Positions 1 to 64,000 of a stretch of 64,000 bases of DNA are shown piece after piece. This DNA is from Maricaulaceae bacterium EIL42A08. Its GTDB lineage: Bacteria; Pseudomonadota; Alphaproteobacteria; Caulobacterales; Maricaulaceae. Both the position numbers and the translations under genes were made by a program. The stretch is from positions 390,527 through 454,526 of the forward strand of contig JAMZNZ010000003.1 in the NCBI GenBank assembly GCA_024178355.1, written 5' to 3'. Under the pieces are notes generated by a model that made no database searches, was not told the origin of the DNA, and saw only the letters and a program-made list of their open reading frames with translations. Within the stretch, counting starts at the first letter, position 1. Each line of letters starts with the position of its first letter.

Positions 1-6
1 AGAGCT

Positions 7-801
7 TTAAGCGAAGACCGTGACCATCTGCCGCCCTCTAACGATGCACCGACCGTCAGTGGACCAGATCGTCATTGTCTGGGCTGAGTAGCCGTCCTCA
101 GCGTGCTCCGGTTCTGACTGTAACAGATACCACCCGCCTTCTGTGCTCAAATCCTCGCTGAGCATGTCGACCATCCACGTCATGGAGGATAGGGGGGCGA
201 AGGATTTCAGGTGGGTGGTAATGGCCGGCGGCAGAGCATCTGCAAGGCAGAGCAGGGCGGTCAGGCCGGTGCGCGCTTCTGGCTCTTGAAAGCGCGTCCA
301 GAAGCGTAGCGGGCCGCGGCCCGTCGCGCCTGTAAAAGGCAGGGTGCCGCCAGCCAGATACAGCTCGAAATTACGGGTAAACTGCGGTGCGCCCTCAGGA
401 AAGTTGCCGCCTTGCGCGCCAGCGGGCGGCGGAGCGACGCCTTCAGGCAGGCCTGGACCAGCCAGTGCCAGGGCGCTCTCGCGCCCGTCAGCGAAGGTAA
501 AGACCGTCTCCGCGCCAATACCCGCTTCGCTGGTCAGGCGCGCCCTGACGGAGCTGGCGGTCCGGCCCGAACGCAGTCGCTCTGCCTTCACCTCGACCGA
601 GCCGCCAGATGGCCCGACGAAGCTGATAAGCGCGCTGCGCAAGGGGCGCGCCTCACGCAGCTGGTCTTGAGCGGCCATCAGGCACAAAGCCGTGCTGATC
701 CCGCCATAGGTGGTGCGTCCCTGCTTCCAGCTTTCTGGAACTTCAGCTGTCAGGCCGCTTTCGGTTTTGGTCACGGAGGACAGGAAGTCAGCATAGCTCA
801 T
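7..801 (-). CDS. TesB-like acyl-CoA thioesterase (thioesterase family protein)
   Basis: 264-residue protein resembling the double hot-dog acyl-CoA thioesterase family (TesB / 4HBT_3). The N-terminal half has the family-typical stretch TYGGISTALCLMAA, followed by a segment with phase LISFVGPSGGSVEV as in the first hot-dog strand region; a second hot-dog starts near residue 140. Such enzymes hydrolyse acyl-CoA to free acid and CoA in the cytoplasm; the substrate cannot be read from sequence. The ATG at 801 follows a GGAAAG ribosome site. It is the last feature at the left edge and reads toward the edge, so any downstream partner is not visible. Complete; family assignment fairly safe, substrate unknown. 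Confidence 0.8.
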   Translation of the reverse strand: MSYADFLSSVTKTESGLTAEVPESWKQGRTTYGGISTALCLMAAQDQLREARPLRSALISFVGPSGGSVEVKAERLRSGRTASSVRARLTSEAGIGAETVFTFADGRESALALAGPGLPEGVAPPPAGAQGGNFPEGAPQFTRNFELYLAGGTLPFTGATGRGPLRFWTRFQEPEARTGLTALLCLADALPPAITTHLKSFAPLSSMTWMVDMLSEDLSTEGGWYLLQSEPEHAEDGYSAQTMTIWSTDGRCIVRGRQMVTVFA

Positions 802-952
802 GGCGCGGGCTTTCCAGGCGAAGGGTGAACGCTGTTCGCCAGTGAATTAATGCGTCCGTCGCACGCTGCCTAGGGCTGAGTTGCTGAAGCCTGCACCCAA
901 TATGAACGCAAAGGCCTTTCTCGTGCCCCAATCGGGGGTTAGACCTGTCAGC

Positions 953-1717
953 ATGATGAATACCGCTTCGCTTTTCCTGACCACGGTCCTCAGCTCGCTT
1001 CTTGCGAGCCAGGAACCGCCTGCCAACGACCCGACGCCAGCTGATGAGCCGGCTGCGGTTGAAAGCACCGACGCGTCGGCTGAACCCGATCTGCCCATGC
1101 AGCTGCCTGACCGGGAGGCCTTGCTGGCGGCTGAGGCCGAGCAGCGCGCTGAGGCAATCTCTCGCGCTGATAGCTGGTTTGATGGCCTTGATACCCTCCA
1201 GGCTCGCTTTATCCAGTTTGCCCCTGATGGAAGTGAGCTTGGCGGTGACCTGGCGCTGGATCGCCCCGGTCGCGTTCGTTTTGACTATGACGACCCGAGC
1301 CCCATCCTGATGGTCGCCGACGGCTCGACAGTGGCCCTCGCCGATTTTGCGCTGGAGACGATTGATCGCGTCCCGCTTTCAGCAACGCCGCTGCGCTATG
1401 TCGTGGGGGATACCGCGCTTGATACGTCTGGTGCGGTGGCCGACGTCAACCGCGCCGACGGGCGTATCTACATCACCCTGGTTGATCCTGATGGCGAGAC
1501 CGACGGACGCCTGACGCTCATCTTTCACGATGCAAAGCCTGACGATGCGGCCTCCACGATGGCGCTAGAGGGCTGGTATGTGGTCGATGCCTTTGGCGGT
1601 CTGACCGAGGTGCGCCTTTTTGAGCCTGTGCGTAACGAGCCTGTCGACCCGCGCCTCTTCATCCTGGATGATGAAGACGTCACCGGCGGTGATCGCAGAC
1701 GCGGTCGGCGCCGCTAA
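953..1717 (+). CDS. LolA-family outer-membrane lipoprotein carrier
   Basis: About 254 residues if started at the ATG at 953, which gives a hydrophobic signal peptide (MMNTASLFLTTVLSSLLAS); upstream in-frame ATGs at 902 and farther would bury it. LolA ferries lipoproteins across the periplasm from LolCDE to LolB. The LolA fold is recognisable in the centre: a strand with F-x-Q (LQARFIQFAPDG), GGDLALDRPGRVRFDY and a following LMVADGS strand. Compared with usual LolA (about 200 residues) it has an acidic, proline-rich extension after the signal peptide and an arginine-rich tail (RRRGRRR). In many alphaproteobacteria lolA follows ftsK; that context is absent here. It converges on the next gene with a 4-base overlap. 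Confidence 0.8.
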   Translation: MMNTASLFLTTVLSSLLASQEPPANDPTPADEPAAVESTDASAEPDLPMQLPDREALLAAEAEQRAEAISRADSWFDGLDTLQARFIQFAPDGSELGGDLALDRPGRVRFDYDDPSPILMVADGSTVALADFALETIDRVPLSATPLRYVVGDTALDTSGAVADVNRADGRIYITLVDPDGETDGRLTLIFHDAKPDDAASTMALEGWYVVDAFGGLTEVRLFEPVRNEPVDPRLFILDDEDVTGGDRRRGRRR

Positions 1718-2532
1718 TCCTCGTAGTCTTCAGGGCGAACTACATAATTCAGCGCCAGCCGCCCTCCGTCGGCATAGATGCATTCGCCGGTGATGTAGCT
1801 GGAGTCCTTTGAGGCGAGGAACCAGGTCACACCCGCGATTTCGTCCGGATCGCCGAGGCGCAGCATCGGCGTGCGCGATTTGATCCGGTTCATGGCCTGC
1901 TTGTCGTCGGCAACAGCTTTGAGGATATCGGTGTTGATCGAGCCGGGGCCTACTGCATTGACGCGGACACCCCAGGGGGCAAGCGACAGGGCCATGGCCT
2001 TGGTCATTTGATTGAGCGCACCCTTGCTGGCCACATAGGCGAGCTGGTCAGGGATAGCCACGCGGGCGTTGACCGAGCTCATATTCACGATCGCATAGCG
2101 CTTGCGACAGTCTTCGGCGCGGGTCTGCTCTTCCTCAATCTGCTCGACCATCTGTTTGGCAGCGGCGCGGGCGACCAGAAAGGCCCCGCGAAGATTCACG
2201 CCCATGACCTTGTCGAAATCGTCGACCGAGAGCTCGAGAATGTCGCCGCCGCGAACCTGAGCGGCGTTGTTGACCAGGATGTCGAGCCGATCAAAGGCAG
2301 AGCGGGTTTCGGCCATCAGATTGGCAACAGACAGCTTGTCGGCCACGTCACAGTGCACAAAAATTGCGCGGTCCTTGCCGCCATCAAGGTCGCGTGCCAG
2401 CGCTTCACCCGCATCGTCATCCAGGTCGGCAATAACCACGCGCAGGCCCTCTTCGACAAAGCGACGGGCGCAGGCTGCGCCAATGCCGTTGGCAGCCCCT
2501 GTGATAATGGCGACGCGATCTGAATGCGGCAT
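1714..2532 (-). CDS. Short-chain dehydrogenase/reductase (SDR)
   Basis: 272-residue classical SDR oxidoreductase. Cofactor motif TGAANGIG near residues 11-18, acidic residue after beta-2 (VVIADLDDD) indicating NAD(H) preference, NNAA after beta-4, catalytic Ser in VNMSSVNAR, and YVASK as the catalytic Tyr-Lys pair. C-terminal GGRLALNYVV matches the usual YADGG ending of the fold. Substrate not predictable. The ATG at 2532 has an AGGAG site 8 bases upstream. It stands alone: convergent with the LolA gene and followed upstream by an independently terminated small gene. Confidence 0.85.
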   Translation of the reverse strand: MPHSDRVAIITGAANGIGAACARRFVEEGLRVVIADLDDDAGEALARDLDGGKDRAIFVHCDVADKLSVANLMAETRSAFDRLDILVNNAAQVRGGDILELSVDDFDKVMGVNLRGAFLVARAAAKQMVEQIEEEQTRAEDCRKRYAIVNMSSVNARVAIPDQLAYVASKGALNQMTKAMALSLAPWGVRVNAVGPGSINTDILKAVADDKQAMNRIKSRTPMLRLGDPDEIAGVTWFLASKDSSYITGECIYADGGRLALNYVVRPEDYED

Positions 2533-2633
2533 GGTGGAAACTCCTGCGGGCTTTCAATCTTCAGCCGCGATGTGAAGCGCACTGAGGCGCGGGTGTAAAG
2601 CGGGCAAGCTGAGGCAGATGCGCCAGACCTTAT

Positions 2634-2665
2634 GAAAAAGGGCGGCCGCGTGTGTGCGACCGCCC
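2634..2665 (-). terminator. Intrinsic terminator of the small DUF465 gene
   Basis: On the minus strand a stem of GGGCGG/CCGCCC plus GCG/CGC with one mismatch and a 6-base loop is followed by a run of five T. It lies 27 bases beyond the stop codon at 2692 of the YdcH-like gene. Confidence 0.7.
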
Positions 2666-2691
2666 CCATGCATGTTGAGCTCAGATGAGCG

Positions 2692-2859
2692 CTATTGTCT
2701 TCGCAATCGCTCAATCTCTTCTTTTAGTTTAAGTTTTTGCTTTTTAAGGTCAGCAATCTGAAGTGTGTCTGAGGAGGGGGACTTGAGGAATTCTTCAATG
2801 CGGGCATCCAACTGATGGTGACGAGCGTCCAGTTCACGGATACGAGCTTCAGTAGCCAT
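2692..2859 (-). CDS. YdcH/DUF465 family small coiled-coil protein
   Basis: A 55-residue gene below usual length cut-offs. ATG at 2859 is preceded by a full AGGAGG ribosome site 6 bases upstream. The product begins MATEARIRELDARH and ends in a highly charged helix (KKQKLKLKEEIERLRRQ), the pattern of YdcH/DUF465 proteins (small, helical, function undefined): an N-terminal helix with H-x-x-L-D and a C-terminal LKKxKLxLKDEI motif. It has its own terminator downstream. A second member of the same family lies at 4232-4441, on the other side of ubiX. Confidence 0.85.
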   Translation of the reverse strand: MATEARIRELDARHHQLDARIEEFLKSPSSDTLQIADLKKQKLKLKEEIERLRRQ

Positions 2860-2957
2860 ACGTGCCTCCTATGTGGTTAGACCTAGATTGAAGCACTGAT
2901 GCGGACCGGTTCGCAAACCCATTTTTGCGATGTGGTTCAAAATTAATTAGGTGGAAA

Positions 2958-3581
2958 ATGACCGCTGAGACAAAAGAGCGTTTGATTGTCGGTATTTCCG
3001 GTGCATCGGGGATTATTTACGGCATTCGTGCGCTTGAGGCGCTCCGTGCACTGAATATCGAAAGCCATATGGTCGCCAGCAAGGCGGCGGATATGACGCT
3101 GTCCTATGAGACGGGCTTGAAGCCGTCCGAGCTTCGCGAACGCGCCGACTTTGCCTACAAGATGCCCGATGTCGGGGCACCGATCGCCTCGGGGTCCTTC
3201 AAGACGCGCGGCATGCTGATCGCGCCATGCTCGGTCAAGACCATGAGCGAGATCGCCACCGGCGTCACGTCCAGCCTGCTCACGCGCGCTGCCGATGTGG
3301 TCTTGAAGGAACGTCGCCGACTGGTCCTGATGCTGCGCGAAACGCCCTTTCATCTGGGGCATCTGCGCACCATGACCCAGCTTACCGAGATGGGGGCCAT
3401 CATCATGCCGCCCCTTCCAGCCTTTTACGCGCATCCCAAAAGTCTTGATGACATGGTCGACCAGTCGGTTGGCCGCGCACTCGACCTGTTTGGCCTCACC
3501 TGGGATGGCACACGGCGCTGGGGCGAAGATCTGGAGCAAGGCCGACGCCCCTCCGCCGCCGTCAGGCCGGATGAGGCGTGA
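2958..3581 (+). CDS. ubiX: Flavin prenyltransferase UbiX
   Basis: 207 residues from ATG 2958 (an upstream in-frame start at 2925 adds residues with no family match; a GGTGGA site precedes 2958). UbiX prenylates FMN with dimethylallyl phosphate to make the prenyl-FMN cofactor of UbiD decarboxylases in ubiquinone synthesis. Recognisable: GISGASGIIYGIRAL at the FMN site, the CSVKTMSEIATG segment, RRLVLMLRETP and the C-terminal LFGL end. Length is normal. No ubiD is in the window. The next gene follows after 6 bases and is probably co-transcribed. Confidence 0.95.
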   Translation: MTAETKERLIVGISGASGIIYGIRALEALRALNIESHMVASKAADMTLSYETGLKPSELRERADFAYKMPDVGAPIASGSFKTRGMLIAPCSVKTMSEIATGVTSSLLTRAADVVLKERRRLVLMLRETPFHLGHLRTMTQLTEMGAIIMPPLPAFYAHPKSLDDMVDQSVGRALDLFGLTWDGTRRWGEDLEQGRRPSAAVRPDEA

Positions 3582-3587
3582 TCCGCT

Positions 3588-4094
3588 ATGAGCAAGCCTT
3601 CCTCACCCCGCCGTGTGGCGTTCTGGGACTTCTCCAAAGCTGTCTATGGTCAGCCGGGGGTCAAGGAGGCCTGTCTCGCGCTTCAGGATGGCGGGCTGGA
3701 TGTGAATCTCGGCCTCTGGATTGTCTGGACGGTTATCTATGGCCGTGATCCAGGGCCCGCGATTGGCGCGGCCGTGGATCGGTCCGCCCTGTGGAGCGCC
3801 GACGTGGTCAAGCCGCTGCGGGCCGCGCGGACCGGACTTAAATTCCCGCCTGATTTTGTTGAGACCGAGGCGGCCGCAGCCCTGCGCAAGACGGTACTGG
3901 GTGCCGAGCTTGAGGCGGAACGTCTGGAGCAACTCGCGCTGGAGGGCTTGTCACAGAGCTGTCCCGAGCATCGGGCGGATGACCTGCGCGGCCTCGCCTT
4001 TGCCCGGCTTGAGGCCTACGCGAGCAAGCTCGGCGCAACCGTTCCAGCCACGGTTTTTATCCAGACTATTTTCGACGCTCTTGAAAACGTGTAG
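3588..4094 (+). CDS. TIGR02444/DUF2390 family protein
   Basis: 168 residues. The N-terminus (FWDFSKAVYGQPGVKEACLA followed by a GLDVNL block) is the hallmark of the TIGR02444 family, whose function is unknown. The rest is alpha-helical with no catalytic motif. ATG 3588 follows a GAGGCG site and lies 6 bases after the ubiX stop, so a two-gene operon is likely; that neighbourhood is the only functional clue. Confidence 0.8.
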   Translation: MSKPSSPRRVAFWDFSKAVYGQPGVKEACLALQDGGLDVNLGLWIVWTVIYGRDPGPAIGAAVDRSALWSADVVKPLRAARTGLKFPPDFVETEAAAALRKTVLGAELEAERLEQLALEGLSQSCPEHRADDLRGLAFARLEAYASKLGATVPATVFIQTIFDALENV

Positions 4095-4231
4095 AATAAG
4101 CGTCATAGAGCAGCGCTGCTCGCGATGAGCCAAGGTCTGTGAGGGACCGGCGATAATAGCGCGCGCGACATCACGGGAATAACCGTCCGGCCGTTTGCGT
4201 GCCGGCCTGTCTGGAGGCGTTGATCAACGCA

Positions 4232-4441
4232 ATGGACGGCGAGTTTGACTTAGCCGCGCTTGAAAAGCGCCTTGAAGAGCTTGAGCAGGAGCACCGCGCC
4301 CTTGATGAAGAGGTGCGCGCCCTGACCATGTGCGGTGTCGTGGACCAGCTTAAAGTGATGCGTCTGAAGCGTCGCAAGCTCCAGCTCAAAGACGAGATCT
4401 ATCGGATCGAGGATATCCTCAATCCTGATATCATTGCCTGA
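4232..4441 (+). CDS. YdcH/DUF465 family small protein (second copy)
   Basis: 69 residues from the ATG at 4232; an upstream in-frame start at 4199 would add 11 residues and a TTG at 4220 is also possible, since the GGAGG at 4213-4217 is a little far (14 bases) from 4232. The product is one long charged helix with a conserved end (LKVMRLKRRKLQLKDEIYRI) matching YdcH/DUF465. Function unknown. Paralogous to the gene at 2692-2859 but only weakly similar outside the KLxLKDEI motif. Confidence 0.75.
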   Translation: MDGEFDLAALEKRLEELEQEHRALDEEVRALTMCGVVDQLKVMRLKRRKLQLKDEIYRIEDILNPDIIA

Positions 4442-4462
4442 TTGATTTAGGACTCGAACCGA

Positions 4463-5194
4463 TTACGCCGCAGCGATCTTGCGCGCATACATCGCCGCAT
4501 CTGCCTCAGCCATCGCCGTTTCGACATCCACATCTGGATCAAGCGCGCGAACGCCCCAGGCTGCGCCGAGAGTCAGCTCCACGCCGTCGTGAAGGATCGG
4601 CGTGCTGGCGATGGTTGCAGCGAGCTCCTCAGCCTTGCGTTCGGCCATGGCCGCCGGCGTCAGCGTCAGGACAATGCCAAACTCGTCCCCGCCGAGGCGT
4701 CCAACGGCATCGGTCTCGCGCACATGGGCCGCGATAAGTTCGGCGACCTGGCGCAGCGCGGTATCGCCTGCCGCATGGCCGTGGGTGTCGTTGATTTTTT
4801 TAAAGCCGTTGAGGTCCATATAGACTAGTGCAGACGGAGCATTGTGCCGCTCCGCCAGGGCCAGAGCCTTTGAAACCTCGCGCAGAAAGGCCCGGCGATT
4901 AAGCACCGGCAGGAAGACATCGTGATCGGCCAGCGTTTCCAGATCGCGGACTTTGGCGCGCAGTGCCTCGGTCTCCTTGCGAAGCTGATCAACCTCGCCC
5001 ATTAGCGATAGCAGAGCGCGCTGGACGTTGGGGGTCAGTTCAGCCTCAGGTACGCCCATGATCGACGCGGTGTCGCGGGCCGCGCTGGTGCTGGACGCTG
5101 CCGAGCTCGAAGACGCGGTTCCGGCTTTGGACGGGCTGGAAACGCTGTCGCGGCTACGCGCGGCGCTGGCGGGTTCTCCGGGGCGAATGCGCAT
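4463..5194 (-). CDS. GGDEF-domain diguanylate cyclase
   Basis: 243 residues. Makes cyclic di-GMP from two GTP. The first 45 residues are Ser/Ala-rich and disordered; a short coiled coil (residues about 60-88) leads into the GGDEF domain. The active motif is intact (RLGGDEFGIV) and a product-inhibition I-site RETD lies exactly five residues before GGDEF, so allosteric feedback is expected. No sensory or receiver domain and no membrane segment, so input must come through the N-terminal region or partners. ATG at 5194 has GGAGG upstream. It sits between genes of unrelated function. Confidence 0.92.
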   Translation of the reverse strand: MRIRPGEPASAARSRDSVSSPSKAGTASSSSAASSTSAARDTASIMGVPEAELTPNVQRALLSLMGEVDQLRKETEALRAKVRDLETLADHDVFLPVLNRRAFLREVSKALALAERHNAPSALVYMDLNGFKKINDTHGHAAGDTALRQVAELIAAHVRETDAVGRLGGDEFGIVLTLTPAAMAERKAEELAATIASTPILHDGVELTLGAAWGVRALDPDVDVETAMAEADAAMYARKIAAA

Positions 5195-5283
5195 GGCTGC
5201 GCCTCCAGGCTAGTGGACATTGCCACCAGCCTTGGCCCGCTGCGGTTAAGAAAGTGTTCACTATGCCTAAGCGCTGGGCCGCT

Positions 5284-7200
5284 CTAGCTGCCCACCGCGC
5301 CGCCATCGGTACGGCGCAGGGCGACGACAGACGGGCGCGGCGGCATGGTGTCATTGAAGTCCGGCCAGCGCGTGCCCGGGTTTTCAAAGGTCGCGCCGTC
5401 GGTGTCGCCGGGGTGCTGGACAGCCGCGAACAGGGTTGAACCGTCAGAGGTGAAGCGCGGGCCGCAAACCTCCGCACCAGCTGGCGCACGGAAGAAGGCG
5501 CGACCGGTACCGCGACCTTCACCCTCGGTCTCCATGGACCAGATGCCATCGTTGGAGCCGGTGCGCGGGTTACCATCGGTGGACACCCAGAGCCGACCTT
5601 CCGGGTCAATGGCGCAATTGTCTGGTGATCCGAACCAGCCCTGTTCGCTGGTAGCCGGGTTCCAGGTGGCACCGGATGTTGCGTCGCTCGGGTCGCCACA
5701 CAGAACCAGCATTTCCCAGCGAGAGCGTGTCGCGGTGAAGTCGCCATCCGGCTCGATGATCTCGATGATCTGGCCCACGCCGTTATTGGCGCGCGGGTTG
5801 GCGGCATCGACCTGATCTTCGGTTCGGCGTGTATTGTTGGTCAGCATGATGTAGGCGCGGCCGGTCTGTGGGTTGGGCTCCACATCTTCAGGTCGGTCCA
5901 TCGGCGTGGCGCCCAGAAGGTCAGCCGCCCGGCGCGCCTCGATCAGGACTTCGCCCTGGCTGCCAAAGCCGTTGGCTTCGGTCAGCGGGCCGGTGCCAAA
6001 GGTGAGCGGCATCCACTCCACCGTGCCGTCCGCGTCAAAGCGGGCCACGTAGAGCGTTCCGTCATCTAGAAGGTCGCGATTGGCGGCGCGATCGCCCGGT
6101 GTATAGCGACCAGCGGTGACGAATTTATACACATAATCAAAGCGCTGGTCGTCGCCCATATAGAGCACCACTCGACCGTCAGGCGCGACGATGCTCTCTG
6201 CGCCCTCATGCTTGAAGCGGCCAAGGGCGGTGCGCTTTTTCGGGGTTGAGGTCGGATCCATGGGGTCAACTTCGACAACCCAGCCATAGCGATTGGGTTC
6301 GCGTGGCTCGGTGCCGACGTTGAAGCGATCTTCAAACCGCCCCCACTGATACCAGCCGCCGGGGACACCATAACGGGCATGGTTGGACGCTTCAGGGTGT
6401 CCTTCAGGCAGCTCGCCGAGGAAATTGCCGTTGAAATTTTCCTCCGCCATCAGATAGGTGCCCCAGGGCGTAATGCCCCCAGCGCAGTTGTTCATCGTGC
6501 CCAGAACGCGGCGACCGGTGGGGTCTGCGTTGGTCTGAAGCCGGGCATGGCCTGCGGCAGGACCGGTCAGCTCCATCGGCGTGCGCGCCGTAATCCGGCG
6601 GTTCACGGGCGAGCCGATAACAGGGGCCCAATGGCCGTCTTCGCTGCGCTCAATTTCGACAATCGATCCGCCATGGGCGGCCTGCTCGGCGGCGCATAGC
6701 TCAGCGGTCATGGAGTTGGGGTAGTCAGCGGCAACACCGGGCAGCATCAGCTGGGTCGAGGTGTATTCGTGGTTTACGCAAAGAATGCCGCGCGTGACCC
6801 GCCCACCGCTTCGTTCCAGCTCGATAAAGCCCAGATAATCGTTGTTGTATCCAAACTGGCGTTCCTGAGCGGCAGCTGTCTGGTTCATCGGATCGAACGC
6901 CGGGGAATCGGGAAAGAGCGCGTCACCCCAGCCGATGACAAGGTCCGCCGTGTAGCCTTCAGGGTAGGCAATCGTATCGCTCACCGCTCGCTCGATCTCG
7001 GCAAAGGAGACGGACGGGGCAGACCCGCCCTGCTCAGGCGGCGATAGCCCATCCGCGCAACCGCTGACCGTCACCGCACCGGCGGCGGCACCCGTCGCCA
7101 GAAAGCCGCGCCGCGACAGGCGCTGGTCCAGCACATCACGAAAGGTCGCCGCGGTTTCGGTACGCGGATTGACGGAGTGGTTTTCGCTTTGGTCGATCAT
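5284..7200 (-). CDS. PhoX-like Tat-exported phosphatase (DUF839)
   Basis: 638 residues. The family includes PhoX, a calcium- and iron-dependent alkaline phosphatase built as a beta-propeller. N-terminus contains a twin-arginine signal (LSRRGFLATGAAAG) followed by VSGC, a possible lipobox, so it may be a Tat lipoprotein in the periplasm. Family blocks visible: CVNHEYTS, NNCAGGITPWGTYLMAEENF (the metal-binding Cys/Glu segment), GRFKHEGAES, YMGDDQRFDYVYKF, NNTRR and GSPDNCAIDPEGRLW. Length is normal. It is divergent from purE with a 174-base gap. No phosphate-box was recognised, so phosphate control is only an expectation from the family. Confidence 0.88.
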   Translation of the reverse strand: MIDQSENHSVNPRTETAATFRDVLDQRLSRRGFLATGAAAGAVTVSGCADGLSPPEQGGSAPSVSFAEIERAVSDTIAYPEGYTADLVIGWGDALFPDSPAFDPMNQTAAAQERQFGYNNDYLGFIELERSGGRVTRGILCVNHEYTSTQLMLPGVAADYPNSMTAELCAAEQAAHGGSIVEIERSEDGHWAPVIGSPVNRRITARTPMELTGPAAGHARLQTNADPTGRRVLGTMNNCAGGITPWGTYLMAEENFNGNFLGELPEGHPEASNHARYGVPGGWYQWGRFEDRFNVGTEPREPNRYGWVVEVDPMDPTSTPKKRTALGRFKHEGAESIVAPDGRVVLYMGDDQRFDYVYKFVTAGRYTPGDRAANRDLLDDGTLYVARFDADGTVEWMPLTFGTGPLTEANGFGSQGEVLIEARRAADLLGATPMDRPEDVEPNPQTGRAYIMLTNNTRRTEDQVDAANPRANNGVGQIIEIIEPDGDFTATRSRWEMLVLCGDPSDATSGATWNPATSEQGWFGSPDNCAIDPEGRLWVSTDGNPRTGSNDGIWSMETEGEGRGTGRAFFRAPAGAEVCGPRFTSDGSTLFAAVQHPGDTDGATFENPGTRWPDFNDTMPPRPSVVALRRTDGGAVGS

Positions 7201-7307
7201 GGTTGACGGCGCTTTCCAGGCAGGAATGAACTTCTACAAAGCGAAGATTATCCGGTCTGTATGACGGGTCCATGATGAATCAGGTCACAGCTGCAGATTG
7301 GTTTTTC

Positions 7308-7335
7308 TTGACCTGTAAGGCCTTCTGACTAATGT
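7308..7335 (+). promoter_or_regulatory. Putative promoter of purEK
   Basis: TTGACC (7308-7313) and TAATGT (7330-7335) separated by 16 bases, ending 40 bases before the purE ATG. The -35 is close to consensus, the -10 is moderate. No purine-responsive operator was recognised. Confidence 0.4.
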
Positions 7336-7374
7336 GCCGCGCCTTCTACTCCACACTTGAAGGCAAATCTGACC

Positions 7375-7866
7375 ATGGCTGATGCCGCTGCCCCCATTGC
7401 CATTGTTATGGGCTCTCGCTCTGATTGGCCGACCATGAAGCATGGCGCGGACATTCTTGATGAGCTTGGTGCGGGCTATGAGGCCAAAGTGGTCTCGGCT
7501 CATCGCACACCTGATCGTCTCGTGGAGTTTGCCAAAGCTGCAAAAGCGCGCGGCGTGAAGGTTATCATCGCAGGTGCCGGCGGCGCTGCGCACCTGCCAG
7601 GGATGATCGCCTCCATGACACCGCTGCCCGTGCTGGGCGTGCCGGTTCAGTCAAAAGCCCTGTCCGGTCTCGATAGCCTTCTGTCCATTGTTCAGATGCC
7701 GGGCGGCGTTCCGGTTGGCACGCTGGCGATTGGCAAGGCGGGCGCAAAGAATGCGGCGCTGCTGGCCTGTTCCATCATCGGGCAGGGGGATGAGGCACTT
7801 ATGGAGCGGCTTGAGGCCTGGCGCGAGGTGCAAACCGCTTCAGTGGCTGAATCGGTCGAGGACTGA
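7375..7866 (+). CDS. purE: N5-carboxyaminoimidazole ribonucleotide mutase PurE
   Basis: 163 residues from ATG 7375 (an in-frame TTG at 7357 is less likely). Moves the carboxyl group from N5-CAIR to C4 of the imidazole in purine synthesis. Visible motifs: [12 protein letters not shown] at the nucleotide site, SAHRTPDR with the catalytic histidine, [14 protein letters not shown], and [20 protein letters not shown], all class I PurE hallmarks. purK follows after 5 bases, giving the usual bacterial purEK pair. Confidence 0.97.
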
Positions 7867-7871
7867 CACTC

Positions 7872-8948
7872 ATGTCCAGTAAGGCCCGCCTGTCACCGTG
7901 TGATCGTGTCGGAATTCTGGGCGGAGGGCAGCTTGGCCGCATGCTGGCAACCGCCGGGGCTCGGCTGGGGCTGGATGTGGTCATTTTCGATCCCCAGGCC
8001 GGATGCCCTGCGTCGCGGGTCGCCGCTGAGACCATCACCGCGCCTTATGAAGACCTTGAAGCGGTCGCGCGCTTTGCCAAGAGCGTGGATGCGGTCACAT
8101 ACGAGTTTGAAAATGTACCGGTTGAGACTGCGGCAGAAGCGGCCAGGCACGCGCCGTTGCGCCCTGGGGTTCAGGCCCTCGAGGTGGCGCAGGACCGCTT
8201 TGCAGAAAAGAGTTTTTTAAACCAGCACACAGCGCCCACTGTGGCGTTTAAGCCGGTGGAGAGTGCCGATGATGCCCTTGCCGCCGTTGAGGCTATCGGC
8301 GTGCCATCGGTGCTGAAGACCCGGCGTTTTGGCTACGATGGCAAGGGTCAGGCGGTCGTGCGAGAGGCCGGTGCGGCTGGTGACGCCTTTGTCGCGATCT
8401 CTCAGCAGCCAGCTATTCTTGAGGCCTTCGCCCCGTTTGTTCGAGAGCTTTCTGTCATCGCTGCACGGTCGCTGGATGGGCAGATGCTGACCTATCCACT
8501 GTGCGAGAACGCGCACGCCGATGGAATATTGCGTGAAACGCGGGCTCCGGCGTCCGTCTCGCCAGAGATTGCCGCAGAAGCCGTCCGCATCGCCGAAGCC
8601 ATCCTGACCGCACTCGATTATGTGGGAGTGCTGGCGGTTGAGCTGTTTGAGCTGAAAGACGGTCGTCTTCTGGTCAATGAAATCGCGCCTCGGGTGCACA
8701 ATACCGGGCATTGGACCGAGGCGGCCTGCCGCGTCAGCCAGTTTGAACAGCATATGCGCGCAGTTGCCGGCTGGGCGCTGTCTGATCCGGCACCGATCCG
8801 TCGCGCGCGCATGATCAACCTGATTGGCGATGACGTGGAGGGCTGGGCCGACTGGCTTGCCAATCCCAGGGCTGTTCTGACTCTTTATGGCAAGCGCCAG
8901 ACCCGTGCCGGACGCAAGATGGGCCATGTGACGGTCCTGGAAGACTAG
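7872..8948 (+). CDS. purK: N5-carboxyaminoimidazole ribonucleotide synthase PurK
   Basis: 358 residues, ATP-grasp enzyme that carboxylates AIR to N5-CAIR with ATP and bicarbonate, feeding PurE next door. N-terminal GILGGGQLGRML, ATP-grasp body with KTRRFGYDGKGQ, and the C-terminal NEIAPRVHNTGHWT block with metal-binding residues. Normal length. ATG at 7872 lies 5 bases after the purE stop. Confidence 0.97.
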   Translation: MSSKARLSPCDRVGILGGGQLGRMLATAGARLGLDVVIFDPQAGCPASRVAAETITAPYEDLEAVARFAKSVDAVTYEFENVPVETAAEAARHAPLRPGVQALEVAQDRFAEKSFLNQHTAPTVAFKPVESADDALAAVEAIGVPSVLKTRRFGYDGKGQAVVREAGAAGDAFVAISQQPAILEAFAPFVRELSVIAARSLDGQMLTYPLCENAHADGILRETRAPASVSPEIAAEAVRIAEAILTALDYVGVLAVELFELKDGRLLVNEIAPRVHNTGHWTEAACRVSQFEQHMRAVAGWALSDPAPIRRARMINLIGDDVEGWADWLANPRAVLTLYGKRQTRAGRKMGHVTVLED

Positions 8949-9021
8949 GTCTGGAAGACTGGGACCGCGCTTGCCCTTGCGCGCCAGCTCGCACAAGCTG
9001 GCCGTAACAGGGGAGGGGCGT

Positions 9022-10083
9022 ATGCTTCGCATCATCGCAATTGTCATAATTTCGGCAGCCATCCTGCTGGGGATCGCTGCCTATGGGCCAGGCGCGCTGA
9101 ACGCGCAGAAGTTCGAACCGCCTGCACCCGATCCTGCCTTGACCTCTCTTTTCGGTGAGCCTGCGGCACCGCTCAGTTTTGAAGCGCGGGACTTTCATGG
9201 ACCTGAAGACCTGGAGATTGGCCCCGATGGGCGGCTTTACGCCAGCCTGGCTGATGGGCGGATCATGGCCCGCGATCTTGAGGGGGGCTGGAGTGAATTC
9301 GCCAACACCGGGGGCCGGCCTCTGGGGCTCGCATTTGCGCCGGATGGTGCGCTGTTCGTGGCCGATGCGTTGAGAGGGCTTTTGTGGCTGGGCGATGACG
9401 GTTTCCAGGTCTGGATGGCCGATGAAAGTGAGGGCGGGCCACTGGTTTTTACCGACGACCTGACGGTGCTGGAAGATGGCTCGATCATCCTGACTGACGC
9501 GTCGCGGCGCTGGGGTTATGGTGAGTACATGACCTCATTTTTAGAGGGTGAGCAGACCGGGATCGTGTATCGCGTGACCGCGCCCGGCGAGTATGAAGCA
9601 ATCGCCGATGGCTTTGCCTTTATCAATGGCGTGGATCACGACCCGGAGACGGGGTTGGTCTATCTCAATGAAACATGGGCTGGTCGGCTTTGGGTGCTGG
9701 ACCCGGACACGCGTACCGTGGACGTGCTGGTCGATGGCCTGCCTGGATATCCTGACAATCTGGAATTCGACCCCGAGACCAATCTCATCTGGGTGGCATT
9801 GCCGTCCGTACGCTCAGCCGAGCTTGAAGCCCTTCATCCCAACCCGCTTTTAAAGCGGGTTGCGTGGCGCTGGATTCAGATTGCCGGTCTTCCACCCCTG
9901 CCTCCGCGCCCGGTCAAGGCGATGGCCTTTAGCCAGCAGGGGCAACTGGTGCGGACTTTGCTGGGGCCTGATGATGCGCCGACCGGTATCACCACAGTCG
10001 TGCCCTTCCAGGGCGCGCTATGGGTTTCCGGGTTGGAGAGGGACGGAATTGAGACCTACGCAATGCCGGCAGAGCTTCAATGA
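9022..10083 (+). CDS. Membrane-anchored SMP-30/strictosidine synthase-like beta-propeller
   Basis: 353 residues from ATG 9022, preceded by GGGGAGGGG. One N-terminal membrane helix (LRIIAIVIISAAILLGIAAY) then a six-bladed propeller of the SMP-30/gluconolactonase/strictosidine-synthase type: repeated blocks such as GPEDLEIGPDGRLYAS, PLGLAFAPDGALFVAD, DDLTVLEDGSIILTDAS and PGYPDNLEFDPETNLIWVA. Family members are lactonases, esterases or binding proteins; activity cannot be named. The downstream SDR overlaps by 4 bases (ATGA), so the two are translationally coupled. Confidence 0.75.
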   Translation: MLRIIAIVIISAAILLGIAAYGPGALNAQKFEPPAPDPALTSLFGEPAAPLSFEARDFHGPEDLEIGPDGRLYASLADGRIMARDLEGGWSEFANTGGRPLGLAFAPDGALFVADALRGLLWLGDDGFQVWMADESEGGPLVFTDDLTVLEDGSIILTDASRRWGYGEYMTSFLEGEQTGIVYRVTAPGEYEAIADGFAFINGVDHDPETGLVYLNETWAGRLWVLDPDTRTVDVLVDGLPGYPDNLEFDPETNLIWVALPSVRSAELEALHPNPLLKRVAWRWIQIAGLPPLPPRPVKAMAFSQQGQLVRTLLGPDDAPTGITTVVPFQGALWVSGLERDGIETYAMPAELQ

Positions 10084-10871
10084 GCCGCCTTGCCCTTATC
10101 ACCGGCGGGTCGAGCGGCATTGGTCTGGCGCTGTCAAAAAAGCTGGCCGAGCGTGGCTATGACCTGGCCTGGGTCAGTCTTGATGAAGCTGAGCTGGCGC
10201 AGGCAAAAGCCGATTTGATGGTGGACCATGAAGACTTGCGGATTGAGACGCTGGCCCTGGATCTGTCCTCGCCGGATGCCGCGCGGCGGGTCTTCCAGTG
10301 GGCGAATGGCCTGTCCGGTGACGGTGTGGAGCTGTTGGTCAATAACGCCGGGCTTGGGGTTTATGGTGATAGCGCGGGTCTTTCCATCGAAGCTGAGCAG
10401 TTGATGATCGACGTCAATATCAAAGCCCTGCACGCGCTGACGCGGACCTTCCTGCCCTCAATCGAAGAGCGCGGTGGCACGATCATAAATGTGGCGTCGA
10501 ATTCCGCTTTCGTGCCGACACCCCGGCTTGCAGTCTACGCGGCAACCAAAGCCTTCGTGCACCACTACTCCACCGCCCTGCAGCAGGAGTTGTCGGGCTC
10601 CGGTTCCCCAGTGCGTGTCATGACCGTGTGTCCCTCTGCGGTCTCGGACACGCCGTTTAAAGAGCGCGCTGCGATGGATCGCGTTCGCACCTTTTCAAGC
10701 TTCACTGCAACGACGGCAGACGAGGTTGCTTATGACATCGTTGTCGGTCTGGACCGGGGATCAGACCGGGTCATTACCGGTGCGGCCATGCGCAGGGCCA
10801 TGTGGCTAATGCGCTTTGCGCCTCAGTCCTTAATTCAGTGGCTGACCCGGCGTGAAACGGGGCAAATTTAA
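10080..10871 (+). CDS. SDR-family oxidoreductase
   Basis: 263 residues. Classical SDR with TGGSSGIG near the N-terminus, NNAGLGVYG after beta-4, catalytic Ser in INVASNS and YAATK as Tyr-Lys pair. The YGD/GDSAGL and PTPRLAVYAATKAFV features recall the DltE-like/SDR_c5 group of broad-specificity reductases. Its start overlaps the stop of the propeller gene (ATGA), so the pair probably act in one process, but the substrate is not evident. Confidence 0.85.
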   Translation: MSRLALITGGSSGIGLALSKKLAERGYDLAWVSLDEAELAQAKADLMVDHEDLRIETLALDLSSPDAARRVFQWANGLSGDGVELLVNNAGLGVYGDSAGLSIEAEQLMIDVNIKALHALTRTFLPSIEERGGTIINVASNSAFVPTPRLAVYAATKAFVHHYSTALQQELSGSGSPVRVMTVCPSAVSDTPFKERAAMDRVRTFSSFTATTADEVAYDIVVGLDRGSDRVITGAAMRRAMWLMRFAPQSLIQWLTRRETGQI

Positions 10872-10895
10872 TACTGTAGAGGGCTCCGGTTTTTG

Positions 10896-10924
10896 TTGAC
10901 TGTGGTTACCGGGCCTAGAAATAT
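10896..10924 (+). promoter_or_regulatory. Possible promoter of the autotransporter gene
   Basis: TTGACT at 10896-10901 and an A/T-rich AAATAT at 10919-10924 with 17-base spacing, about 105 bases before the ATG at 11029. The -10 match is weak; proposed only because the -35 is near consensus and the gap otherwise holds nothing. Confidence 0.3.
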
Positions 10925-11028
10925 GTGCGACGGGCGCGCGAAACGGGAATTTTCGCCGTCAGTCTTTTGGGGGGAAAGAGGTTCGGGCCATGTCGCACCG
11001 AACGCACCCCCGACACAGGGGAACGACC

Positions 11029-14000
11029 ATGAAACATATTCGCTCACTTCTGCTCGCAAGCTCTGCGCTTGGTGTGCTCGCTGCCGGGACCGCGTTAGCC
11101 GACGAGGCGCAAGAGGACCTGCAGAAGGCCGCTGAGGTCAACGAGACCTACACCTTCACAGCCGATATCAATTCGATCCGGGCCGCGATGCGCCCGCAGA
11201 TCATTGTGCGCGATGATCTCGATCCGTCAGCTGATCCGGCTGATGACCTTGCAGCAAGCGTCGATGCGGATAATACCTGGGCTCCGGTGGTTCAGCTCTT
11301 CCTTCGCAATAACAATACGGGCGGCGTATTCTTCAACTGTACCGGTACGCTGATTAACCCGCGTACCGTCTTGACGGCGGCCCACTGCGTAAACTCTTCG
11401 TCTTCTGAAGCCTATGGCCTTGCGGGTGCAGCGCCGCTCTCAATCCTGGTTGGTTTCGGCCCTGATACGCAGGACGCGATTTTCAACACGATCTTCACGG
11501 GGGCGAGCTATAGCGAGGGCGGGGTCGCGACGTCGACCGACGTGATCATCCACCCGTCTTCGGAAGTCAGCCTTGGCGGCTTGCCCTTCCCGTGGGCTGA
11601 TGTGGCGATGGTCGCGCTTGATGAGCCGATCACCGACGTCCCGACCATGGCCATGCTTTTCTCGCCGCTTGATCAGCTGACCCGCGTTGCAATTACTGGC
11701 TACGGGACGCAAGGGACCGGTGAGTTCGGCGCAGGACCATCGCTTTCTCCATTCCTGAGGCTTGAGGGCGAAAACGAGATTGGCCTGATTGGCTCTCCGG
11801 CGGACCTCATCGACGGTATTTTCCCCGGCTTCGCCCCCTCCGCTGTGAGCCTGGGCTTTGAAACCCAGACCATGTACTGGATGGATTTTGACAATCCCAA
11901 CCGAGCCAATCCTGGCGAGGATGATTGCACATTCACGGGCTTCGGGATTTCATGCCCAACATTTCAGGATGTTCTGGACATCGACTGGTTCGATGGCGAT
12001 GCGCTTCCCAATGAGGTTGCGACTGCGCCGGGCGACTCCGGCTCGCCTATGATTGCAACCGAGCTGGCTGACTTCCCGTTGATTCTCGGCGTTCTGTCGG
12101 GGGGCTTCGACTTCTTCGGGGTCAATAACAGCTATAGCGACATTAGCTTCTACAACCCGCTCTTCCCGTTCTTTGAGTTCATCAGCGCCAATACGCCATA
12201 CAAATATGTCTCGGCCGTTGAAGGCGATGGCCGCTGGCTCGATCCCAACCACTGGACCCAGGACCTCGATCCGAATTTCTATATTTTCGACGAGACAGGA
12301 GCGCTGGTAAACGGTCTGCCCGAAGGACCTGAAGAGGGAGTCTACGCCTCAGACGACAAGGTCGGTTCGATTCTGGGCAATGACATTTCTGGTAATAGCA
12401 CCGCGGACTCGCCCTTCCTGCCGCCTCAAACCAGTGGTGGGGCAACGCCGGTTTCAGCAGGTGCAGGCAATGCAGTTGTTGGCGTAACGGTGGCTGAGCC
12501 AGGCACCGGCGTGGTCTACGCAGGTGATGCCGAACCGGGTTCTGGTGCGGTTGTAGGTTCTGACGGCGAGCCGGCCGATGCCAGCGTCGGGACGTCGGTT
12601 GAAGCTGTGTTCAGCCTCGACGCGATGACACGCGAAAGCGCAGCATCGACCCAGGACGCTCCAAACTTTGGGGCAAACCTACCGCAATCGTCTGTTCTTG
12701 TGGGCCCTGGCTCAACGGGCTTTGTGCCAGACAATACCGACGGCACACCGGGTACGGCGTTTGAGAATCCGGCCCAGTATTTTGACGTCAGCTTCTCCAA
12801 CGCCGGTACCACGACGCTCGACAGCGGTGCCCTGATCGAGGTGGACCAGGTTACGCTGCTGAATGGCGGCGCAACCCTTCGGATCGAGGACAACGCCGGT
12901 CTTATTTCGCTGATTGGCACGAACGTCCTTCTGGGCACGCTTTATGTTGAGGAGACCGCCGCGCTCTTCACACCCGTTCTGGTCAACGATCTGGGTATCG
13001 TGTCCGGTTCCGGTGTGATTTTCGCTGAAAGTTTCATCAACCGTGGGGGCATTGTCGATCCCGACTTTGTTGATCCGTCGACCACCTTTGGTGAGCTGAC
13101 GATTGTTGGCGATTACACCCAGCAGGGCCAGGGCGTTCTAAAAATCGACATCCTTGACCAGCCCGGCAGCGCAAACTCGGTCGAAAGCCTTGGTGTGCTG
13201 GGTGCCGCTAACCTTGATGGCACAATCTGGATCACGGCTGATGCGGCCGAGCAAAGCCGCGGCACGACCTACACAATTCTGGAAGCGCTGGGCGGTGTGA
13301 ACGGGACATTCGCCAACGAGATGACCCAGATCAGTGCCGTTTTGTCATTCAATCTGACCTATAATGCGAATGACGTTCAGGCGACGGTTGTCGCGGCTGA
13401 CTATGCAGATGTCATTGCTGGCGGTGATATTAACGCGCTGGCGCTGGCCGGTGCGCTTGATGGTGCAACCAGTGGGTCTTCAGCACCCTCTGGTGCGCTC
13501 GGTTCAATCGTTCGCAGCCTTGACGCACTGCCGACAGCAGATGCGCTCAATCTGGCTCTGGGGACGATTGCACCGTCAGAGACCTTCGTTTTTGACCAGA
13601 TGGGCAACAGTGCAAGCCGCAGCCTGACAAGTCTGTTCCTTGGACGCCCCAATGCCACGCGCCAGGCAGCAAGTGGTCTTGATGTCTCCGCCCTGAACAT
13701 TCGTGGCAATAACACGCCTACGCTGCTGGCAAGTTCGGCTCAGGATACGCCAATGCGCTCATCCCAGGACCGTATGTTGCCCGATAATATGACTGCGTTC
13801 ATTGCTGGTGATGTTGTCTTTTCCGAAGACCGTGCTGCACCAAGTGGAGAAATTGATACCGCCCTTGTTACGGCGGGTATCGAGGCCCGCCTGGCCCCCA
13901 GCGTCGTAGGCGGTGTTGCTGTGACCGGGTCGTGGTTTGAAGCAGGTGATGACGTTCGCAGCTTTGATGGAGATGGCGTCGGTGCCGCCGCTTATCTCGG

Positions 14001-14601
14001 CGTGGCTGGAGATATCTTCTACGCCAATGCCGTGCTGGGTTATATGGCTCACTCCTACACCAGCGAGCGTCCTGTCTTTAATGGGACTTCGGTTGTAGAT
14101 GCGACGGGCGGAACAGATGCTGATCAGGTCTATGCCGCGGTTGAGGCCGGTATGAATATCGACCTGGGACGCGGGGGTGAGTTTGGACCTCTCGTACGCA
14201 TTCGTACCTCAAGCACTGAAATTGAAGCTTACACCGAGGAGGGCGCAGGTGCCTTCTCGGTCGCTGTCGCTGATCGTACTGTGGATCAAACCACGGGCAC
14301 CCTTGCGCTCTCCGCCTGGACGCCGGTTACCGACAAGCTTGTGTTATCGGGCGAGTTCGGGGCAGAGCTGCTGCTGGAAGGCGGCGATGCGCCTACCGCT
14401 CTTGCATCGCTGGCCAATGTTGCTGGGACGCCCTTTACGCTTACTGGGGTGACGCAAGATGAGTCATACCTCACAAGCCGGATTGGTGCGGCCTATCAGC
14501 TTAGCCAGGGCGCAATTATCGAGGCTCAGTACGAGCGCGACTTTAACCGGACGGATTTCAACTATGAACGCCTGATGGTTGCTTTGCGTTTCGGCTTCTA
14601 A
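11029..14601 (+). CDS. Autotransporter with trypsin-like serine protease passenger
   Basis: 1190 residues from ATG 11029, which gives a clean Sec signal peptide ending ALA-DEA; the in-frame ATG at 10990 would place a charged tail before it. The passenger begins with an S1 peptidase domain: His119 in LTAAHCV, Asp191 in WADVAMVAL, Ser337 in PGDSGSP, a complete chymotrypsin triad. Residues about 400-900 are repetitive beta-helix-like sequence (Gly/Asn/Thr-rich, few charges). The last 270 or so residues form the outer-membrane beta-barrel, ending in a terminal Phe (LRFGF), the type V secretion signature. The gene stands alone, with its own promoter candidate and a strong terminator. Target of the protease unknown. 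Confidence 0.9.
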   Translation: MKHIRSLLLASSALGVLAAGTALADEAQEDLQKAAEVNETYTFTADINSIRAAMRPQIIVRDDLDPSADPADDLAASVDADNTWAPVVQLFLRNNNTGGVFFNCTGTLINPRTVLTAAHCVNSSSSEAYGLAGAAPLSILVGFGPDTQDAIFNTIFTGASYSEGGVATSTDVIIHPSSEVSLGGLPFPWADVAMVALDEPITDVPTMAMLFSPLDQLTRVAITGYGTQGTGEFGAGPSLSPFLRLEGENEIGLIGSPADLIDGIFPGFAPSAVSLGFETQTMYWMDFDNPNRANPGEDDCTFTGFGISCPTFQDVLDIDWFDGDALPNEVATAPGDSGSPMIATELADFPLILGVLSGGFDFFGVNNSYSDISFYNPLFPFFEFISANTPYKYVSAVEGDGRWLDPNHWTQDLDPNFYIFDETGALVNGLPEGPEEGVYASDDKVGSILGNDISGNSTADSPFLPPQTSGGATPVSAGAGNAVVGVTVAEPGTGVVYAGDAEPGSGAVVGSDGEPADASVGTSVEAVFSLDAMTRESAASTQDAPNFGANLPQSSVLVGPGSTGFVPDNTDGTPGTAFENPAQYFDVSFSNAGTTTLDSGALIEVDQVTLLNGGATLRIEDNAGLISLIGTNVLLGTLYVEETAALFTPVLVNDLGIVSGSGVIFAESFINRGGIVDPDFVDPSTTFGELTIVGDYTQQGQGVLKIDILDQPGSANSVESLGVLGAANLDGTIWITADAAEQSRGTTYTILEALGGVNGTFANEMTQISAVLSFNLTYNANDVQATVVAADYADVIAGGDINALALAGALDGATSGSSAPSGALGSIVRSLDALPTADALNLALGTIAPSETFVFDQMGNSASRSLTSLFLGRPNATRQAASGLDVSALNIRGNNTPTLLASSAQDTPMRSSQDRMLPDNMTAFIAGDVVFSEDRAAPSGEIDTALVTAGIEARLAPSVVGGVAVTGSWFEAGDDVRSFDGDGVGAAAYLGVAGDIFYANAVLGYMAHSYTSERPVFNGTSVVDATGGTDADQVYAAVEAGMNIDLGRGGEFGPLVRIRTSSTEIEAYTEEGAGAFSVAVADRTVDQTTGTLALSAWTPVTDKLVLSGEFGAELLLEGGDAPTALASLANVAGTPFTLTGVTQDESYLTSRIGAAYQLSQGAIIEAQYERDFNRTDFNYERLMVALRFGF

Positions 14602-14623
14602 CTCGGGTTTAGGCCAAGCGAGG

Positions 14624-14665
14624 AAAGCCCGGGTCTGGTCTGTGCCAGGCCTGGGCTTTTCTTTT
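14624..14665 (+). terminator. Intrinsic terminator after the autotransporter
   Basis: AAAGCCCGGGTCTGG pairs imperfectly with CCAGGCCTGGGCTTT around a short loop, followed by a T-rich run (TTTTCTTTT). It begins 22 bases after the stop codon. Confidence 0.8.
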
Positions 14666-14772
14666 ATAGGTGGCGCTGTTCGAGCCATGGACTGCTTTGA
14701 TGCAATCCGATAAACCCGAAACAGGGTGCATCGTGATTAACCGCGATGGGGCCATTTGCCGGAGGGATTTTC

Positions 14773-16965
14773 GTGAGATTTGCGCGCGTACTTATATCAG
14801 CCTTTGCGCTGGTAATCGCTACGTCTGCCAACGCTCTTGGCCAGGATGAGCCCGCGCAGCAAATCTACATGGATGCCAACGAGCTGGTCGAGGATCGTGA
14901 GCGCGGGCTCTATATCGCGCGCGGCGAGGTTCGCCTGCGCACTGGCGACCGCGTCCTCTACGCTGATGAACTTATCTATGACCCGCAAACAGGCCGCGTA
15001 ACTGCGCGCGGTAATGTTCAGTTGTTTGAGGGTGTTCAGCCCGCGCAGCAAGCCGACGAGATCATCCTTGATGACGGGATGGAGGAAGGCGTCGCCTACG
15101 GATTTGCCACTTTGCTGGAAAACAACGGACGCGCCGCGGCTGCAGCCGCCATTCGTCGTCCAGACGGGTCTGTGGAATTGCGCGATGCCTACTACACAGC
15201 CTGCGAGCTATGCGAGGACGGGCCCGGGGAGCCGACCTGGCGCTTGCGGGCTGCGGAAGTGACCCGTGACCTGGACGACGAGGTTATTCGCTATCGCGAC
15301 ATGAGTCTGGAGGTCGCGGGAGTTCCTGTATTTTATGCGCCTTATTTTGCCCATGCGGACCCGGCCGCCAAGAGACGGTCAGGCTTTCTTCTTCCAGCGG
15401 TAGACATCTCCAACAGGCTCGGCTTCAGCTACCAGCAGCCCTATTATTGGGCGATCAGCCCGCATCAGGATCTTGTTGTCTCACCTCGCCTTATGAGTGA
15501 GGCTAACCCGCTATTGGAATTTGATTATCGCCGCCGCTTTTACTCAGGCGAAGTCAACGTCGAATTCAGTTTCACCTACGAACAGGAATTTACGGACGGT
15601 CCCGACGAGGATGAGAAGGGTGAGTGGCGCGGTGATGAAGAGTTTCGCGGTCATATCTTTGCTGACGGTCGGTTTCGCCTCTCGCCTCAATGGGCCTGGG
15701 GATTCGGTGCGCAGGCCGTTGATGATGCCCTTTATCTGCGCCGGTATGATTACTCTGAAGTCCCTGAAGAGAGCTCCACACTGCACCAGTTTGATCAGCG
15801 TACGCTGATAAGTCAGCTATATATTACCGGTCGCGGGGAGTCCTATTACGCTGACGTTTCCACGATCCGTTTCCAGCAGTTGACGGAAGACTTTGACAAC
15901 GACCGCTTGCCGTTTGTGGCCCCCCTGATCCGGTTTAATGGTGACGTGCCACTACCGCGGGGTCTGGGTGATATTGATGTCGAGTTCAATGCTGTGGGGC
16001 TACGCAGAGAACTTGGGCGTGATTATATTCGTGCTAGCGCTGGTCTTGAGTGGAGTGCACCTGCTGTGCTCCCGTTGGGCGTGAGAGCTGAACCCTTCCT
16101 CTTTGGTCGTGCCGACGCTTTTAGCTTCAATACTGTGGACCGCTTTGGCACCGAGTTGGACCGTCGGAATTTTTCCAGGGCAGTGGGTGCGGCGGGGGTC
16201 GATATCAGCTGGCCGTTCCTGCGTACAGGTGAGCGGTTTGATGCAATTATTGCCCCGCGAGCCTTTACCGTCGCCGCCTCCGGCATTGACGACGATAAGA
16301 TCCCGGTCGCGGCTGAGAGCGAGACCGTTGACCTTGATCGGACCAGTCTTTTCCAAACCAATCGTGTCGGCGGTTATGACCTTTGGGAAGACGGTACCCG
16401 TATCGACGTGGGCATCAGTGCCGACTTGCAAGGGCGCGCCTGGTCTGGACTGCAACTGGGCGGATTTGTGGGGCGCAGCTACCGTCTTGATGGCGAGCCT
16501 CGGCTTTCAGAAGCAACGGGTACGCTTGAGGACGAGTCAGACTGGGTCGCTGAAGCCTCGATTGAAACCGATTGGGGCGCGATTTCAACGCGCACTCGAA
16601 TCGATTCGGTTACTGGAGACTTGAACCGGGTCGATCTGACCGGGGCATTGGATATCTGGCGCGCGACGGTCGCAGCAACCTATACGGACCTTTCTGATCC
16701 TGCCGCTCCGGCTGAGCTTGAAGAATTTAGTGCCTCTGCTGAATTTGATCTGACAGACCGGTGGAGCGCAACATGGCTTGCGGTCCGCGATATTGATGAT
16801 GCGCGTACCCGCAGAACCTCCGCAGGCTTGCGTTATCGCGACGAATGTACCGATTTTCGCATCTTCTGGCAGCGCGAAGACCTCGACATCGGTGATCTGG
16901 GGCCCAGCGAGTCAATCAAGTTTGAAATCGTGTTGTTCACGTTAGGTGGAATTGGCGAGGATTAA
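14773..16965 (+). CDS. lptD: LPS-assembly protein LptD
   Basis: About 730 residues from GTG 14773, six bases after a GGAGGGA site; an ATG at 14746 in frame would precede the ribosome site and blur the signal peptide. LptD is the outer-membrane barrel that inserts lipopolysaccharide delivered by LptA. Signal peptide ends near SANALGQ; an OstA/LptA-like N-domain follows (YIARGEVRLRTGDRVLYADE, VTARGNVQL), then a long barrel with the conserved paired-cysteine region (ACELCED) and PVFYAPYFAHADP. C-terminus contains one further Cys (RDECTDFRIF). surA/pdxA/ksgA, common followers in this class, are absent; a photolyase-family gene follows instead. Confidence 0.92.
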   Translation: MRFARVLISAFALVIATSANALGQDEPAQQIYMDANELVEDRERGLYIARGEVRLRTGDRVLYADELIYDPQTGRVTARGNVQLFEGVQPAQQADEIILDDGMEEGVAYGFATLLENNGRAAAAAAIRRPDGSVELRDAYYTACELCEDGPGEPTWRLRAAEVTRDLDDEVIRYRDMSLEVAGVPVFYAPYFAHADPAAKRRSGFLLPAVDISNRLGFSYQQPYYWAISPHQDLVVSPRLMSEANPLLEFDYRRRFYSGEVNVEFSFTYEQEFTDGPDEDEKGEWRGDEEFRGHIFADGRFRLSPQWAWGFGAQAVDDALYLRRYDYSEVPEESSTLHQFDQRTLISQLYITGRGESYYADVSTIRFQQLTEDFDNDRLPFVAPLIRFNGDVPLPRGLGDIDVEFNAVGLRRELGRDYIRASAGLEWSAPAVLPLGVRAEPFLFGRADAFSFNTVDRFGTELDRRNFSRAVGAAGVDISWPFLRTGERFDAIIAPRAFTVAASGIDDDKIPVAAESETVDLDRTSLFQTNRVGGYDLWEDGTRIDVGISADLQGRAWSGLQLGGFVGRSYRLDGEPRLSEATGTLEDESDWVAEASIETDWGAISTRTRIDSVTGDLNRVDLTGALDIWRATVAATYTDLSDPAAPAELEEFSASAEFDLTDRWSATWLAVRDIDDARTRRTSAGLRYRDECTDFRIFWQREDLDIGDLGPSESIKFEIVLFTLGGIGED

Positions 16966-17005
16966 GGGCTACCCGAAGCTGGATCGTGCCCTACTTCTGC
17001 CGCTT

Positions 17006-18271
17006 ATGAGCCAGACTGAATTATTCGATGATATCCCAGGTGTGCCACGTCCCAGTCGAGAGGCAGGGCTGGTACATATGTCGGCGTTTACCCCGGCCAT
17101 GGGGCAGCGCTATGCCGCTAGCCGAAACCATGACTACGGACCTTCGAACAGATCCAATGTTTCGATGTTAAGCGGTCACGTGCGACATCGTCTTCTGACT
17201 GAAGCTGAGCTGGTTAGGGCGGCGATTGATGCCCATGGCCTTCACGGCGCGGAGAAGTTCGTACAGGAAGTTTGCTGGCGGACGTACTGGAAAGGGTGGC
17301 TTGAACAGCGCCCGTCTGTTTGGCGCGACTACACAACCGGTCTGTCACGGGATCTGAAAATTCTTCAAAAGGACGGCCAGCTGCGCTCGAGTTATGAAGC
17401 GGCGGTGGCCGGTGAAACGGGTATTGAGTGCTTTGATGTCTGGGCTCGAGAGCTGGTTCGGACAGGCTATCTGCACAACCATGCGCGAATGTGGTTTGCC
17501 TCGATCTGGGTCTACACGCTTGATCTTCCGTGGCGACTGGGTGCCGATTTTTTCTTCAGGCATCTCATAGATGGCGATGCAGCATCCAACACACTCGGCT
17601 GGCGTTGGGTTTGTGGTTTGCATACGCGCGATAAGACCTATCTGGCTCGCGCATCCAACATCAATAAATACTCTGGCGGGCGTTTTGAGATGCAAGGTTA
17701 TGATCTTGCCAGGGAGGCCCTGCCGCTGGGCGACCCTGATCACCCTGCACCAGCGGCGCTGTCGGAAAGTGAGAGGCCGGATCCATCCGCTCCGACGTTG
17801 CTGGTCGTCCATGACGAGGACACTGTGGCTGAATGTGGCTTGTTTGATGGCTTGAATATTGTTGCTGTTGTTGGCCTCGACAGTTTTGCTGCGCGCAGCA
17901 ATCTGCCGGTCGGTGAACGTGCCAAAGCCTTCACTGATGCCGCGATTGAGGACGGGGTTGCGCGGGCCGCACGCCACTTTGAAGTCGATTTTCAGCGGTT
18001 TGATGCTGCACAAGGGATAATTCATGCTGCGCAGCAATTCGGTACAAGTCAGATCGTGATGGCTCGGCCTCATGTGGGGCCTCTGGCTGATCAGATCGAT
18101 GCGTTAAAGCCGCAGCTAACCGTTGCCAGCCTGCGGCTGGTTCGCATCAAGCGTACCTGGGACATAGCCTTCCATCCCCATGCCGATAAGGGCTTCTTCA
18201 AGCTCAAAAAGGCAATCCCTAAAGTTCTCTCGCGGCTGGAAATTCTGCCGGGAGCATCCTCTGCTGCGTGA
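17006..18271 (+). CDS. Photolyase/cryptochrome-family FAD protein with C-terminal alpha/beta domain
   Basis: 421 residues from ATG 17006; a GTG at 16946 inside the lptD end is an alternative (441 residues), neither has a clear ribosome site. Residues about 40-230 match the FAD-binding half of DNA photolyases: CWRTYWKGWLEQRP, GYLHNHARMWFASIW, LDLPWRLGADFFFRHLIDGDAASN, LGWRWVCG and NINKYSGGRF. The normal N-terminal antenna-binding alpha/beta domain is missing; instead residues about 260-420 form an alpha/beta region (LLVVHDEDTV, NIVAVVG, IVMARPHVG) ending in a segment like the end of that domain. So the halves appear to be permuted. Repair activity or signalling role not assignable. Confidence 0.75.
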   Translation: MSQTELFDDIPGVPRPSREAGLVHMSAFTPAMGQRYAASRNHDYGPSNRSNVSMLSGHVRHRLLTEAELVRAAIDAHGLHGAEKFVQEVCWRTYWKGWLEQRPSVWRDYTTGLSRDLKILQKDGQLRSSYEAAVAGETGIECFDVWARELVRTGYLHNHARMWFASIWVYTLDLPWRLGADFFFRHLIDGDAASNTLGWRWVCGLHTRDKTYLARASNINKYSGGRFEMQGYDLAREALPLGDPDHPAPAALSESERPDPSAPTLLVVHDEDTVAECGLFDGLNIVAVVGLDSFAARSNLPVGERAKAFTDAAIEDGVARAARHFEVDFQRFDAAQGIIHAAQQFGTSQIVMARPHVGPLADQIDALKPQLTVASLRLVRIKRTWDIAFHPHADKGFFKLKKAIPKVLSRLEILPGASSAA

Positions 18272-18321
18272 CATTCCGGTCTTACAGGGTTACCCAAGTC
18301 CAATAAGGATCTAGTGGAATC

Positions 18322-19287
18322 ATGTCGGCTGACCTGCTGCCCAAGTTGAAAGCGCTGGCTGAGCCAACGCGTTTGCGGATCATCTCGCTGCTGGCGCAGG
18401 GTGAGATGACCGTTAGCGAGATCATGCAGGTGCTTGGCCAGTCGCAGCCGCGGGTGTCTCGACACCTTAAATTGCTCGCTGACGCCGGTCTCTGTGAACG
18501 TTTTCCTGAAGGCGGGTGGGTGTTCTATCGACTGGTGCGGACCGGTCTGGTTTCGAGCCTCGCCGGTCTGGTCGAGGAATATGCCGACTTTGATGCGCCA
18601 CAGGCCCAACGCGACCGTCAGCGGCTTTCAGAACTGAAATCACAGCGCCGTGCCCACGCTGAACTCTATTTCAAGGAGGCCGCTCAGGAGTGGGCGCATA
18701 TACGGTCGCTGCAATATTCTGAAGAAGCAGTGGAGTCCGCACTTGTTGCCCTGACCGAAGGTCGCGAATTCAAGCTGCATGTCGATGTTGGAACCGGCAC
18801 GGGTCGTATGCTTGAGCTGTTCAGCCCGCAAGCGAGCGAAGGCATGGGCGTCGACCTGTCGCGTGAAATGCTTTCAGTCGCACGGTCCAAGCTTTCAGAA
18901 GCTGGTCTAAGCTCCCGTTTTGTTCGTCAGGCCGATGCTTCCGCGCTGCCGCTTGAAGATGGGGCGGCCGATCTCGTCACGGTCCACCAGGTACTGCACT
19001 ATTTGCCGGATCCACGTGTGGCGCTTCAAGAGTGCGCGCGTGTCCTGGTGCCCGGAGGGCTGTTGTTGGTTGTGGATTTTGATGAGCATCGCCACGAGCG
19101 CCTTCGCGAGGAGCACCACCATCGCCATCTCGGATTTCCGCCTGCGCGCATGACAGGCTGGCTGCAGGCGGCGGGTATGACATTGAAGGCCTTGGAAACC
19201 CTCGAGTCGGAGGGCATAGAGGGTGGGCTGACGGTACTCATCTGGGCCGCCGCCAGAACCGAGGACGCTGGGGACGCATTAAGATGA
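18322..19287 (+). CDS. ArsR-family regulator fused to SAM-dependent methyltransferase
   Basis: 321 residues. Residues 1-90 are an ArsR-type winged helix (LAEPTRLRIISLL, VSEIMQVLGQSQPRVSRHLKLL); there is no obvious metal-binding cysteine motif. Residues about 140-310 are a class I methyltransferase: DVGTGTGRMLEL (SAM loop), GVDLSREML, DASALPLEDGAADLV and PGGLLLVVDF. Such fusions occur across alphaproteobacteria, often beside methionine-cycle genes, and may sense SAM or SAH; that is inference. Here the stop overlaps the pgi start by 4 bases, so translation of pgi is coupled to it. Confidence 0.88.
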   Translation: MSADLLPKLKALAEPTRLRIISLLAQGEMTVSEIMQVLGQSQPRVSRHLKLLADAGLCERFPEGGWVFYRLVRTGLVSSLAGLVEEYADFDAPQAQRDRQRLSELKSQRRAHAELYFKEAAQEWAHIRSLQYSEEAVESALVALTEGREFKLHVDVGTGTGRMLELFSPQASEGMGVDLSREMLSVARSKLSEAGLSSRFVRQADASALPLEDGAADLVTVHQVLHYLPDPRVALQECARVLVPGGLLLVVDFDEHRHERLREEHHHRHLGFPPARMTGWLQAAGMTLKALETLESEGIEGGLTVLIWAAARTEDAGDALR

Positions 19288-20819
19288 CGCCTGAAACACT
19301 GAAATCCCATGCCAATCGGCTTGCCGGGGCATCCATGGCCGAAATTCTCGCCGAAAAAGGCCGCGACGCTGCGCTGCAGTTTTCTGCGGCGGGCCTGGAA
19401 CTGGATGCTCGACGGCAGCGGATTGATGGTGCCGCCTGGCAGGATCTGCTTGGATTGGCGAGAGCCCTTGACGCGCAGGCGCGGATCGCCGGACTTGCGG
19501 CCGGTGACATCGTAAACACGACAGAAGGCCGCCCGGCGCTACACACCGCGTGTCGAGATAGCTCGCAGCTGGCAGACAGAGGCCTGGCAAAACGCCTGAC
19601 CGAGGCGCGGGACCGCACCCGCCAATTCTGTGCCGGGCTTGAGGCCCCCGACGTTCTTGATGGCCATCCTGTCAAACGCATCGTGAATATCGGGATTGGA
19701 GGCTCTGACCTTGGCCCGCGCATGGTCTACGACGCCCTTAAGGCCTACCGCCGCAAGGGTATGGATGCGCGCTTTGTGTCAAACCTTGATCCAGCTGATC
19801 TTGATGACGCACTGGAAGGGGCCGAGCCGGAAACGACACTTGTTCTGGTGGTGTCCAAGTCGTTCACGACCCAGGAAACCCTGATGAATGCCAAGGCCGC
19901 GCGCGCCTGGCTTGCCGCGAAGCTTGGTGAGGCTGGCGCGGATGCGCGCTTTGCGGCTGCGACTGCGGCACCTGAAAAGGCCCAGGCGTTTGGCCTTGAT
20001 GCGTCGCGTATTTTCCCGTTCGAGGATGGCGTTGGCGGGCGGTATTCGCTCTGGTCACCTGCCGGCCTCAGCCTCGAGGCAGCGTTTGGACCAGAGGTCT
20101 ATGACCGCTTGCTGGCCGGTGCGGCCGCGATGGATACGCACGCCCTGACCACGCCGATTGAAAATAATATGGCGATCGCCAAAGGGCTAATCGATGTGTG
20201 GAACCGAACCTTCCGCAATCGTCCAGCCCGCTGTGTGACGGCTTACTCGTCACGCATGGAGCGGCTGCCCGCGTATTTGCAGCAGCTTGAGATGGAAAGC
20301 CTGGGCAAGTCTGTGCAGGCTGATGGTAGCGCCAGCCCGGCCGAATACCCGGCGTCCGGCGCGCTCATCTGGGGCGGGCGCGGGTCAGATTTCCAGCACT
20401 CGGTTTTCCAGTGGCTGCACCAGGGCCAGGACGAAGTGCCGGTGGACTTCATTGGGCTTGCCGATGCTGAATTCACAAAAGACGAGCGTGCACGCGCACT
20501 TAACGCAAACCTTGCCGCTCAGGGTGCGGCCCTGACCCGCGGCAAGGTGGGTGAGGGTGAGCTGGCACCCCATACGGCAATCGCCGGTGGCCGGGCCAGC
20601 AGCACCATCATCATGGACGGGCTGACCCCTGAGACGCTGGGTGCATTGATCTCGCTGCATGAGCACAAGGTGTTTGTTGAAAGCCTCGTCTACGGCATCA
20701 ATCCGTTCGATCAGTATGGGGTCGAGCTGGGCAAGCAGCTTGCTCGCGCTATCCTTTCGGGCGACACGGACGTGCTCGACGCCCCGGCGCTCGATATTGC
20801 GAAGCGGCTCGGCGTCTAA
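19284..20819 (+). CDS. pgi: Glucose-6-phosphate isomerase
   Basis: 511 residues. Interconverts glucose-6-phosphate and fructose-6-phosphate in the cytoplasm. Visible: VNIGIGGSDLGPRMVYDAL, SKSFTTQET, GVGGRYSLWSPAGL (PROSITE-type signature 1), the QQLEMESLGK catalytic region and YGINPFDQYGVELGK (signature 2). Length is a little short of 540-550-residue forms but complete. ATG overlaps the preceding regulator gene (ATGA). Followed, after 91 bases, by transketolase, making a sugar-phosphate pair. Confidence 0.97.
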   Translation: MTPETLKSHANRLAGASMAEILAEKGRDAALQFSAAGLELDARRQRIDGAAWQDLLGLARALDAQARIAGLAAGDIVNTTEGRPALHTACRDSSQLADRGLAKRLTEARDRTRQFCAGLEAPDVLDGHPVKRIVNIGIGGSDLGPRMVYDALKAYRRKGMDARFVSNLDPADLDDALEGAEPETTLVLVVSKSFTTQETLMNAKAARAWLAAKLGEAGADARFAAATAAPEKAQAFGLDASRIFPFEDGVGGRYSLWSPAGLSLEAAFGPEVYDRLLAGAAAMDTHALTTPIENNMAIAKGLIDVWNRTFRNRPARCVTAYSSRMERLPAYLQQLEMESLGKSVQADGSASPAEYPASGALIWGGRGSDFQHSVFQWLHQGQDEVPVDFIGLADAEFTKDERARALNANLAAQGAALTRGKVGEGELAPHTAIAGGRASSTIIMDGLTPETLGALISLHEHKVFVESLVYGINPFDQYGVELGKQLARAILSGDTDVLDAPALDIAKRLGV

Positions 20820-20910
20820 CTTTGTCAAACGGGCGACGCGAATCCCTTTAAGGGGTGACGCGATCCCCGCCAGTTGCGAGTGATTTGCTCGCACACGCAT
20901 GAGGCCCGCC

Positions 20911-22905
20911 ATGAGTGAACCGACCCGTCCCGCGCTCGATCCAGAAACGATCAAGCCGCTCGCGAATGCTATCCGCGCCCTGTCCATGGATGCGGTGCAA
21001 GCGGCGAATTCCGGTCACCCTGGCATGCCCATGGGCATGGCGGATGCGGCCACGGTTCTGTGGACCCGTCACATGAAGTTTGACCCGGCTGACCCTGAGT
21101 GGCCGGATCGCGATCGCTTTGTCCTCTCGGCGGGTCATGGCTCCATGCTCATCTATTCCATCCTTCACCTGATCGGTGTTGAGGGTGTGGAGATGGATGA
21201 TCTCAGGAATTTCCGCCAGCTGGGTGCAAAGACGGCAGGCCACCCGGAATATGGCCATTGCCCTGGCGTTGAGACCACTACCGGTCCGTTGGGGCAGGGT
21301 ATCTCCACAGCCGTGGGCATGGCGCTGGCAGAGCGCATGCTCAACGCTCAGTACGGCAAGGATCTTGTTGATCACCACACCTGGGTCATCGCGTCCGACG
21401 GTGATCTTCAGGAGGGCATCAGCCAGGAAGCGATTTCGCTGGCCGGACACCTGAAGCTTAATCGCCTGATCGTTCTGTGGGATGACAACTCCATCTCCAT
21501 TGATGGCTCGACGGACCTGTCCGACACCGTTGATCACTGCGCTCGCTTTGAAAGCGCGGGCTGGGTCACGATGAAGGTTGATGGCCATGACCCGGTCGCT
21601 GTGGACGCCGCGCTCAGCGAAGCCAAGTCCAGCGACAAGCCCGTTCTGATCGCGTGCAAGACCACCATCGGTTTCGGCGCTCCGACCAAGGCCGGGACCG
21701 CCGGGTCACACGGTGCGCCGCTTGGTGGTGATGAGATCGCAGGCACCCGCGAGGCATTGGGATGGACCCATGAGCCTTTCGTGATCCCTGATGAGGTCTA
21801 TGAAGGTTGGGGTTCGGTTGCAGGCTTCGGTGCTCTTGCGCGCGCCGCTTGGGAGCAGCGCCTGCAAACCTCTGAGCATCTTGAAAGCTTTATCAGCCAG
21901 CTCTCGGGCGAGCCGCCGCTGGAAGCCATTCAAGCACTAAAAGCGCACATCCAGCAGATGCTGGAAGACAAGCCGGCGCTGGCAACGCGCGCATCGTCGG
22001 GCAAGGCCATCGAGGCGTTTGCCAGGGCTTTCCCTGGGCTCGTGGGCGGGTCTGCTGACCTGACAGGTTCAAATAACACCCGCGCCAGCTACCAGGATGC
22101 GGTGAGTGCGCCGGACTATACCGGCGGCTATATCCACTACGGCGTGCGTGAACATGGCATGGCTGCGGCCATGAACGGCATGGCGCTGCATGGTGGTTTC
22201 CGGCCTTACTCTGGCACCTTCCTGGTGTTTGCAGACTACTGTCGCCCCGCCATCCGTCTGTCGGCGCTGATGAATCAGCCGGTGATTTACGTCTTCACCC
22301 ACGACTCCATTGGGCTTGGTGAAGACGGCCCGACCCACCAGCCGGTCGAGCATCTTTCGGCCCTCCGCTCGATCCCGAATCTGGCGGTCTATCGCCCTGC
22401 CGATGCTGTGGAAGCCGCAGAAGCCTGGATTGCCGCGCTGGAACGCACTGATGGCCCGACGGCTCTGATCCTGTCGCGCCAGAAGGTGCCGCATGTGCGG
22501 TCCGACGATGGATCGGTCAATGCGTCCAAGCGAGGGGCCTACATCATCTCTGAAGTCGACACGCCGAAGGTCACGCTCATAGGAACCGGCACCGAGCTGG
22601 AGCTGGCCCTTGAGGCGCAGAAAACCCTGATGGATCAGGGTGTGGCGGCTCGCGTGGTGTCCTGCCCCAGCCTTGAAACCTTCATGGCTCAGGATACCAG
22701 CTATATCGAGAGTGTTGTCGATCCGAACCTGCCGGTTGTGGCGGTCGAGGCTGCGCTGCGCTGGGGCTGGGATGGTTTGATTGGCCGTGATGCGGGCTTT
22801 GTGGGCATGACCGGATTTGGTGCCTCGGCACCGGCTGAGGACCTTTATAAGCATTTTGGCATTACCGCCGATGCGGTTGTCGAAGAAGCTCTGAAGCGGG
22901 TTTAA
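20911..22905 (+). CDS. tkt: Transketolase
   Basis: 664 residues from ATG 20911, chosen because GAGG lies 6 bases upstream; an in-frame ATG at 20899 has no such site. Thiamine-diphosphate enzyme of the pentose phosphate/Calvin routes. Visible: ANSGHPGMPMGMADA, SAGHGSMLIYS, the ThDP motif region ASDGDLQEGISQEA through WDDNSISIDG, and in the pyrimidine-binding half GVREHGMAAAMNG and TFLVFADYCRPAIRLSALM. Length normal. Downstream SseB-like gene starts after 13 bases. Confidence 0.97.
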   Translation: MSEPTRPALDPETIKPLANAIRALSMDAVQAANSGHPGMPMGMADAATVLWTRHMKFDPADPEWPDRDRFVLSAGHGSMLIYSILHLIGVEGVEMDDLRNFRQLGAKTAGHPEYGHCPGVETTTGPLGQGISTAVGMALAERMLNAQYGKDLVDHHTWVIASDGDLQEGISQEAISLAGHLKLNRLIVLWDDNSISIDGSTDLSDTVDHCARFESAGWVTMKVDGHDPVAVDAALSEAKSSDKPVLIACKTTIGFGAPTKAGTAGSHGAPLGGDEIAGTREALGWTHEPFVIPDEVYEGWGSVAGFGALARAAWEQRLQTSEHLESFISQLSGEPPLEAIQALKAHIQQMLEDKPALATRASSGKAIEAFARAFPGLVGGSADLTGSNNTRASYQDAVSAPDYTGGYIHYGVREHGMAAAMNGMALHGGFRPYSGTFLVFADYCRPAIRLSALMNQPVIYVFTHDSIGLGEDGPTHQPVEHLSALRSIPNLAVYRPADAVEAAEAWIAALERTDGPTALILSRQKVPHVRSDDGSVNASKRGAYIISEVDTPKVTLIGTGTELELALEAQKTLMDQGVAARVVSCPSLETFMAQDTSYIESVVDPNLPVVAVEAALRWGWDGLIGRDAGFVGMTGFGASAPAEDLYKHFGITADAVVEEALKRV

Positions 22906-22918
22906 GGGGCGCGTTGGG

Positions 22919-23287
22919 GTGAACGAGCTCGACCAGCTGCTAAAGAGCTATAAGGCGGGTGAAACATCCCGCCTGGATATGCTCGCGCAGCTGGTGGCGC
23001 TTCCTATCGTTCTGCCCAGTGCAACAGAGATTGATGCTCAGGGAGCAGGATACGAGCCGCTGATATTCGACCGGCTGGGTACCCATATGGTTGCGGCCTT
23101 TTCGAACGAAGAGCTTGCGGCCAAATACGCCGATAGCCATCCCCATCTAAAGGCCATCACAGCCGGTGCTTTTATCGAGCTTTTAAAGCCGGAAGTCGGT
23201 CTGGTTTTGAACCCGCACATTGAGACGAGTCTTGAGATGGTGCCGGAGTTCCTGAAAAATCTGCGCGCTGGTTTGCAGCCTCGCTAA
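22919..23287 (+). CDS. SseB-like N-terminal domain protein
   Basis: 122 residues from GTG 22919 with an AAGGGG site upstream. The sequence fits the SseB N-terminal domain (VLPSATE, PLIFDRLGTHMVAAFSNEELAAKYA, AFIELLKPEVGLVLNP), an enhancer-of-serine-sensitivity type fold of unclear role. It is probably co-transcribed with tkt and converges with the next gene by a 4-base overlap. Confidence 0.65.
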   Translation: MNELDQLLKSYKAGETSRLDMLAQLVALPIVLPSATEIDAQGAGYEPLIFDRLGTHMVAAFSNEELAAKYADSHPHLKAITAGAFIELLKPEVGLVLNPHIETSLEMVPEFLKNLRAGLQPR

Positions 23288-24459
23288 ACCGCTTCGGCGG
23301 CCCCAAACGCGAGAAGTTTTGCCACGGTGTCGCGGGCCTTGTCTTCGCCCATCTCGGCAAAGTCGACTGCGCTGATCACTTCACCATCCAGAAAGCGCTC
23401 AAGGGCTGGTTCAGCGGGGCGATCAAGGCTGATCGGGCCGCCTGGCGCGACCAGGGCAACGTGATCACCATCGTCAGCCAGGTGCAGCGGCACCAGAAGG
23501 CGGCGCTTGATCTGAAGGCCCTCCGGCGGCTGACCCAGCATGATCGCGCCAGAGGTATCGGCCTGACGGGTGGTCACGAACTGGTCGCTGAACAGGGCAA
23601 GGACGGCGTCAAAGTCGGCATTGTCGGACACGGCTGTCATTGCTGCGTCGATCTGAGGCTTCAGCTCGGCCGCATCCATCTCGGTGAACCCCGGTGGCAG
23701 GGCGGCACGCAAGGCCGGTGATTTCAGAGCCGCTTCAGACACGGCTTCTAACAGGAAGTCCGCCCAGGTCTTCACCAGAATGCCGGTCGTGATGTGAAGG
23801 CTGGGCCCGTCAGTGTCAGCATTGACCGCATCATGCATGAGCCCGCGCGGCACATAGAGCACGTCGCCAGGGTTCATCACCAGCTCCAGCGTGATCTCGC
23901 CCGCCGCAACAGCGTTGGGCGTGAACTGCTCACCCCGGAACGGGGCCCCGACCGGGGTGTCATAAAGCCGCCAGCGCTTGGTGCCTTCAACCTGAAGCAC
24001 CAGCACGTCATGGGTATCGTAATGGGTCTGGAAGCCCTGCGCATTGGGGGGCGTGAGGTAGATATTGGTCTGGATGGCGTGGCTGAATTCCAGCTCAAGA
24101 GCGCGACACAGCTCGGCCAGAGATCGCTCCCGCCAATGCAGCTGCGGCATAATCAGCGTAGCACCTTCCTGATAGGCGCGCGCTGCAAGGCCGCGATCCA
24201 CCAGCCCGTTCTCTGACAGGTAGGCGCCCGGTTCGATACGGGGTTCAGCCCGCGCCATCGACAGCATGTCACCGGTGAAAACCTGATCAGACAGAAGCGC
24301 GTCCATACGCGCTGTTGAGACCAGATCCGTAAAGTCGCGGTCACCTGGATTGGGTGCGTGAAGGGGCTTCTTTTCCCAATACCGATCAAAGAAATCAGCC
24401 GCATCGAACGGCGCTATCAAGCCGCTCAATCCAAGGGCTGGATCAAAGCTGGATGTCAT
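23284..24459 (-). CDS. Cupin/JmjC ribosomal protein hydroxylase (RoxA/YcfD-like)
   Basis: 391 residues. Fe(II)/2-oxoglutarate oxygenase of the Cupin_4 group; the bacterial reference YcfD (RoxA) hydroxylates ribosomal protein L16. Conserved N-terminus (FFDRYWEKKPLHAP), metal triad His146-x-Asp148 in QTHYDTHD and His209 in YVPRGLMHDA, and ROF-type beta strands (VLVLQVEGTKRWRLYD). The C-terminal winged-helix region is present (GAIMLGQPPEGLQIKRRLLVPLH). Substrate is predicted, not shown. Start ATG at 24459; convergent with the SseB-like gene. Confidence 0.8.
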   Translation of the reverse strand: MTSSFDPALGLSGLIAPFDAADFFDRYWEKKPLHAPNPGDRDFTDLVSTARMDALLSDQVFTGDMLSMARAEPRIEPGAYLSENGLVDRGLAARAYQEGATLIMPQLHWRERSLAELCRALELEFSHAIQTNIYLTPPNAQGFQTHYDTHDVLVLQVEGTKRWRLYDTPVGAPFRGEQFTPNAVAAGEITLELVMNPGDVLYVPRGLMHDAVNADTDGPSLHITTGILVKTWADFLLEAVSEAALKSPALRAALPPGFTEMDAAELKPQIDAAMTAVSDNADFDAVLALFSDQFVTTRQADTSGAIMLGQPPEGLQIKRRLLVPLHLADDGDHVALVAPGGPISLDRPAEPALERFLDGEVISAVDFAEMGEDKARDTVAKLLAFGAAEAV

Positions 24460-24480
24460 CGGCGAACGGCCTGTGGTTAT

Positions 24481-25305
24481 CTAGCAGCGTCGACCTTGCC
24501 CGGCCGGGTCTGCATAGCTTCCGCTATCTGAGTCCGAGCAATTGCGCGAACCACCGCGTCGTCCACCGCCGACCGGATCTGCATATGCGCCGCTGTCACT
24601 GTCGGTATAGCCGGAGCTGCCGCCGCCGCGTCGGCCCTGACCGGCAGGATCGGCGTAAGCGCCACTATCGCTATCTGAGTAACCCGAACCGCCGCCTCCA
24701 CGGCGGCCACCGCCAACCGGATCGGCGTAAGCACCACTATCGCTATCAGTGTACCCCGAGCTGCCTCCACGTCGGCCTTGCCCAGCTGGATCGGCGTAAG
24801 CTCCAGAGTCGCTGTCAGAATAGCCCGAGCCACCGCCGCCGCGACGACCGCCACCAACTGGATCAGCGTAAGCACCACTGTCGCTATCGGTATAGCCGGT
24901 CTGGCCACCGCCATAGCCGCAAGAGCGTCCCTGTCCGACCTGGTCTGCGTACCCACCAGCATCGGAGTCGGTACAACCGCGGCTTCCACCGCCGCCACCG
25001 CGTCCACCGCCTACAGGGTCTGCGTAAGCCCCGGCATCTGCATCTGTTACCCCGCTGCCACTCACGCCACAGCGTTGTCCGCGGCCCGCTGGGTCGGCAT
25101 AGGCTCCGCCGTCGCTGTCCGTACAGCTGCGGCTACCGCCATAGCCACCGCGACCACCACCGACCGGGTCGGCATAGGCCCCGGCATCGGAGTCTGTCAC
25201 CCCTGTGGTCGCACAGCCTGCGAGCCCGGCCGAGCCAATTGCAACCCCGGTACCCGCAACACGGGTCAGGAAAGAGCGTCTGGAAAGATTTCGTTTCTTG
25301 GACAT
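24481..25305 (-). CDS. Tat lipoprotein made of ten DSDxGAYADP repeats
   Basis: 274 residues of unknown function. Residues 1-31 are a twin-arginine signal (NLSRRSFLTRVAG) running into a perfect lipobox LAGC, so Cys31 is the likely lipidated residue. From residue 36 to the end the protein is ten repeats of about 23-27 residues with core [TS]DSDxGAYADP, then a Gly/Arg/Ser-rich linker. Odd and even units differ (DPVGGGR versus DPAGQGR). Cysteines occur only as pairs 18 apart at the start and end of units 2, 4 and 10. The acidic D-x-D-x-G-x-x-x-D core could bind a cation; this is only a guess. AAGGGGG site upstream of the ATG. Composition is unlike neighbours. Confidence 0.75.
   Translation of the reverse strand: MSKKRNLSRRSFLTRVAGTGVAIGSAGLAGCATTGVTDSDAGAYADPVGGGRGGYGGSRSCTDSDGGAYADPAGRGQRCGVSGSGVTDADAGAYADPVGGGRGGGGGSRGCTDSDAGGYADQVGQGRSCGYGGGQTGYTDSDSGAYADPVGGGRRGGGGSGYSDSDSGAYADPAGQGRRGGSSGYTDSDSGAYADPVGGGRRGGGGSGYSDSDSGAYADPAGQGRRGGGSSGYTDSDSGAYADPVGGGRRGGSRNCSDSDSGSYADPAGQGRRC
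24484..25200 (-). repeat. In-gene tandem repeat array, ten units
   Basis: The DNA encoding the ten repeats. Units 5-6 and 7-8 are nearly the same in sequence, showing recent duplication of a two-unit (about 141-base) block; units 1-4 are more diverged. It is coding, in frame throughout, with no spacer variation of CRISPR type. Confidence 0.85.
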
Positions 25306-25477
25306 GGACGGGTCCCCCTTCGTCCTTATTCCTTGTTAGGACAGTCTAGGCGGTTTTGACATGAACACCAGATGAATTTGGGATGACCGGGTAATTCATC
25401 GCGATGGGGCGCGGATTTGATTCAGGCTTAGTCCAGTCTTCGCAGCAAGATTGGTCGCGCTTTGTTCCAAAGGCGCT

Positions 25478-25984
25478 ATGCTCACGCCTATGGTGAACGC
25501 GATTCGAATTCTGGGGATTGATCCGGGGCTCAATGCCACCGGCTGGGGCGTAATCTCACAGGACGGGACGCGTCTGTCGCTGATTGCCCATGGTGTGATC
25601 AAGGCCCCTTCGAAAGATACCATGGCGCGGCGTCTTTGTTTCATACACGACGCGATTGAAGATCTGTTGGGCGAGCACCAGCCCCATGAAGCGGCTATCG
25701 AAGACCAGTTCGTCGCCAATAATCCTGGCACGGCTTTAAAGCTGGGACAGGCGCGCGCCGCCGCCATGCTGGCACCGGCCCGCGCTGGGCTGCGGGTCGG
25801 GGAATATGCGCCTCGCCTCATTAAAAAAGCGGTTGTGGGAACCGGCGCAGCTGACAAAGCTCAGGTGGCGGCCATGATCAGCGTGCTCCTTCCCGGAGCC
25901 AAAGCGATAGCGGATGATGCGGATGCACTTGCCATCGCAATCTGTCACGCCAACCACCGTAATTCGAAAAGGCTCGCGTCATGA
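25478..25984 (+). CDS. ruvC: Holliday junction resolvase RuvC
   Basis: 168 residues from ATG 25478 (AAAGG 5 bases upstream); ATG 25490 also possible. Dimeric endonuclease that cuts Holliday junctions. Acidic catalytic residues visible in ILGIDPG, AAIEDQF and DDADALAIAICH; KAQV helix present. Stop overlaps ruvA start (ATGA), giving the ruvCAB operon. Confidence 0.96.
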   Translation: MLTPMVNAIRILGIDPGLNATGWGVISQDGTRLSLIAHGVIKAPSKDTMARRLCFIHDAIEDLLGEHQPHEAAIEDQFVANNPGTALKLGQARAAAMLAPARAGLRVGEYAPRLIKKAVVGTGAADKAQVAAMISVLLPGAKAIADDADALAIAICHANHRNSKRLAS

Positions 25985-26622
25985 TTGGCAAGCTTAAGGG
26001 CGTTATCGACAGCCTGGGAGAAGAGGAGCTGGTCCTCGACGTCAATGGCGTGGGGTATCTGGTCCATGCTGGCGGGCGGACATTGTCAAAGCTGGAGGCC
26101 GGAGCAGAGACCGCGCTGCATATCGAGACCTATGTGCGCGAAGACCAGTTCAAGCTTTTCGGTTTCCTGTCTGAAGGCGAGCGCGCCTGGTTTGTCAGGC
26201 TTCAGTCCGTGCAGGGCGTCGGAGCCAAGCATGCCCTGTCTTTGCTAGATGTGCTGGGTCCAGGAGATGTTGAAAGTGCCGCGGCTCTGGGCGATGCATC
26301 CGCCTTTGAGCGCGCCAAAGGCGTGGGCAAGAAGCTGGCTCAACGCATCGCCACCGAGCTCAAGGACAAGCCACCGCCTCTGGGGCGCAGCCTGGCTGGC
26401 GGTGCTGCGGGCCTGAACGCCGCTCTTGGCACACCAGCGCCCGCAGCAATTGCAGAAACCGGCGGCAGTGTCGCCCGCGAAGCTGCGGTCTCTGCGCTCA
26501 TTAATCTTGGCTATGGCGAGGGCGATGCGCGTCGCGCCTGTGCCGCTGCGCTCAAAGAGCTGGGCGATGACGCCAGTGAGGGCCTCCTGATCAAGGCGGC
26601 GCTGAAGGAGCTGGCCCGGTGA
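25981..26622 (+). CDS. ruvA: Holliday junction branch migration subunit RuvA
   Basis: 213 residues. Tetrameric DNA-junction binder that positions RuvB rings. OB-fold N-domain ([20 protein letters not shown]), helix-hairpin-helix motifs ([13 protein letters not shown] and [12 protein letters not shown]), and C-terminal RuvB-contact domain ([18 protein letters not shown]) after an Ala/Gly-rich linker. Overlaps ruvC and ruvB by 4 bases each. Confidence 0.97.
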
Positions 26623-27650
26623 GCGAAGATCGCATCATCTCCGCTGACGCTGCGCCCGGTGACGGGCGCGACAAAGCGCTGCGACCGCTGTCATTTGGCG
26701 ATTTCGTTGGTCAGAAGGCGGCGATTGATAATCTGAAGGTCTTCGTGAACGCGGCGGGGCGCCGGAATGAAGCGCTGGATCATGTCCTGCTCTCTGGTCC
26801 GCCCGGGCTTGGCAAAACCACATTGGCGCAGATCGTCGCCAAGGAGCTAGGCGTCAATTTCCGAGCAACATCGGGCCCGGTGATTGCCAAGGCGGGCGAT
26901 CTGGCGGCGATCCTGACCAATCTGGAAGAGCGCGACGTGCTCTTCATTGATGAGATCCACCGTCTGCTCCCGGCGGTAGAGGAAATTCTCTATCCGGCAA
27001 TGGAGGACTTTGCCCTAGATCTGGTGATCGGGGAGGGGCCGAGCGCGCGCACTGTCCGCATCGACCTGCCACCGTTCACGCTGGTGGGCGCAACGACACG
27101 CGCAGGCCTGCTCGCGACCCCGCTGCGCGATCGATTTGGCGTGCCGGTGAGGCTTGAGTTCTACGATACCGCGGAGCTGGCCAGCATCGTCGCGCGCGGC
27201 GCGCGCAAGCTGGGTGCAGCCATAAGCGAGGACGGGGCCACCGAAATTGCCAAGCGCGCCCGCGGCACACCGCGCGTGGCCGGGCGCTTGCTGCGCCGGG
27301 TCCGCGACTTTGCCGAAGCCGATGGTGCGCCGGAGATTAATCGCGGTGTTGCCGATGCGGCGTTGAAGCGGCTGGAGGTCGATGAGGTGGGTCTCGACAG
27401 TCTCGACCGGCGCTATCTGAAAGTTCTCATTGAGGGCTTTGCCGGCGGGCCTGCTGGCCTCGACACGTTGGCAGCGGCCTGTGCTGAGGCGCGCGATGCC
27501 CTGGAAGACGTGGTCGAGCCCTTCCTGATCCAGCAAGGCTTTATCCAGCGCACGCCGCGCGGCCGGATCGCCGCGCCTCGCGCCTGGAGCCATCTGGGGC
27601 TGGAGCCGCCGCGCACAGCCGCGAGTGATCTGTTCGGAGATGGCAAATGA
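26619..27650 (+). CDS. ruvB: Holliday junction branch migration helicase RuvB
   Basis: 343 residues from GTG 26619. AAA+ motor of the RuvAB complex. Walker [13 protein letters not shown], Walker [10 protein letters not shown], sensor 1 [10 protein letters not shown], arginine finger in TPLRDRFG, winged-helix C-domain with [10 protein letters not shown]. Normal length. Overlaps ruvA and ybgC by 4 bases. Confidence 0.98.
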
Positions 27651-28090
27651 CTGAGCCCTCTTCCGGCACCTGGACCGACGGCATCCATACGCTCCCTGTC
27701 CGCGTCTATTACGAGGACACCGATTTCACCGGCGTGGTGTATTACGCCAATTATCTCAAATTCATTGAGCGAGGGCGCACCGATGCCCTGCGCGCGGCCG
27801 GTGTCGCACATTCAGATCTGCTTGAAGCCAGCCCGCCGCTAGGCTTTGCAGTGCGCAAGGTGATGGCGGAGTATTTCATCCCGGCTCGCATCGACAACGC
27901 GCTGGTTGTGGAAACCCGCGTCACCGAGGTGCGAGGCGCTCGGATTGCTTTTTCTCAACGCATCCTGCGCGCAGACGAAGTTCTGTTTACCGCAGAGGTC
28001 GAGGCGGCCTGTATTGATATGGACGGCAGGCCCAGGCGGTTGCCCAAGGATGTTGTTGCCGCGCTGAATTCGGCAACACGTGCGGGCTAG
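27647..28090 (+). CDS. ybgC: Tol-Pal system-associated acyl-CoA thioesterase YbgC
   Basis: 147 residues. Hot-dog fold 4HBT thioesterase. Catalytic segment [26 protein letters not shown] is the YbgC signature with the active Asp. Acts on short or long acyl-CoA/ACP in the cytoplasm; its tie to the Tol system is positional. Overlaps ruvB by 4 bases and precedes tolQ by 232 bases of noncoding sequence in which I see no gene and no convincing promoter. Confidence 0.93.
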
Positions 28091-28322
28091 GGCCTCGTCC
28101 TGTTTTCAGGCTAGGCGCAGGCTTGCCAGAAAGCTGCCCAGCTAACCGAACCGTAACACCTCAGTCCTTCAAATCGCCGCATTCGCGGGCGAAGAGACAA
28201 GCCTGACTTGGCCATCTTGCAGGCGCTCCGGTTGGCGTAGGGCTTGCAGACCGCTACACATCCTGTCGCCTGGAAGTGTCAGCGCCGCACATCGGCGCGT
28301 GTTTGAGGGAAGAGTGACCGCC

Positions 28323-28976
28323 ATGGAAAGCGTTGCCGTTGAACTGGCGAGCCCGACTGAAGATCTGACCATCGTCTATCTCTTCATGCAGGCCGATATC
28401 GTTGTGAAGATCGTCATGGCCATTCTGGCATTCATGTCGGTCTGGTCCTGGGCCATTGCCGTTGAAAAGGTGATGCAACTGTCTGGCCACCATGGCCGGG
28501 CCCGCAAATTTGAACAGGACTTCTGGTCCGGCACCGCGCTGGAGCAACTGGCAGAGCGCTATGGCCGGGACAAGAACCACCCCTTTGGCCGCGTTCTTGC
28601 CGCTGCGCTGCGCGACTGGGACGGGTATTCGGTTGCCAAGGCGGGTGGGGCGGAAGCCAATCGCGAGCTTTCCAAGATGGAAAGCGGGCTTGGCGTCCTG
28701 TCCATCATCGGCTCCTCAGCGCCCTTCATTGGCCTGTTTGGCACCGTCTGGGGCATCATGAACTCTTTCCGCGCGATTGCCGCGACGGACAATACTTCGC
28801 TGGCCGTAGTGGCCCCGGGTATCGCCGAAGCCCTGTTTGCAACGGCGCTGGGTCTGTTGGCGGCAATTCCGGCCGTGATTTTCTTCAACGCCCTGTCGTC
28901 AAACATCGCCAAATATGCCGCCAAGCTTGAAGGCTTTGTCGATGACCTGGCAGCGATGGCGAGCCGGGAGGGCTAG
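28323..28976 (+). CDS. tolQ: Tol-Pal proton channel subunit TolQ
   Basis: 217 residues from ATG 28323; a GTG at 28299 in frame is upstream of the GAGGGAAG site and less likely. MotA/TolQ/ExbB family, inner membrane, three membrane helices (about 20-45, 125-150, 170-195). Family block IGSSAPFIGLFGTVWGIMNSF and the third-helix segment PGIAEALFATALGLLAAIPAVIF are present. Works with TolR as a proton-motive motor for outer-membrane constriction at division. tolR begins immediately after the stop. Confidence 0.97.
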   Translation: MESVAVELASPTEDLTIVYLFMQADIVVKIVMAILAFMSVWSWAIAVEKVMQLSGHHGRARKFEQDFWSGTALEQLAERYGRDKNHPFGRVLAAALRDWDGYSVAKAGGAEANRELSKMESGLGVLSIIGSSAPFIGLFGTVWGIMNSFRAIAATDNTSLAVVAPGIAEALFATALGLLAAIPAVIFFNALSSNIAKYAAKLEGFVDDLAAMASREG

Positions 28977-29408
28977 ATGGCAGGCAATGTCGATAGTGGT
29001 TCGGGCAATGGCCGCCGGCGCTGGAAGCCCAATGCCGAAATCAACGTCACGCCCTTTGTGGACGTGATGCTGGTGCTGCTGATCGTCTTCATGGTGTCCG
29101 CGCCGCTGCTCACGGTCGGTATTGAGGTTGACCTCCCCGACACCGAAGCGCGCGCGATGACCACGTCAGAAGAGCCCATCACCCTGACGATCCAGGGGGA
29201 CGGTACGCTTTACCTGATGGAAACGCCGATCGACTTTGATGAGCTGACTCCCCGTTTGCAGGCGATTGCTGGTGCTGGCTCTGACGCGCGTATCTACATC
29301 CGTGCCGATGATGGTGCTGAGTACGGTGAGGTCATGCGTGTGATGGCGCGTGTTTCGGCGTCGGGCTACGCCAATATCGGCCTCGTCACCGATCCCATTC
29401 GCGAATAG
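28977..29408 (+). CDS. tolR: Tol-Pal proton channel subunit TolR
   Basis: 143 residues. ExbD/TolR family: N-terminal NAEINVTPFVDVMLVLLIVFMV with the conserved membrane aspartate, then a periplasmic domain ending RVSASGYANIGLVTDP. Starts directly behind the tolQ stop, so coupled. Confidence 0.97.
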   Translation: MAGNVDSGSGNGRRRWKPNAEINVTPFVDVMLVLLIVFMVSAPLLTVGIEVDLPDTEARAMTTSEEPITLTIQGDGTLYLMETPIDFDELTPRLQAIAGAGSDARIYIRADDGAEYGEVMRVMARVSASGYANIGLVTDPIRE

Positions 29409-29423
29409 GAGCAGCGAGGAGCG

Positions 29424-30239
29424 GTGCGCCAGATTCTGGGTATCCTCCTGTCTATCGTCCTCCACGCGGGCGTGGTGGTGTCAGCGCTCGTGTATTTCCC
29501 GGCCGCTTCACGTATGGCCGCTGAGAATGTCATTATCCCGATCGAGCTGGTGACAATCGCAGAGACGACCAATGTTCGCGCTGCCCGCCCTGAGCCGCAA
29601 CCGGAACCAGAAGACCTGCCGCCTGAACCAGAGCCAGTGCGCGAGCCGGAGCCCGAACCTGAGCCGGTGGTTGAGTTAGACCCTGAGATCATCCCGCCCG
29701 CACCGGAGCCAGACCCGGAACCTGAGCCAGAGCCAGAGCCGGTTCAACCAGAACCTGAGCCAGAGCCTGAGCCCGAACCTGTTCAACCCGAGCCGGAACC
29801 TGAACCCCAGCGTCCGCAACCCCAACGGCTGGATCTGGGGGACCTGTCCCGTGCGGTCAGTCAGGCGCGTGATCGCGGTGAAGTTGATGAAGGCGAAGAC
29901 CGCAGCTCAGCAGGCGCCGGCACGGCCATGACAGCAACGCTGCAGGCGATGGCGGCGTCACAGATTCAGCGCTGCGTCCGGTCCAATGCCGATGCGCCTG
30001 CAAATATGGACCTGGCCGTGGTGGTTCAGGTCAGTCTTGAACGCAATGGCGAGATCGCGTCGCCGCCGCGCCTTGTTGATGAGCGCCGTATCCTGAATTC
30101 TACCAACCCATTCCTGCGTGTGGCCGGTGAGCGAGCCCTTCGCGCCGTCATCGAATGTGCGCCGTATCAGCTGCCGCCACAAAATTACCAGGAATGGCGC
30201 CGTCTTGAGGTCAATATTGACACGCAAAGAGGGCGCTGA
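29424..30239 (+). CDS. tolA: TolA/TonB-like periplasm-spanning protein
   Basis: 271 residues from GTG 29424 with AGGA 4 bases upstream. One N-terminal membrane helix, a proline/glutamate-rich rod (residues about 55-135, repeated PEPEPEP units as in TonB), and a C-terminal domain with [13 protein letters not shown] and [21 protein letters not shown], the typical TolA C-domain ending. Links TolQR to TolB/Pal. The rod is TonB-like Pro-Glu rather than the Ala/Lys helix of enteric TolA. The stop shares its last base with the tolB ATG. Confidence 0.9.
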
Positions 30240-31630
30240 TGAAACCTTTTGAACGACCAGCTCGGAGCCTTGTGCCCATGACCGTCCTGTCTGTGATCCC
30301 CCGTGTTTTCGCCGCCTTTGTTGCTGTTGTGCTGATCGGTGCATCGGCCAACGCGCAGGCTCCGCTTCGAGTGGACGTGACCGAGGGGCATCTTGATCCG
30401 CTCAGCATCGCGGTGACCGATTTTGTTCACACGGGCAATGACCCTCGAGAGGTCAGCAATGGTGCGGAAATCGCCCGGGTCGTTAGCAATAATCTGGGCA
30501 ATACCGGGCTTTTTGCTCCGGTCGATCCGGACGCCTTCATCGAAGATATCACTGATATCGACCTGCGGCCGCGTTTCGGCGACTGGCGCGTGATTGATGC
30601 CTCGGCGCTTCTGGTTGGGCGGGTGACGATTGATCAGGATGAACGCATGGTCGTCGCGTTTCGGCTCTGGGACACTGCGACCGAGCAGCAGATGCTGGGC
30701 CTTCAATTTGTGACGTCGCCGGACAACTGGCGCCGGATTGCGCACAAGGTCTCCGATGCGGTCTATCAGCGCCTGACCGGTGAAGAGGGCTATTTTGATA
30801 CCCGCATCGTCTACGTGTCCGAAGGCACCGGGCCCAATGGTGAGCCGATCCGCCGCCTCGCGGCAATGGACCAGGATGGGGCAAACCCGTCCTTCCTCAC
30901 CGACCGGAGCTATATGGCGCTTCTGCCGAATTACGCCCCAGATGCCCAGCAAATAACCTATGTGAGCTTCCGCGATGGTCAGGCCACCAGCTATCTCTAT
31001 GATCTGGAAACAGGACGCCAAGAAGCCCTGTTTGATCAGACGTCCAGTGGGGGACAGTCGCTTTCAGCCCGCTTTCACCCAACAGAGAATGAGCTGGTGG
31101 TCTCCGCCGAGCGCCGTGGTGGGCACGATCTGTTTCGGTTTGACCTGCGGGCGCGCACGCTAAGCCAGCTGACGACCCACCCCGCTGACGACGTTGAGCC
31201 GTCTTATTCACCGGATGGTGAACAGGTGGTTTTCTCCTCTAGCCGGTCGGGTCAAAGCCAGCTCTACGTCATGAGCGCGGACGGCACGAACCCGGTCCGC
31301 ATCACATTTGGTGAGGGACGCTACACAACCCCTGTCTGGTCGCCGCGCGGAGACCTGATCGCCTTTACCAAGCAGCTGCAGGGCCGCTTTATGCTTGGCG
31401 TTGTGGCCGCTGATGGTTCCGGGGAAGAGCGGATCCTCTATGAAGGATTCTTTGTAGACACCCCGGCATGGGCGCCCAACGGACGCGTGATTTTGTTCAC
31501 GCGTGGGGATGCCGCGCGCGACGGAACGCGCTACTCGATCTGGAGTGTGGACCTTGCCGGATTCAACCTCCGGCGGCTTCCAACTCAAGGGGCGGCGTCT
31601 GATCCGGCATGGTCGCCCTTGATCGATTAG
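30239..31630 (+). CDS. tolB: Tol-Pal system translocation protein TolB
   Basis: 463 residues. Periplasmic protein: signal peptide ends ASANAQA, an N-terminal domain follows, then a six-bladed beta-propeller with TolB repeats (SYSPDGEQVVFSSSRSGQSQLYVM, TPVWSPRGDLIAFTK, PAWAPNGRVILFTRG). The ATG at 30239 overlaps the tolA stop; ATG 30278 would give a shorter signal peptide. Binds Pal and the TolA C-domain. pal follows after 144 bases. Confidence 0.96.
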   Translation: MKPFERPARSLVPMTVLSVIPRVFAAFVAVVLIGASANAQAPLRVDVTEGHLDPLSIAVTDFVHTGNDPREVSNGAEIARVVSNNLGNTGLFAPVDPDAFIEDITDIDLRPRFGDWRVIDASALLVGRVTIDQDERMVVAFRLWDTATEQQMLGLQFVTSPDNWRRIAHKVSDAVYQRLTGEEGYFDTRIVYVSEGTGPNGEPIRRLAAMDQDGANPSFLTDRSYMALLPNYAPDAQQITYVSFRDGQATSYLYDLETGRQEALFDQTSSGGQSLSARFHPTENELVVSAERRGGHDLFRFDLRARTLSQLTTHPADDVEPSYSPDGEQVVFSSSRSGQSQLYVMSADGTNPVRITFGEGRYTTPVWSPRGDLIAFTKQLQGRFMLGVVAADGSGEERILYEGFFVDTPAWAPNGRVILFTRGDAARDGTRYSIWSVDLAGFNLRRLPTQGAASDPAWSPLID

Positions 31631-31774
31631 CGATCACGTGGCTAACTGACGGCCGAGCGCGCGCGTCTTTGTTGAGGGGTCATAGCGCGTTACAAGAACT
31701 GGATAAAAAAACGGCTTTAAAACCTGCACAGCCCTTTAGGGCCTGCCTGCCGGACCGAGCAGAGGGACGACATC

Positions 31775-32296
31775 ATGAATCGTATCGTATTTGCAGCCAT
31801 TGCGGCGACTGGCCTGTTTGCCGCCGCATGTTCCACGCCGCCTGAGCCGGAAGTGATCGACACCGCTCCGCCGGTTGTCGATGACACGCCGCCGGTCGTC
31901 GACGAGGGTCCGCAGGGCCCGATGCCGGGTTCGCCTGAAGACTTTGAAGTCAACGCAGGTGACCGTGTCTTCTTCGATCTTGATCGCAGCACGCTGACGA
32001 ACTCTGCTCGTGCCACGCTTCGCAGCCAGGCCGCATGGCTGAGCGCATATCCAAATGTGCGTGTCCTGATTGCGGGCAACGCCGATGAGCGCGGCACCCG
32101 TGAATATAACCTTGCACTCGGTGCACGTCGTGCTGCCGCTGTTCGGGATTTCCTGGTCAGCCAGGGCGTCGATCCGGCCCGGATCTCCACAGTGTCCTAT
32201 GGCAAGGAGCGCCCGGTTTGCCGTCAGTCGACGGAGCGCTGCTGGGCTCTGAACCGTAACGGCACCACCGTGCTTCAGTCGGGCATGGCGTCGTAA
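31775..32296 (+). CDS. pal: Peptidoglycan-associated lipoprotein Pal
   Basis: 173 residues. Lipoprotein signal ending FAAAC, Pro/Val/Asp linker to residue 55, then an OmpA-like peptidoglycan-binding domain: FDLDRSTLTNSARATL, AGNADERGTREYN and VDPARISTVSYGKERP. Anchors the outer membrane to the wall. Has its own 144-base leader behind tolB and is followed by a strong terminator, so it can be expressed apart. Confidence 0.97.
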   Translation: MNRIVFAAIAATGLFAAACSTPPEPEVIDTAPPVVDDTPPVVDEGPQGPMPGSPEDFEVNAGDRVFFDLDRSTLTNSARATLRSQAAWLSAYPNVRVLIAGNADERGTREYNLALGARRAAAVRDFLVSQGVDPARISTVSYGKERPVCRQSTERCWALNRNGTTVLQSGMAS

Positions 32297-32327
32297 AGCG
32301 ACACCCCCACCGACACACCACATGAGC

Positions 32328-32365
32328 GCCCGCGCTGGATCATCCAGCGCGGGCGTTTTGTTTTT
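32328..32365 (+). terminator. Intrinsic terminator after pal
   Basis: Perfect 11-base stem (CGCCCGCGCTGG with CCAGCGCGGGCG) around a 5-base loop, followed by TTTTGTTTTT. Strong rho-independent terminator 31 bases after the pal stop; it separates tolQRAB-pal from cpoB. Confidence 0.92.
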
Positions 32366-32468
32366 GGTGACCCCAGTTCACTGTTTTCTCCCAACCCCAG
32401 CTGTGCTTAGGTGTCGGTTCTGAAGACCGCGTGGGGGCGCGGTGATGTATTGGGGCGAGGGGGCCACC

Positions 32469-33020
32469 ATGATTATTCGAGCTATTCTGGGCATCGTGTT
32501 AAGCGGTGCATTATCTGCTGGCGCGCTATACGGCGCTGGCGAGTATTTGGGTATCCGCAGCGCTTCTTCTGAGGATATTGCGGCCATGGAGCCCGCAGAA
32601 GCCGAAGCTGCGGACGTTGAAGGTGTCGCGGACGACGAGGCCGCTGCTGACGACATGACGTCTGACGACATGATGTCAGATGACGCGCCGGCCGATGAAA
32701 TGGGCGAGGAGGAGCCGGTATATGACGACCGCCTGCCATTGCCCTACGGCGCAGGTGACGATGCGGTGTGGCTGGCGAGTACGCTGGCGGGCACCGGTCC
32801 CTATGACGTCGACGGCGAAAGCGTGGATCTGGCTGCCATGGCACAGGAGGCTGCTGATGGTGGCGCTGTTGAAGCGAGCTGTGACACCAGTCACGTCGCA
32901 ATGCACTGCAATATGACTCGCACAGACACCGGTATTCGCTACAGCTTTGGCTTCCAGAATACCGCTGACGGTGGCTACGAAGTTCCAGAGGGCAGTGTGA
33001 ACATTCACCCCGAAGGCTGA
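32469..33020 (+). CDS. Unknown membrane-anchored acidic protein between pal and cpoB
   Basis: 183 residues from ATG 32469 (GAGGGGG upstream). I do not recognise the family. One N-terminal membrane helix (MIIRAILGIVLSGALSAGAL), then a very acidic low-complexity stretch (residues about 30-80, rich in Asp, Glu, Ala, Met, with DDMTSDDMMSDD), then a compact C-terminal domain with two cysteines ten residues apart (SCDTSHVAMHC) and a RYSFGFQN strand. Orientation suggests a periplasmic C-domain. It sits inside the tol locus where most genomes go directly from pal to cpoB. Confidence 0.6.
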   Translation: MIIRAILGIVLSGALSAGALYGAGEYLGIRSASSEDIAAMEPAEAEAADVEGVADDEAAADDMTSDDMMSDDAPADEMGEEEPVYDDRLPLPYGAGDDAVWLASTLAGTGPYDVDGESVDLAAMAQEAADGGAVEASCDTSHVAMHCNMTRTDTGIRYSFGFQNTADGGYEVPEGSVNIHPEG

Positions 33021-33105
33021 TCTCTGCCTTGATTTCGCCTTTCAAACCGGGATGCTCAGGCGTCCCGGTTTATTTTTGGGTTTCTACATCAAAGGGAGCT
33101 TCGCC

Positions 33106-34044
33106 ATGGTGCGCGTGCTGAGCTTTATCGTTCTGGTCTTTGCCATTGCTGCCCCGGCCGAGGCGCAGTCACGACGCGAACTTGCGGCTCGCCTGGACGC
33201 GGCAGAAGCGCGACTGGCAGACATTGAAGCGCGGGCCCTGCAGGGGGACCCGGTGGCAGAAACCCTCATGTCGCGGCTCGATGCGCTTGAGCGCGAGCAG
33301 CGTGTCATGACCGGCGAGCTTGAGCGCCTGGCATTTGAAAATCGCCGTATGCGCAGTGAGCTGGAGCAGATGGGCCGCGATGTCGATGCGCTGCTGGCCA
33401 ACCCTTATGGCGTTGGTGCCACGGGCGAGGCTGGAGGCCCGGCTGAGCTTGAAGCACAGCCGCTCGATCCGAATGATCCATTTGCTGCAGCGCGGGCCGA
33501 TAGCGTTCAACCGCTTCAGGCACCCGATGGCATGCAGGCCCAACGTCCGCAGGATGATACCCGAAGCGCAAACGCAGGGGGTGCGCCGATGGGCAATCCC
33601 GGCCGCGTTGAAGAGACCTTTGCAGCGTCGGAGTTGGCGGCACCTGAGGGGGCCGTTGCCGATCCGGAAGCTGTATTTTCTGAAGGACGTGCGCGACTTC
33701 TCGATGGAGATTTCGGCGGTGCCCGCGAAGCTTTTGCCGATTACACCAGCCAGTTCCCGGATGGAGAGCAGGCCGGAGAAGCCTGGTACTGGCTGGGCGA
33801 AACCCACTTCATCAATGGCGAGTACAGCGAAGCGGCCGATAGCTATATCGCCTCGCTGCAGCAGAACCGTCAGGGCGTTCGCGCGCCAGATGCGCTCGTT
33901 CGTCTTGGGGCGTCCCTTGCGGCTCTGGGTGATACAGGGCGCGCATGCCAGGTGCTTGCGACCTTCCCGTCAGAGTTCCCGCGCGCCAGCGAAGAGGCGC
34001 GGCGCAAGGCTCAGCGTGAAGTGGCTCGCATTGGTTGCGGCTAA
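33106..34044 (+). CDS. cpoB: Cell division coordinator CpoB (YbgF)
   Basis: 312 residues from ATG 33106 with AAGGGAG upstream. Signal peptide ends APAEAQS. Residues about 25-95 are a coiled coil (RRELAARLDAAEARLADIEA) for trimerisation; the C-terminal 125 residues are TPR repeats (FSEGRARLLDGDFGGAREAF, EAWYWLGETHFINGEYSEAA, PDALVRLGASLAALGDTGRA), as in YbgF/CpoB, which links peptidoglycan synthesis to Tol-driven constriction. The middle is a disordered linker. tilS starts 6 bases after the stop. Confidence 0.92.
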   Translation: MVRVLSFIVLVFAIAAPAEAQSRRELAARLDAAEARLADIEARALQGDPVAETLMSRLDALEREQRVMTGELERLAFENRRMRSELEQMGRDVDALLANPYGVGATGEAGGPAELEAQPLDPNDPFAAARADSVQPLQAPDGMQAQRPQDDTRSANAGGAPMGNPGRVEETFAASELAAPEGAVADPEAVFSEGRARLLDGDFGGAREAFADYTSQFPDGEQAGEAWYWLGETHFINGEYSEAADSYIASLQQNRQGVRAPDALVRLGASLAALGDTGRACQVLATFPSEFPRASEEARRKAQREVARIGCG

Positions 34045-34050
34045 GCGGGT

Positions 34051-35322
34051 TTGACCCGGCGTCTGGCGCTTGGGCTGTCTGGAGGCGGGGACTCTTTGGC
34101 CCTGCTCCATGCCCTGCGTGATTTTTCCCCTGATGTTGAACTCCATGCCCTGATTGTGGATCACGGGCTGCGCACGACAAGTGCGCAGGAGGCGCAAACG
34201 ACGGCGAGCTGGGCGATTAAAGCCGGTGCGGTCGCGCAAATTCTGACCTGGAATCAACCCCGTAAGGGGCAGGGGCATGCCCGTGAGGCAAGGCATCGCC
34301 TGCTGGCTGAGGCGTGTCGCGAACGGCAGATCGACTGCCTGTGCCTTGCTCATACACTTGATGACCGGGTCGAAACTTTGCGCATGCGCCAGGCGCGTCC
34401 TGGTGGTGAGGCCCAGCTAACGGGGCCTTCTGACATTGACCCCTCACCGACCTGGCCAGAGGGCCGCAGGCTGGTCATTGCCCGGCCTTTCCTTTCCATG
34501 CGTAGGCACCAGCTCCGTGCTTATTTAGAGGCGCTTGGGAAAAGCTGGATCGACGATCCTTCCAATGAGGACAGGGCCTATGAGCGGGTGCAGTTAAGAC
34601 AGGGCGCGTGGCCGGAAGGTGATGGCAGGGAGTTGGCCTTGCTGGCGCGCAGTGATGACGCCTTGCGCCAGCGCGATCGCCAGCGTGCCGAGGCGTCCAC
34701 ACTTATCCACGAAATCATCACGCTAACTGCGTGGGGCGGGGCGCAGATCCATCGACCAGGTTTGCAGGAGGCTGACCAGGATGTTGCGAAACTTGTCTTG
34801 CGCGTTGTCGTGATGGCGGTATCCGGGCAAAGCGAAGAGCCGACGCCGCGCCAGCTTGCGCAGTTTTATGACGCCGCATGCTCGAGACAGGCGTTTACAG
34901 CGGCCGGTGTCGCGATGACAGCCGAAGGATGGCTGGGCCGTGACCCTGGCGCCATTCTGGGGCGTGCGGACGGGACAGCGGGCGTCCAGCCGATCCACCT
35001 GGAGCCGGGCCAGTCTGCTGTCTGTGACTGTCGCTGGCAGGTAACGGCACACAGGTCGATCACGATTGCACCCTGGGGTGAGAAGACCCGACTGGCCGAA
35101 GACGTCCCGGCGCCGCTGCGCCCGGGGCTTATGGCCGTGCGCGACGGCCAGACTGGCGAACTTCTTGCTTTACCGGGAGTTAGCGCCACCGATGTGGCCG
35201 AATTTGAGCAGCTGGCAGGGCAGAGAATCGCGATGCGCCTGCTTCCACAGACGCTCCCGACGTGGTTTGATGCAAAGGCATGTGCGCGCAAAGTTGAGCT
35301 GACACTGGCGAAACGGGGCTGA
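34051..35322 (+). CDS. tilS: tRNA(Ile)-lysidine synthetase TilS
   Basis: 423 residues from a TTG start at 34051. Adds lysine to C34 of tRNA-Ile(CAU) so it reads AUA. PP-loop SGGGDSLAL near the N-terminus, LIVDHGLR, CLAHTLDDRVET and DDPSNED are conserved TilS blocks; the C-terminal half is diverged as usual. Gap to cpoB is 6 bases, so co-transcription is likely; a weak AGCGGG site precedes the TTG. Confidence 0.93.
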   Translation: MTRRLALGLSGGGDSLALLHALRDFSPDVELHALIVDHGLRTTSAQEAQTTASWAIKAGAVAQILTWNQPRKGQGHAREARHRLLAEACRERQIDCLCLAHTLDDRVETLRMRQARPGGEAQLTGPSDIDPSPTWPEGRRLVIARPFLSMRRHQLRAYLEALGKSWIDDPSNEDRAYERVQLRQGAWPEGDGRELALLARSDDALRQRDRQRAEASTLIHEIITLTAWGGAQIHRPGLQEADQDVAKLVLRVVVMAVSGQSEEPTPRQLAQFYDAACSRQAFTAAGVAMTAEGWLGRDPGAILGRADGTAGVQPIHLEPGQSAVCDCRWQVTAHRSITIAPWGEKTRLAEDVPAPLRPGLMAVRDGQTGELLALPGVSATDVAEFEQLAGQRIAMRLLPQTLPTWFDAKACARKVELTLAKRG

Positions 35323-35395
35323 AGGCCCAATATCACTAGGTGACAGGCGCAAACTCGATACGTGAAAGCGACGCGCGCTAGGAAGGTATAATCGA

Positions 35396-37309
<1,914 letters not shown>

Positions 37310-37331
37310 GCACCTTGCCGATAGTTCAGAG

Positions 37332-37365
37332 AAAAGCCCGCCGAGGAAACTCGGCGGGCTTTTTT
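37332..37365 (+). terminator. Intrinsic terminator after ftsH
   Basis: AAAAGCCCGCCGAG pairs with CTCGGCGGGCTTTT around a GAAA tetraloop and ends in six T; 22 bases past the ftsH stop. The A-run on the 5' side would also let it work in reverse. Confidence 0.95.
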
Positions 37366-37420
37366 GTGGCCGGACACGAGTTGGGCTAGGGTCGCTTGGT
37401 TATTAGTTTGAGAGACATTG

Positions 37421-38080
37421 ATGAGACGAGAACTTTTGCTCACCCTTCCGTTGTTTCTAGGTGCTGCCTGCTCAACCGTGGAAAGCAAGGACGTGGTAGC
37501 AAATGCGGTATCCACGCCTGAACAGTGCGATAACCACTTGATCGAAGTTTACGTAGGCCGACTAGGTCAAATCCAGCTAAATAAGGAGCCTTCGGATTTG
37601 GACGGTATCCGTGAAGCAGCGAGAAGAAAAGCTTTAGCCTGCCGCAGTGTGCCTGCTTCTGTCGAAGTGCTAACGGACGGCCCCCCTAACGACACCACAC
37701 GCGCGGTCGTGGGCATTGTTTCTGATGAAATAGAAAGTTTGGATCTATCCTCGAGCTTTTTTCTACATTCTCACTCACGCGCGAGTTCAGATGGCCCAGA
37801 TGAATTAACATGCGAAAACATGAGCTTGGATATAGTCGTCACTGATGATGGCGAACTGCGCCTTAACGGCCATCCGTCCATCCTTGAGGCGCTTGAGGCC
37901 CATGTTGAGATCATGGCCGTGGCCTGCGAAGGCGTGACACCGACCGGAACTTATGAAGGGCCCAGCCACGTCACGGTTATCGCCAGCATGATTTGGCCGA
38001 TCCTGCAGGAAGAATTGCCTGATCTTGAGCTTGAGGAGCGTATCCGCCGCCCCGGTGGTCGCGGGTATTACGAAGGCTAA
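37421..38080 (+). CDS. Lipoprotein with two ExbD/TolR-like periplasmic repeats
   Basis: 219 residues from ATG 37421 (GAGAG upstream; TTG 37418 also in frame). Signal LLLTLPLFLGAACS carries a lipobox. Two internal repeats are visible, residues about 40-105 and 135-200: each starts with an I-x-V strand, then G-x-I/L-x-L-N-x-x-P-S, a helix ending ALAC or AVAC, and a hydrophobic strand. That strand-G-strand-P-helix layout resembles the periplasmic domain of ExbD/TolR, here without the membrane helix. The 5' half is poorer in GC and uses rarer codons than its neighbours. Function unknown; a structural or binding role at the envelope is plausible. Confidence 0.6.
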   Translation: MRRELLLTLPLFLGAACSTVESKDVVANAVSTPEQCDNHLIEVYVGRLGQIQLNKEPSDLDGIREAARRKALACRSVPASVEVLTDGPPNDTTRAVVGIVSDEIESLDLSSSFFLHSHSRASSDGPDELTCENMSLDIVVTDDGELRLNGHPSILEALEAHVEIMAVACEGVTPTGTYEGPSHVTVIASMIWPILQEELPDLELEERIRRPGGRGYYEG

Positions 38081-38090
38081 GGCCTGACGC

Positions 38091-38846
38091 TCAAGTCTCG
38101 CCAGAGCGCACAACCTGGCCGTCTGCGCCGATGTGAATGCCGCATTCGGTCTTGTCGCTATCGGCCCAACGGCCGGCACGCGGATCGGCGTCTGGATCGC
38201 TGACCGGTACGGTACAGGGATTGCAGCCGATCGATGGATAGCCCTCTGCAACAAGCGGGTGGGCGGGCAGGTCGTGATCCGTCAGATAGGCCTCAATGGC
38301 TTCACGCGGCCAGTCGTAGAGCGGATTGAGTTTCAGCTTGCCGTCCTGAATCTCGACGCGGGGCAGGGCGGCGCGCTCGCCGCCATGGTGGCGTTTGCGC
38401 CCGGATATCCAGACCTTGAAGGGCCGCAGCGCTGAAATCAGCGGAAGCGTCTTGCGGATATGGCAGCAAAGATCGGGATTGGATTGATGAAGCAGCCCAT
38501 CAGGATCATCCGCGGCAAGATGGTCCGCGTTTGGTTTCAGGCTGCGCACATCGGTCAGACCCAGATGCGATGTCAGGTCATCGCGATAGCGGCGTGTCTC
38601 GTCAAAAAGCTTGCCCGTATCCACAAACAGGACCGGTGTGTCTGGCGCGGCCTCGGCGATCAGATGCAGGATGACTGCGCTTTCAGCGCCAAAGGATGAC
38701 ACGGCACAGGCTTCGCCTGGATAGATATCCTTGACCAGCCGTTTGATCGCGTCGCGCGCATCAAGGCCGTCTAACGCGGCCTCAAGCGCTTGCGCCCCGG
38801 CTTCAAGCGCCATGCGGAACTCAGACTTGTAGATGGTCTGGCTCAT
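38091..38846 (-). CDS. cysH: Phosphoadenylyl/adenylyl-sulfate reductase CysH
   Basis: 251 residues. Reduces APS or PAPS to sulfite using thioredoxin. PP-loop-like AVSSFGAESAV, FVDTGKLF, and the cysteine pattern CCHIRK ... GCNPCT, which marks the 4Fe-4S (APS-type) reductases, plus the C-terminal redox motif KTECGIH. No sulfate adenylyltransferase or sulfite reductase is adjacent. The next gene upstream on the same strand is sqdB, an enzyme that consumes sulfite. Confidence 0.93.
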   Translation of the reverse strand: MSQTIYKSEFRMALEAGAQALEAALDGLDARDAIKRLVKDIYPGEACAVSSFGAESAVILHLIAEAAPDTPVLFVDTGKLFDETRRYRDDLTSHLGLTDVRSLKPNADHLAADDPDGLLHQSNPDLCCHIRKTLPLISALRPFKVWISGRKRHHGGERAALPRVEIQDGKLKLNPLYDWPREAIEAYLTDHDLPAHPLVAEGYPSIGCNPCTVPVSDPDADPRAGRWADSDKTECGIHIGADGQVVRSGET

Positions 38847-38896
38847 GCCATCAGGCCTTCCAAAGCGTGGAGTCAGTGTGGCAGGTGCGAGGGTAT

Positions 38897-38929
38897 AAAA
38901 AAAGAGCCAGGCTGGTTCAGCCTGGCTCT
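38897..38929 (-). terminator. Intrinsic terminator after sqdB (minus strand)
   Basis: Read on the minus strand, GAGCCAGGCTG pairs with CAGCCTGGCTC around a 4-base loop and is followed by seven T. It lies 28 bases beyond the sqdB stop and separates sqdB from cysH transcriptionally. Confidence 0.92.
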
Positions 38930-38956
38930 CATCGTCTCAGGTGTTGGGCGCGGGGC

Positions 38957-40144
38957 CTAGCCCTTGGCGTCGGCGGCTTCGCGATCCTTGTTCCAGTAGG
39001 ACACCGACTTCACCTTGGAGCGGTCACAGCGGTCAGCATATTTTCTGGCGACCTCGGTGACTTCTTCCATCAGGCCTTCAGCCAGGGTGATCGGCTTTAG
39101 ACCCATCGCCAGGAAGGTGTCGTTTTCCACGTGAAGCTCGTTTTCATTGGCTTCATTGCGCGGATTGGGCAGGTTCGCGATCTCGGCACCGGACATCTTG
39201 GCGATCAGTTCAGCCAGTTCGCGAACCCGGTGGGTCTCGGTCATCTGGTTCATGATGCGCACGCGCTCGCCTGACTGCGGCGGATTTTCAACGGCCAGCT
39301 GGATACAGCGCACCGTGTCCTGAATGTGGATGAAGGCGCGGGTCTGACCGCCGGTGCCGTGCACCGTCATCGGGAAGTCGATGGCGGCCTGCATCAGGAA
39401 GCGGTTCAGCACGGTGCCGTAGTCGCCGTCATAGTCGAAACGGTTGATCAGGCGCTCGTCCTTGCGGGTCTCTTCGGTCTGGGTGCCCCAGACGATGCCC
39501 TGGTGAAGGTCGGTAATCTTGACCTTGTCGTTCTTGTTGTAGAACTGGAAGAAGAGCTGATCCTGAGTCTTGGTCATGTGGTAGATCGAGCCCGGGTTGG
39601 CCGGATACAGGATTTCCTGATCCTTGTCGCCTTCGCTCGTTTCCACTTTGACCTTCAGATAGCCCTCAGGGATCTTCATGCCTGCGGTGCCATAGCCATA
39701 GACGCCCATGGTGCCCAGGTGCACCAGGTGAATATCAAGACCGGTCTCGACAATCGCGGCCAAAACGTCGTTGGTGGCATTGAGATTGTTGTCGACCGTG
39801 TAGCGCTTGTGGCGCGCACTCTTCATGGAGTAGGGCGCAGCACGCTGTTCAGCGAAGTGAACGATGGCATCCGGCTTTTCAGCCATGATCAGATCCACCA
39901 GTTCCTGATAGTCCTTGCCGATCGTCATGTCGACGAACGCAATGTCCTTACCCGAAACCTCTTTCCACGCCGCCAGGCGTTCGCCCATGGGCCGGATCGG
40001 GGTCAGGCTGTCGACTTCCAGCTCGATATCAATCCTGCGCCGGGACAGGTTGTCTACGATCACCACATCATGACCGCGCGCAGACAGGTGCAATGCAGAC
40101 GGCCAACCACAGAAGCCGTCACCGCCGAGCACGAGTACTTTCAT
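38957..40144 (-). CDS. sqdB: UDP-sulfoquinovose synthase SqdB
   Basis: 395 residues. Extended SDR that converts UDP-glucose plus sulfite to UDP-sulfoquinovose, the head-group donor for sulfolipid (SQDG). N-terminal MKVLVLGGDGFCGWPSALHLS matches the SQD1/SqdB NAD site; FAEQRAAPYSM, HLGTMGVYG, the YHMTK catalytic Tyr-Lys, LHQGIVWGTQTEET and DYGTVLNRFLMQAA are all SqdB-type. No sulfoquinovosyl transferase (sqdD/sqdX) is next to it; the neighbours upstream are surface-polysaccharide genes. Confidence 0.9.
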   Translation of the reverse strand: MKVLVLGGDGFCGWPSALHLSARGHDVVIVDNLSRRRIDIELEVDSLTPIRPMGERLAAWKEVSGKDIAFVDMTIGKDYQELVDLIMAEKPDAIVHFAEQRAAPYSMKSARHKRYTVDNNLNATNDVLAAIVETGLDIHLVHLGTMGVYGYGTAGMKIPEGYLKVKVETSEGDKDQEILYPANPGSIYHMTKTQDQLFFQFYNKNDKVKITDLHQGIVWGTQTEETRKDERLINRFDYDGDYGTVLNRFLMQAAIDFPMTVHGTGGQTRAFIHIQDTVRCIQLAVENPPQSGERVRIMNQMTETHRVRELAELIAKMSGAEIANLPNPRNEANENELHVENDTFLAMGLKPITLAEGLMEEVTEVARKYADRCDRSKVKSVSYWNKDREAADAKG

Positions 40145-40256
40145 CGATAAATCTCCGCCAATTCAAACCCGCAGGCTTTTTTATTGCGGCGTGTTCTGGC
40201 AGGTCCCGGCCTGTGGCGCAAGGCAAAGGCGCGGCTGGGCCGCACGCATCGCAGCC

Positions 40257-41663
40257 CTAGCGCCCGTTGCCGACGAACACTTCGCGCACCGTGCGAACCA
40301 GAATGACCACATCGCGCCACAAGGACCAGTTGCGCGCATACCAGTTATCGAGCCGGGCGCGTTCTTCAAAGCTTGTCGCGTTACGGCCATTGACCTGCCA
40401 CAGCCCGGTAATGCCCGGACGCATGCGCACATAGGCTTCCAGCGAAGCTCCGTATTGCGCCATCTGGTTCATCATCATGGGACGCGGGCCGACAATGCTC
40501 ATCTCGCCTTTGACCACGTTGAGAAGTTGCGGCAGCTCATCAAGACTGGTTGCGCGCAGGAAACGGCCAACCGGCGTAATGCGTGGATCGTCATCAAGCT
40601 TCTGATAGGTGTCCCAGTAGGCGCGCTTTTCAGGATCGCTGGCCAGAATGGCCTCAAGACGGGCCTCGGCATCCACAGCCATGGTGCGAAACTTGTAGCA
40701 TCCAAAGGCGTCGCCGTTCAGACCGGTGCGGTCCTGGACGAAGATTGCCGGTCCACCATCGCGGCGGATCATCGACGAGATAATCAGCAGGAGTGGCGAC
40801 AGAATGGTCAGTGCCGTCAGGGAGACCAAAAGGTCAAAGCTGCGCTTGATGAGCCGCGCAATCGGGCGGTCAAGACTGTCGCCAATGCGAAGCACCATCC
40901 CGTCAGCGGGAGGAGCCTCCAGCAGGTCGAGCTTTTCAGTCGGAATATTGCCAACAGCCGGCTTGTAATAGAACTCCGCGCCCTGGGTTGAAAGCTGGCT
41001 TGCGATGCGCGCAGCGGTGCCCTGTGATCCAGCGTCAGGGGCGAGAAATATCGGCAGTTGAGAAAGACCCTTCAACCGCTGGCCCAGCGCTTCGTCGTCC
41101 AGCGCCGCGAGCGTATGAATATCAACGGTGCGGCCCACCTGCAGACCATGGCCGTCATTGGCCTTCAGAAGCCACGCGTCGCAGCCAAACTGGTCACCCG
41201 GCGCGACAAGCAGAATCGGCTTATACCATCTGTCCTCGGCTTTCAAGGCACCGCGGACACCAAAGCGCAACAGGATCAACAGAACCGGTGACAGACCCCA
41301 CTGAAGGGCTGACCCGACGTTAAAGCCGCTTGCCCCGATCATCATCTGCATGGTGGAGACGACCAGGAATGCAACGCCTGCCACTTGAAGCACGGGCCGG
41401 ATTTGATCGCAAAGGGCCTGGCGGACGCGATAGTGGCCCAGCGAGCGGAAGGCGAAAATGCACGCCAGTGCAGCCAGGAAAGCCAGTGCGCGCTCGCCAA
41501 ACGTCGCTTCAGAGCCCAGCAAGGCGTTTGAGGCCAGGCCCAGAAGCGCGGCTGAAAACAGGGCCAGGAGGTCTGAATACGCAAACATGTGGAGCACATG
41601 GCGTCGAGTGCCAGCCTGTGTGGCCGCAATCGATACGTCTTTCGCGTCAATCTGGGACGTCAT
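40257..41663 (-). CDS. Exopolysaccharide polyprenyl-phosphate sugar-phosphotransferase
   Basis: 468 residues from ATG 41663; a longer frame to 41843 would overlap the upstream ligase gene and add unrelated sequence. Several N-terminal membrane helices, a central nucleotide-binding-like region, one more helix ([21 protein letters not shown]) and a bacterial sugar transferase domain: [47 protein letters not shown] and SIVGPRPMM. Such WbaP/PssY/HfsE-type enzymes load the first sugar phosphate on undecaprenyl phosphate. Which polymer is unknown; in relatives these make holdfast, capsule or O-antigen. Confidence 0.92.
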
Positions 41664-41713
41664 GACAGTCTCTCGCAGTTGCGGACTGCATTCTGCAGCC
41701 GCTTTGCGAAAGA

Positions 41714-42940
41714 TCACGCAAGGTTCGCGCCAGTATCTCGGCGGATCAGTGCGGCGGCGCCAAGCGCCAACGCAAAGGAGGCATGCAGCCATTCCTGCCA
41801 GATCCCGGACCCAACCCAGACCGTTACAAATAGAGCCGAACACACATAGGCGATTGAAATGGCGTGAGCCGGTAAAAGACGGCGTCTTGTGATGGCGTGA
41901 CCAGCGGATATGACCGCGCCGCCAACGAGCACAGCGCCAATCGCTCCGGTTTCAAGCCAGATTGTCAGACCGGCGTTATGAGGATGGAGCGGCAGGAGGT
42001 CAAACTCTTCGCCCCGCATTGTGCTCATCTGGCTAATGACCCGACTTGCATCGAGACCATGGCCAATGATCGGAGCCTGGGAAATCTGCTCCATGGCAAA
42101 GCGCCAGATTTCGATGCGCATGGCCCAGCTAAGGGGCAGGGCGTCAATGAAACCTGCTGGCAGGAGAGAGAGAATTGCGCCCATGACCAAAGGAGCGCAG
42201 ATGATCATGCCTCCTGCAAACCAGAAACCGATCTGAAGCGCAGAATTTGGAAACCTCCAGACAACGACACCGGCCAATACACCGGCAACAAGCGCCAACG
42301 CGTTTGCGGAAATGCCGAATGCCATGGATGCGATGAGGGCTGACAGAGCCACAAGCAGGGCGACGCTCTTGGCCAGTCGTCCTCCATAAAACCAGAGCGC
42401 GATCAACACAGGTCCGGCGACCATGATAAAGGCCGTCGTTCCGCGTCCCAGAATGCGGTCGGCCAGGATCGCGACGGCAGCCGGGTCTGGATTATCTTCA
42501 AATGCCAGCTTGAACTGCATTGAGATCGCTGCCCCGGTCAGAGCCTCCAGCAGCAGATAAATGCTCAGCAATCCGGCACAAACACTGAACCATGCCAGGC
42601 GGTCGTGTGCTCGACTGTCATCAAGCCTGCTGAAGACAAAAACGGCGATGCCAAACAATGGCGTGAGCAAGAGCAGTTTTAGCGCCTGGTCGGGCTTTTG
42701 ATAGTCTGACCAGACAAGGCTGATACATATCCATGCCACGGCAACGCCAGCAATAACAATGGGTTCTACTATGCTGCGAGAGGCGCGCAGGGCTGCCAGG
42801 CCTGCAACAGGCAACATGAGCAACCCGATCAGGCCGACGGTCATGGCTGCCCCAAGTCCGCCCGCCCCAATGATGACGAAGCTGAACAGAACCAGAAGCC
42901 GCGTTACCCAGTCCTCATAACCTTTCAAAAAGGTCGTCAT
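41714..42940 (-). CDS. O-antigen ligase/polymerase-like membrane protein
   Basis: 408 residues with 10 or more membrane helices and a large periplasmic loop carrying GHGLDASRVIS and LPLHPHNAGLTIWLETGAIGA, the Wzy_C / O-antigen ligase pattern (conserved His in HPHN). Either ligates a polymer to lipid A-core or polymerises repeat units. Overlaps the phosphatase gene start by 4 bases, so part of the kdsB operon. Confidence 0.85.
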   Translation of the reverse strand: MTTFLKGYEDWVTRLLVLFSFVIIGAGGLGAAMTVGLIGLLMLPVAGLAALRASRSIVEPIVIAGVAVAWICISLVWSDYQKPDQALKLLLLTPLFGIAVFVFSRLDDSRAHDRLAWFSVCAGLLSIYLLLEALTGAAISMQFKLAFEDNPDPAAVAILADRILGRGTTAFIMVAGPVLIALWFYGGRLAKSVALLVALSALIASMAFGISANALALVAGVLAGVVVWRFPNSALQIGFWFAGGMIICAPLVMGAILSLLPAGFIDALPLSWAMRIEIWRFAMEQISQAPIIGHGLDASRVISQMSTMRGEEFDLLPLHPHNAGLTIWLETGAIGAVLVGGAVISAGHAITRRRLLPAHAISIAYVCSALFVTVWVGSGIWQEWLHASFALALGAAALIRRDTGANLA

Positions 42941-43578
42941 GCCAGGGCCACCTCGATCTCGTCAGGCGAGTGGTTCCAGGCTGTGAGCTTAATGCCGTCC
43001 GATGAAATGCGCGCTGCGCACATATGTCCGGTTTTGACTTTGGCCTCCTCGGGCGCGGCATAAGCGCCAGCAAGGAGGGTGTGAAAATAACGAAGAATAC
43101 CGTTTGAGGTCACAATCAGGACAGCCACGTCTTCGCCGCGATCCCGGGTCACATTGTCCAGCACGGACCTGACGTTGCTGGCAAGCTGGTCGGGAGTCGG
43201 GGTCCAGCCAGCGCCAGCTGGCGGAATGGAGCGTTCACGCCAGTCATGGATCGCTGCCTCTCCCCAGGTTTCAGCTATTTCAAGATCAGACTTGCCACCC
43301 CAGATGCCGTAGTCGATCTCCTTAAGGCGTTGATCAATCTCGATCTCACCGGAAAAGCCGCAGTGCTCCATAGCCAGCTCTGCGCCGATGCGCGTGCGCT
43401 TAAGCGGGCCAGCCAGGACTCGGTCGGGGATAATGCCTGCCCTGCCTATGGCGCGCCCGATGGCGCGCGACTGCTCCAGGCCCTTCTCAACAAGGTTCAG
43501 GTCTTCATTGGCACCGACCCATACCGGAGTATCACCGGGGGCGAATGTATTCCCGTGACGGGCGAGGATGAGTAGCAT
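42937..43578 (-). CDS. Histidine phosphatase family protein
   Basis: 213 residues. Phosphoglycerate-mutase-like fold: catalytic ILARHGNT at the N-terminus, LKRTRIGAE, EIDYGIWGG with the acid, and IVTSNGILRYF with the second histidine region (Ser-Asn-Gly in place of the usual His-Gly, which is a notable change). Linked by a 2-base gap to kdsB and a 4-base overlap to the ligase gene, so a role in sugar-phosphate handling for polysaccharide is plausible. Confidence 0.8.
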   Translation of the reverse strand: MLLILARHGNTFAPGDTPVWVGANEDLNLVEKGLEQSRAIGRAIGRAGIIPDRVLAGPLKRTRIGAELAMEHCGFSGEIEIDQRLKEIDYGIWGGKSDLEIAETWGEAAIHDWRERSIPPAGAGWTPTPDQLASNVRSVLDNVTRDRGEDVAVLIVTSNGILRYFHTLLAGAYAAPEEAKVKTGHMCAARISSDGIKLTAWNHSPDEIEVALA

Positions 43579-43580
43579 GG

Positions 43581-44357
43581 CTAAACAATCTCCCCTTCAC
43601 GCGCCACGATGTCGGCGGCAATTTCGGCGTCCCGTGGGGAGTCCACACTCCATGGCGTGCGGCCTCGATAGTCGGTCAGGACGATCCGGATCGGGATGCC
43701 GTTCTCAAGCGCGCGCAGCTGTTCCAGGCTTTCGGTCAGTTCAAGTGGTGAGGGTTCAAGGGCCACCAGACGCTTCAGTGCGCTAAAGCGATAGGCGTAA
43801 AGTCCGATATGCTTGTGGATTGGAACGCCAGCATCCTCCCGGCGAAAGGGGATGATGGCCTTTGAAAAATAGAGCGCATTCATCTGTCGGTCGAAAACCA
43901 CCGTCGTGCCGCCGACTTCGCCAGCCGCCTTGGCTGAAGCCAGCTTGGCATAGGCGTCCTCGGTCAGTGCGGTCGCCGGGGTTGCCAGTTGCAGGTTCGT
44001 ATCTTCACTCATTGCCGCGGCGGCCGCGTCAATCACCCAGGGCGGTGTCAGCGGTGCGTCGCCCTGAAGATTGACGATGACATCCTGATCGGTAGCAAAG
44101 CTCTTCACCGCTTCGTATGCGCGTTCTGTTCCGTTGCGGCAGCTGATAGGGGTCATCACCGCTTCGCCGCCATGGGTCTGAACCGCATCCACAATTCGCT
44201 GGTCATCGGTGGCCACGATGACCTTGTCGATGCTGGGCGCAGCCGCCGCCAGGCGACGCACTCGCTCGACCATCGGCACGCCGGCAATCTCGTGCAGGGG
44301 CTTTCCGGGAAACCGGGTTGAGCCGTAGCGGGCGGGAATGACTGCAATGACGGTCAT
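43581..44357 (-). CDS. kdsB: 3-deoxy-manno-octulosonate cytidylyltransferase KdsB
   Basis: 258 residues. Activates Kdo as CMP-Kdo for lipopolysaccharide core. Family blocks: VIPARYGSTRFPGKPL, VIVATDDQRI, FATDQDVIVNLQGDAPL and HIGLYAYR. The histidine phosphatase starts 2 bases after its stop, making a four-gene operon kdsB-phosphatase-ligase-sugar transferase. Gap upstream to yebC is divergent, 173 bases. Confidence 0.93.
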   Translation of the reverse strand: MTVIAVIPARYGSTRFPGKPLHEIAGVPMVERVRRLAAAAPSIDKVIVATDDQRIVDAVQTHGGEAVMTPISCRNGTERAYEAVKSFATDQDVIVNLQGDAPLTPPWVIDAAAAAMSEDTNLQLATPATALTEDAYAKLASAKAAGEVGGTTVVFDRQMNALYFSKAIIPFRREDAGVPIHKHIGLYAYRFSALKRLVALEPSPLELTESLEQLRALENGIPIRIVLTDYRGRTPWSVDSPRDAEIAADIVAREGEIV

Positions 44358-44530
44358 GGGTCGGGGTCCTGGCGCTTCTGTGAGGGGGTGTCATGCCATG
44401 GGAAGGCCAGCAGCGCAAAGCGCTTCATAACAGGGCTTTGCCGAGGCTATAGTCCTTTGTTAGAAAGCGCGCCTTCCTTTTAGGGCAACCCGCGCGCTAA
44501 GGCGTGAACTTACCACTTCGGAGGCGACCG

Positions 44531-45304
44531 ATGGCCGGCCACTCAAAATGGGCGAATATTCAGCACCGCAAGGGGCGTCAGGACAAGGCACGGGCCAAAT
44601 TGTTCTCGCGCTTGTCAAAAGAGATCATGGTTGCGGTCAAGATGGGCGGTCCAGATCCAGATATGAATCCGCGCCTGCGTCTGGCTGTGTCGAACGCCAA
44701 GGGCCAGTCCATGCCCAAGGACAATATCGAGCGTGCGATCAAGAAAGCCGCTGGTGGTGACGTCGAGGAATATTTCGAGATACGCTACGAAGGCTTTGGT
44801 CCTGCCGGTATTGGTCTGATCGTTGAAGCCTCCACCGACAACAAGAACCGCGCAGCCGGTGAGGTGCGTGCGGCCTTCTCCAAGAACGGCGGCAATATGG
44901 GCGAGACCGGCTCGGTCAGCTTCATGTTCGATCAGCTGGGAGAGATTCGCTTCCCGCTGTCCGTTGCTGACGAAGAAGCCATGTTTGAAGCCGCTATCGA
45001 AGCGGGCGCTGAAGATGTGGCCCGCGAAGACCTTGAAGACGATGACGGCGAACCGGCCCCGGAACACGTGATCTACTGCGCGCGCGAGGATCTGGCCGAA
45101 GTTGCCAACGGTCTTCAGGAGAAATTCGGCGACGCGAAATCGGCAAACATCATCTGGAAGCCCCAAAATCTGATCGACGTGGATTCGGAGAAGGCGTCCA
45201 CTGTCCTGAAGCTCATCGAGGCGCTCGAAGATCTTGATGACGTCAGCCAGGTCTTCACCAATTTCGACATCTCTGATGAAGAGATGGCCAAACTGGATAG
45301 CTAG
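44531..45304 (+). CDS. yebC: YebC/PmpR-family translation or transcription factor
   Basis: 257 residues from ATG 44531, with GGAGG 6 bases upstream. N-terminal [23 protein letters not shown] and the block [19 protein letters not shown] are diagnostic of YebC. Members have been described as DNA-binding regulators and, more recently, as ribosome factors that relieve proline stalls. cmk starts 9 bases after the stop. Confidence 0.96.
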
Positions 45305-45313
45305 GATCGGTTC

Positions 45314-45940
45314 ATGACCATAATCGCTGTCGACGGTCCGCTGGCGTCTGGCAAGGGTACGATTGCCCGGGCTTTGGCCGCGAAATTTGACCTGCCGCAT
45401 CTTGATACCGGCACGCTCTATCGCGGCGTGGCTGTTTCCGTGCTGGAAGCCGGTAAGCCGCCTGAGGATGCAGAGGCCGCCGAAGCCATCGCAAGAACGC
45501 TCGACATTTCGGCCATTAATGAAGCGAAAATCCGCACCGCAGGCGCTGGGTCTGCGGCCAGTGTTGTCAGTGCCCATCCCGGTGTGAGAGCCGCACTTTT
45601 AAAGCTGCAGCGGGACTTCGCCCACCAGCCGGGCGGCGCGGTTCTGGACGGCCGGGATATCGGCACGGTCATTGCGCCTGATGCGGATGTGAAGCTGTTT
45701 GTGACCGCCAGCGAGGAGGCACGGGCCTGGCGGCGCCATACCGAGCTGACGAGCCGTGGTGAGCAATGGTCACTGGATGACATTCTGGGCCAGCTGCGCC
45801 AACGCGATGCCCGAGATGCAGCCCGCGCCGATGCCCCGATGGTCAAGGCCGAAGATGCCATCGAGCTCGACACAACCGAGATGAGCATCGACGATGCGAT
45901 CAAGGCGGCAATTGCGGCTGTTGAGCGCGTGAGCAGCTAG
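45314..45940 (+). CDS. cmk: Cytidylate kinase Cmk
   Basis: 208 residues. Phosphorylates CMP/dCMP. P-loop DGPLASGKGTIA, LDTGTLYRG, DGRDIGTVIAPDADVKLFVTAS and RRHTELTSRG are conserved Cmk blocks. Likely co-transcribed with yebC. Its stop overlaps the convergent MerR gene by 4 bases. Confidence 0.93.
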   Translation: MTIIAVDGPLASGKGTIARALAAKFDLPHLDTGTLYRGVAVSVLEAGKPPEDAEAAEAIARTLDISAINEAKIRTAGAGSAASVVSAHPGVRAALLKLQRDFAHQPGGAVLDGRDIGTVIAPDADVKLFVTASEEARAWRRHTELTSRGEQWSLDDILGQLRQRDARDAARADAPMVKAEDAIELDTTEMSIDDAIKAAIAAVERVSS

Positions 45941-46341
45941 CTCTTCCGCCTCGCCAGTCTTTCCTTTGATCCATCGTGGATGACGTGCAGCTCAGCCAGC
46001 GTTGCGTCAATTTGCGCGCGCTTGTCTTCCAGCTTGGCAATTTCCATCGCGGTCTTCTCGATCACAAATTCCAGCTGCTTGTTCCGGCCTTCGCCTTCGC
46101 GGCCATAGAGCTCGAGGAAAGTCTTGATGTCGGCAAGCGTGGAGCCGATGGCCTTGGCGCGCAGGATTAGCCCCAAGCGCTTGGAATCAAATTCAGTATA
46201 GACCCGCTGGGTGCCGACGCGCTGGGGGCTCATCAAGCCCTTGTCCTCGTAAAAGCGGATCGTACGCTGGCTGACGCCATGCTGCTCAGCCAGGTCGGCG
46301 ATGCCGTAAATCTTGTCAGGTGCGTTGGTGGCTTTGGCCAT
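45937..46341 (-). CDS. MerR-family transcriptional regulator
   Basis: 134 residues from ATG 46341; an in-frame ATG at 46365 is possible but has no ribosome site. N-terminal MerR helix-turn-helix and wing: YGIADLAEQHGVSQRTIRFYEDKGLM, then QRVYTEFDSKRLGLILRAKAIG and a C-terminal coiled coil (EIAKLEDKRAQIDATLAEL). No metal-binding cysteines, so a small-molecule or acyl-CoA effector is likely. It is divergent from the acyl-CoA catabolic operon and probably controls it, as the MerR regulator LiuR does for branched-chain acyl-CoA genes (family knowledge). Confidence 0.88.
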   Translation of the reverse strand: MAKATNAPDKIYGIADLAEQHGVSQRTIRFYEDKGLMSPQRVGTQRVYTEFDSKRLGLILRAKAIGSTLADIKTFLELYGREGEGRNKQLEFVIEKTAMEIAKLEDKRAQIDATLAELHVIHDGSKERLARRKS

Positions 46342-46400
46342 GAATGTGTGTCCGTCTATGGTCAAAGACTACACACAAATGCTTTCCGCAAACAAGAGCT

Positions 46401-46420
46401 GCTTGACGTATACGTAAGGC
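46401..46420. promoter_or_regulatory. Putative MerR operator in the divergent promoter
   Basis: A perfect 10-base palindrome ACGTATACGT (46406-46415) set in TTGACGTATACGTAAGG. The TTGACG (46403-46408) can serve as -35 with CAGTGT 19 bases further as a poor -10, the long spacing typical of MerR promoters. It lies between the regulator and the first gene of the operon and resembles the ACGT-type palindromes I recall for LiuR regulators. Confidence 0.5.
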
Positions 46421-46500
46421 AGTGCTTCAGTGTCGTCATGACTGCTGCTCCAGAGCGCTAAAGCGCCGGGCCAGTCGGGGAGGAAACGGGATCAGCGCCC

Positions 46501-47394
46501 ATGAGCGAAGCGGCCAGGCCTGCGTATGACAGCGTGTTTCGCCCGGGTCTTTTCAAAGACCAGGTGATCATGGTTACAGGCGGCGGCTCCGGGATTGGGC
46601 GCTGTATCTCTCATGAACTTGCAAGCCTTGGGGCGACCGTCATTCTGGTCGGGCGCAAGCAGGACAAGCTCGATGCAGTCGCCGCAGAGATCGCCGAGGA
46701 CGGCGGCAAGGCCGACACCGCCAGCTTTGATATCCGCGATGAAGAGGCTGTCACCGCCGCTGTTGATGCGGTGGTCGCCAGGCACGGCAGGATCCATGGC
46801 CTGGTGAATAACGCGGGCGGGCAGTTCCCGGCTGAAGTCGCAGACATCTCCAAAAAGGGATGGGACGCGGTCATCGCGACCAACCTGACCGGCGGCTGGC
46901 TGGTCATGCGTGCAGTGTTCAACGCTTCGATGAAAGACCATGGCGGCGCGGTGGTGAATATTACCGCCGACATGCATGCGGGTATGCCTGGCATGGCCCA
47001 TTCGGGTGCAGCGCGTGCGGGCATGTTCAACCTGACCCAGACTGCGGCGCTGGAGTGGGGCAAGTACGGCATTCGGGTCAACGCGGCCGCGCCGGGCTGG
47101 ATCGCGAGCTCTGGCATGGACACCTATGGCGGCTCGACCCGCGCCATGATCCCCTACCTGAAGCAGCACCTGCCCACCCAGCGGCTGGGGTCAGAGGCTG
47201 AGGTGAGCGCGGGCGTGGTTTTCCTTCTATCGCCCGCAGCAGCCTTCATCACCGGCACGCAGATGCAGATTGATGGCGGCGCGCCGCTGGGTTCGGGTAT
47301 CTGGCCGCTGGAAGCGCATGAAAAGTCATACATTTTCAACGGCTTCCATCGCGCTGTGGAGCCCGAAGTCCTGAGGGGAGGCGGTGATGCCTGA
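46501..47394 (+). CDS. Trans-2-enoyl-CoA reductase-like SDR (PECR type)
   Basis: 297 residues. SDR fold with TGGGSGIG at 26-33 and VNNAGGQFP at 102-110. The usual catalytic Y-x-x-x-K is replaced by S168-G-A-A-R172 in HSGAARAG, exactly the pattern of mammalian peroxisomal trans-2-enoyl-CoA reductase; related DECR2-type enzymes also lack the Tyr. C-terminal RLGSEAEVSAGVVFLLSPAAAFITGTQMQIDGG fits. It likely reduces an enoyl- or dienoyl-CoA with NADPH. First gene of the operon; GGGGAGGAAAC ribosome region upstream. The next gene overlaps its stop by 8 bases. Confidence 0.85.
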   Translation: MSEAARPAYDSVFRPGLFKDQVIMVTGGGSGIGRCISHELASLGATVILVGRKQDKLDAVAAEIAEDGGKADTASFDIRDEEAVTAAVDAVVARHGRIHGLVNNAGGQFPAEVADISKKGWDAVIATNLTGGWLVMRAVFNASMKDHGGAVVNITADMHAGMPGMAHSGAARAGMFNLTQTAALEWGKYGIRVNAAAPGWIASSGMDTYGGSTRAMIPYLKQHLPTQRLGSEAEVSAGVVFLLSPAAAFITGTQMQIDGGAPLGSGIWPLEAHEKSYIFNGFHRAVEPEVLRGGGDA

Positions 47395-48997
47395 GCTGAA
47401 ATCCAGGCTCAATCCGGCCTCTGATGAGTTCAAGGCCGCTGCCGAAGCCATGGCCGCAAAACTCGGTGAGATCCGGGCTGCCGAAGCCAAGGTGCGTGGC
47501 AATTCTGAGTTCAAGCGGGACCGTTTTGAAGAGCGCGGCCAGCTTCTACCGCGCGAGCGTGTGGCGCGCCTTGTGGACAGGGACCAGCCCTTTGTCGAAA
47601 TCGCGCCGCTGGCTGGCTGGAAGATGCATGACGATGATGGCGAACGTGGCGCATCCGGCGGCGGAGCCATCGTTGGCATCGGCGTGGTCAGTGGTAAGCG
47701 CTGCGTTGTTGCGGCCAGCGACAGCGCCATCAAGGGCGGCACCGTCGCGCCCATGGGCTTGAAGAAGTCGCTTCGCGCTCAGGAGATCGCCCTGACCAAC
47801 AAGCTGCCGATGATCCATCTGGTGGAATCAGGCGGTGCCAATCTGCTCTATCAGTCTGAAATCTTTGTCGATGGCGGTCGCAGCTTTGCCAATCAGGCGC
47901 GTTTAAGCGCTGCGGGAATCCCACAGATCGCGGTCGTCCATGGCAGTTCAACCGCTGGCGGGGCCTATCTTCCAGGCATGAGCGATTATGTCGTTCTGGT
48001 GCGCGAAAAGTCGAAAATCTTCCTGGCCGGCCCGCCGCTTGTAAAAGCCGCCATTGGCGAAGACGCCGATGATGAGAGCCTGGGTGGCGCGGACCTCCAC
48101 GGCGAGGTGACGGGCCTTGGCGAATACGTTGCTGAAAACGATGCCCAGGCGCTCGCCTACGCCCGTGAAATCATGGACAAGCTGAACTGGGATACGGTCG
48201 GCGACGGCTGGTCGGGACAGGGGCCCAAATACGACGCTGAAGAGCTGATGGGGGTCGTCCCGGCGGACGACAAGACGCCCTATGACGTGAAGGACGTTAT
48301 CGCCCGCATTGTCGATGGATCCGATTTCCTCGAGTTTAAACAGCGCTATGGGGCCGAGACTGTGTGCGGCCACGCCCGCATTGCCGGTCAGATCGTTGGC
48401 ATTGTTGGCAATAACGGGCCGATCCAGCCGGAAGGCTCCACCAAGGCGGGCCAGTTTATTCAGCTGTGTGACCAATCCAGAACGCCAATCGTCTTCCTGC
48501 AGAATACAACCGGCTACATGGTGGGCTCTGAGGCTGAGCGTGCCGGTGCGGTCAAGCATGGCTCGAAGATGATCCAGGCGGTGGCTAATGCTCGGGTGCC
48601 GAAGATCACCATTGTTCTGGGCGGCAGCTATGGCGCTGGCAATTACGGCATGTGTGGGCGGGGCTTCGACCCGCGCTTCATCTTTGCCTGGCCAACGGCG
48701 CGTACCGCCGTCATGGGCGGGGCGCAGGCGGCCAAGGTGATGGAGATTGTCACCCGGGGTAAAAACGCCCGCTCCGGGATCGAAACCGACGAGAAAGCGC
48801 TTGCCGACATGAGCGCCATGATCACCGCCACACTGGATGACCAGTCTCAGCCCCTCTTCGCATCCGCGCGGCTCTGGGATGATGGCGTGATTGATCCGCG
48901 CGACACCCGCGCGGTGCTGATCGAAGCCTTGAACATCTGCGCTGAGGGCGAAGCCCGTCAGCTGAATTCCAACACGTTTGGGGTGGCGCGGTTTTGA
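47387..48997 (+). CDS. Acyl-CoA carboxylase beta (carboxyltransferase) subunit, AtuC/MccB family
   Basis: 536 residues from ATG 47387 with GGGGAGG upstream. Carboxyltransferase that moves CO2 from biotin to an acyl-CoA. Visible: RERVARLVDRDQPFVEIAPLAGW, the crotonase-like N-half oxyanion region SSTAGGAYLPGMSDYV, and the C-half GGSYGAGNYGMCGRGFDPRF, PTARTAVMGGAQAA. The segment after SGGANL reads YQSEIFVDGGRSFANQARLS rather than the FPDRDHFGRIF form I recall for methylcrotonyl-CoA carboxylase, which favours a geranyl-CoA carboxylase-type substrate pocket. Works with the alpha subunit at 51146-53122. Exact substrate inferred, not proven. Confidence 0.85.
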   Translation: MPELKSRLNPASDEFKAAAEAMAAKLGEIRAAEAKVRGNSEFKRDRFEERGQLLPRERVARLVDRDQPFVEIAPLAGWKMHDDDGERGASGGGAIVGIGVVSGKRCVVAASDSAIKGGTVAPMGLKKSLRAQEIALTNKLPMIHLVESGGANLLYQSEIFVDGGRSFANQARLSAAGIPQIAVVHGSSTAGGAYLPGMSDYVVLVREKSKIFLAGPPLVKAAIGEDADDESLGGADLHGEVTGLGEYVAENDAQALAYAREIMDKLNWDTVGDGWSGQGPKYDAEELMGVVPADDKTPYDVKDVIARIVDGSDFLEFKQRYGAETVCGHARIAGQIVGIVGNNGPIQPEGSTKAGQFIQLCDQSRTPIVFLQNTTGYMVGSEAERAGAVKHGSKMIQAVANARVPKITIVLGGSYGAGNYGMCGRGFDPRFIFAWPTARTAVMGGAQAAKVMEIVTRGKNARSGIETDEKALADMSAMITATLDDQSQPLFASARLWDDGVIDPRDTRAVLIEALNICAEGEARQLNSNTFGVARF

Positions 48998-49003
48998 TGA
49001 CCC

Positions 49004-49153
49004 CTCACCCCACCCCAGCCCTCCCCTCGAGGGGAGGGAGCCTGAAAGTCGGCAGATGCCGTGGCCGGAAGCTCAGCCCCGTCTGCCGTTTAAGAATCGA
49101 ATGATCGCAACCCCATCTCCCTCCCCTTGAAGGGGAGGGTCGGGGTGGGGTGT
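49004..49153. repeat. Intergenic palindromic repeat pair (REP-like)
   Basis: Two copies of a 37-38 base element in opposite orientation (49004-49040 and 49117-49153), each CACCCCACCCC followed by a CCCTCCCC/GGGGAGGG hairpin. A smaller arm pair CGGCAGA (49050-49056) / TCTGCCG (49082-49088) lies between. The whole folds into one long stem. It is a REP/BIME type repeat between the carboxylase beta and dehydrogenase genes and could attenuate or stabilise the message. Confidence 0.8.
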
Positions 49154-49174
49154 GCACCGCCAGGAGACCAAGCC

Positions 49175-50353
49175 ATGCAATTCACCGAACAGCACGATCA
49201 GCTCCGCGAGACGATTGCGCGATTTGTCGAGACCGAGATCAACCCGCACGTGGAAGAGTGGGAGGCGGCTGGCGAGTTTCCATCCCACGAGGTCTTCAAG
49301 AAGATGGGTGATCTGGGGCTGCTGGGCCTGCGCTGGCCCGAAGAGTTTGGCGGGGCCGGGCTCGACATGTCCTACTCGCTCGTGCTGGCCGAAGAGCTGG
49401 GCCTGATCAATTGCGGTGGTGTGCCGATGGCTATCGGCGTTCACACCGACATGTGCACGCCGGCCCTTGCACGGTTTGGCTCCGATGAGCTGCGCCATGA
49501 GTTTCTCGCGCCAGCCATCGCGGGCGATGTCGTTGGCTGTCTGGGCGTGTCTGAGCCAGGGGGGGGATCAGACGTGGCCGCGGTGAAGACGACCGCGAAG
49601 TCTGATGGCGATGACTATGTCATCAACGGCTCAAAGATGTGGATCACCAACGGTTTGAAGGCTGACTGGTGCTGCCTGCTGGCCAATACGTCTGACGGCA
49701 AGGCCCACGAGAACAAGTCACTCATCATGGTGCCGATGGATACGCCGGGCATCGAGCGACAGAAGATCGAAAAGATCGGCATGCACTCGTCTGATACCGC
49801 GCAGATCTTCTTTGATGACGTGCGGGTACCGAAACGCAATCTGGTGGGTGAAGAGGGCGCAGGCTTCATCTACCAGATGCTGCAGTTCCAGGAAGAACGC
49901 ATTTACGGCGCAGCCTCTTCGCTGAAGAGCTTCGACAAGCAGATTGACCTGACCATCGAATATACCCGCGACCGCCAGGCCTTTGGCCAGTCTCTGCTGG
50001 ACAATCAGGTCATTCACTATCGCCTGGCAGAACTTCGCACCGAAGTGGAGCTGCTGCGCTCGCTGGTTTATCGCTGCGTGGAGGATTTCAACGCGGGCAA
50101 GGACGTCACCAAGCTGGCCTCCATGGCCAAGCTGAAGACGGGACGTCTTGCGCGTGAGATCGCCGATAGCTGCCTGCAATACTGGGGCGGCATGGGCTAT
50201 ACGGCTGACAATCCGATCAGTCGCGCCTTCCGCGATGGCCGCCTGGTCTCGATTGGCGGCGGCGCTGACGAGATCATGCTCGGCATTATCGCAAAGCTGG
50301 AAGGCACGCTGCCGAAGAAGAAAAAGCCAAGCGGTCCGGTCGGCAATGCCTGA
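49175..50353 (+). CDS. Acyl-CoA dehydrogenase (AtuD/IVD-like)
   Basis: 392 residues from ATG 49175 (AGGAG 8 bases upstream). FAD enzyme that makes a 2,3-double bond in acyl-CoA. N-domain RWPEEFGGAGLDMSY, mid-domain CLGVSEPGGGSDVAAVKTTA and DDYVINGSKMWITNG, C-domain DRQAFGQSLLDNQVIHYRLAEL and the YWGGMGYTADNPISRAFRD region. The FQEERIYGA segment carries an acidic residue in the catalytic-base region. Next gene overlaps by 8 bases. In the Atu pathway the matching enzyme oxidises citronellyl-CoA. Confidence 0.92.
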   Translation: MQFTEQHDQLRETIARFVETEINPHVEEWEAAGEFPSHEVFKKMGDLGLLGLRWPEEFGGAGLDMSYSLVLAEELGLINCGGVPMAIGVHTDMCTPALARFGSDELRHEFLAPAIAGDVVGCLGVSEPGGGSDVAAVKTTAKSDGDDYVINGSKMWITNGLKADWCCLLANTSDGKAHENKSLIMVPMDTPGIERQKIEKIGMHSSDTAQIFFDDVRVPKRNLVGEEGAGFIYQMLQFQEERIYGAASSLKSFDKQIDLTIEYTRDRQAFGQSLLDNQVIHYRLAELRTEVELLRSLVYRCVEDFNAGKDVTKLASMAKLKTGRLAREIADSCLQYWGGMGYTADNPISRAFRDGRLVSIGGGADEIMLGIIAKLEGTLPKKKKPSGPVGNA

Positions 50354-51149
50354 GTTTGATACCCTTCTTGTCGAGCGGCGCGGTGGCAGCCTCCATGTCA
50401 CGCTGAACCGGCCAGAGCTTCGTAACGCCATGTCGCTGGCCATGGTGGACGAGCTTCTGGTGGTGCTCGATGTGGCTCAGGCCAGTGGTAACCGAGCCAT
50501 CGTGCTGCGCGGCGCTGGCGGGAATTTCTGCTCCGGCGGTGACATCAAGGATATGGGCGCAGCACAGGCGCAGCCGGCCAGTCTAGGCGAAGACCCGGTC
50601 GCGCGGGTCAATGCGCGCTTTGGTCAGCTGTGTGTCGCCTATGCCGAAACCGGACTTCCGGTTGTTGCGGTGCTGGAGGGTGCCGTGATAGGCGGCGGCT
50701 TCGGGCTTGCCTGTGTTGCCGATGTGGTGATTGCCGAGGAGGGAGCCAAATTCCGCCTCCCTGAAACCGGGCTTGGTCTGGTCCCGGCCCAGATCGCGCC
50801 CTTCCTGGTCGAGCGCCTTGGCTATTCTGAAGCGCGTCGGCTCGCGGTCACCGGCGGCGCGATTGACGCGCAGGACGCCCAACGCCTCGGGCTGGTCCAT
50901 TATGTGTGTTCCGGCGAGGGCGCGCTTGAAACAGCGCTGGAAACCTCTCTGGCGCAGATCCGCAAAGGCGCACCAAAGGCCATCGCGGCTACCAAGCGGC
51001 TGATCCGCCGGGCGCGCCTGGAAGACGCCACCGCGCTTGTCGATGACGCGGCGGCCAACTTTGCTGAAGCGGCCCGCAGCGACGAGGGAACCGAAGGCCT
51101 CACCGCCTTCCTTGAAAAGCGTCCGGCAAAATGGGCGGTGAGCGAATGA
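50346..51149 (+). CDS. Enoyl-CoA hydratase/isomerase (AtuE-like)
   Basis: 267 residues from ATG 50346. Crotonase fold: LNRPELRNAMSLAMVDEL, oxyanion loop GAGGNFCSGGDIKDMG and the second one GAVIGGGFGLACVADVVIAEEGAKFRLPE with the catalytic Glu region, then GLGLVPAQIAPFL. In the cluster it would hydrate the carboxylated enoyl-CoA (glutaconyl type). Overlaps both neighbours by 8 and 4 bases, so it is strictly coupled. Confidence 0.9.
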   Translation: MPEFDTLLVERRGGSLHVTLNRPELRNAMSLAMVDELLVVLDVAQASGNRAIVLRGAGGNFCSGGDIKDMGAAQAQPASLGEDPVARVNARFGQLCVAYAETGLPVVAVLEGAVIGGGFGLACVADVVIAEEGAKFRLPETGLGLVPAQIAPFLVERLGYSEARRLAVTGGAIDAQDAQRLGLVHYVCSGEGALETALETSLAQIRKGAPKAIAATKRLIRRARLEDATALVDDAAANFAEAARSDEGTEGLTAFLEKRPAKWAVSE

Positions 51150-53122
51150 CACTCAAAGCCCGCCCTTTCCGGTCCGTTCTGGTGGCCAATCGCGGCGAGA
51201 TCGCGGTTCGGGTCTTAAGCGAAGCGCAGATGACGGACCTGCGCGCGATCGCTGTGTACTCCGAGGCGGATGCCGGAGCGATGCATGTGCGGACCGCTGA
51301 CGAGGCGGTGTGTATCGGTCCGGCGGCGGCCAGCGAGAGCTATCTCAACCCTGAGGCCATCCTCAATGCTGCGCAGCAAACCGGCGCTGAGGCGATCCAT
51401 CCAGGCTATGGCTTTCTGTCTGAAAACGCGGCGTTTGCCCGCGCGGTGATCGAGGCGGGTCTGGTCTGGATCGGCCCACCGCCCGAAGCCATCGAAGCCA
51501 TGGGCGACAAGGCCCGTGCCAAGGCGCTGATGATTGAAGCGGGGGTTCCGACACTGCCGGGGTGGCAGGGTGAGGATCAATCTGCAGCCAACCTGAAGGC
51601 TGAAGCCGACGCGGTCGGCTATCCGCTGTTGATCAAGGCGGTCGCAGGGGGCGGCGGCCGCGGCATGCGAATTGTGCGCGGCGCGTCTGAGTTCGATGAA
51701 GCCTTGGCGTCAGCACGCCGTGAAGCCAAATCGGCGTTTGGCGATGAGGCGGTCCTGCTGGAGCGCTTCGTCGAGCGCGGCCGCCATGTGGAAATCCAGG
51801 TCTTTGCTGACACCCATGGCAATGTCATCCATCTGGGCGAGCGGGACTGTTCTGCGCAGCGCCGCCGCCAGAAGGTGATTGAGGAATCGCCATCGCCAGC
51901 TGTGGATGAAGACCTGCGCCAGCGCATGGGGGCTGACGCTGTCGCCGCGGCGAAGGCTGTCGATTATGTTGGGGCCGGTACGGTGGAATTCCTGCTCGAC
52001 GACGACGGGAACTACTACTTCCTTGAAATGAATACCCGCTTGCAGGTGGAGCATACGGTCACCGAGGCGGTGACGATGTACGACCTTGTGCAGTGGCAGT
52101 TTGATGTGGCCGCCGGTCACCCGCTGCCGGTTTCAGAAGACCTCACCGAGGATAATTTCGTCGGCCATGGGATCGAAGTCCGCCTCTACGCTGAAGACCC
52201 GCTCAATGGCTTCGCGCCGCAGACGGGACTGATCGCGCACTATAATCCTGATGGCCGTACGCCGGGCGTGCGCACCGATATCGGCTATGAAACCGGAGAC
52301 CAGATCGGCACCGATTATGATCCCATGATCGCCAAGCTGATCAGTCGGGGTGAAACCCGCGATGCGGCGATCGACTACCTGATTGATCACCTGAAGGAAG
52401 CCCCGCTTCTGGGCGTGAAGACCAATCGCGACTTCCTGATCCGCTTGCTCGACACTCAGGCTTTCCGGAACGGCGAAATTCGCACCAGCGATCTGGATGC
52501 CTGGGCCGACGACGGGGAGGGTCCATTTGCGCCCATCCCGCTGCCGTTTGAAGCCCTGGCGGTGGCTGCGGCCGATATCGCAGCGACGGAGACACCGGTC
52601 CTACGCTCGGCTTCGGTGACAAGCTTTGATGTGGATTTTGAGGCTGATGGCGAGGCGGTCACCGTTCGGGTGGAGCAAACGCCAACAGGCGGTGTGGTCG
52701 TCACTGAAGGTGACGCGCGCGCCGAAGTCGAAATTCTGGAGCGCTGGGCCGAAGTCCTGAAGGTCCGCATTGATGGCGTAGTGCGGATGGTTCCCGCCGC
52801 CGTCGGTGCGGACGACGCGCTTTATACTGCTTTGCCAGAACGCCTGGCTCGCATCGTCGAAGCGTCACCCTGGAGCGATGGTGCGGGCTCTGATCCTTCC
52901 AAAGTCGTAGCTCCGGTTTCGGGTGCCGTCGTTGCCTTGAACGTGAAGCCGGGTGACGCGGTCAAGGCGGGCGATGTCGTGGCTGTGATGGAAGCCATGA
53001 AGATGGAAATGCGCCTGACCGCAGAGGCAGACGGTGTCGTTGCCGTGGTCAATGCGGAAGCCGGAAGCCAGGCCTCTGGCGGCGCGGTTTTGATTGAACT
53101 TGATTTAAATGAGCGGGGGTAA
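51146..53122 (+). CDS. Acyl-CoA carboxylase alpha subunit (biotin carboxylase + BCCP)
   Basis: 658 residues. N-terminal biotin carboxylase domain: VLVANRGEIAVRV, GFLSENAAFA, AVAGGGGRGMRIV (ATP-grasp), ERDCSAQRRRQKVIEE and EMNTRLQVEHTVTE. A linker/BT-like domain at about 480-580 and a biotinyl domain at the end with EAMKME, biotin on Lys619. Pairs with the beta subunit at 47387. Starts by a 4-base overlap with the hydratase gene. Confidence 0.94.
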   Translation: MTLKARPFRSVLVANRGEIAVRVLSEAQMTDLRAIAVYSEADAGAMHVRTADEAVCIGPAAASESYLNPEAILNAAQQTGAEAIHPGYGFLSENAAFARAVIEAGLVWIGPPPEAIEAMGDKARAKALMIEAGVPTLPGWQGEDQSAANLKAEADAVGYPLLIKAVAGGGGRGMRIVRGASEFDEALASARREAKSAFGDEAVLLERFVERGRHVEIQVFADTHGNVIHLGERDCSAQRRRQKVIEESPSPAVDEDLRQRMGADAVAAAKAVDYVGAGTVEFLLDDDGNYYFLEMNTRLQVEHTVTEAVTMYDLVQWQFDVAAGHPLPVSEDLTEDNFVGHGIEVRLYAEDPLNGFAPQTGLIAHYNPDGRTPGVRTDIGYETGDQIGTDYDPMIAKLISRGETRDAAIDYLIDHLKEAPLLGVKTNRDFLIRLLDTQAFRNGEIRTSDLDAWADDGEGPFAPIPLPFEALAVAAADIAATETPVLRSASVTSFDVDFEADGEAVTVRVEQTPTGGVVVTEGDARAEVEILERWAEVLKVRIDGVVRMVPAAVGADDALYTALPERLARIVEASPWSDGAGSDPSKVVAPVSGAVVALNVKPGDAVKAGDVVAVMEAMKMEMRLTAEADGVVAVVNAEAGSQASGGAVLIELDLNERG

Positions 53123-53126
53123 ACCC

Positions 53127-53984
53127 ATGACCAAGGCTGTGCTGACCTGTGCGCTTAATGGCGTGCTGACCAATCCCAAGACCCACCCGGTTCCAGTCAC
53201 CCCGGAGGAGATGGCGGCCAGTGCGCGCGAGGCGTTTGATGCCGGTGCCAGCGTCATGCATGTGCACTACCGCATGCAGGAGCCTGATCATGGTGGCTGG
53301 CCCAGCTGGGATCCCGATGTTGCCGGTGCGATTATCGACGCGATCCGCGATGCCTGCCCGGGCGTCATCATCAATTCCACCACCGGTGTCGTGGGCCCTG
53401 ACGTCTCTGGCCCGGTGGCTTGCGTGAAGCGGGTGAAGCCGGAAATCGCGGCCTGTAACGCTGGTTCGCTCAATTATCTCAAACTCAAGCGCGACGGCAG
53501 CTGGGCCTGGCCGCCGATGATGTTCGATAACCCGGTTGAGAAAATCCAGACCATGATCGACGCCATGAACGAGGTTGGCGCGCACCCGGAGTTTGAGTGC
53601 TTCGACGTGGGGATCGTGCGCTGCGTCAACATGTATATCGAGAACGGCATGGCCCCGGCCGCCCACTATAACTTCGTGATGGGTGTTGCGTCGGGCATGC
53701 CGGTTGATGCTGATTTGCTGCAGCTTTTGTTGCGCTACAAGCGTGAGCAGGACCCCTGGCAAACCACGCTGATCGGGCGTCAGGAAATCTGGCCGGTTCA
53801 CCAGCGCACCGCAGAGCTGGGCGGCATGCTCCGTATCGGCCTTGAGGACACCTTCTATCTTCCCGACGGTGAACGCGCATCAGGCAATGGCGCTTTGATC
53901 GAAGCACTGGCACAGTGTGCGAGAAATGCGGGCCGGGAGATTGCAAGTCCGTCCGAAGCCCGCGAATTGATGGGACTGCATTAG
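53127..53984 (+). CDS. DUF849 beta-keto acid cleavage enzyme (BKACE/Kce family)
   Basis: 285 residues from ATG 53127 (GGGGG upstream); ATG 53109 inside the previous gene is an alternative. TIM-barrel zinc enzyme that condenses a beta-keto acid with acetyl-CoA and splits it. Metal ligands appear in SVMHVHYR (H-x-H), with the later RIGLEDTFYLPDG block near the C-terminus as in the family. In this operon it stands where an HMG-CoA-lyase-type enzyme would be expected. The reference member cleaves 3-keto-5-aminohexanoate; substrate here unknown. Confidence 0.88.
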   Translation: MTKAVLTCALNGVLTNPKTHPVPVTPEEMAASAREAFDAGASVMHVHYRMQEPDHGGWPSWDPDVAGAIIDAIRDACPGVIINSTTGVVGPDVSGPVACVKRVKPEIAACNAGSLNYLKLKRDGSWAWPPMMFDNPVEKIQTMIDAMNEVGAHPEFECFDVGIVRCVNMYIENGMAPAAHYNFVMGVASGMPVDADLLQLLLRYKREQDPWQTTLIGRQEIWPVHQRTAELGGMLRIGLEDTFYLPDGERASGNGALIEALAQCARNAGREIASPSEARELMGLH

Positions 53985-53999
53985 GGAGGGGAGCCCCAC

Positions 54000-55829
54000 A
54001 TGGAAGCAACTGCTGCTGAACTGCCACGCATCGGAGACGATGAGCTCTTTCCGTCCGCGCCAGCCCGCTTGCTGGAGCGAGGTCGGACCGATGCGGACAA
54101 GCCGGCCTATTGCGTCCATGACGGTGAAAACTGGGTCCCCACAAGCTGGAAAAGCTATGCCGACCAGACGCGCAAGGCTGCCCGGGCGCTGATTGCGCTG
54201 GGCGTTGCGCCCGATGATGCGGTGGCGATCCTGGGCTTTAACCGGCCAGAATGGACCACGATGGCCATCGCCGCGATGATGGTCGGTGGGCGGCCTGCAG
54301 GCGTTTACTGGACGAGCTCGCCGCCAGAAATCGCTTACATCCTGCAGCATTCTGAAAGCCCGGTTTTCCTGGTGGAAACGGCTGAGCATGTGGAGCAGGC
54401 CCTCGCGCTGAAGGCTGAATGCCCGGCGCTTGAGCATATCATCGTCATGGAGGGCTCTGCCGGGGAGCATCCAGACGTGTTGAGCTGGGGGCAGTTCCTT
54501 GCGCTTGGCGTTGATGACCATGAGGACGCGGTTTCCGACCGTTTGAAGGCTATCGGCGAGGAGACCATTGGCTCTCTGATCTATACGTCTGGCACCACAG
54601 GGCCGCCAAAGGCGGTCATGCTGAGCCATGGCAATATCAGCTGGGCTTCGGCGATGCTGAGCGAAATGTTCGAGCCACGTGATGGCGATCGCGGTCTGTC
54701 CTACCTGCCAATCGCGCACATCGCCGAACAGCAGCAGAGCGTCCACAACCACATTAAGTCGGGGACCTGCCTGCATTTTGCCCGCTCCATGGAGCAACTG
54801 GGCGAAGACCTGCAGACTGTGAAACCGGCTGTTTTCTTTGGCGTTCCGCGCGTCTGGGAGAAGATGCACGAGACGCTGCGCGCCCGCATTGGGCAAGCCA
54901 CCGGTGCGCGCAAGTCCATCATCAACTGGGCCATGAAAACCGCCGGAGCCTATAATGAGGCGATCCGTGATGGTCGCTCGCCGGGTCCGCTTTTGAGCCT
55001 TCAAAAGTCGCTGGCGGACAAGCTGGCGCTTAACAAGATCAAGGCCGCGCTGGGGCTTGATAAAGCGCGTATGCTGATCTCCGGTGCCGCACCCATATCG
55101 CCCGATGTATTGAAGTTTTTCGCCAGTCTCGATCTGACCATCTACGAAGGCTATGGCCAGTCTGAAACCAGTGCTCCGACTGCCTTCAGCCGCCCCGGAA
55201 GCGTGCGCTTCGGATCGGTCGGCAAGATGATTGACGGCATGCAGGCGCGCGTCTCTGAAGAAGGCGAGCTTCAGGTCAAGGGCCCGAACGTCTTTGTTGG
55301 CTACATGAAGAACAACGAGGCGACGGCCAATACATTCACCTCCGATGGCTGGATGAAGACCGGCGACGTGGTGAAAATTGACGAGGATGGCTTTGTCTTC
55401 ATAACCGGCCGGATCAAGGACATCATCATCACCTCCGGCGGCAAGAATATCACCCCGGCGAATATCGAAACCGATCTGATGAATGGTGACCTGGTCGAGC
55501 ACGCCGTTGTTGTGGGCGATGGCCGCCACTACCTGACGGCGCTTCTGACCGTTTCGCCGGATGCGCTGTCAGCGTTCGCCGACAAGAATGGTCTGACGCT
55601 GGAAGATGCCCGCAATTCGCAGGAGGTTCTGGCATCTCTTCAGGCCACCGTAGATGAGGTGAATGAGCGCTATGCCCGGGTGGAAAACATACGCAAATTT
55701 AAGGTCCTGCCCCATAGCCTCAGCGTTGAGAACGGGGAGTTAACCCCGACGCTGAAGGTGCGCCGCAACGTGGTCATTGACCGCAACAAGGCGCTGGTGG
55801 ACGAGATGTATGGAACCGACGAACACTGA
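54000..55829 (+). CDS. Long-chain acyl-CoA synthetase (AMP-forming)
   Basis: 609 residues, with AGGGAGGGG upstream. Activates a carboxylic acid to its CoA thioester through an acyl-AMP. P-loop IYTSGTTGPPKAVMLSHGN, YLPIAHIAEQ, the YEGYGQSETSAP A5 motif, GWMKTGDVVKIDEDGFVFITGRIKDIIITSGGKNI A7-A8 motif. Long-chain (FadD15/ACSBG-like) length. In the Atu cluster the matching gene is atuH. Its end overlaps the start of the monooxygenase by 20 bases. Confidence 0.92.
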   Translation: MEATAAELPRIGDDELFPSAPARLLERGRTDADKPAYCVHDGENWVPTSWKSYADQTRKAARALIALGVAPDDAVAILGFNRPEWTTMAIAAMMVGGRPAGVYWTSSPPEIAYILQHSESPVFLVETAEHVEQALALKAECPALEHIIVMEGSAGEHPDVLSWGQFLALGVDDHEDAVSDRLKAIGEETIGSLIYTSGTTGPPKAVMLSHGNISWASAMLSEMFEPRDGDRGLSYLPIAHIAEQQQSVHNHIKSGTCLHFARSMEQLGEDLQTVKPAVFFGVPRVWEKMHETLRARIGQATGARKSIINWAMKTAGAYNEAIRDGRSPGPLLSLQKSLADKLALNKIKAALGLDKARMLISGAAPISPDVLKFFASLDLTIYEGYGQSETSAPTAFSRPGSVRFGSVGKMIDGMQARVSEEGELQVKGPNVFVGYMKNNEATANTFTSDGWMKTGDVVKIDEDGFVFITGRIKDIIITSGGKNITPANIETDLMNGDLVEHAVVVGDGRHYLTALLTVSPDALSAFADKNGLTLEDARNSQEVLASLQATVDEVNERYARVENIRKFKVLPHSLSVENGELTPTLKVRRNVVIDRNKALVDEMYGTDEH

Positions 55830-57318
55830 CGACGTCGACGGTGAGCCGGCTGCGCGCAAGGCTCTGCCGCGCTATGATGCTGTAATCATTGGGGCAGGCT
55901 TTGCAGGGCTCGCCATGGGCCGACGGCTCAAGCTGTTAGGCGTTGAAAATTTCGTCATTCTGGAGCGCGGCAATTCGGTGGGCGGTGTCTGGCGGGACAA
56001 CCGCTATCCCGGCGCGGCCTGTGACGTGCCAAGCCATCTTTATTCCTACTCCTTCTTCCTGAACCCGGACTGGAGCCGCAAATATTCTCCCCAGTCTGAA
56101 ATTCTGGCCTATCTGGAGCGGGCCGCGGCTGAGTTCGGACTTCTTCCCCATATCAAGCTGGGCCAGACGGTCACGGCGCTGAAATTCTATCCCGATGCCG
56201 GTTTGTGGCGGGTGAAGCTCGCCAGCGGCAAATATGTGGATGCCCGCACAGTGATCAGCGCCGTGGGGCAGCTCTCCGAGCCGGTCACGCCAGACATCAA
56301 GGACAGCGAACTGTTCGAAGGCACCATGGTGCATAGTGCGCGCTGGGCAGCCAAGGCGAACTATGCGGGCAAGCGTGTCGCGGTCATTGGCAACGCAGCA
56401 AGTGCGATCCAGCTTATACCGAAGCTGGCTGAAACGGCGCGAAACCTGACCATCTTCCAGCGCACGCCAAACTGGGTGGTCAACAAGCCTGACCGGTCCT
56501 TCACGAAGGTGGAGAAATGGCTGTTTCGAAAGCTGCCGGTCTGGCACCGGATCTATCGGCGGATCAGCTTCATCATCCATGAGAGCCGCTATTCGGCCTT
56601 CGTGAAGAACTCCATCGCCAGTGACTTTACCCGCTGGCGGCTAAAGCGGCGTTTGAAGCGCGAAGTGTCTGATCCGGTGCTGCGCGAAATGCTGACGCCG
56701 AATTATCCGCCGGGGTGTAAGCGCATCCTGCTCTCCAGCGACTTTTACAACATTGTCCAGAAGCCGAATGTGCGTGTTGTGGCTCGCCGCCCGGCGCGTC
56801 TTGATCGCGACGGCATCATCACGCCTGATGGGGAGCGCATCGGTGTGGACGCCATCATTTTTGCGACCGGCTTCAAGGCGACAGAGTTTCTCGCCGGACT
56901 GACGGTGATCGGGCCAGAGGGCAAGACCCTGAAGGACGCCTGGGGCGCCAGCCCGCGCGCCTACCGCGGCGTGGCGGTTAGCGGTTTTCCCAATCTTTTC
57001 ATGATGTACGGGCCGAACACCAATCTGGGCCACAACTCGATCATCTACATGCTGGAGCAGCAGAGCGCCTATATCGGCAAACAGGTTTCACGCCTTCTGA
57101 GCGAGGATTTGCGCACGCTCGATGTCGATCCTGAAGCTGAAGCCAGGTTCAATAAAAAGCTCCAGAAGCGCCTGCGCCGAACCGTCTGGGCGGCCGATTG
57201 CCCGTCCTGGTACAAGACCGAAGACGGGCTGATCACCAACAACTGGCACGGTCATGCCAGTGAGTTTGCAGGCGCGCTGAAGAAGAAAGACGAGAAAGAC
57301 TGGATCGCCAATTCCTGA
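55810..57318 (+). CDS. Baeyer-Villiger-type flavin monooxygenase
   Basis: 502 residues from ATG 55810. Two Rossmann motifs (VIIGAGFAGLAMG near residue 25-37; VIGNAASAIQL) and the full type I BVMO fingerprint F169-x-G-x3-H175-x3-W179. Also WRDNRYPGAACDVPSHLYSYSF, common to cyclohexanone/phenylacetone monooxygenase-like proteins. Such enzymes insert oxygen beside a carbonyl, turning ketones into esters with NADPH and O2. Starts inside the synthetase gene end (20-base overlap), so last member of the operon. Confidence 0.9.
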   Translation: MEPTNTDDVDGEPAARKALPRYDAVIIGAGFAGLAMGRRLKLLGVENFVILERGNSVGGVWRDNRYPGAACDVPSHLYSYSFFLNPDWSRKYSPQSEILAYLERAAAEFGLLPHIKLGQTVTALKFYPDAGLWRVKLASGKYVDARTVISAVGQLSEPVTPDIKDSELFEGTMVHSARWAAKANYAGKRVAVIGNAASAIQLIPKLAETARNLTIFQRTPNWVVNKPDRSFTKVEKWLFRKLPVWHRIYRRISFIIHESRYSAFVKNSIASDFTRWRLKRRLKREVSDPVLREMLTPNYPPGCKRILLSSDFYNIVQKPNVRVVARRPARLDRDGIITPDGERIGVDAIIFATGFKATEFLAGLTVIGPEGKTLKDAWGASPRAYRGVAVSGFPNLFMMYGPNTNLGHNSIIYMLEQQSAYIGKQVSRLLSEDLRTLDVDPEAEARFNKKLQKRLRRTVWAADCPSWYKTEDGLITNNWHGHASEFAGALKKKDEKDWIANS

Positions 57319-57342
57319 GGGACTTTGAATTTTATCCTGAAG

Positions 57343-57443
57343 GTCCTTCGAGACGGCTTTCAGCCTCCTCAGGATGAGGAGTACATAGAGCTCAAATTTC
57401 CCTCATCCTGAGGAGCGAGCTTTTGGCGAGCGTCTCGAAGGAC
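57343..57443. repeat. Nested palindromic intergenic repeat
   Basis: Two nested perfect inverted repeats: 13-base outer arms GTCCTTCGAGACG (57343-57355) / CGTCTCGAAGGAC (57431-57443) and 15-base inner arms (57365-57379 / 57401-57415, core CTCAGGATGAGG). This motif pair is a widespread alphaproteobacterial intergenic element. Located between convergent genes, it may serve as a bidirectional transcript end. Confidence 0.9.
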
Positions 57444-57455
57444 GCACGACCACCC

Positions 57456-58370
57456 TTAAAACACGCGCTTCGCCCAGCGCTTCACATGACCTACTGAAAC
57501 AATGGCTTCAGGCAGGACAGGCGCGAAGAGCTGGAAGTCGTGCCACATGGCTTCCCAGACCTCACACGTCACGTCGACGCCGGCGGCCTGCATCTTTTCG
57601 GTCAGGCGCGTGGAGTCATCAAACAGGATCTCGTCCTCGCCCACCTGGATGAGGGTTGGCGGCAGGCCGGACAAGTCCGCAAATAGAGGCGAGGCTTCCG
57701 GGTCCTGTGCATCGCGGCCATCAAGGTACAGCGCGGCACCCTGTTCAAGATAGTGCGGCTTGAGCATCGGGTCTTTGTGGGCGCGGGTTCTGGAGCTTTC
57801 GCCTGACGCAGACAGGTCCGTCCAGGGGGAAAGCAGGAAGAGGCCATCGGGCATGGCTCGTCCCGCATCACGGTGTCGGATGACGCTGGCGAGCGTTAAG
57901 CCACCGCCAGCGCTGTCGCCGGATACGATGAGCGGGCCATCGACTTTACCGCGCAGCTCGGCCAGAGCATCGCTGCCGTCCTCAATCGCGGCGGGGCAGA
58001 CATGCTCCGGCGCGAGGCGGTAGTCGAGCGACCAGGCTTCAACTTTCAAGGCGCGCGCAAGCTGGGACACATAGGGCTTGTGGCTCTGCGGAGAACCGAT
58101 GCAATAGCCGCCCCCGTGCAGAAACAAAAGCCCACCTGGGCGCGTTTCGGCCGGTTTGAAATGCAGGGCAGGTCGACCGGAAAGCTCGATCTGGCTGACC
58201 TTAACGCCCTCAGCAATCGGCGCGCGATCCCCGCCCTTGTCGATACGTGCACGCGCCAGTTGGCGCGGGTTCTCCGGCGACATAACTTTAAGACCGGCCT
58301 GACGGGCAAGGTGTCGGGCGAACATGCGGCGCAGGCCGAGGCCGGGCTGTTTCTTAATCGTTTCAATCAT
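57456..58370 (-). CDS. HSL-family alpha/beta hydrolase (esterase)
   Basis: 304 residues. Hormone-sensitive-lipase family: oxyanion motif LFLHGGGYCIG (HGGG at 85-88), nucleophile Ser153 in VSGDSAGGGL, acid in QVGEDEILFDD and catalytic His in WHDFQLF. Hydrolyses small or medium carboxylic esters. It faces the BVMO operon end on the opposite strand and is divergent (15-base gap) from the OYE gene, so sharing a promoter region with it. Ester cleavage fits the product of a BVMO. Confidence 0.9.
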   Translation of the reverse strand: MIETIKKQPGLGLRRMFARHLARQAGLKVMSPENPRQLARARIDKGGDRAPIAEGVKVSQIELSGRPALHFKPAETRPGGLLFLHGGGYCIGSPQSHKPYVSQLARALKVEAWSLDYRLAPEHVCPAAIEDGSDALAELRGKVDGPLIVSGDSAGGGLTLASVIRHRDAGRAMPDGLFLLSPWTDLSASGESSRTRAHKDPMLKPHYLEQGAALYLDGRDAQDPEASPLFADLSGLPPTLIQVGEDEILFDDSTRLTEKMQAAGVDVTCEVWEAMWHDFQLFAPVLPEAIVSVGHVKRWAKRVF

Positions 58371-58385
58371 CTCGCGAGGCCATCA

Positions 58386-59669
58386 ATGAGCATCAAACTG
58401 GGATCAGAGCTTACCCTGCCATGCGGGGTGAAAATTCCCAACCGTCTGGCGAAGGCTGCGATGACAGAAGGCCTGGCCGAACCACGTGGTATTGCCGGTG
58501 AGCGCATTGCCACCGCCTACCGGCGCTGGGCTGAAGGGGGCATTGGCCTGTCGCTCACCGGAAACATCATGATTGACCGTCGATACCGCGAGCGCCCGGC
58601 CAATGTGGTTGTGGATGGTGAGCAAAGCGCTGAAGGCATGGCGGGGCTCAAGGCCTACGCCGAGGCAGCAAAGACCGGCGGCACCATTGCCATCGCCCAG
58701 ATTTCCCATGCCGGACGCCAGACCCCGGCCAGTATCGCGCCGGAACCGGTCGGTCCGTCCGCGGTCGCGGTCAAACTGCCTGGCGGCCTGTTTGCTGAGC
58801 CACGCGCCCTGACAGGCGATGAGATCCACGACGTGATCGCGCGCTTTGCCCATACCGCAAAAACGCTGTGTAAGGCCGGCTTTGATGGCGTGCAGGTGCA
58901 CGCGGCCCACGGGTATCTGATCAGTGAGTTTCTCAATCCGCTGGTAAATCAGCGCAATGATGACTGGGGTGGCTCGCTGGAAAACCGCGCGCGCCTGCTG
59001 CTGGAGGCCGTGCGCGCCGTGCGTGAAGCGGTGGGCCCGAAGAAGATCGTCAGCGTGAAGCTGAACTCCTCTGATTTCCAGAAAGGCGGCTTCAGCTTTG
59101 AAGACTGCCTGAAGGTCGTGGCGCTGCTGGATCAGGAAAGTGTCGACCTGTTGGAAATCTCCGGCGGCAATTACGAACAGCCGCGCATGATGGGGCTTGA
59201 GGGCACCGAGCCAGTGTTTGAGGGGGAAGTGCGTGAAAGCACCAAGGCCCGCGAAGCCTATTTCATGGCTTACGCCGAGGAGGTCATCAAGGCCGCCAAG
59301 ACCCCAGTCATGGTGACCGGCGGCTTCCGGTCCAGGCAGGCCATGGAAGAGGCGCTGGAGGCGGGCGTCGCCATGATCGGCATTGGTCGGCCTCTCTGTG
59401 TGGACGTGGATGCGCCATCACGCTTGCTCGCCGGTGAGATCGACCAGCTGCCAGCCTACGAAAAAGGTCTTGTGCTTGGGTCTGGTCAGTGGGGCCCGGC
59501 TTCCGACAATGAGGTCATCAAGGCCGCAAACGGCTTTGCCAACATGGCCTTCTTCTATCGCAATATCCTGCGTCTGGGCGACGGCAAACCGACCAAGCGC
59601 AAGATGTGGCTTTTGCCAGCGCTCATCGCCCATCAGCTAGAAGAAATGCGCGACGCGAAATCGATATAA
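58386..59669 (+). CDS. NADH:flavin oxidoreductase (Old Yellow Enzyme family)
   Basis: 427 residues from ATG 58386; a longer frame back to 58002 is antisense to the esterase and not family-like. FMN TIM-barrel: LGSELTLPCGVKIPNRLAKAAMTEGLA, ISHAGRQTP, GFDGVQVHAAHGYLISEFLNP with the active-site HAAH, NQRNDDWGGSLENRARLLLE, and MVTGGFRSRQAMEEAL. Reduces activated C=C bonds (enones, enoyl or dienoyl-CoA). No C-terminal FeS/FAD domain as in full dienoyl-CoA reductase. Starts 15 bases from the divergent esterase. Confidence 0.92.
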   Translation: MSIKLGSELTLPCGVKIPNRLAKAAMTEGLAEPRGIAGERIATAYRRWAEGGIGLSLTGNIMIDRRYRERPANVVVDGEQSAEGMAGLKAYAEAAKTGGTIAIAQISHAGRQTPASIAPEPVGPSAVAVKLPGGLFAEPRALTGDEIHDVIARFAHTAKTLCKAGFDGVQVHAAHGYLISEFLNPLVNQRNDDWGGSLENRARLLLEAVRAVREAVGPKKIVSVKLNSSDFQKGGFSFEDCLKVVALLDQESVDLLEISGGNYEQPRMMGLEGTEPVFEGEVRESTKAREAYFMAYAEEVIKAAKTPVMVTGGFRSRQAMEEALEAGVAMIGIGRPLCVDVDAPSRLLAGEIDQLPAYEKGLVLGSGQWGPASDNEVIKAANGFANMAFFYRNILRLGDGKPTKRKMWLLPALIAHQLEEMRDAKSI

Positions 59670-59680
59670 GACGGCTGAAC

Positions 59681-59760
59681 GGGTTTAAAAAATGAATTAA
59701 TTCAGTTATTTATAATAGTTTTGAATTTCATAAATTTACAAGCTTTTGATTGAATAGAAG
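59681..59760 (+). promoter_or_regulatory. AT-rich promoter region before the pentapeptide gene
   Basis: A strikingly A/T-rich stretch in a GC-rich genome, with a perfect -10 TATAAT at 59711-59716 and a 10-base palindrome GAATTAATTC just upstream; no good -35 at normal spacing. Confidence 0.35.
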
Positions 59761-59790
59761 AAGACATGTCATCTTGAGGGCGCGTCATGA

Positions 59791-60864
59791 GTGTATTCAA
59801 CGAAGCTGCGGATTCCAGGTTTTCACAGCACGAACGGTTTGTACGAGGCGTTATGGGTGGCGCGCGGCTGTCTCAACGGCCTGGGCGTCATCAATGACGG
59901 CTGCCCAGCCCTTGCTGCTCGCGAAGACTCCAGCGGGCGCATCATCAGCCGTGGTTGCCCCGTGGCCGCGATGGTCGTGGGCGACCACGTTAAAGCCGCG
60001 ACCGGCGAGGTGACGGGCAAAGCGCTCATACCGCGCGGTGCCGATCTTTATCGGTCAAAACTGGATGGCGCTGATTTTCGCCAGGCGGTTCTGGTTCGGG
60101 CCGACCGCGATCCAGGCCTGGTACCAGCGGGTCTGAATTTTGACGAAGACGGCGACATGAAGGGCGGAAACGTCGATTTTCGCAACTGCTCCATGGTGGG
60201 CGCTCAGCTCGGGAATGCAAAGCTCAAAGGGGCTGACTTCAGTGGTGCAAACCTGCACGGGGCCGACCTGTCGGGCGCTGATATCCGCGACGCCAACCTT
60301 AACGGTGCCATTCTGACAGCGGCCAACCTTGAAGGCGCAGCGATTGACGGCGTCACGATGGAAAACGTGCTGCGTGATCCTGACGCCAAAGCGCTTGCCC
60401 GCGCTGAGGACCTCCGCTCACGTATCGAAGCCAATGACACTTACACCCATTCGCTGGGTAAAAAGGGCAAGCGCGGGCGCTTTGACGGTGAAGATCTGCG
60501 CCCCCTTGGTGATGCTTTCCACAAGAGTGGCCTGGTCGGCGCGACCTTTAAAAATGCATGCGGCGTGGGTCTGAATTTCAGAGGGGTGATATTGATCGGT
60601 GCGTCCTTTGAAGGGGCGGACCTTCGAAATGCCCGTTTTGAGGGGGCTGATCTTCGTGGCTGCAATTTCAAGAACTGCAATCTGAACCACGCCGACTTTT
60701 CACGCTCGGAACTCACCGCGTTCGATGGGATGTCAGGGCGTCGCTTCCCACCGAACTTTTCTGGCGCAAGCATGCACTCGACCAATTTTGATGAGGTGGT
60801 GCTGGAAGACGATATGACGCTGAATGAAGTGCTCGGCCTGAAGCCTGCGCAAAAAGTGGCGTAG
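59791..60864 (+). CDS. Pentapeptide-repeat protein with chimeric N-terminus (gene probably disrupted)
   Basis: 357 residues if read from GTG 59791. From residue 84 on it is a pentapeptide-repeat protein (A[DN]LxG units: GADFSGANLHGADLSGADIR, later SFEGADLRNARFEGADLRG) forming right-handed quadrilateral beta-helices; such proteins often act as scaffolds. Residues 23-83 come from a 181-base exact copy of antisense esterase DNA. The best ribosome site (GAGGG) serves ATG 59787 in another frame, which stops at about 59898. Deleting the 181 bases joins ATG 59787 to the repeat frame, giving ...VRGVMGADLYRSKLDGADF. So the original gene likely ran 59787-60864 without the insert; whether the GTG rescues it is open. 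Confidence 0.7.
   Translation: MYSTKLRIPGFHSTNGLYEALWVARGCLNGLGVINDGCPALAAREDSSGRIISRGCPVAAMVVGDHVKAATGEVTGKALIPRGADLYRSKLDGADFRQAVLVRADRDPGLVPAGLNFDEDGDMKGGNVDFRNCSMVGAQLGNAKLKGADFSGANLHGADLSGADIRDANLNGAILTAANLEGAAIDGVTMENVLRDPDAKALARAEDLRSRIEANDTYTHSLGKKGKRGRFDGEDLRPLGDAFHKSGLVGATFKNACGVGLNFRGVILIGASFEGADLRNARFEGADLRGCNFKNCNLNHADFSRSELTAFDGMSGRRFPPNFSGASMHSTNFDEVVLEDDMTLNEVLGLKPAQKVA
59858..60038 (+). repeat. 181-bp exact direct repeat, copy A (inserted)
   Basis: Identical base for base to 61532-61712, in the same orientation in the window, 1674 bases away. In this copy the sequence interrupts the pentapeptide gene near its 5' end. No terminal inverted repeat, target duplication or transposase. 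Confidence 0.95.
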
Positions 60865-60897
60865 CGGGCGTCAGTCGCGCTGCCCGATCATGCAGCC

Positions 60898-61833
60898 CTA
60901 CCCCGCCTGCGCCGCGACGCGTTCAGCCCAGTTCGCGAAGTCATCCATCGCCTGCTCATAGCCTTCGTCATTAAGCGTCTCGTGGCGGCCCTTAGGGTCG
61001 AAGCGCATCGTCGCGTCAATAAAGCGGGCGTTGTAGAGCCGGGCTTTAAGCGTATCCATGGCTTCACCCTTGTCGGTGGCGGGGTCCTCGCCGCCGGCAG
61101 CCATGTGAATGGGCAGATCAAGGCGCATCATGCGCGTACGGTTCTCATCCGAACCGCGCTCCACCAGCTCGATAAAGTCGCGCCATAGCGAGATTGAAGC
61201 CGGTGCGCCGCACAGCGGATCGTTGATGTAGGCGTCCACCTCGTCAGGAATACGTGACAGCCAGTCAAAGTCAGTACGGGCGTCTTTCACCTGCTTGCCC
61301 CAAGCCTTGAACGCCAGCGCATCCATCCAGGTGGAGGGGGCCGTCGCCTTCTTGAACAGGCCTTCGATGCCAAGCACGGTCCTCATCAGGTTTGCCCGGC
61401 TACCGAGCGCCAGATTGGCATTCCAGACCGCCAGCCCTGCGATCTCGCCCTTGCGCTCCTGGGCGTGATTCATGGCGATGACGCCGCCCATGGAGTGTCC
61501 AAAGACGATATGGGGCAGCGTGCCGAAATGCTGGCGCGCGGCTGTCTCAACGGCCTGGGCGTCATCAATGACGGCTGCCCAGCCCTTGCTGCTCGCGAAG
61601 ACTCCAGCGGGCGCATCATCAGCCGTGGTTGCCCCGTGGCCGCGATGGTCGTGGGCGACCACGTTAAAGCCGCGACCGGCGAGGTGACGGGCAAAGCGCT
61701 CATACCGCGCGGCGTGTTCTGAAAGGCCGTGGTGAATCTGCACCGTCGCGCGCGCTTCACCTTGTGCGGCAAGCCTGCGCCAGGCAAGGCTGGCTCCAGA
61801 GGGACTGGACAGGGTTTCGGCCTGGAACTCCAT
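60898..61833 (-). CDS. Lysophospholipase/monoglyceride lipase-like alpha/beta hydrolase
   Basis: 311 residues from ATG 61833 with AAAGGAAAA upstream; an extended frame to 61929 would overlap glpK. Hydrolase_4/serine aminopeptidase S33 fold: HHGLSEHAARYERFA, VVAHDHRGHG, nucleophile Ser114 in FGHSMGG, acid in MAAGGEDPATDKG and His in KGRHETLNDE. Monoacylglycerol or lysophospholipid hydrolysis is typical. Codons for residues 41-101 lie in the 181-bp repeat, where the frame is intact, so this is the source copy. Divergent from glpK (70-base gap), and glycerol release would suit that neighbour. Confidence 0.9.
   Translation of the reverse strand: MEFQAETLSSPSGASLAWRRLAAQGEARATVQIHHGLSEHAARYERFARHLAGRGFNVVAHDHRGHGATTADDAPAGVFASSKGWAAVIDDAQAVETAARQHFGTLPHIVFGHSMGGVIAMNHAQERKGEIAGLAVWNANLALGSRANLMRTVLGIEGLFKKATAPSTWMDALAFKAWGKQVKDARTDFDWLSRIPDEVDAYINDPLCGAPASISLWRDFIELVERGSDENRTRMMRLDLPIHMAAGGEDPATDKGEAMDTLKARLYNARFIDATMRFDPKGRHETLNDEGYEQAMDDFANWAERVAAQAG
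61532..61712 (+). repeat. 181-bp exact direct repeat, copy B (source, inside the hydrolase gene)
   Basis: Part of the hydrolase coding sequence read on the opposite strand. Exact partner of 59858-60038. Because the hydrolase is complete and conserved here, this is taken as the donor. Confidence 0.95.
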
Positions 61834-61903
61834 GACGGCTTTTCCTTTGTGGGTGGCTTGGCTTAGCTTTGGGCGCAGCATAACCGATGAGAGGCGATCT
61901 GCC

Positions 61904-63382
61904 ATGGCCACACCTGCGCTCCTTGCCATTGATCAGGGCACCACATCCAGCCGGGCTCTGGTGTTTGATTTGAAGGCCAATCTGATCGCCAGCGCGCAGA
62001 AGGAATTTGCCCAGATCTACCCTGAGCCGGGCTGGGTGGAACATGACCCGGAAGTGATCTGGGCGACCGTCCTGTCCACCGCGCGCGAAGCGCTGAGCAA
62101 GGCCGAAGACCAGGGCTTCGAGGTGCAGGCCATCGGCGTCACCAACCAGCGCGAGACCACCATCGTCTGGGACTGCGCCACAGGGCGGCCCATCCATAAC
62201 GCCATCGTGTGGCAGGACCGGCGCACCGCGGATGTGTGCGCGGGCCTGCGTGCGGCGGGGCATGAAAAGCTGATTGCGGAGCGGGCAGGGCTGGTTCTGG
62301 ACCCTTACTTTTCGGCCACTAAGCTCGCCTGGATCCTGGACCATGTGCCCGGCGCAAGAGCCAAGGCTGAAGCCGGGTCGCTCGCCTTCGGGACCGTGGA
62401 CAGCTTCCTGGTCTGGCGACTGACCGGCGGCAAGGTTCACGCGATCGAGGCAACCAATGCCAGCCGGACGAGCCTCTACAGCCTGGCGAAAGGCGATTGG
62501 GACGAGGAGCTTCTCGATATCTTCAACATCCCGACTGCGGTCCTGCCCACCGTCGTCGATAGCGCGGGGGAGATTGGCCACAGCGAGGCGTCTATCTTTG
62601 GTCGCGCCATTCCCATCACCGGCGGTGCAGGCGACCAGCAGGCCGCCGCCATCGGTCAGGCTTGTCTAAAGCCGGGGGAGATGAAATCGACCTATGGCAC
62701 CGGCGCCTTCATGCTGGTCCATACCGGCGAGGAGATTGTCACCTCCACCAACCGCCTGCTCGCCACGACCGCGTGGAAGATCAAGGGCGAGAGCCGCTAC
62801 GCGCTGGAGGGCTCTGTCCTCTCCGCGGGGGCAACGGTTCAGTGGGTGCGCGATGGTCTGGGCCTGATTGCCAAGGCGAGCGAGATCGAAGCGCTCGCTG
62901 CGGACGCGGATCGCGAAAGCGGGGTCTATCTGGTGCCGGCGTTTTCAGGGCTCGGTGCGCCCCACTGGAACCCGGACGCACGGGGCGCGCTGGTGGGCCT
63001 GACGCGGGGCTCAGGCCGGGCGGAGATCGCCCGTGCGGCGCTGGATTCGGTGGCCTATCAGACCCACGACCTCTTGGTGGCCATGGCCGCTGACGGGGTG
63101 GAGGTGTCCACCCTGAAGGTGGATGGCGGCATGACGGTCAACAACGCGCTGATGCAGCGCCTCGCCGATCTGTGCGCGGTGGAGACGATCCGCCCGCGCA
63201 ACGCCGAATGCACCGCCTGGGGCGCAGCCTTCCTCGCAGGGCTGGGAGCCGGGCTCTACAGCTCTATCGAAGATGCCCGCGCGCTCTGGCGCGAAGACCG
63301 CCACTTCGTGCCCGCCATGGACCCGGTCACCCGCGCCCGGCGGCTGTCGGGCTGGGCCGATGCGGTCAAGCGGGTCCTTTGA
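61904..63382 (+). CDS. glpK: Glycerol kinase GlpK
   Basis: 492 residues from ATG 61904 (GAGAGG upstream). FGGY sugar kinase: N-terminal AIDQGTTSSRALVFD, PEPGWVEHDPEVIW, NQRETTIVWD, ATNASRTSLY, GGAGDQQAAAIGQACLKPGEMKSTYGTGAFML, and LKVDGGMTVNNALMQRLADL. Makes glycerol-3-phosphate. Length typical (about 495). No glpD or glpF beside it; next to a lipase-like gene on the other strand. Confidence 0.96.
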   Translation: MATPALLAIDQGTTSSRALVFDLKANLIASAQKEFAQIYPEPGWVEHDPEVIWATVLSTAREALSKAEDQGFEVQAIGVTNQRETTIVWDCATGRPIHNAIVWQDRRTADVCAGLRAAGHEKLIAERAGLVLDPYFSATKLAWILDHVPGARAKAEAGSLAFGTVDSFLVWRLTGGKVHAIEATNASRTSLYSLAKGDWDEELLDIFNIPTAVLPTVVDSAGEIGHSEASIFGRAIPITGGAGDQQAAAIGQACLKPGEMKSTYGTGAFMLVHTGEEIVTSTNRLLATTAWKIKGESRYALEGSVLSAGATVQWVRDGLGLIAKASEIEALAADADRESGVYLVPAFSGLGAPHWNPDARGALVGLTRGSGRAEIARAALDSVAYQTHDLLVAMAADGVEVSTLKVDGGMTVNNALMQRLADLCAVETIRPRNAECTAWGAAFLAGLGAGLYSSIEDARALWREDRHFVPAMDPVTRARRLSGWADAVKRVL

Positions 63383-63395
63383 GTGTGCGTTGAAA

Positions 63396-63481
63396 CCCCG
63401 GCCAAGGCATAGCCGCAGAGCCGGGGCCTTGTGCAATGTAGGGCGCGCAACGCTGATACAGGTCCCGGATCAAGTCCGGGA
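63396..63481. repeat. Two tandem intergenic hairpins
   Basis: First hairpin: CCCCGGC (63396-63402) with GCCGGGG (63420-63426). Second: TCCCGGA / TCCGGGA with the core CCCGGATCAAGTCCGGG (63463-63481), a very common alphaproteobacterial palindromic motif. They lie between glpK and the thioesterase and lack T-runs. Confidence 0.75.
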
Positions 63482-63561
63482 TTTCACAGAAGTGAGCGTG
63501 ATCTCTTCCCAAACGCCTCACCGGCGGGCCATAAAGCGCCTCTCATTCAAGAGGATCGCCC

Positions 63562-63999
63562 ATGAAGCCCGCAGCCCACCGCCTCGATCTGGATAACTAC
63601 CCGCTCCATGTGACCGTGCCATCGCGCTTTCGCGATCTCGATACGCTGGGCCACATCAACAATGTGGCGATTGGGTCGTTTTATGAGGAAGGCCGCGCGC
63701 GGCTGAACCGGGAGTGCTTCCCGCTTGAGATGCGCAAGCGCCATTCCATGCGCATGCTCATCGCCGACGTCCACATCGCCTATTTGCGCGAAGCTCACTA
63801 TCCCGGCGAAATCATCGTCGGTGCCGGCATCGGCAATATCGGCAACACCAGCTACCGCATCGATCTGGCCCTGTTCCAGAATGGCCAGTGCGTGGGTGTG
63901 TGCGAAACCGTGCTGGTCAATACCGATGGTAAGGCGACCGCGGCAATTCCGGATGAGGGGCGCGAGGCGCTGGAGGCTGTGCGGGTGCGGGGCGGTTAG
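63562..63999 (+). CDS. Hot-dog fold acyl-CoA thioesterase
   Basis: 145 residues. 4HBT type: RFRDLDTLGHINNVAIGSFYEEGRAR contains the D-x-x-G-H-x-N-N motif of 4-hydroxybenzoyl-CoA thioesterase/YbgC-like enzymes; later ADVHIAYLREAHYPGEI strand. Hydrolyses acyl-CoA; substrate unknown. It ends 1 base before the window edge with a complete stop codon. ATG 63562 has GAGGATC upstream. Confidence 0.85.
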   Translation: MKPAAHRLDLDNYPLHVTVPSRFRDLDTLGHINNVAIGSFYEEGRARLNRECFPLEMRKRHSMRMLIADVHIAYLREAHYPGEIIVGAGIGNIGNTSYRIDLALFQNGQCVGVCETVLVNTDGKATAAIPDEGREALEAVRVRGG

Positions 64000-64000
64000 G

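Follow-up and report, generated by a model that had tools for sequence, protein, structure and literature searches.

An exact copy of antisense esterase DNA in place of 72 codons of a pentapeptide-repeat gene in an Oceanicaulis lineage

Described routes to short templated replacements

Under the name SPDIR, Harms et al. reportedly described in 2016 the replacement of a short stretch of a gene by a non-homologous copy from elsewhere in the genome, with the donor left unchanged. The tract is reportedly short, with microhomology at both junctions, and the process RecA-independent and raised in exonuclease or dprA mutants; in Acinetobacter, loss of recJ or dprA raises events of this type. SPDIR is also named in PMC7192050. 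In homology-facilitated and double illegitimate recombination (PMC4437187), DNA is integrated with the help of a one-sided short anchor, or needs no homology at all. The papers found on microhomology-mediated template switching, or templated insertion, mostly concern eukaryotes.

The locus studied here lies in a stretch of 64,000 nucleotides of the marine Maricaulaceae bacterium EIL42A08 (contig JAMZNZ010000003.1), called the window in the following. We consider it likely that a recent templated deletion-insertion took place in this Oceanicaulis lineage, in which about 216 bp of a pentapeptide-repeat gene were replaced by an up to 181 bp long copy from an esterase gene 1.67 kb downstream. Illegitimate recombination or a template switch is the best reading of this event. 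As in SPDIR, a non-homologous genomic copy has taken the place of a short part of a gene while the donor is unchanged. However, the tract of up to 181 bp is longer than SPDIR tracts are reported to be, and both recJ and dprA are present in this genome with scores over their cut-offs. Because a short homology is supported at one junction only, we do not class the event as SPDIR. Integration helped by a one-sided short anchor, or needing no homology, is shared with the recombination outlined in PMC4437187, but there it is described for externally taken-up DNA and the anchor is a homologous one, whereas in our case the donor belongs to the same genome, at a distance of 1.67 kb, and the anchor spans only about 10 bp. 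With template switching the locus shares a nearby copied template and short homology at a junction; it differs in being bacterial and in that about 216 nt were replaced, rather than sequence being added only.

In natural genomes short templated replacements are difficult to spot, since donor and copy drift apart. At this locus one can read the donor, the site, the extent of the loss and a likely homology at one junction, which makes it a worked case of coding DNA overwritten by a copy of another gene, and of the way in which accidents of this kind inactivate genes and, less often, give rise to chimeric ones. It is most likely a clean natural example of an already known kind of mutation, and this case alone leaves the knowledge of the mechanism unchanged.

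The repeated tract and its donor

Comparing the window sequence with itself shows that positions 59858-60038 equal 61532-61712 in all 181 bases, as a direct repeat with a spacing of 1674, so that the exact copy claimed in the original prediction is confirmed base for base. This pair is the sole repeat of at least 40 bases found in the window. Searched against the entire genome (2,992,446 bases in six contigs), the tract is placed at two positions, both with 100% identity, and a plasmid collection searched with 59700-62000 gave no match. Transposition of a mobile or dispersed repeat was rejected on the basis of these genome and plasmid searches.

Repeats were further surveyed in C2:1-454526, which comprises 390,526 fetched bases and the window (454,526 bases, 15% of the genome). 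Twenty exact repeats of at least 25 bases were found there, and the 181-base repeat exceeds all others in length. Its flanks are unrelated (14/60 and 10/60 matches), whereas the five other exact repeats of at least 32 bases lie inside longer diverged repeats with flank matches of 42-53/60; a second exact repeat of at least 32 bases with unrelated flanks was not found in this 15% of the genome. The survey also revealed clustered diverged direct and inverted repeats at C2:74292-94518 (loci L175 and L176), with exact cores of 25-90 bases within longer similar stretches, which perhaps represent related mobile or integrase-like genes. In addition, a short dispersed repeat (25-30 bases, core CCCGGA...TCCGGG) occurs in both orientations at C2:34431, 308519 and 342656 (loci L173, L187 and L189) and resembles a small family of palindromic repeats between genes.

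The downstream copy (61532..61712) lies antisense within an intact alpha/beta hydrolase (Hydrolase_4) gene on the minus strand (60898..61833, the start being put at 61833 by orthologue alignment), where it covers approximately residues 41-100 of the esterase. An FGGY carbohydrate-kinase gene comes after the esterase gene. The esterase could be aligned over 307-311 of its 311 residues in all 13 genus loci, with 61-83% identity and in twelve of them without gaps. With sensitive search settings, tract-like DNA was found in 18 out of 19 loci of relatives, always within the esterase reading frame, while the nineteenth (L145) contains no esterase in the part compared. Under the same sensitive settings none of the six loci holding the pentapeptide gene has tract-like DNA inside that gene. 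Since the esterase is conserved over the donor region in all 13 genus loci and tract-like DNA occurs only inside the esterase, the esterase gene is the donor, and the reverse direction, with the pentapeptide gene as donor, was rejected on the same evidence. The claims of an antisense esterase copy and of an intact esterase as its source are thus supported, and the tract is absent from the pentapeptide gene of all relatives examined.

Zero differences in 181 bases correspond to a divergence below about 1.7% by the rule of three. The nearest relatives diverge by approximately 18-23% at this locus, which dates the copying event to after the separation from the species compared.

The recipient gene, the lost segment and the junctions

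The recipient gene encodes a pentapeptide-repeat protein (PF00805, 133.7 bits with a Pfam gathering cut-off of 20.2). It resembles such proteins also in that its intact orthologue is modelled as a repeat helix, and a PDB search returned pentapeptide-repeat structures generally, plus IcmE. It differs from the named pentapeptide families, falling under every NCBIfam cut-off listed: the closest model, the Alr5209 family, reaches 118 versus a cut-off of 125 with the orthologue, and the Qnr and MfpA models score far under their cut-offs. According to PMC12864828, YjbI, a pentapeptide protein of Caulobacter, has its site of action at the cell surface.

High-scoring orthologues were found in four of 14 other genomes of the genus (G001, G003, G013 and G011), among whose members are Oceanicaulis sp. 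HTCC2633 and Oceanicaulis sp. MMSF_3324. In three of the four the orthologue adjoins the esterase gene as in the window, while the copy of G011 lies elsewhere. At this locus the DNA identity is highest with G012, at 77% and 82% over two pieces, and in this 90% complete genome only paralogue-level matches to the pentapeptide gene were found. The third-position G+C content of the pentapeptide gene (59787-60861) is 0.48 in the native 5' end and 0.61 after the tract, compared to 0.74 in the esterase gene. Because of this lower content and the presence of an orthologue in only four of 14 genomes, the pentapeptide gene may be moving horizontally or may often be lost.

To the left of the tract the native 5' end of the gene is preserved (59787..59857, plus strand), as its N-terminus, HERFVRGVMGG, corresponds to HEAFIAGRAGG in orthologues, and to the right follows the rest of the pentapeptide-repeat part including the stop codon (60039..60864, plus strand). 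Two anchors were compared: the conserved GG that follows the N-terminal helix, and the position matching the alanine of ADLYR. The spacing between them is exactly 72 codons (216 nt) in all 16 distinct homologues (19 of 19 rows of the alignment). In the window the same anchors are only 178 nt apart (59862-60039). Hence approximately 216 nt were replaced by the antisense copy of the esterase (59858..60038, plus strand), with a net change of -38 nt and a frameshift; a few bases at each end of the copied tract may be the recipient's own. The donor was kept while recipient DNA was lost at the site, as in a templated deletion-insertion.

The rows of the alignment are the G001 protein and 18 loci, namely the 16 loci L142-L147 and L149-L158 from one set of matches (L148 is the window itself) and, out of another set of 80 loci, only L064 and L065. 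L142 duplicates the query, and L064 and L065 are identical to L150 and L152 over the segment shown, leaving 16 distinct homologues. By our reading of the scores these are eleven orthologues and five paralogues, with L153 as a borderline case. Four-letter pieces of the chimeric segment occur in L149 (two) and L154 (one), which we take as chance.

The missing 72-codon piece was not moved intact to another place. When the genome was searched with this segment of the G001 orthologue, ten weak matches were obtained, all in pentapeptide-type frames or low-scoring, and the best of them (E 2.6e-10, 40% identity) lies in a paralogue on C6. Relocation was rejected, because these matches represent paralogous pentapeptide repeats.

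At the junctions the homologues had to stand in for the ancestor, whose true junction bases may differ. On the right side the last twelve bases of the donor share 6, 9, 8 and 10 of 12 positions with the four Oceanicaulis orthologues, values that are reached by 8.3%, 0.2%, 0.7% and 0.1% of positions in the respective orthologue genes, while seven more distant homologues show an unremarkable 3-7 of 12. The short GC-rich homology on this side reads ATACCGCGCGG in the donor and ATACTGCGCGG in the orthologue of L145. The left junction gives 4-7 of 12, a chance level reached by 5-53% of positions. This comparison thus supports a putative short homology at the right junction and lends no support to one at the left.

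A DNA end or a single-stranded fragment could have paired at the short GC-rich homology on the right side, after which the donor sequence would have been copied or incorporated; a strand primed at the right would copy the donor leftwards, and sealing at the left end might have needed little homology or none. A single event explains this most simply, the alternative being a deletion and then a separate copying event. No match to Ku (PF02735) was found in the genome, with one of 14 control genomes positive, which disfavours Ku-dependent end joining with capture of a fragment.

Reading frames and alternative explanations

A ribosome-site-like GAGGG, judged by its resemblance to the consensus only, lies at 59776..59780 on the plus strand, 6 nt 5' of ATG 59787 and 10 nt 5' of GTG 59791. 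Starting at the ATG the native frame runs for 36 codons to a TGA (59895..59897), whereas the GTG opens a chimeric frame of 357 codons (59791..60864, plus strand); within the tract this is the antisense frame in register with the codons of the esterase. The GAGGG, both start codons with their frames and the stop are as originally predicted. A scan for promoters and terminators gave one site each, both on the minus strand and in numbers at chance level. Because the native ATG reads only 36 codons to the stop, the pentapeptide gene was probably inactivated, and the claim of a gene disruption holds relative to the native start.

The best surviving alternative to a biological event is a chimera of the assembly or library, in which the gene would be intact in the strain and the tract would stem from chimeric fragments or from an error in gap filling. 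The perfect identity of the two copies would fit such an artefact, and a run of approximately 100 N near C2:266427 reveals that the assembly was scaffolded, but this scaffold gap is 184 kb distant. Moreover, repeat misassembly joins repeats which exist already, whereas here the repeat itself, two junctions and a loss of 216 nt would have to be invented. The gene order around both genes is otherwise as in the relatives, and the genome has a completeness of 99.99% and a contamination of 0.06. The assembly error that had been suggested is still conceivable but unlikely, and less likely than the biological event. At the scaffold gap (locus L185) the edge of the N-run coincides with the end of a 28-base direct repeat (copies at C2:266114 and 266399), and thus the gap may hide a tandem repeat.

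A natural one-step replacement of coding DNA by a long antisense copy, with one-sided short homology and no Ku detected, may by chance have kept a frame open behind a ribosome-like site. Its product might then be a gene just born, whose N-terminus is of antisense origin and has not yet acquired a substitution; we regard this as unlikely. Even more improbable, in our opinion, is a working chimeric gene, whose product from GTG 59791 would be made and kept by selection. The 357-codon frame with GAGGG 10 nt upstream and the confidently modelled C-terminal repeat domain (mean pLDDT of 77-96 in the blocks of 131-350) speak for such a gene. However, of 1596 windows of 60 codons drawn from 50 coding-proxy ORFs within the window, 914 are open in the codon-aligned antisense frame (compared with 279 and 208 in the two remaining antisense frames), so chance opens such frames often, the open chimeric frame is no sign of selection, and frame openness was rejected as evidence for a chimeric gene. 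In addition, zero substitutions since copying leave little time for selection to show. Residues 1-77 and 104-122 of the chimera model have a pLDDT below 50, whereas the first eleven ten-residue blocks of the intact HTCC2633 orthologue average 79-94; as both models are based on alignments of five sequences and orphan segments often score low, this low N-terminal pLDDT is weak evidence. The proposed new chimeric N-terminus finds no positive evidence in these results, its openness being expected by chance and residues 1-77 being modelled below 50.

The weakest alternative, the originally claimed simple insertion of a 181-bp templated copy into a gene already without the 72 codons, is extremely improbable, for although 181 is 1 mod 3, as had been stated, and deleting 181 bases joins both frames, all 16 distinct homologues, five paralogues included, hold 72 further residues between the anchors instead of running from the N-terminus directly into GADLYRSKL as predicted. 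The deletion would rejoin the frames but would not give back the ancestral gene, and the agreement of the frames is a one-in-three coincidence.

The same genome still contains a full-length pentapeptide-repeat paralogue, a 437-residue open frame at C6:6742-7725 (locus L017).
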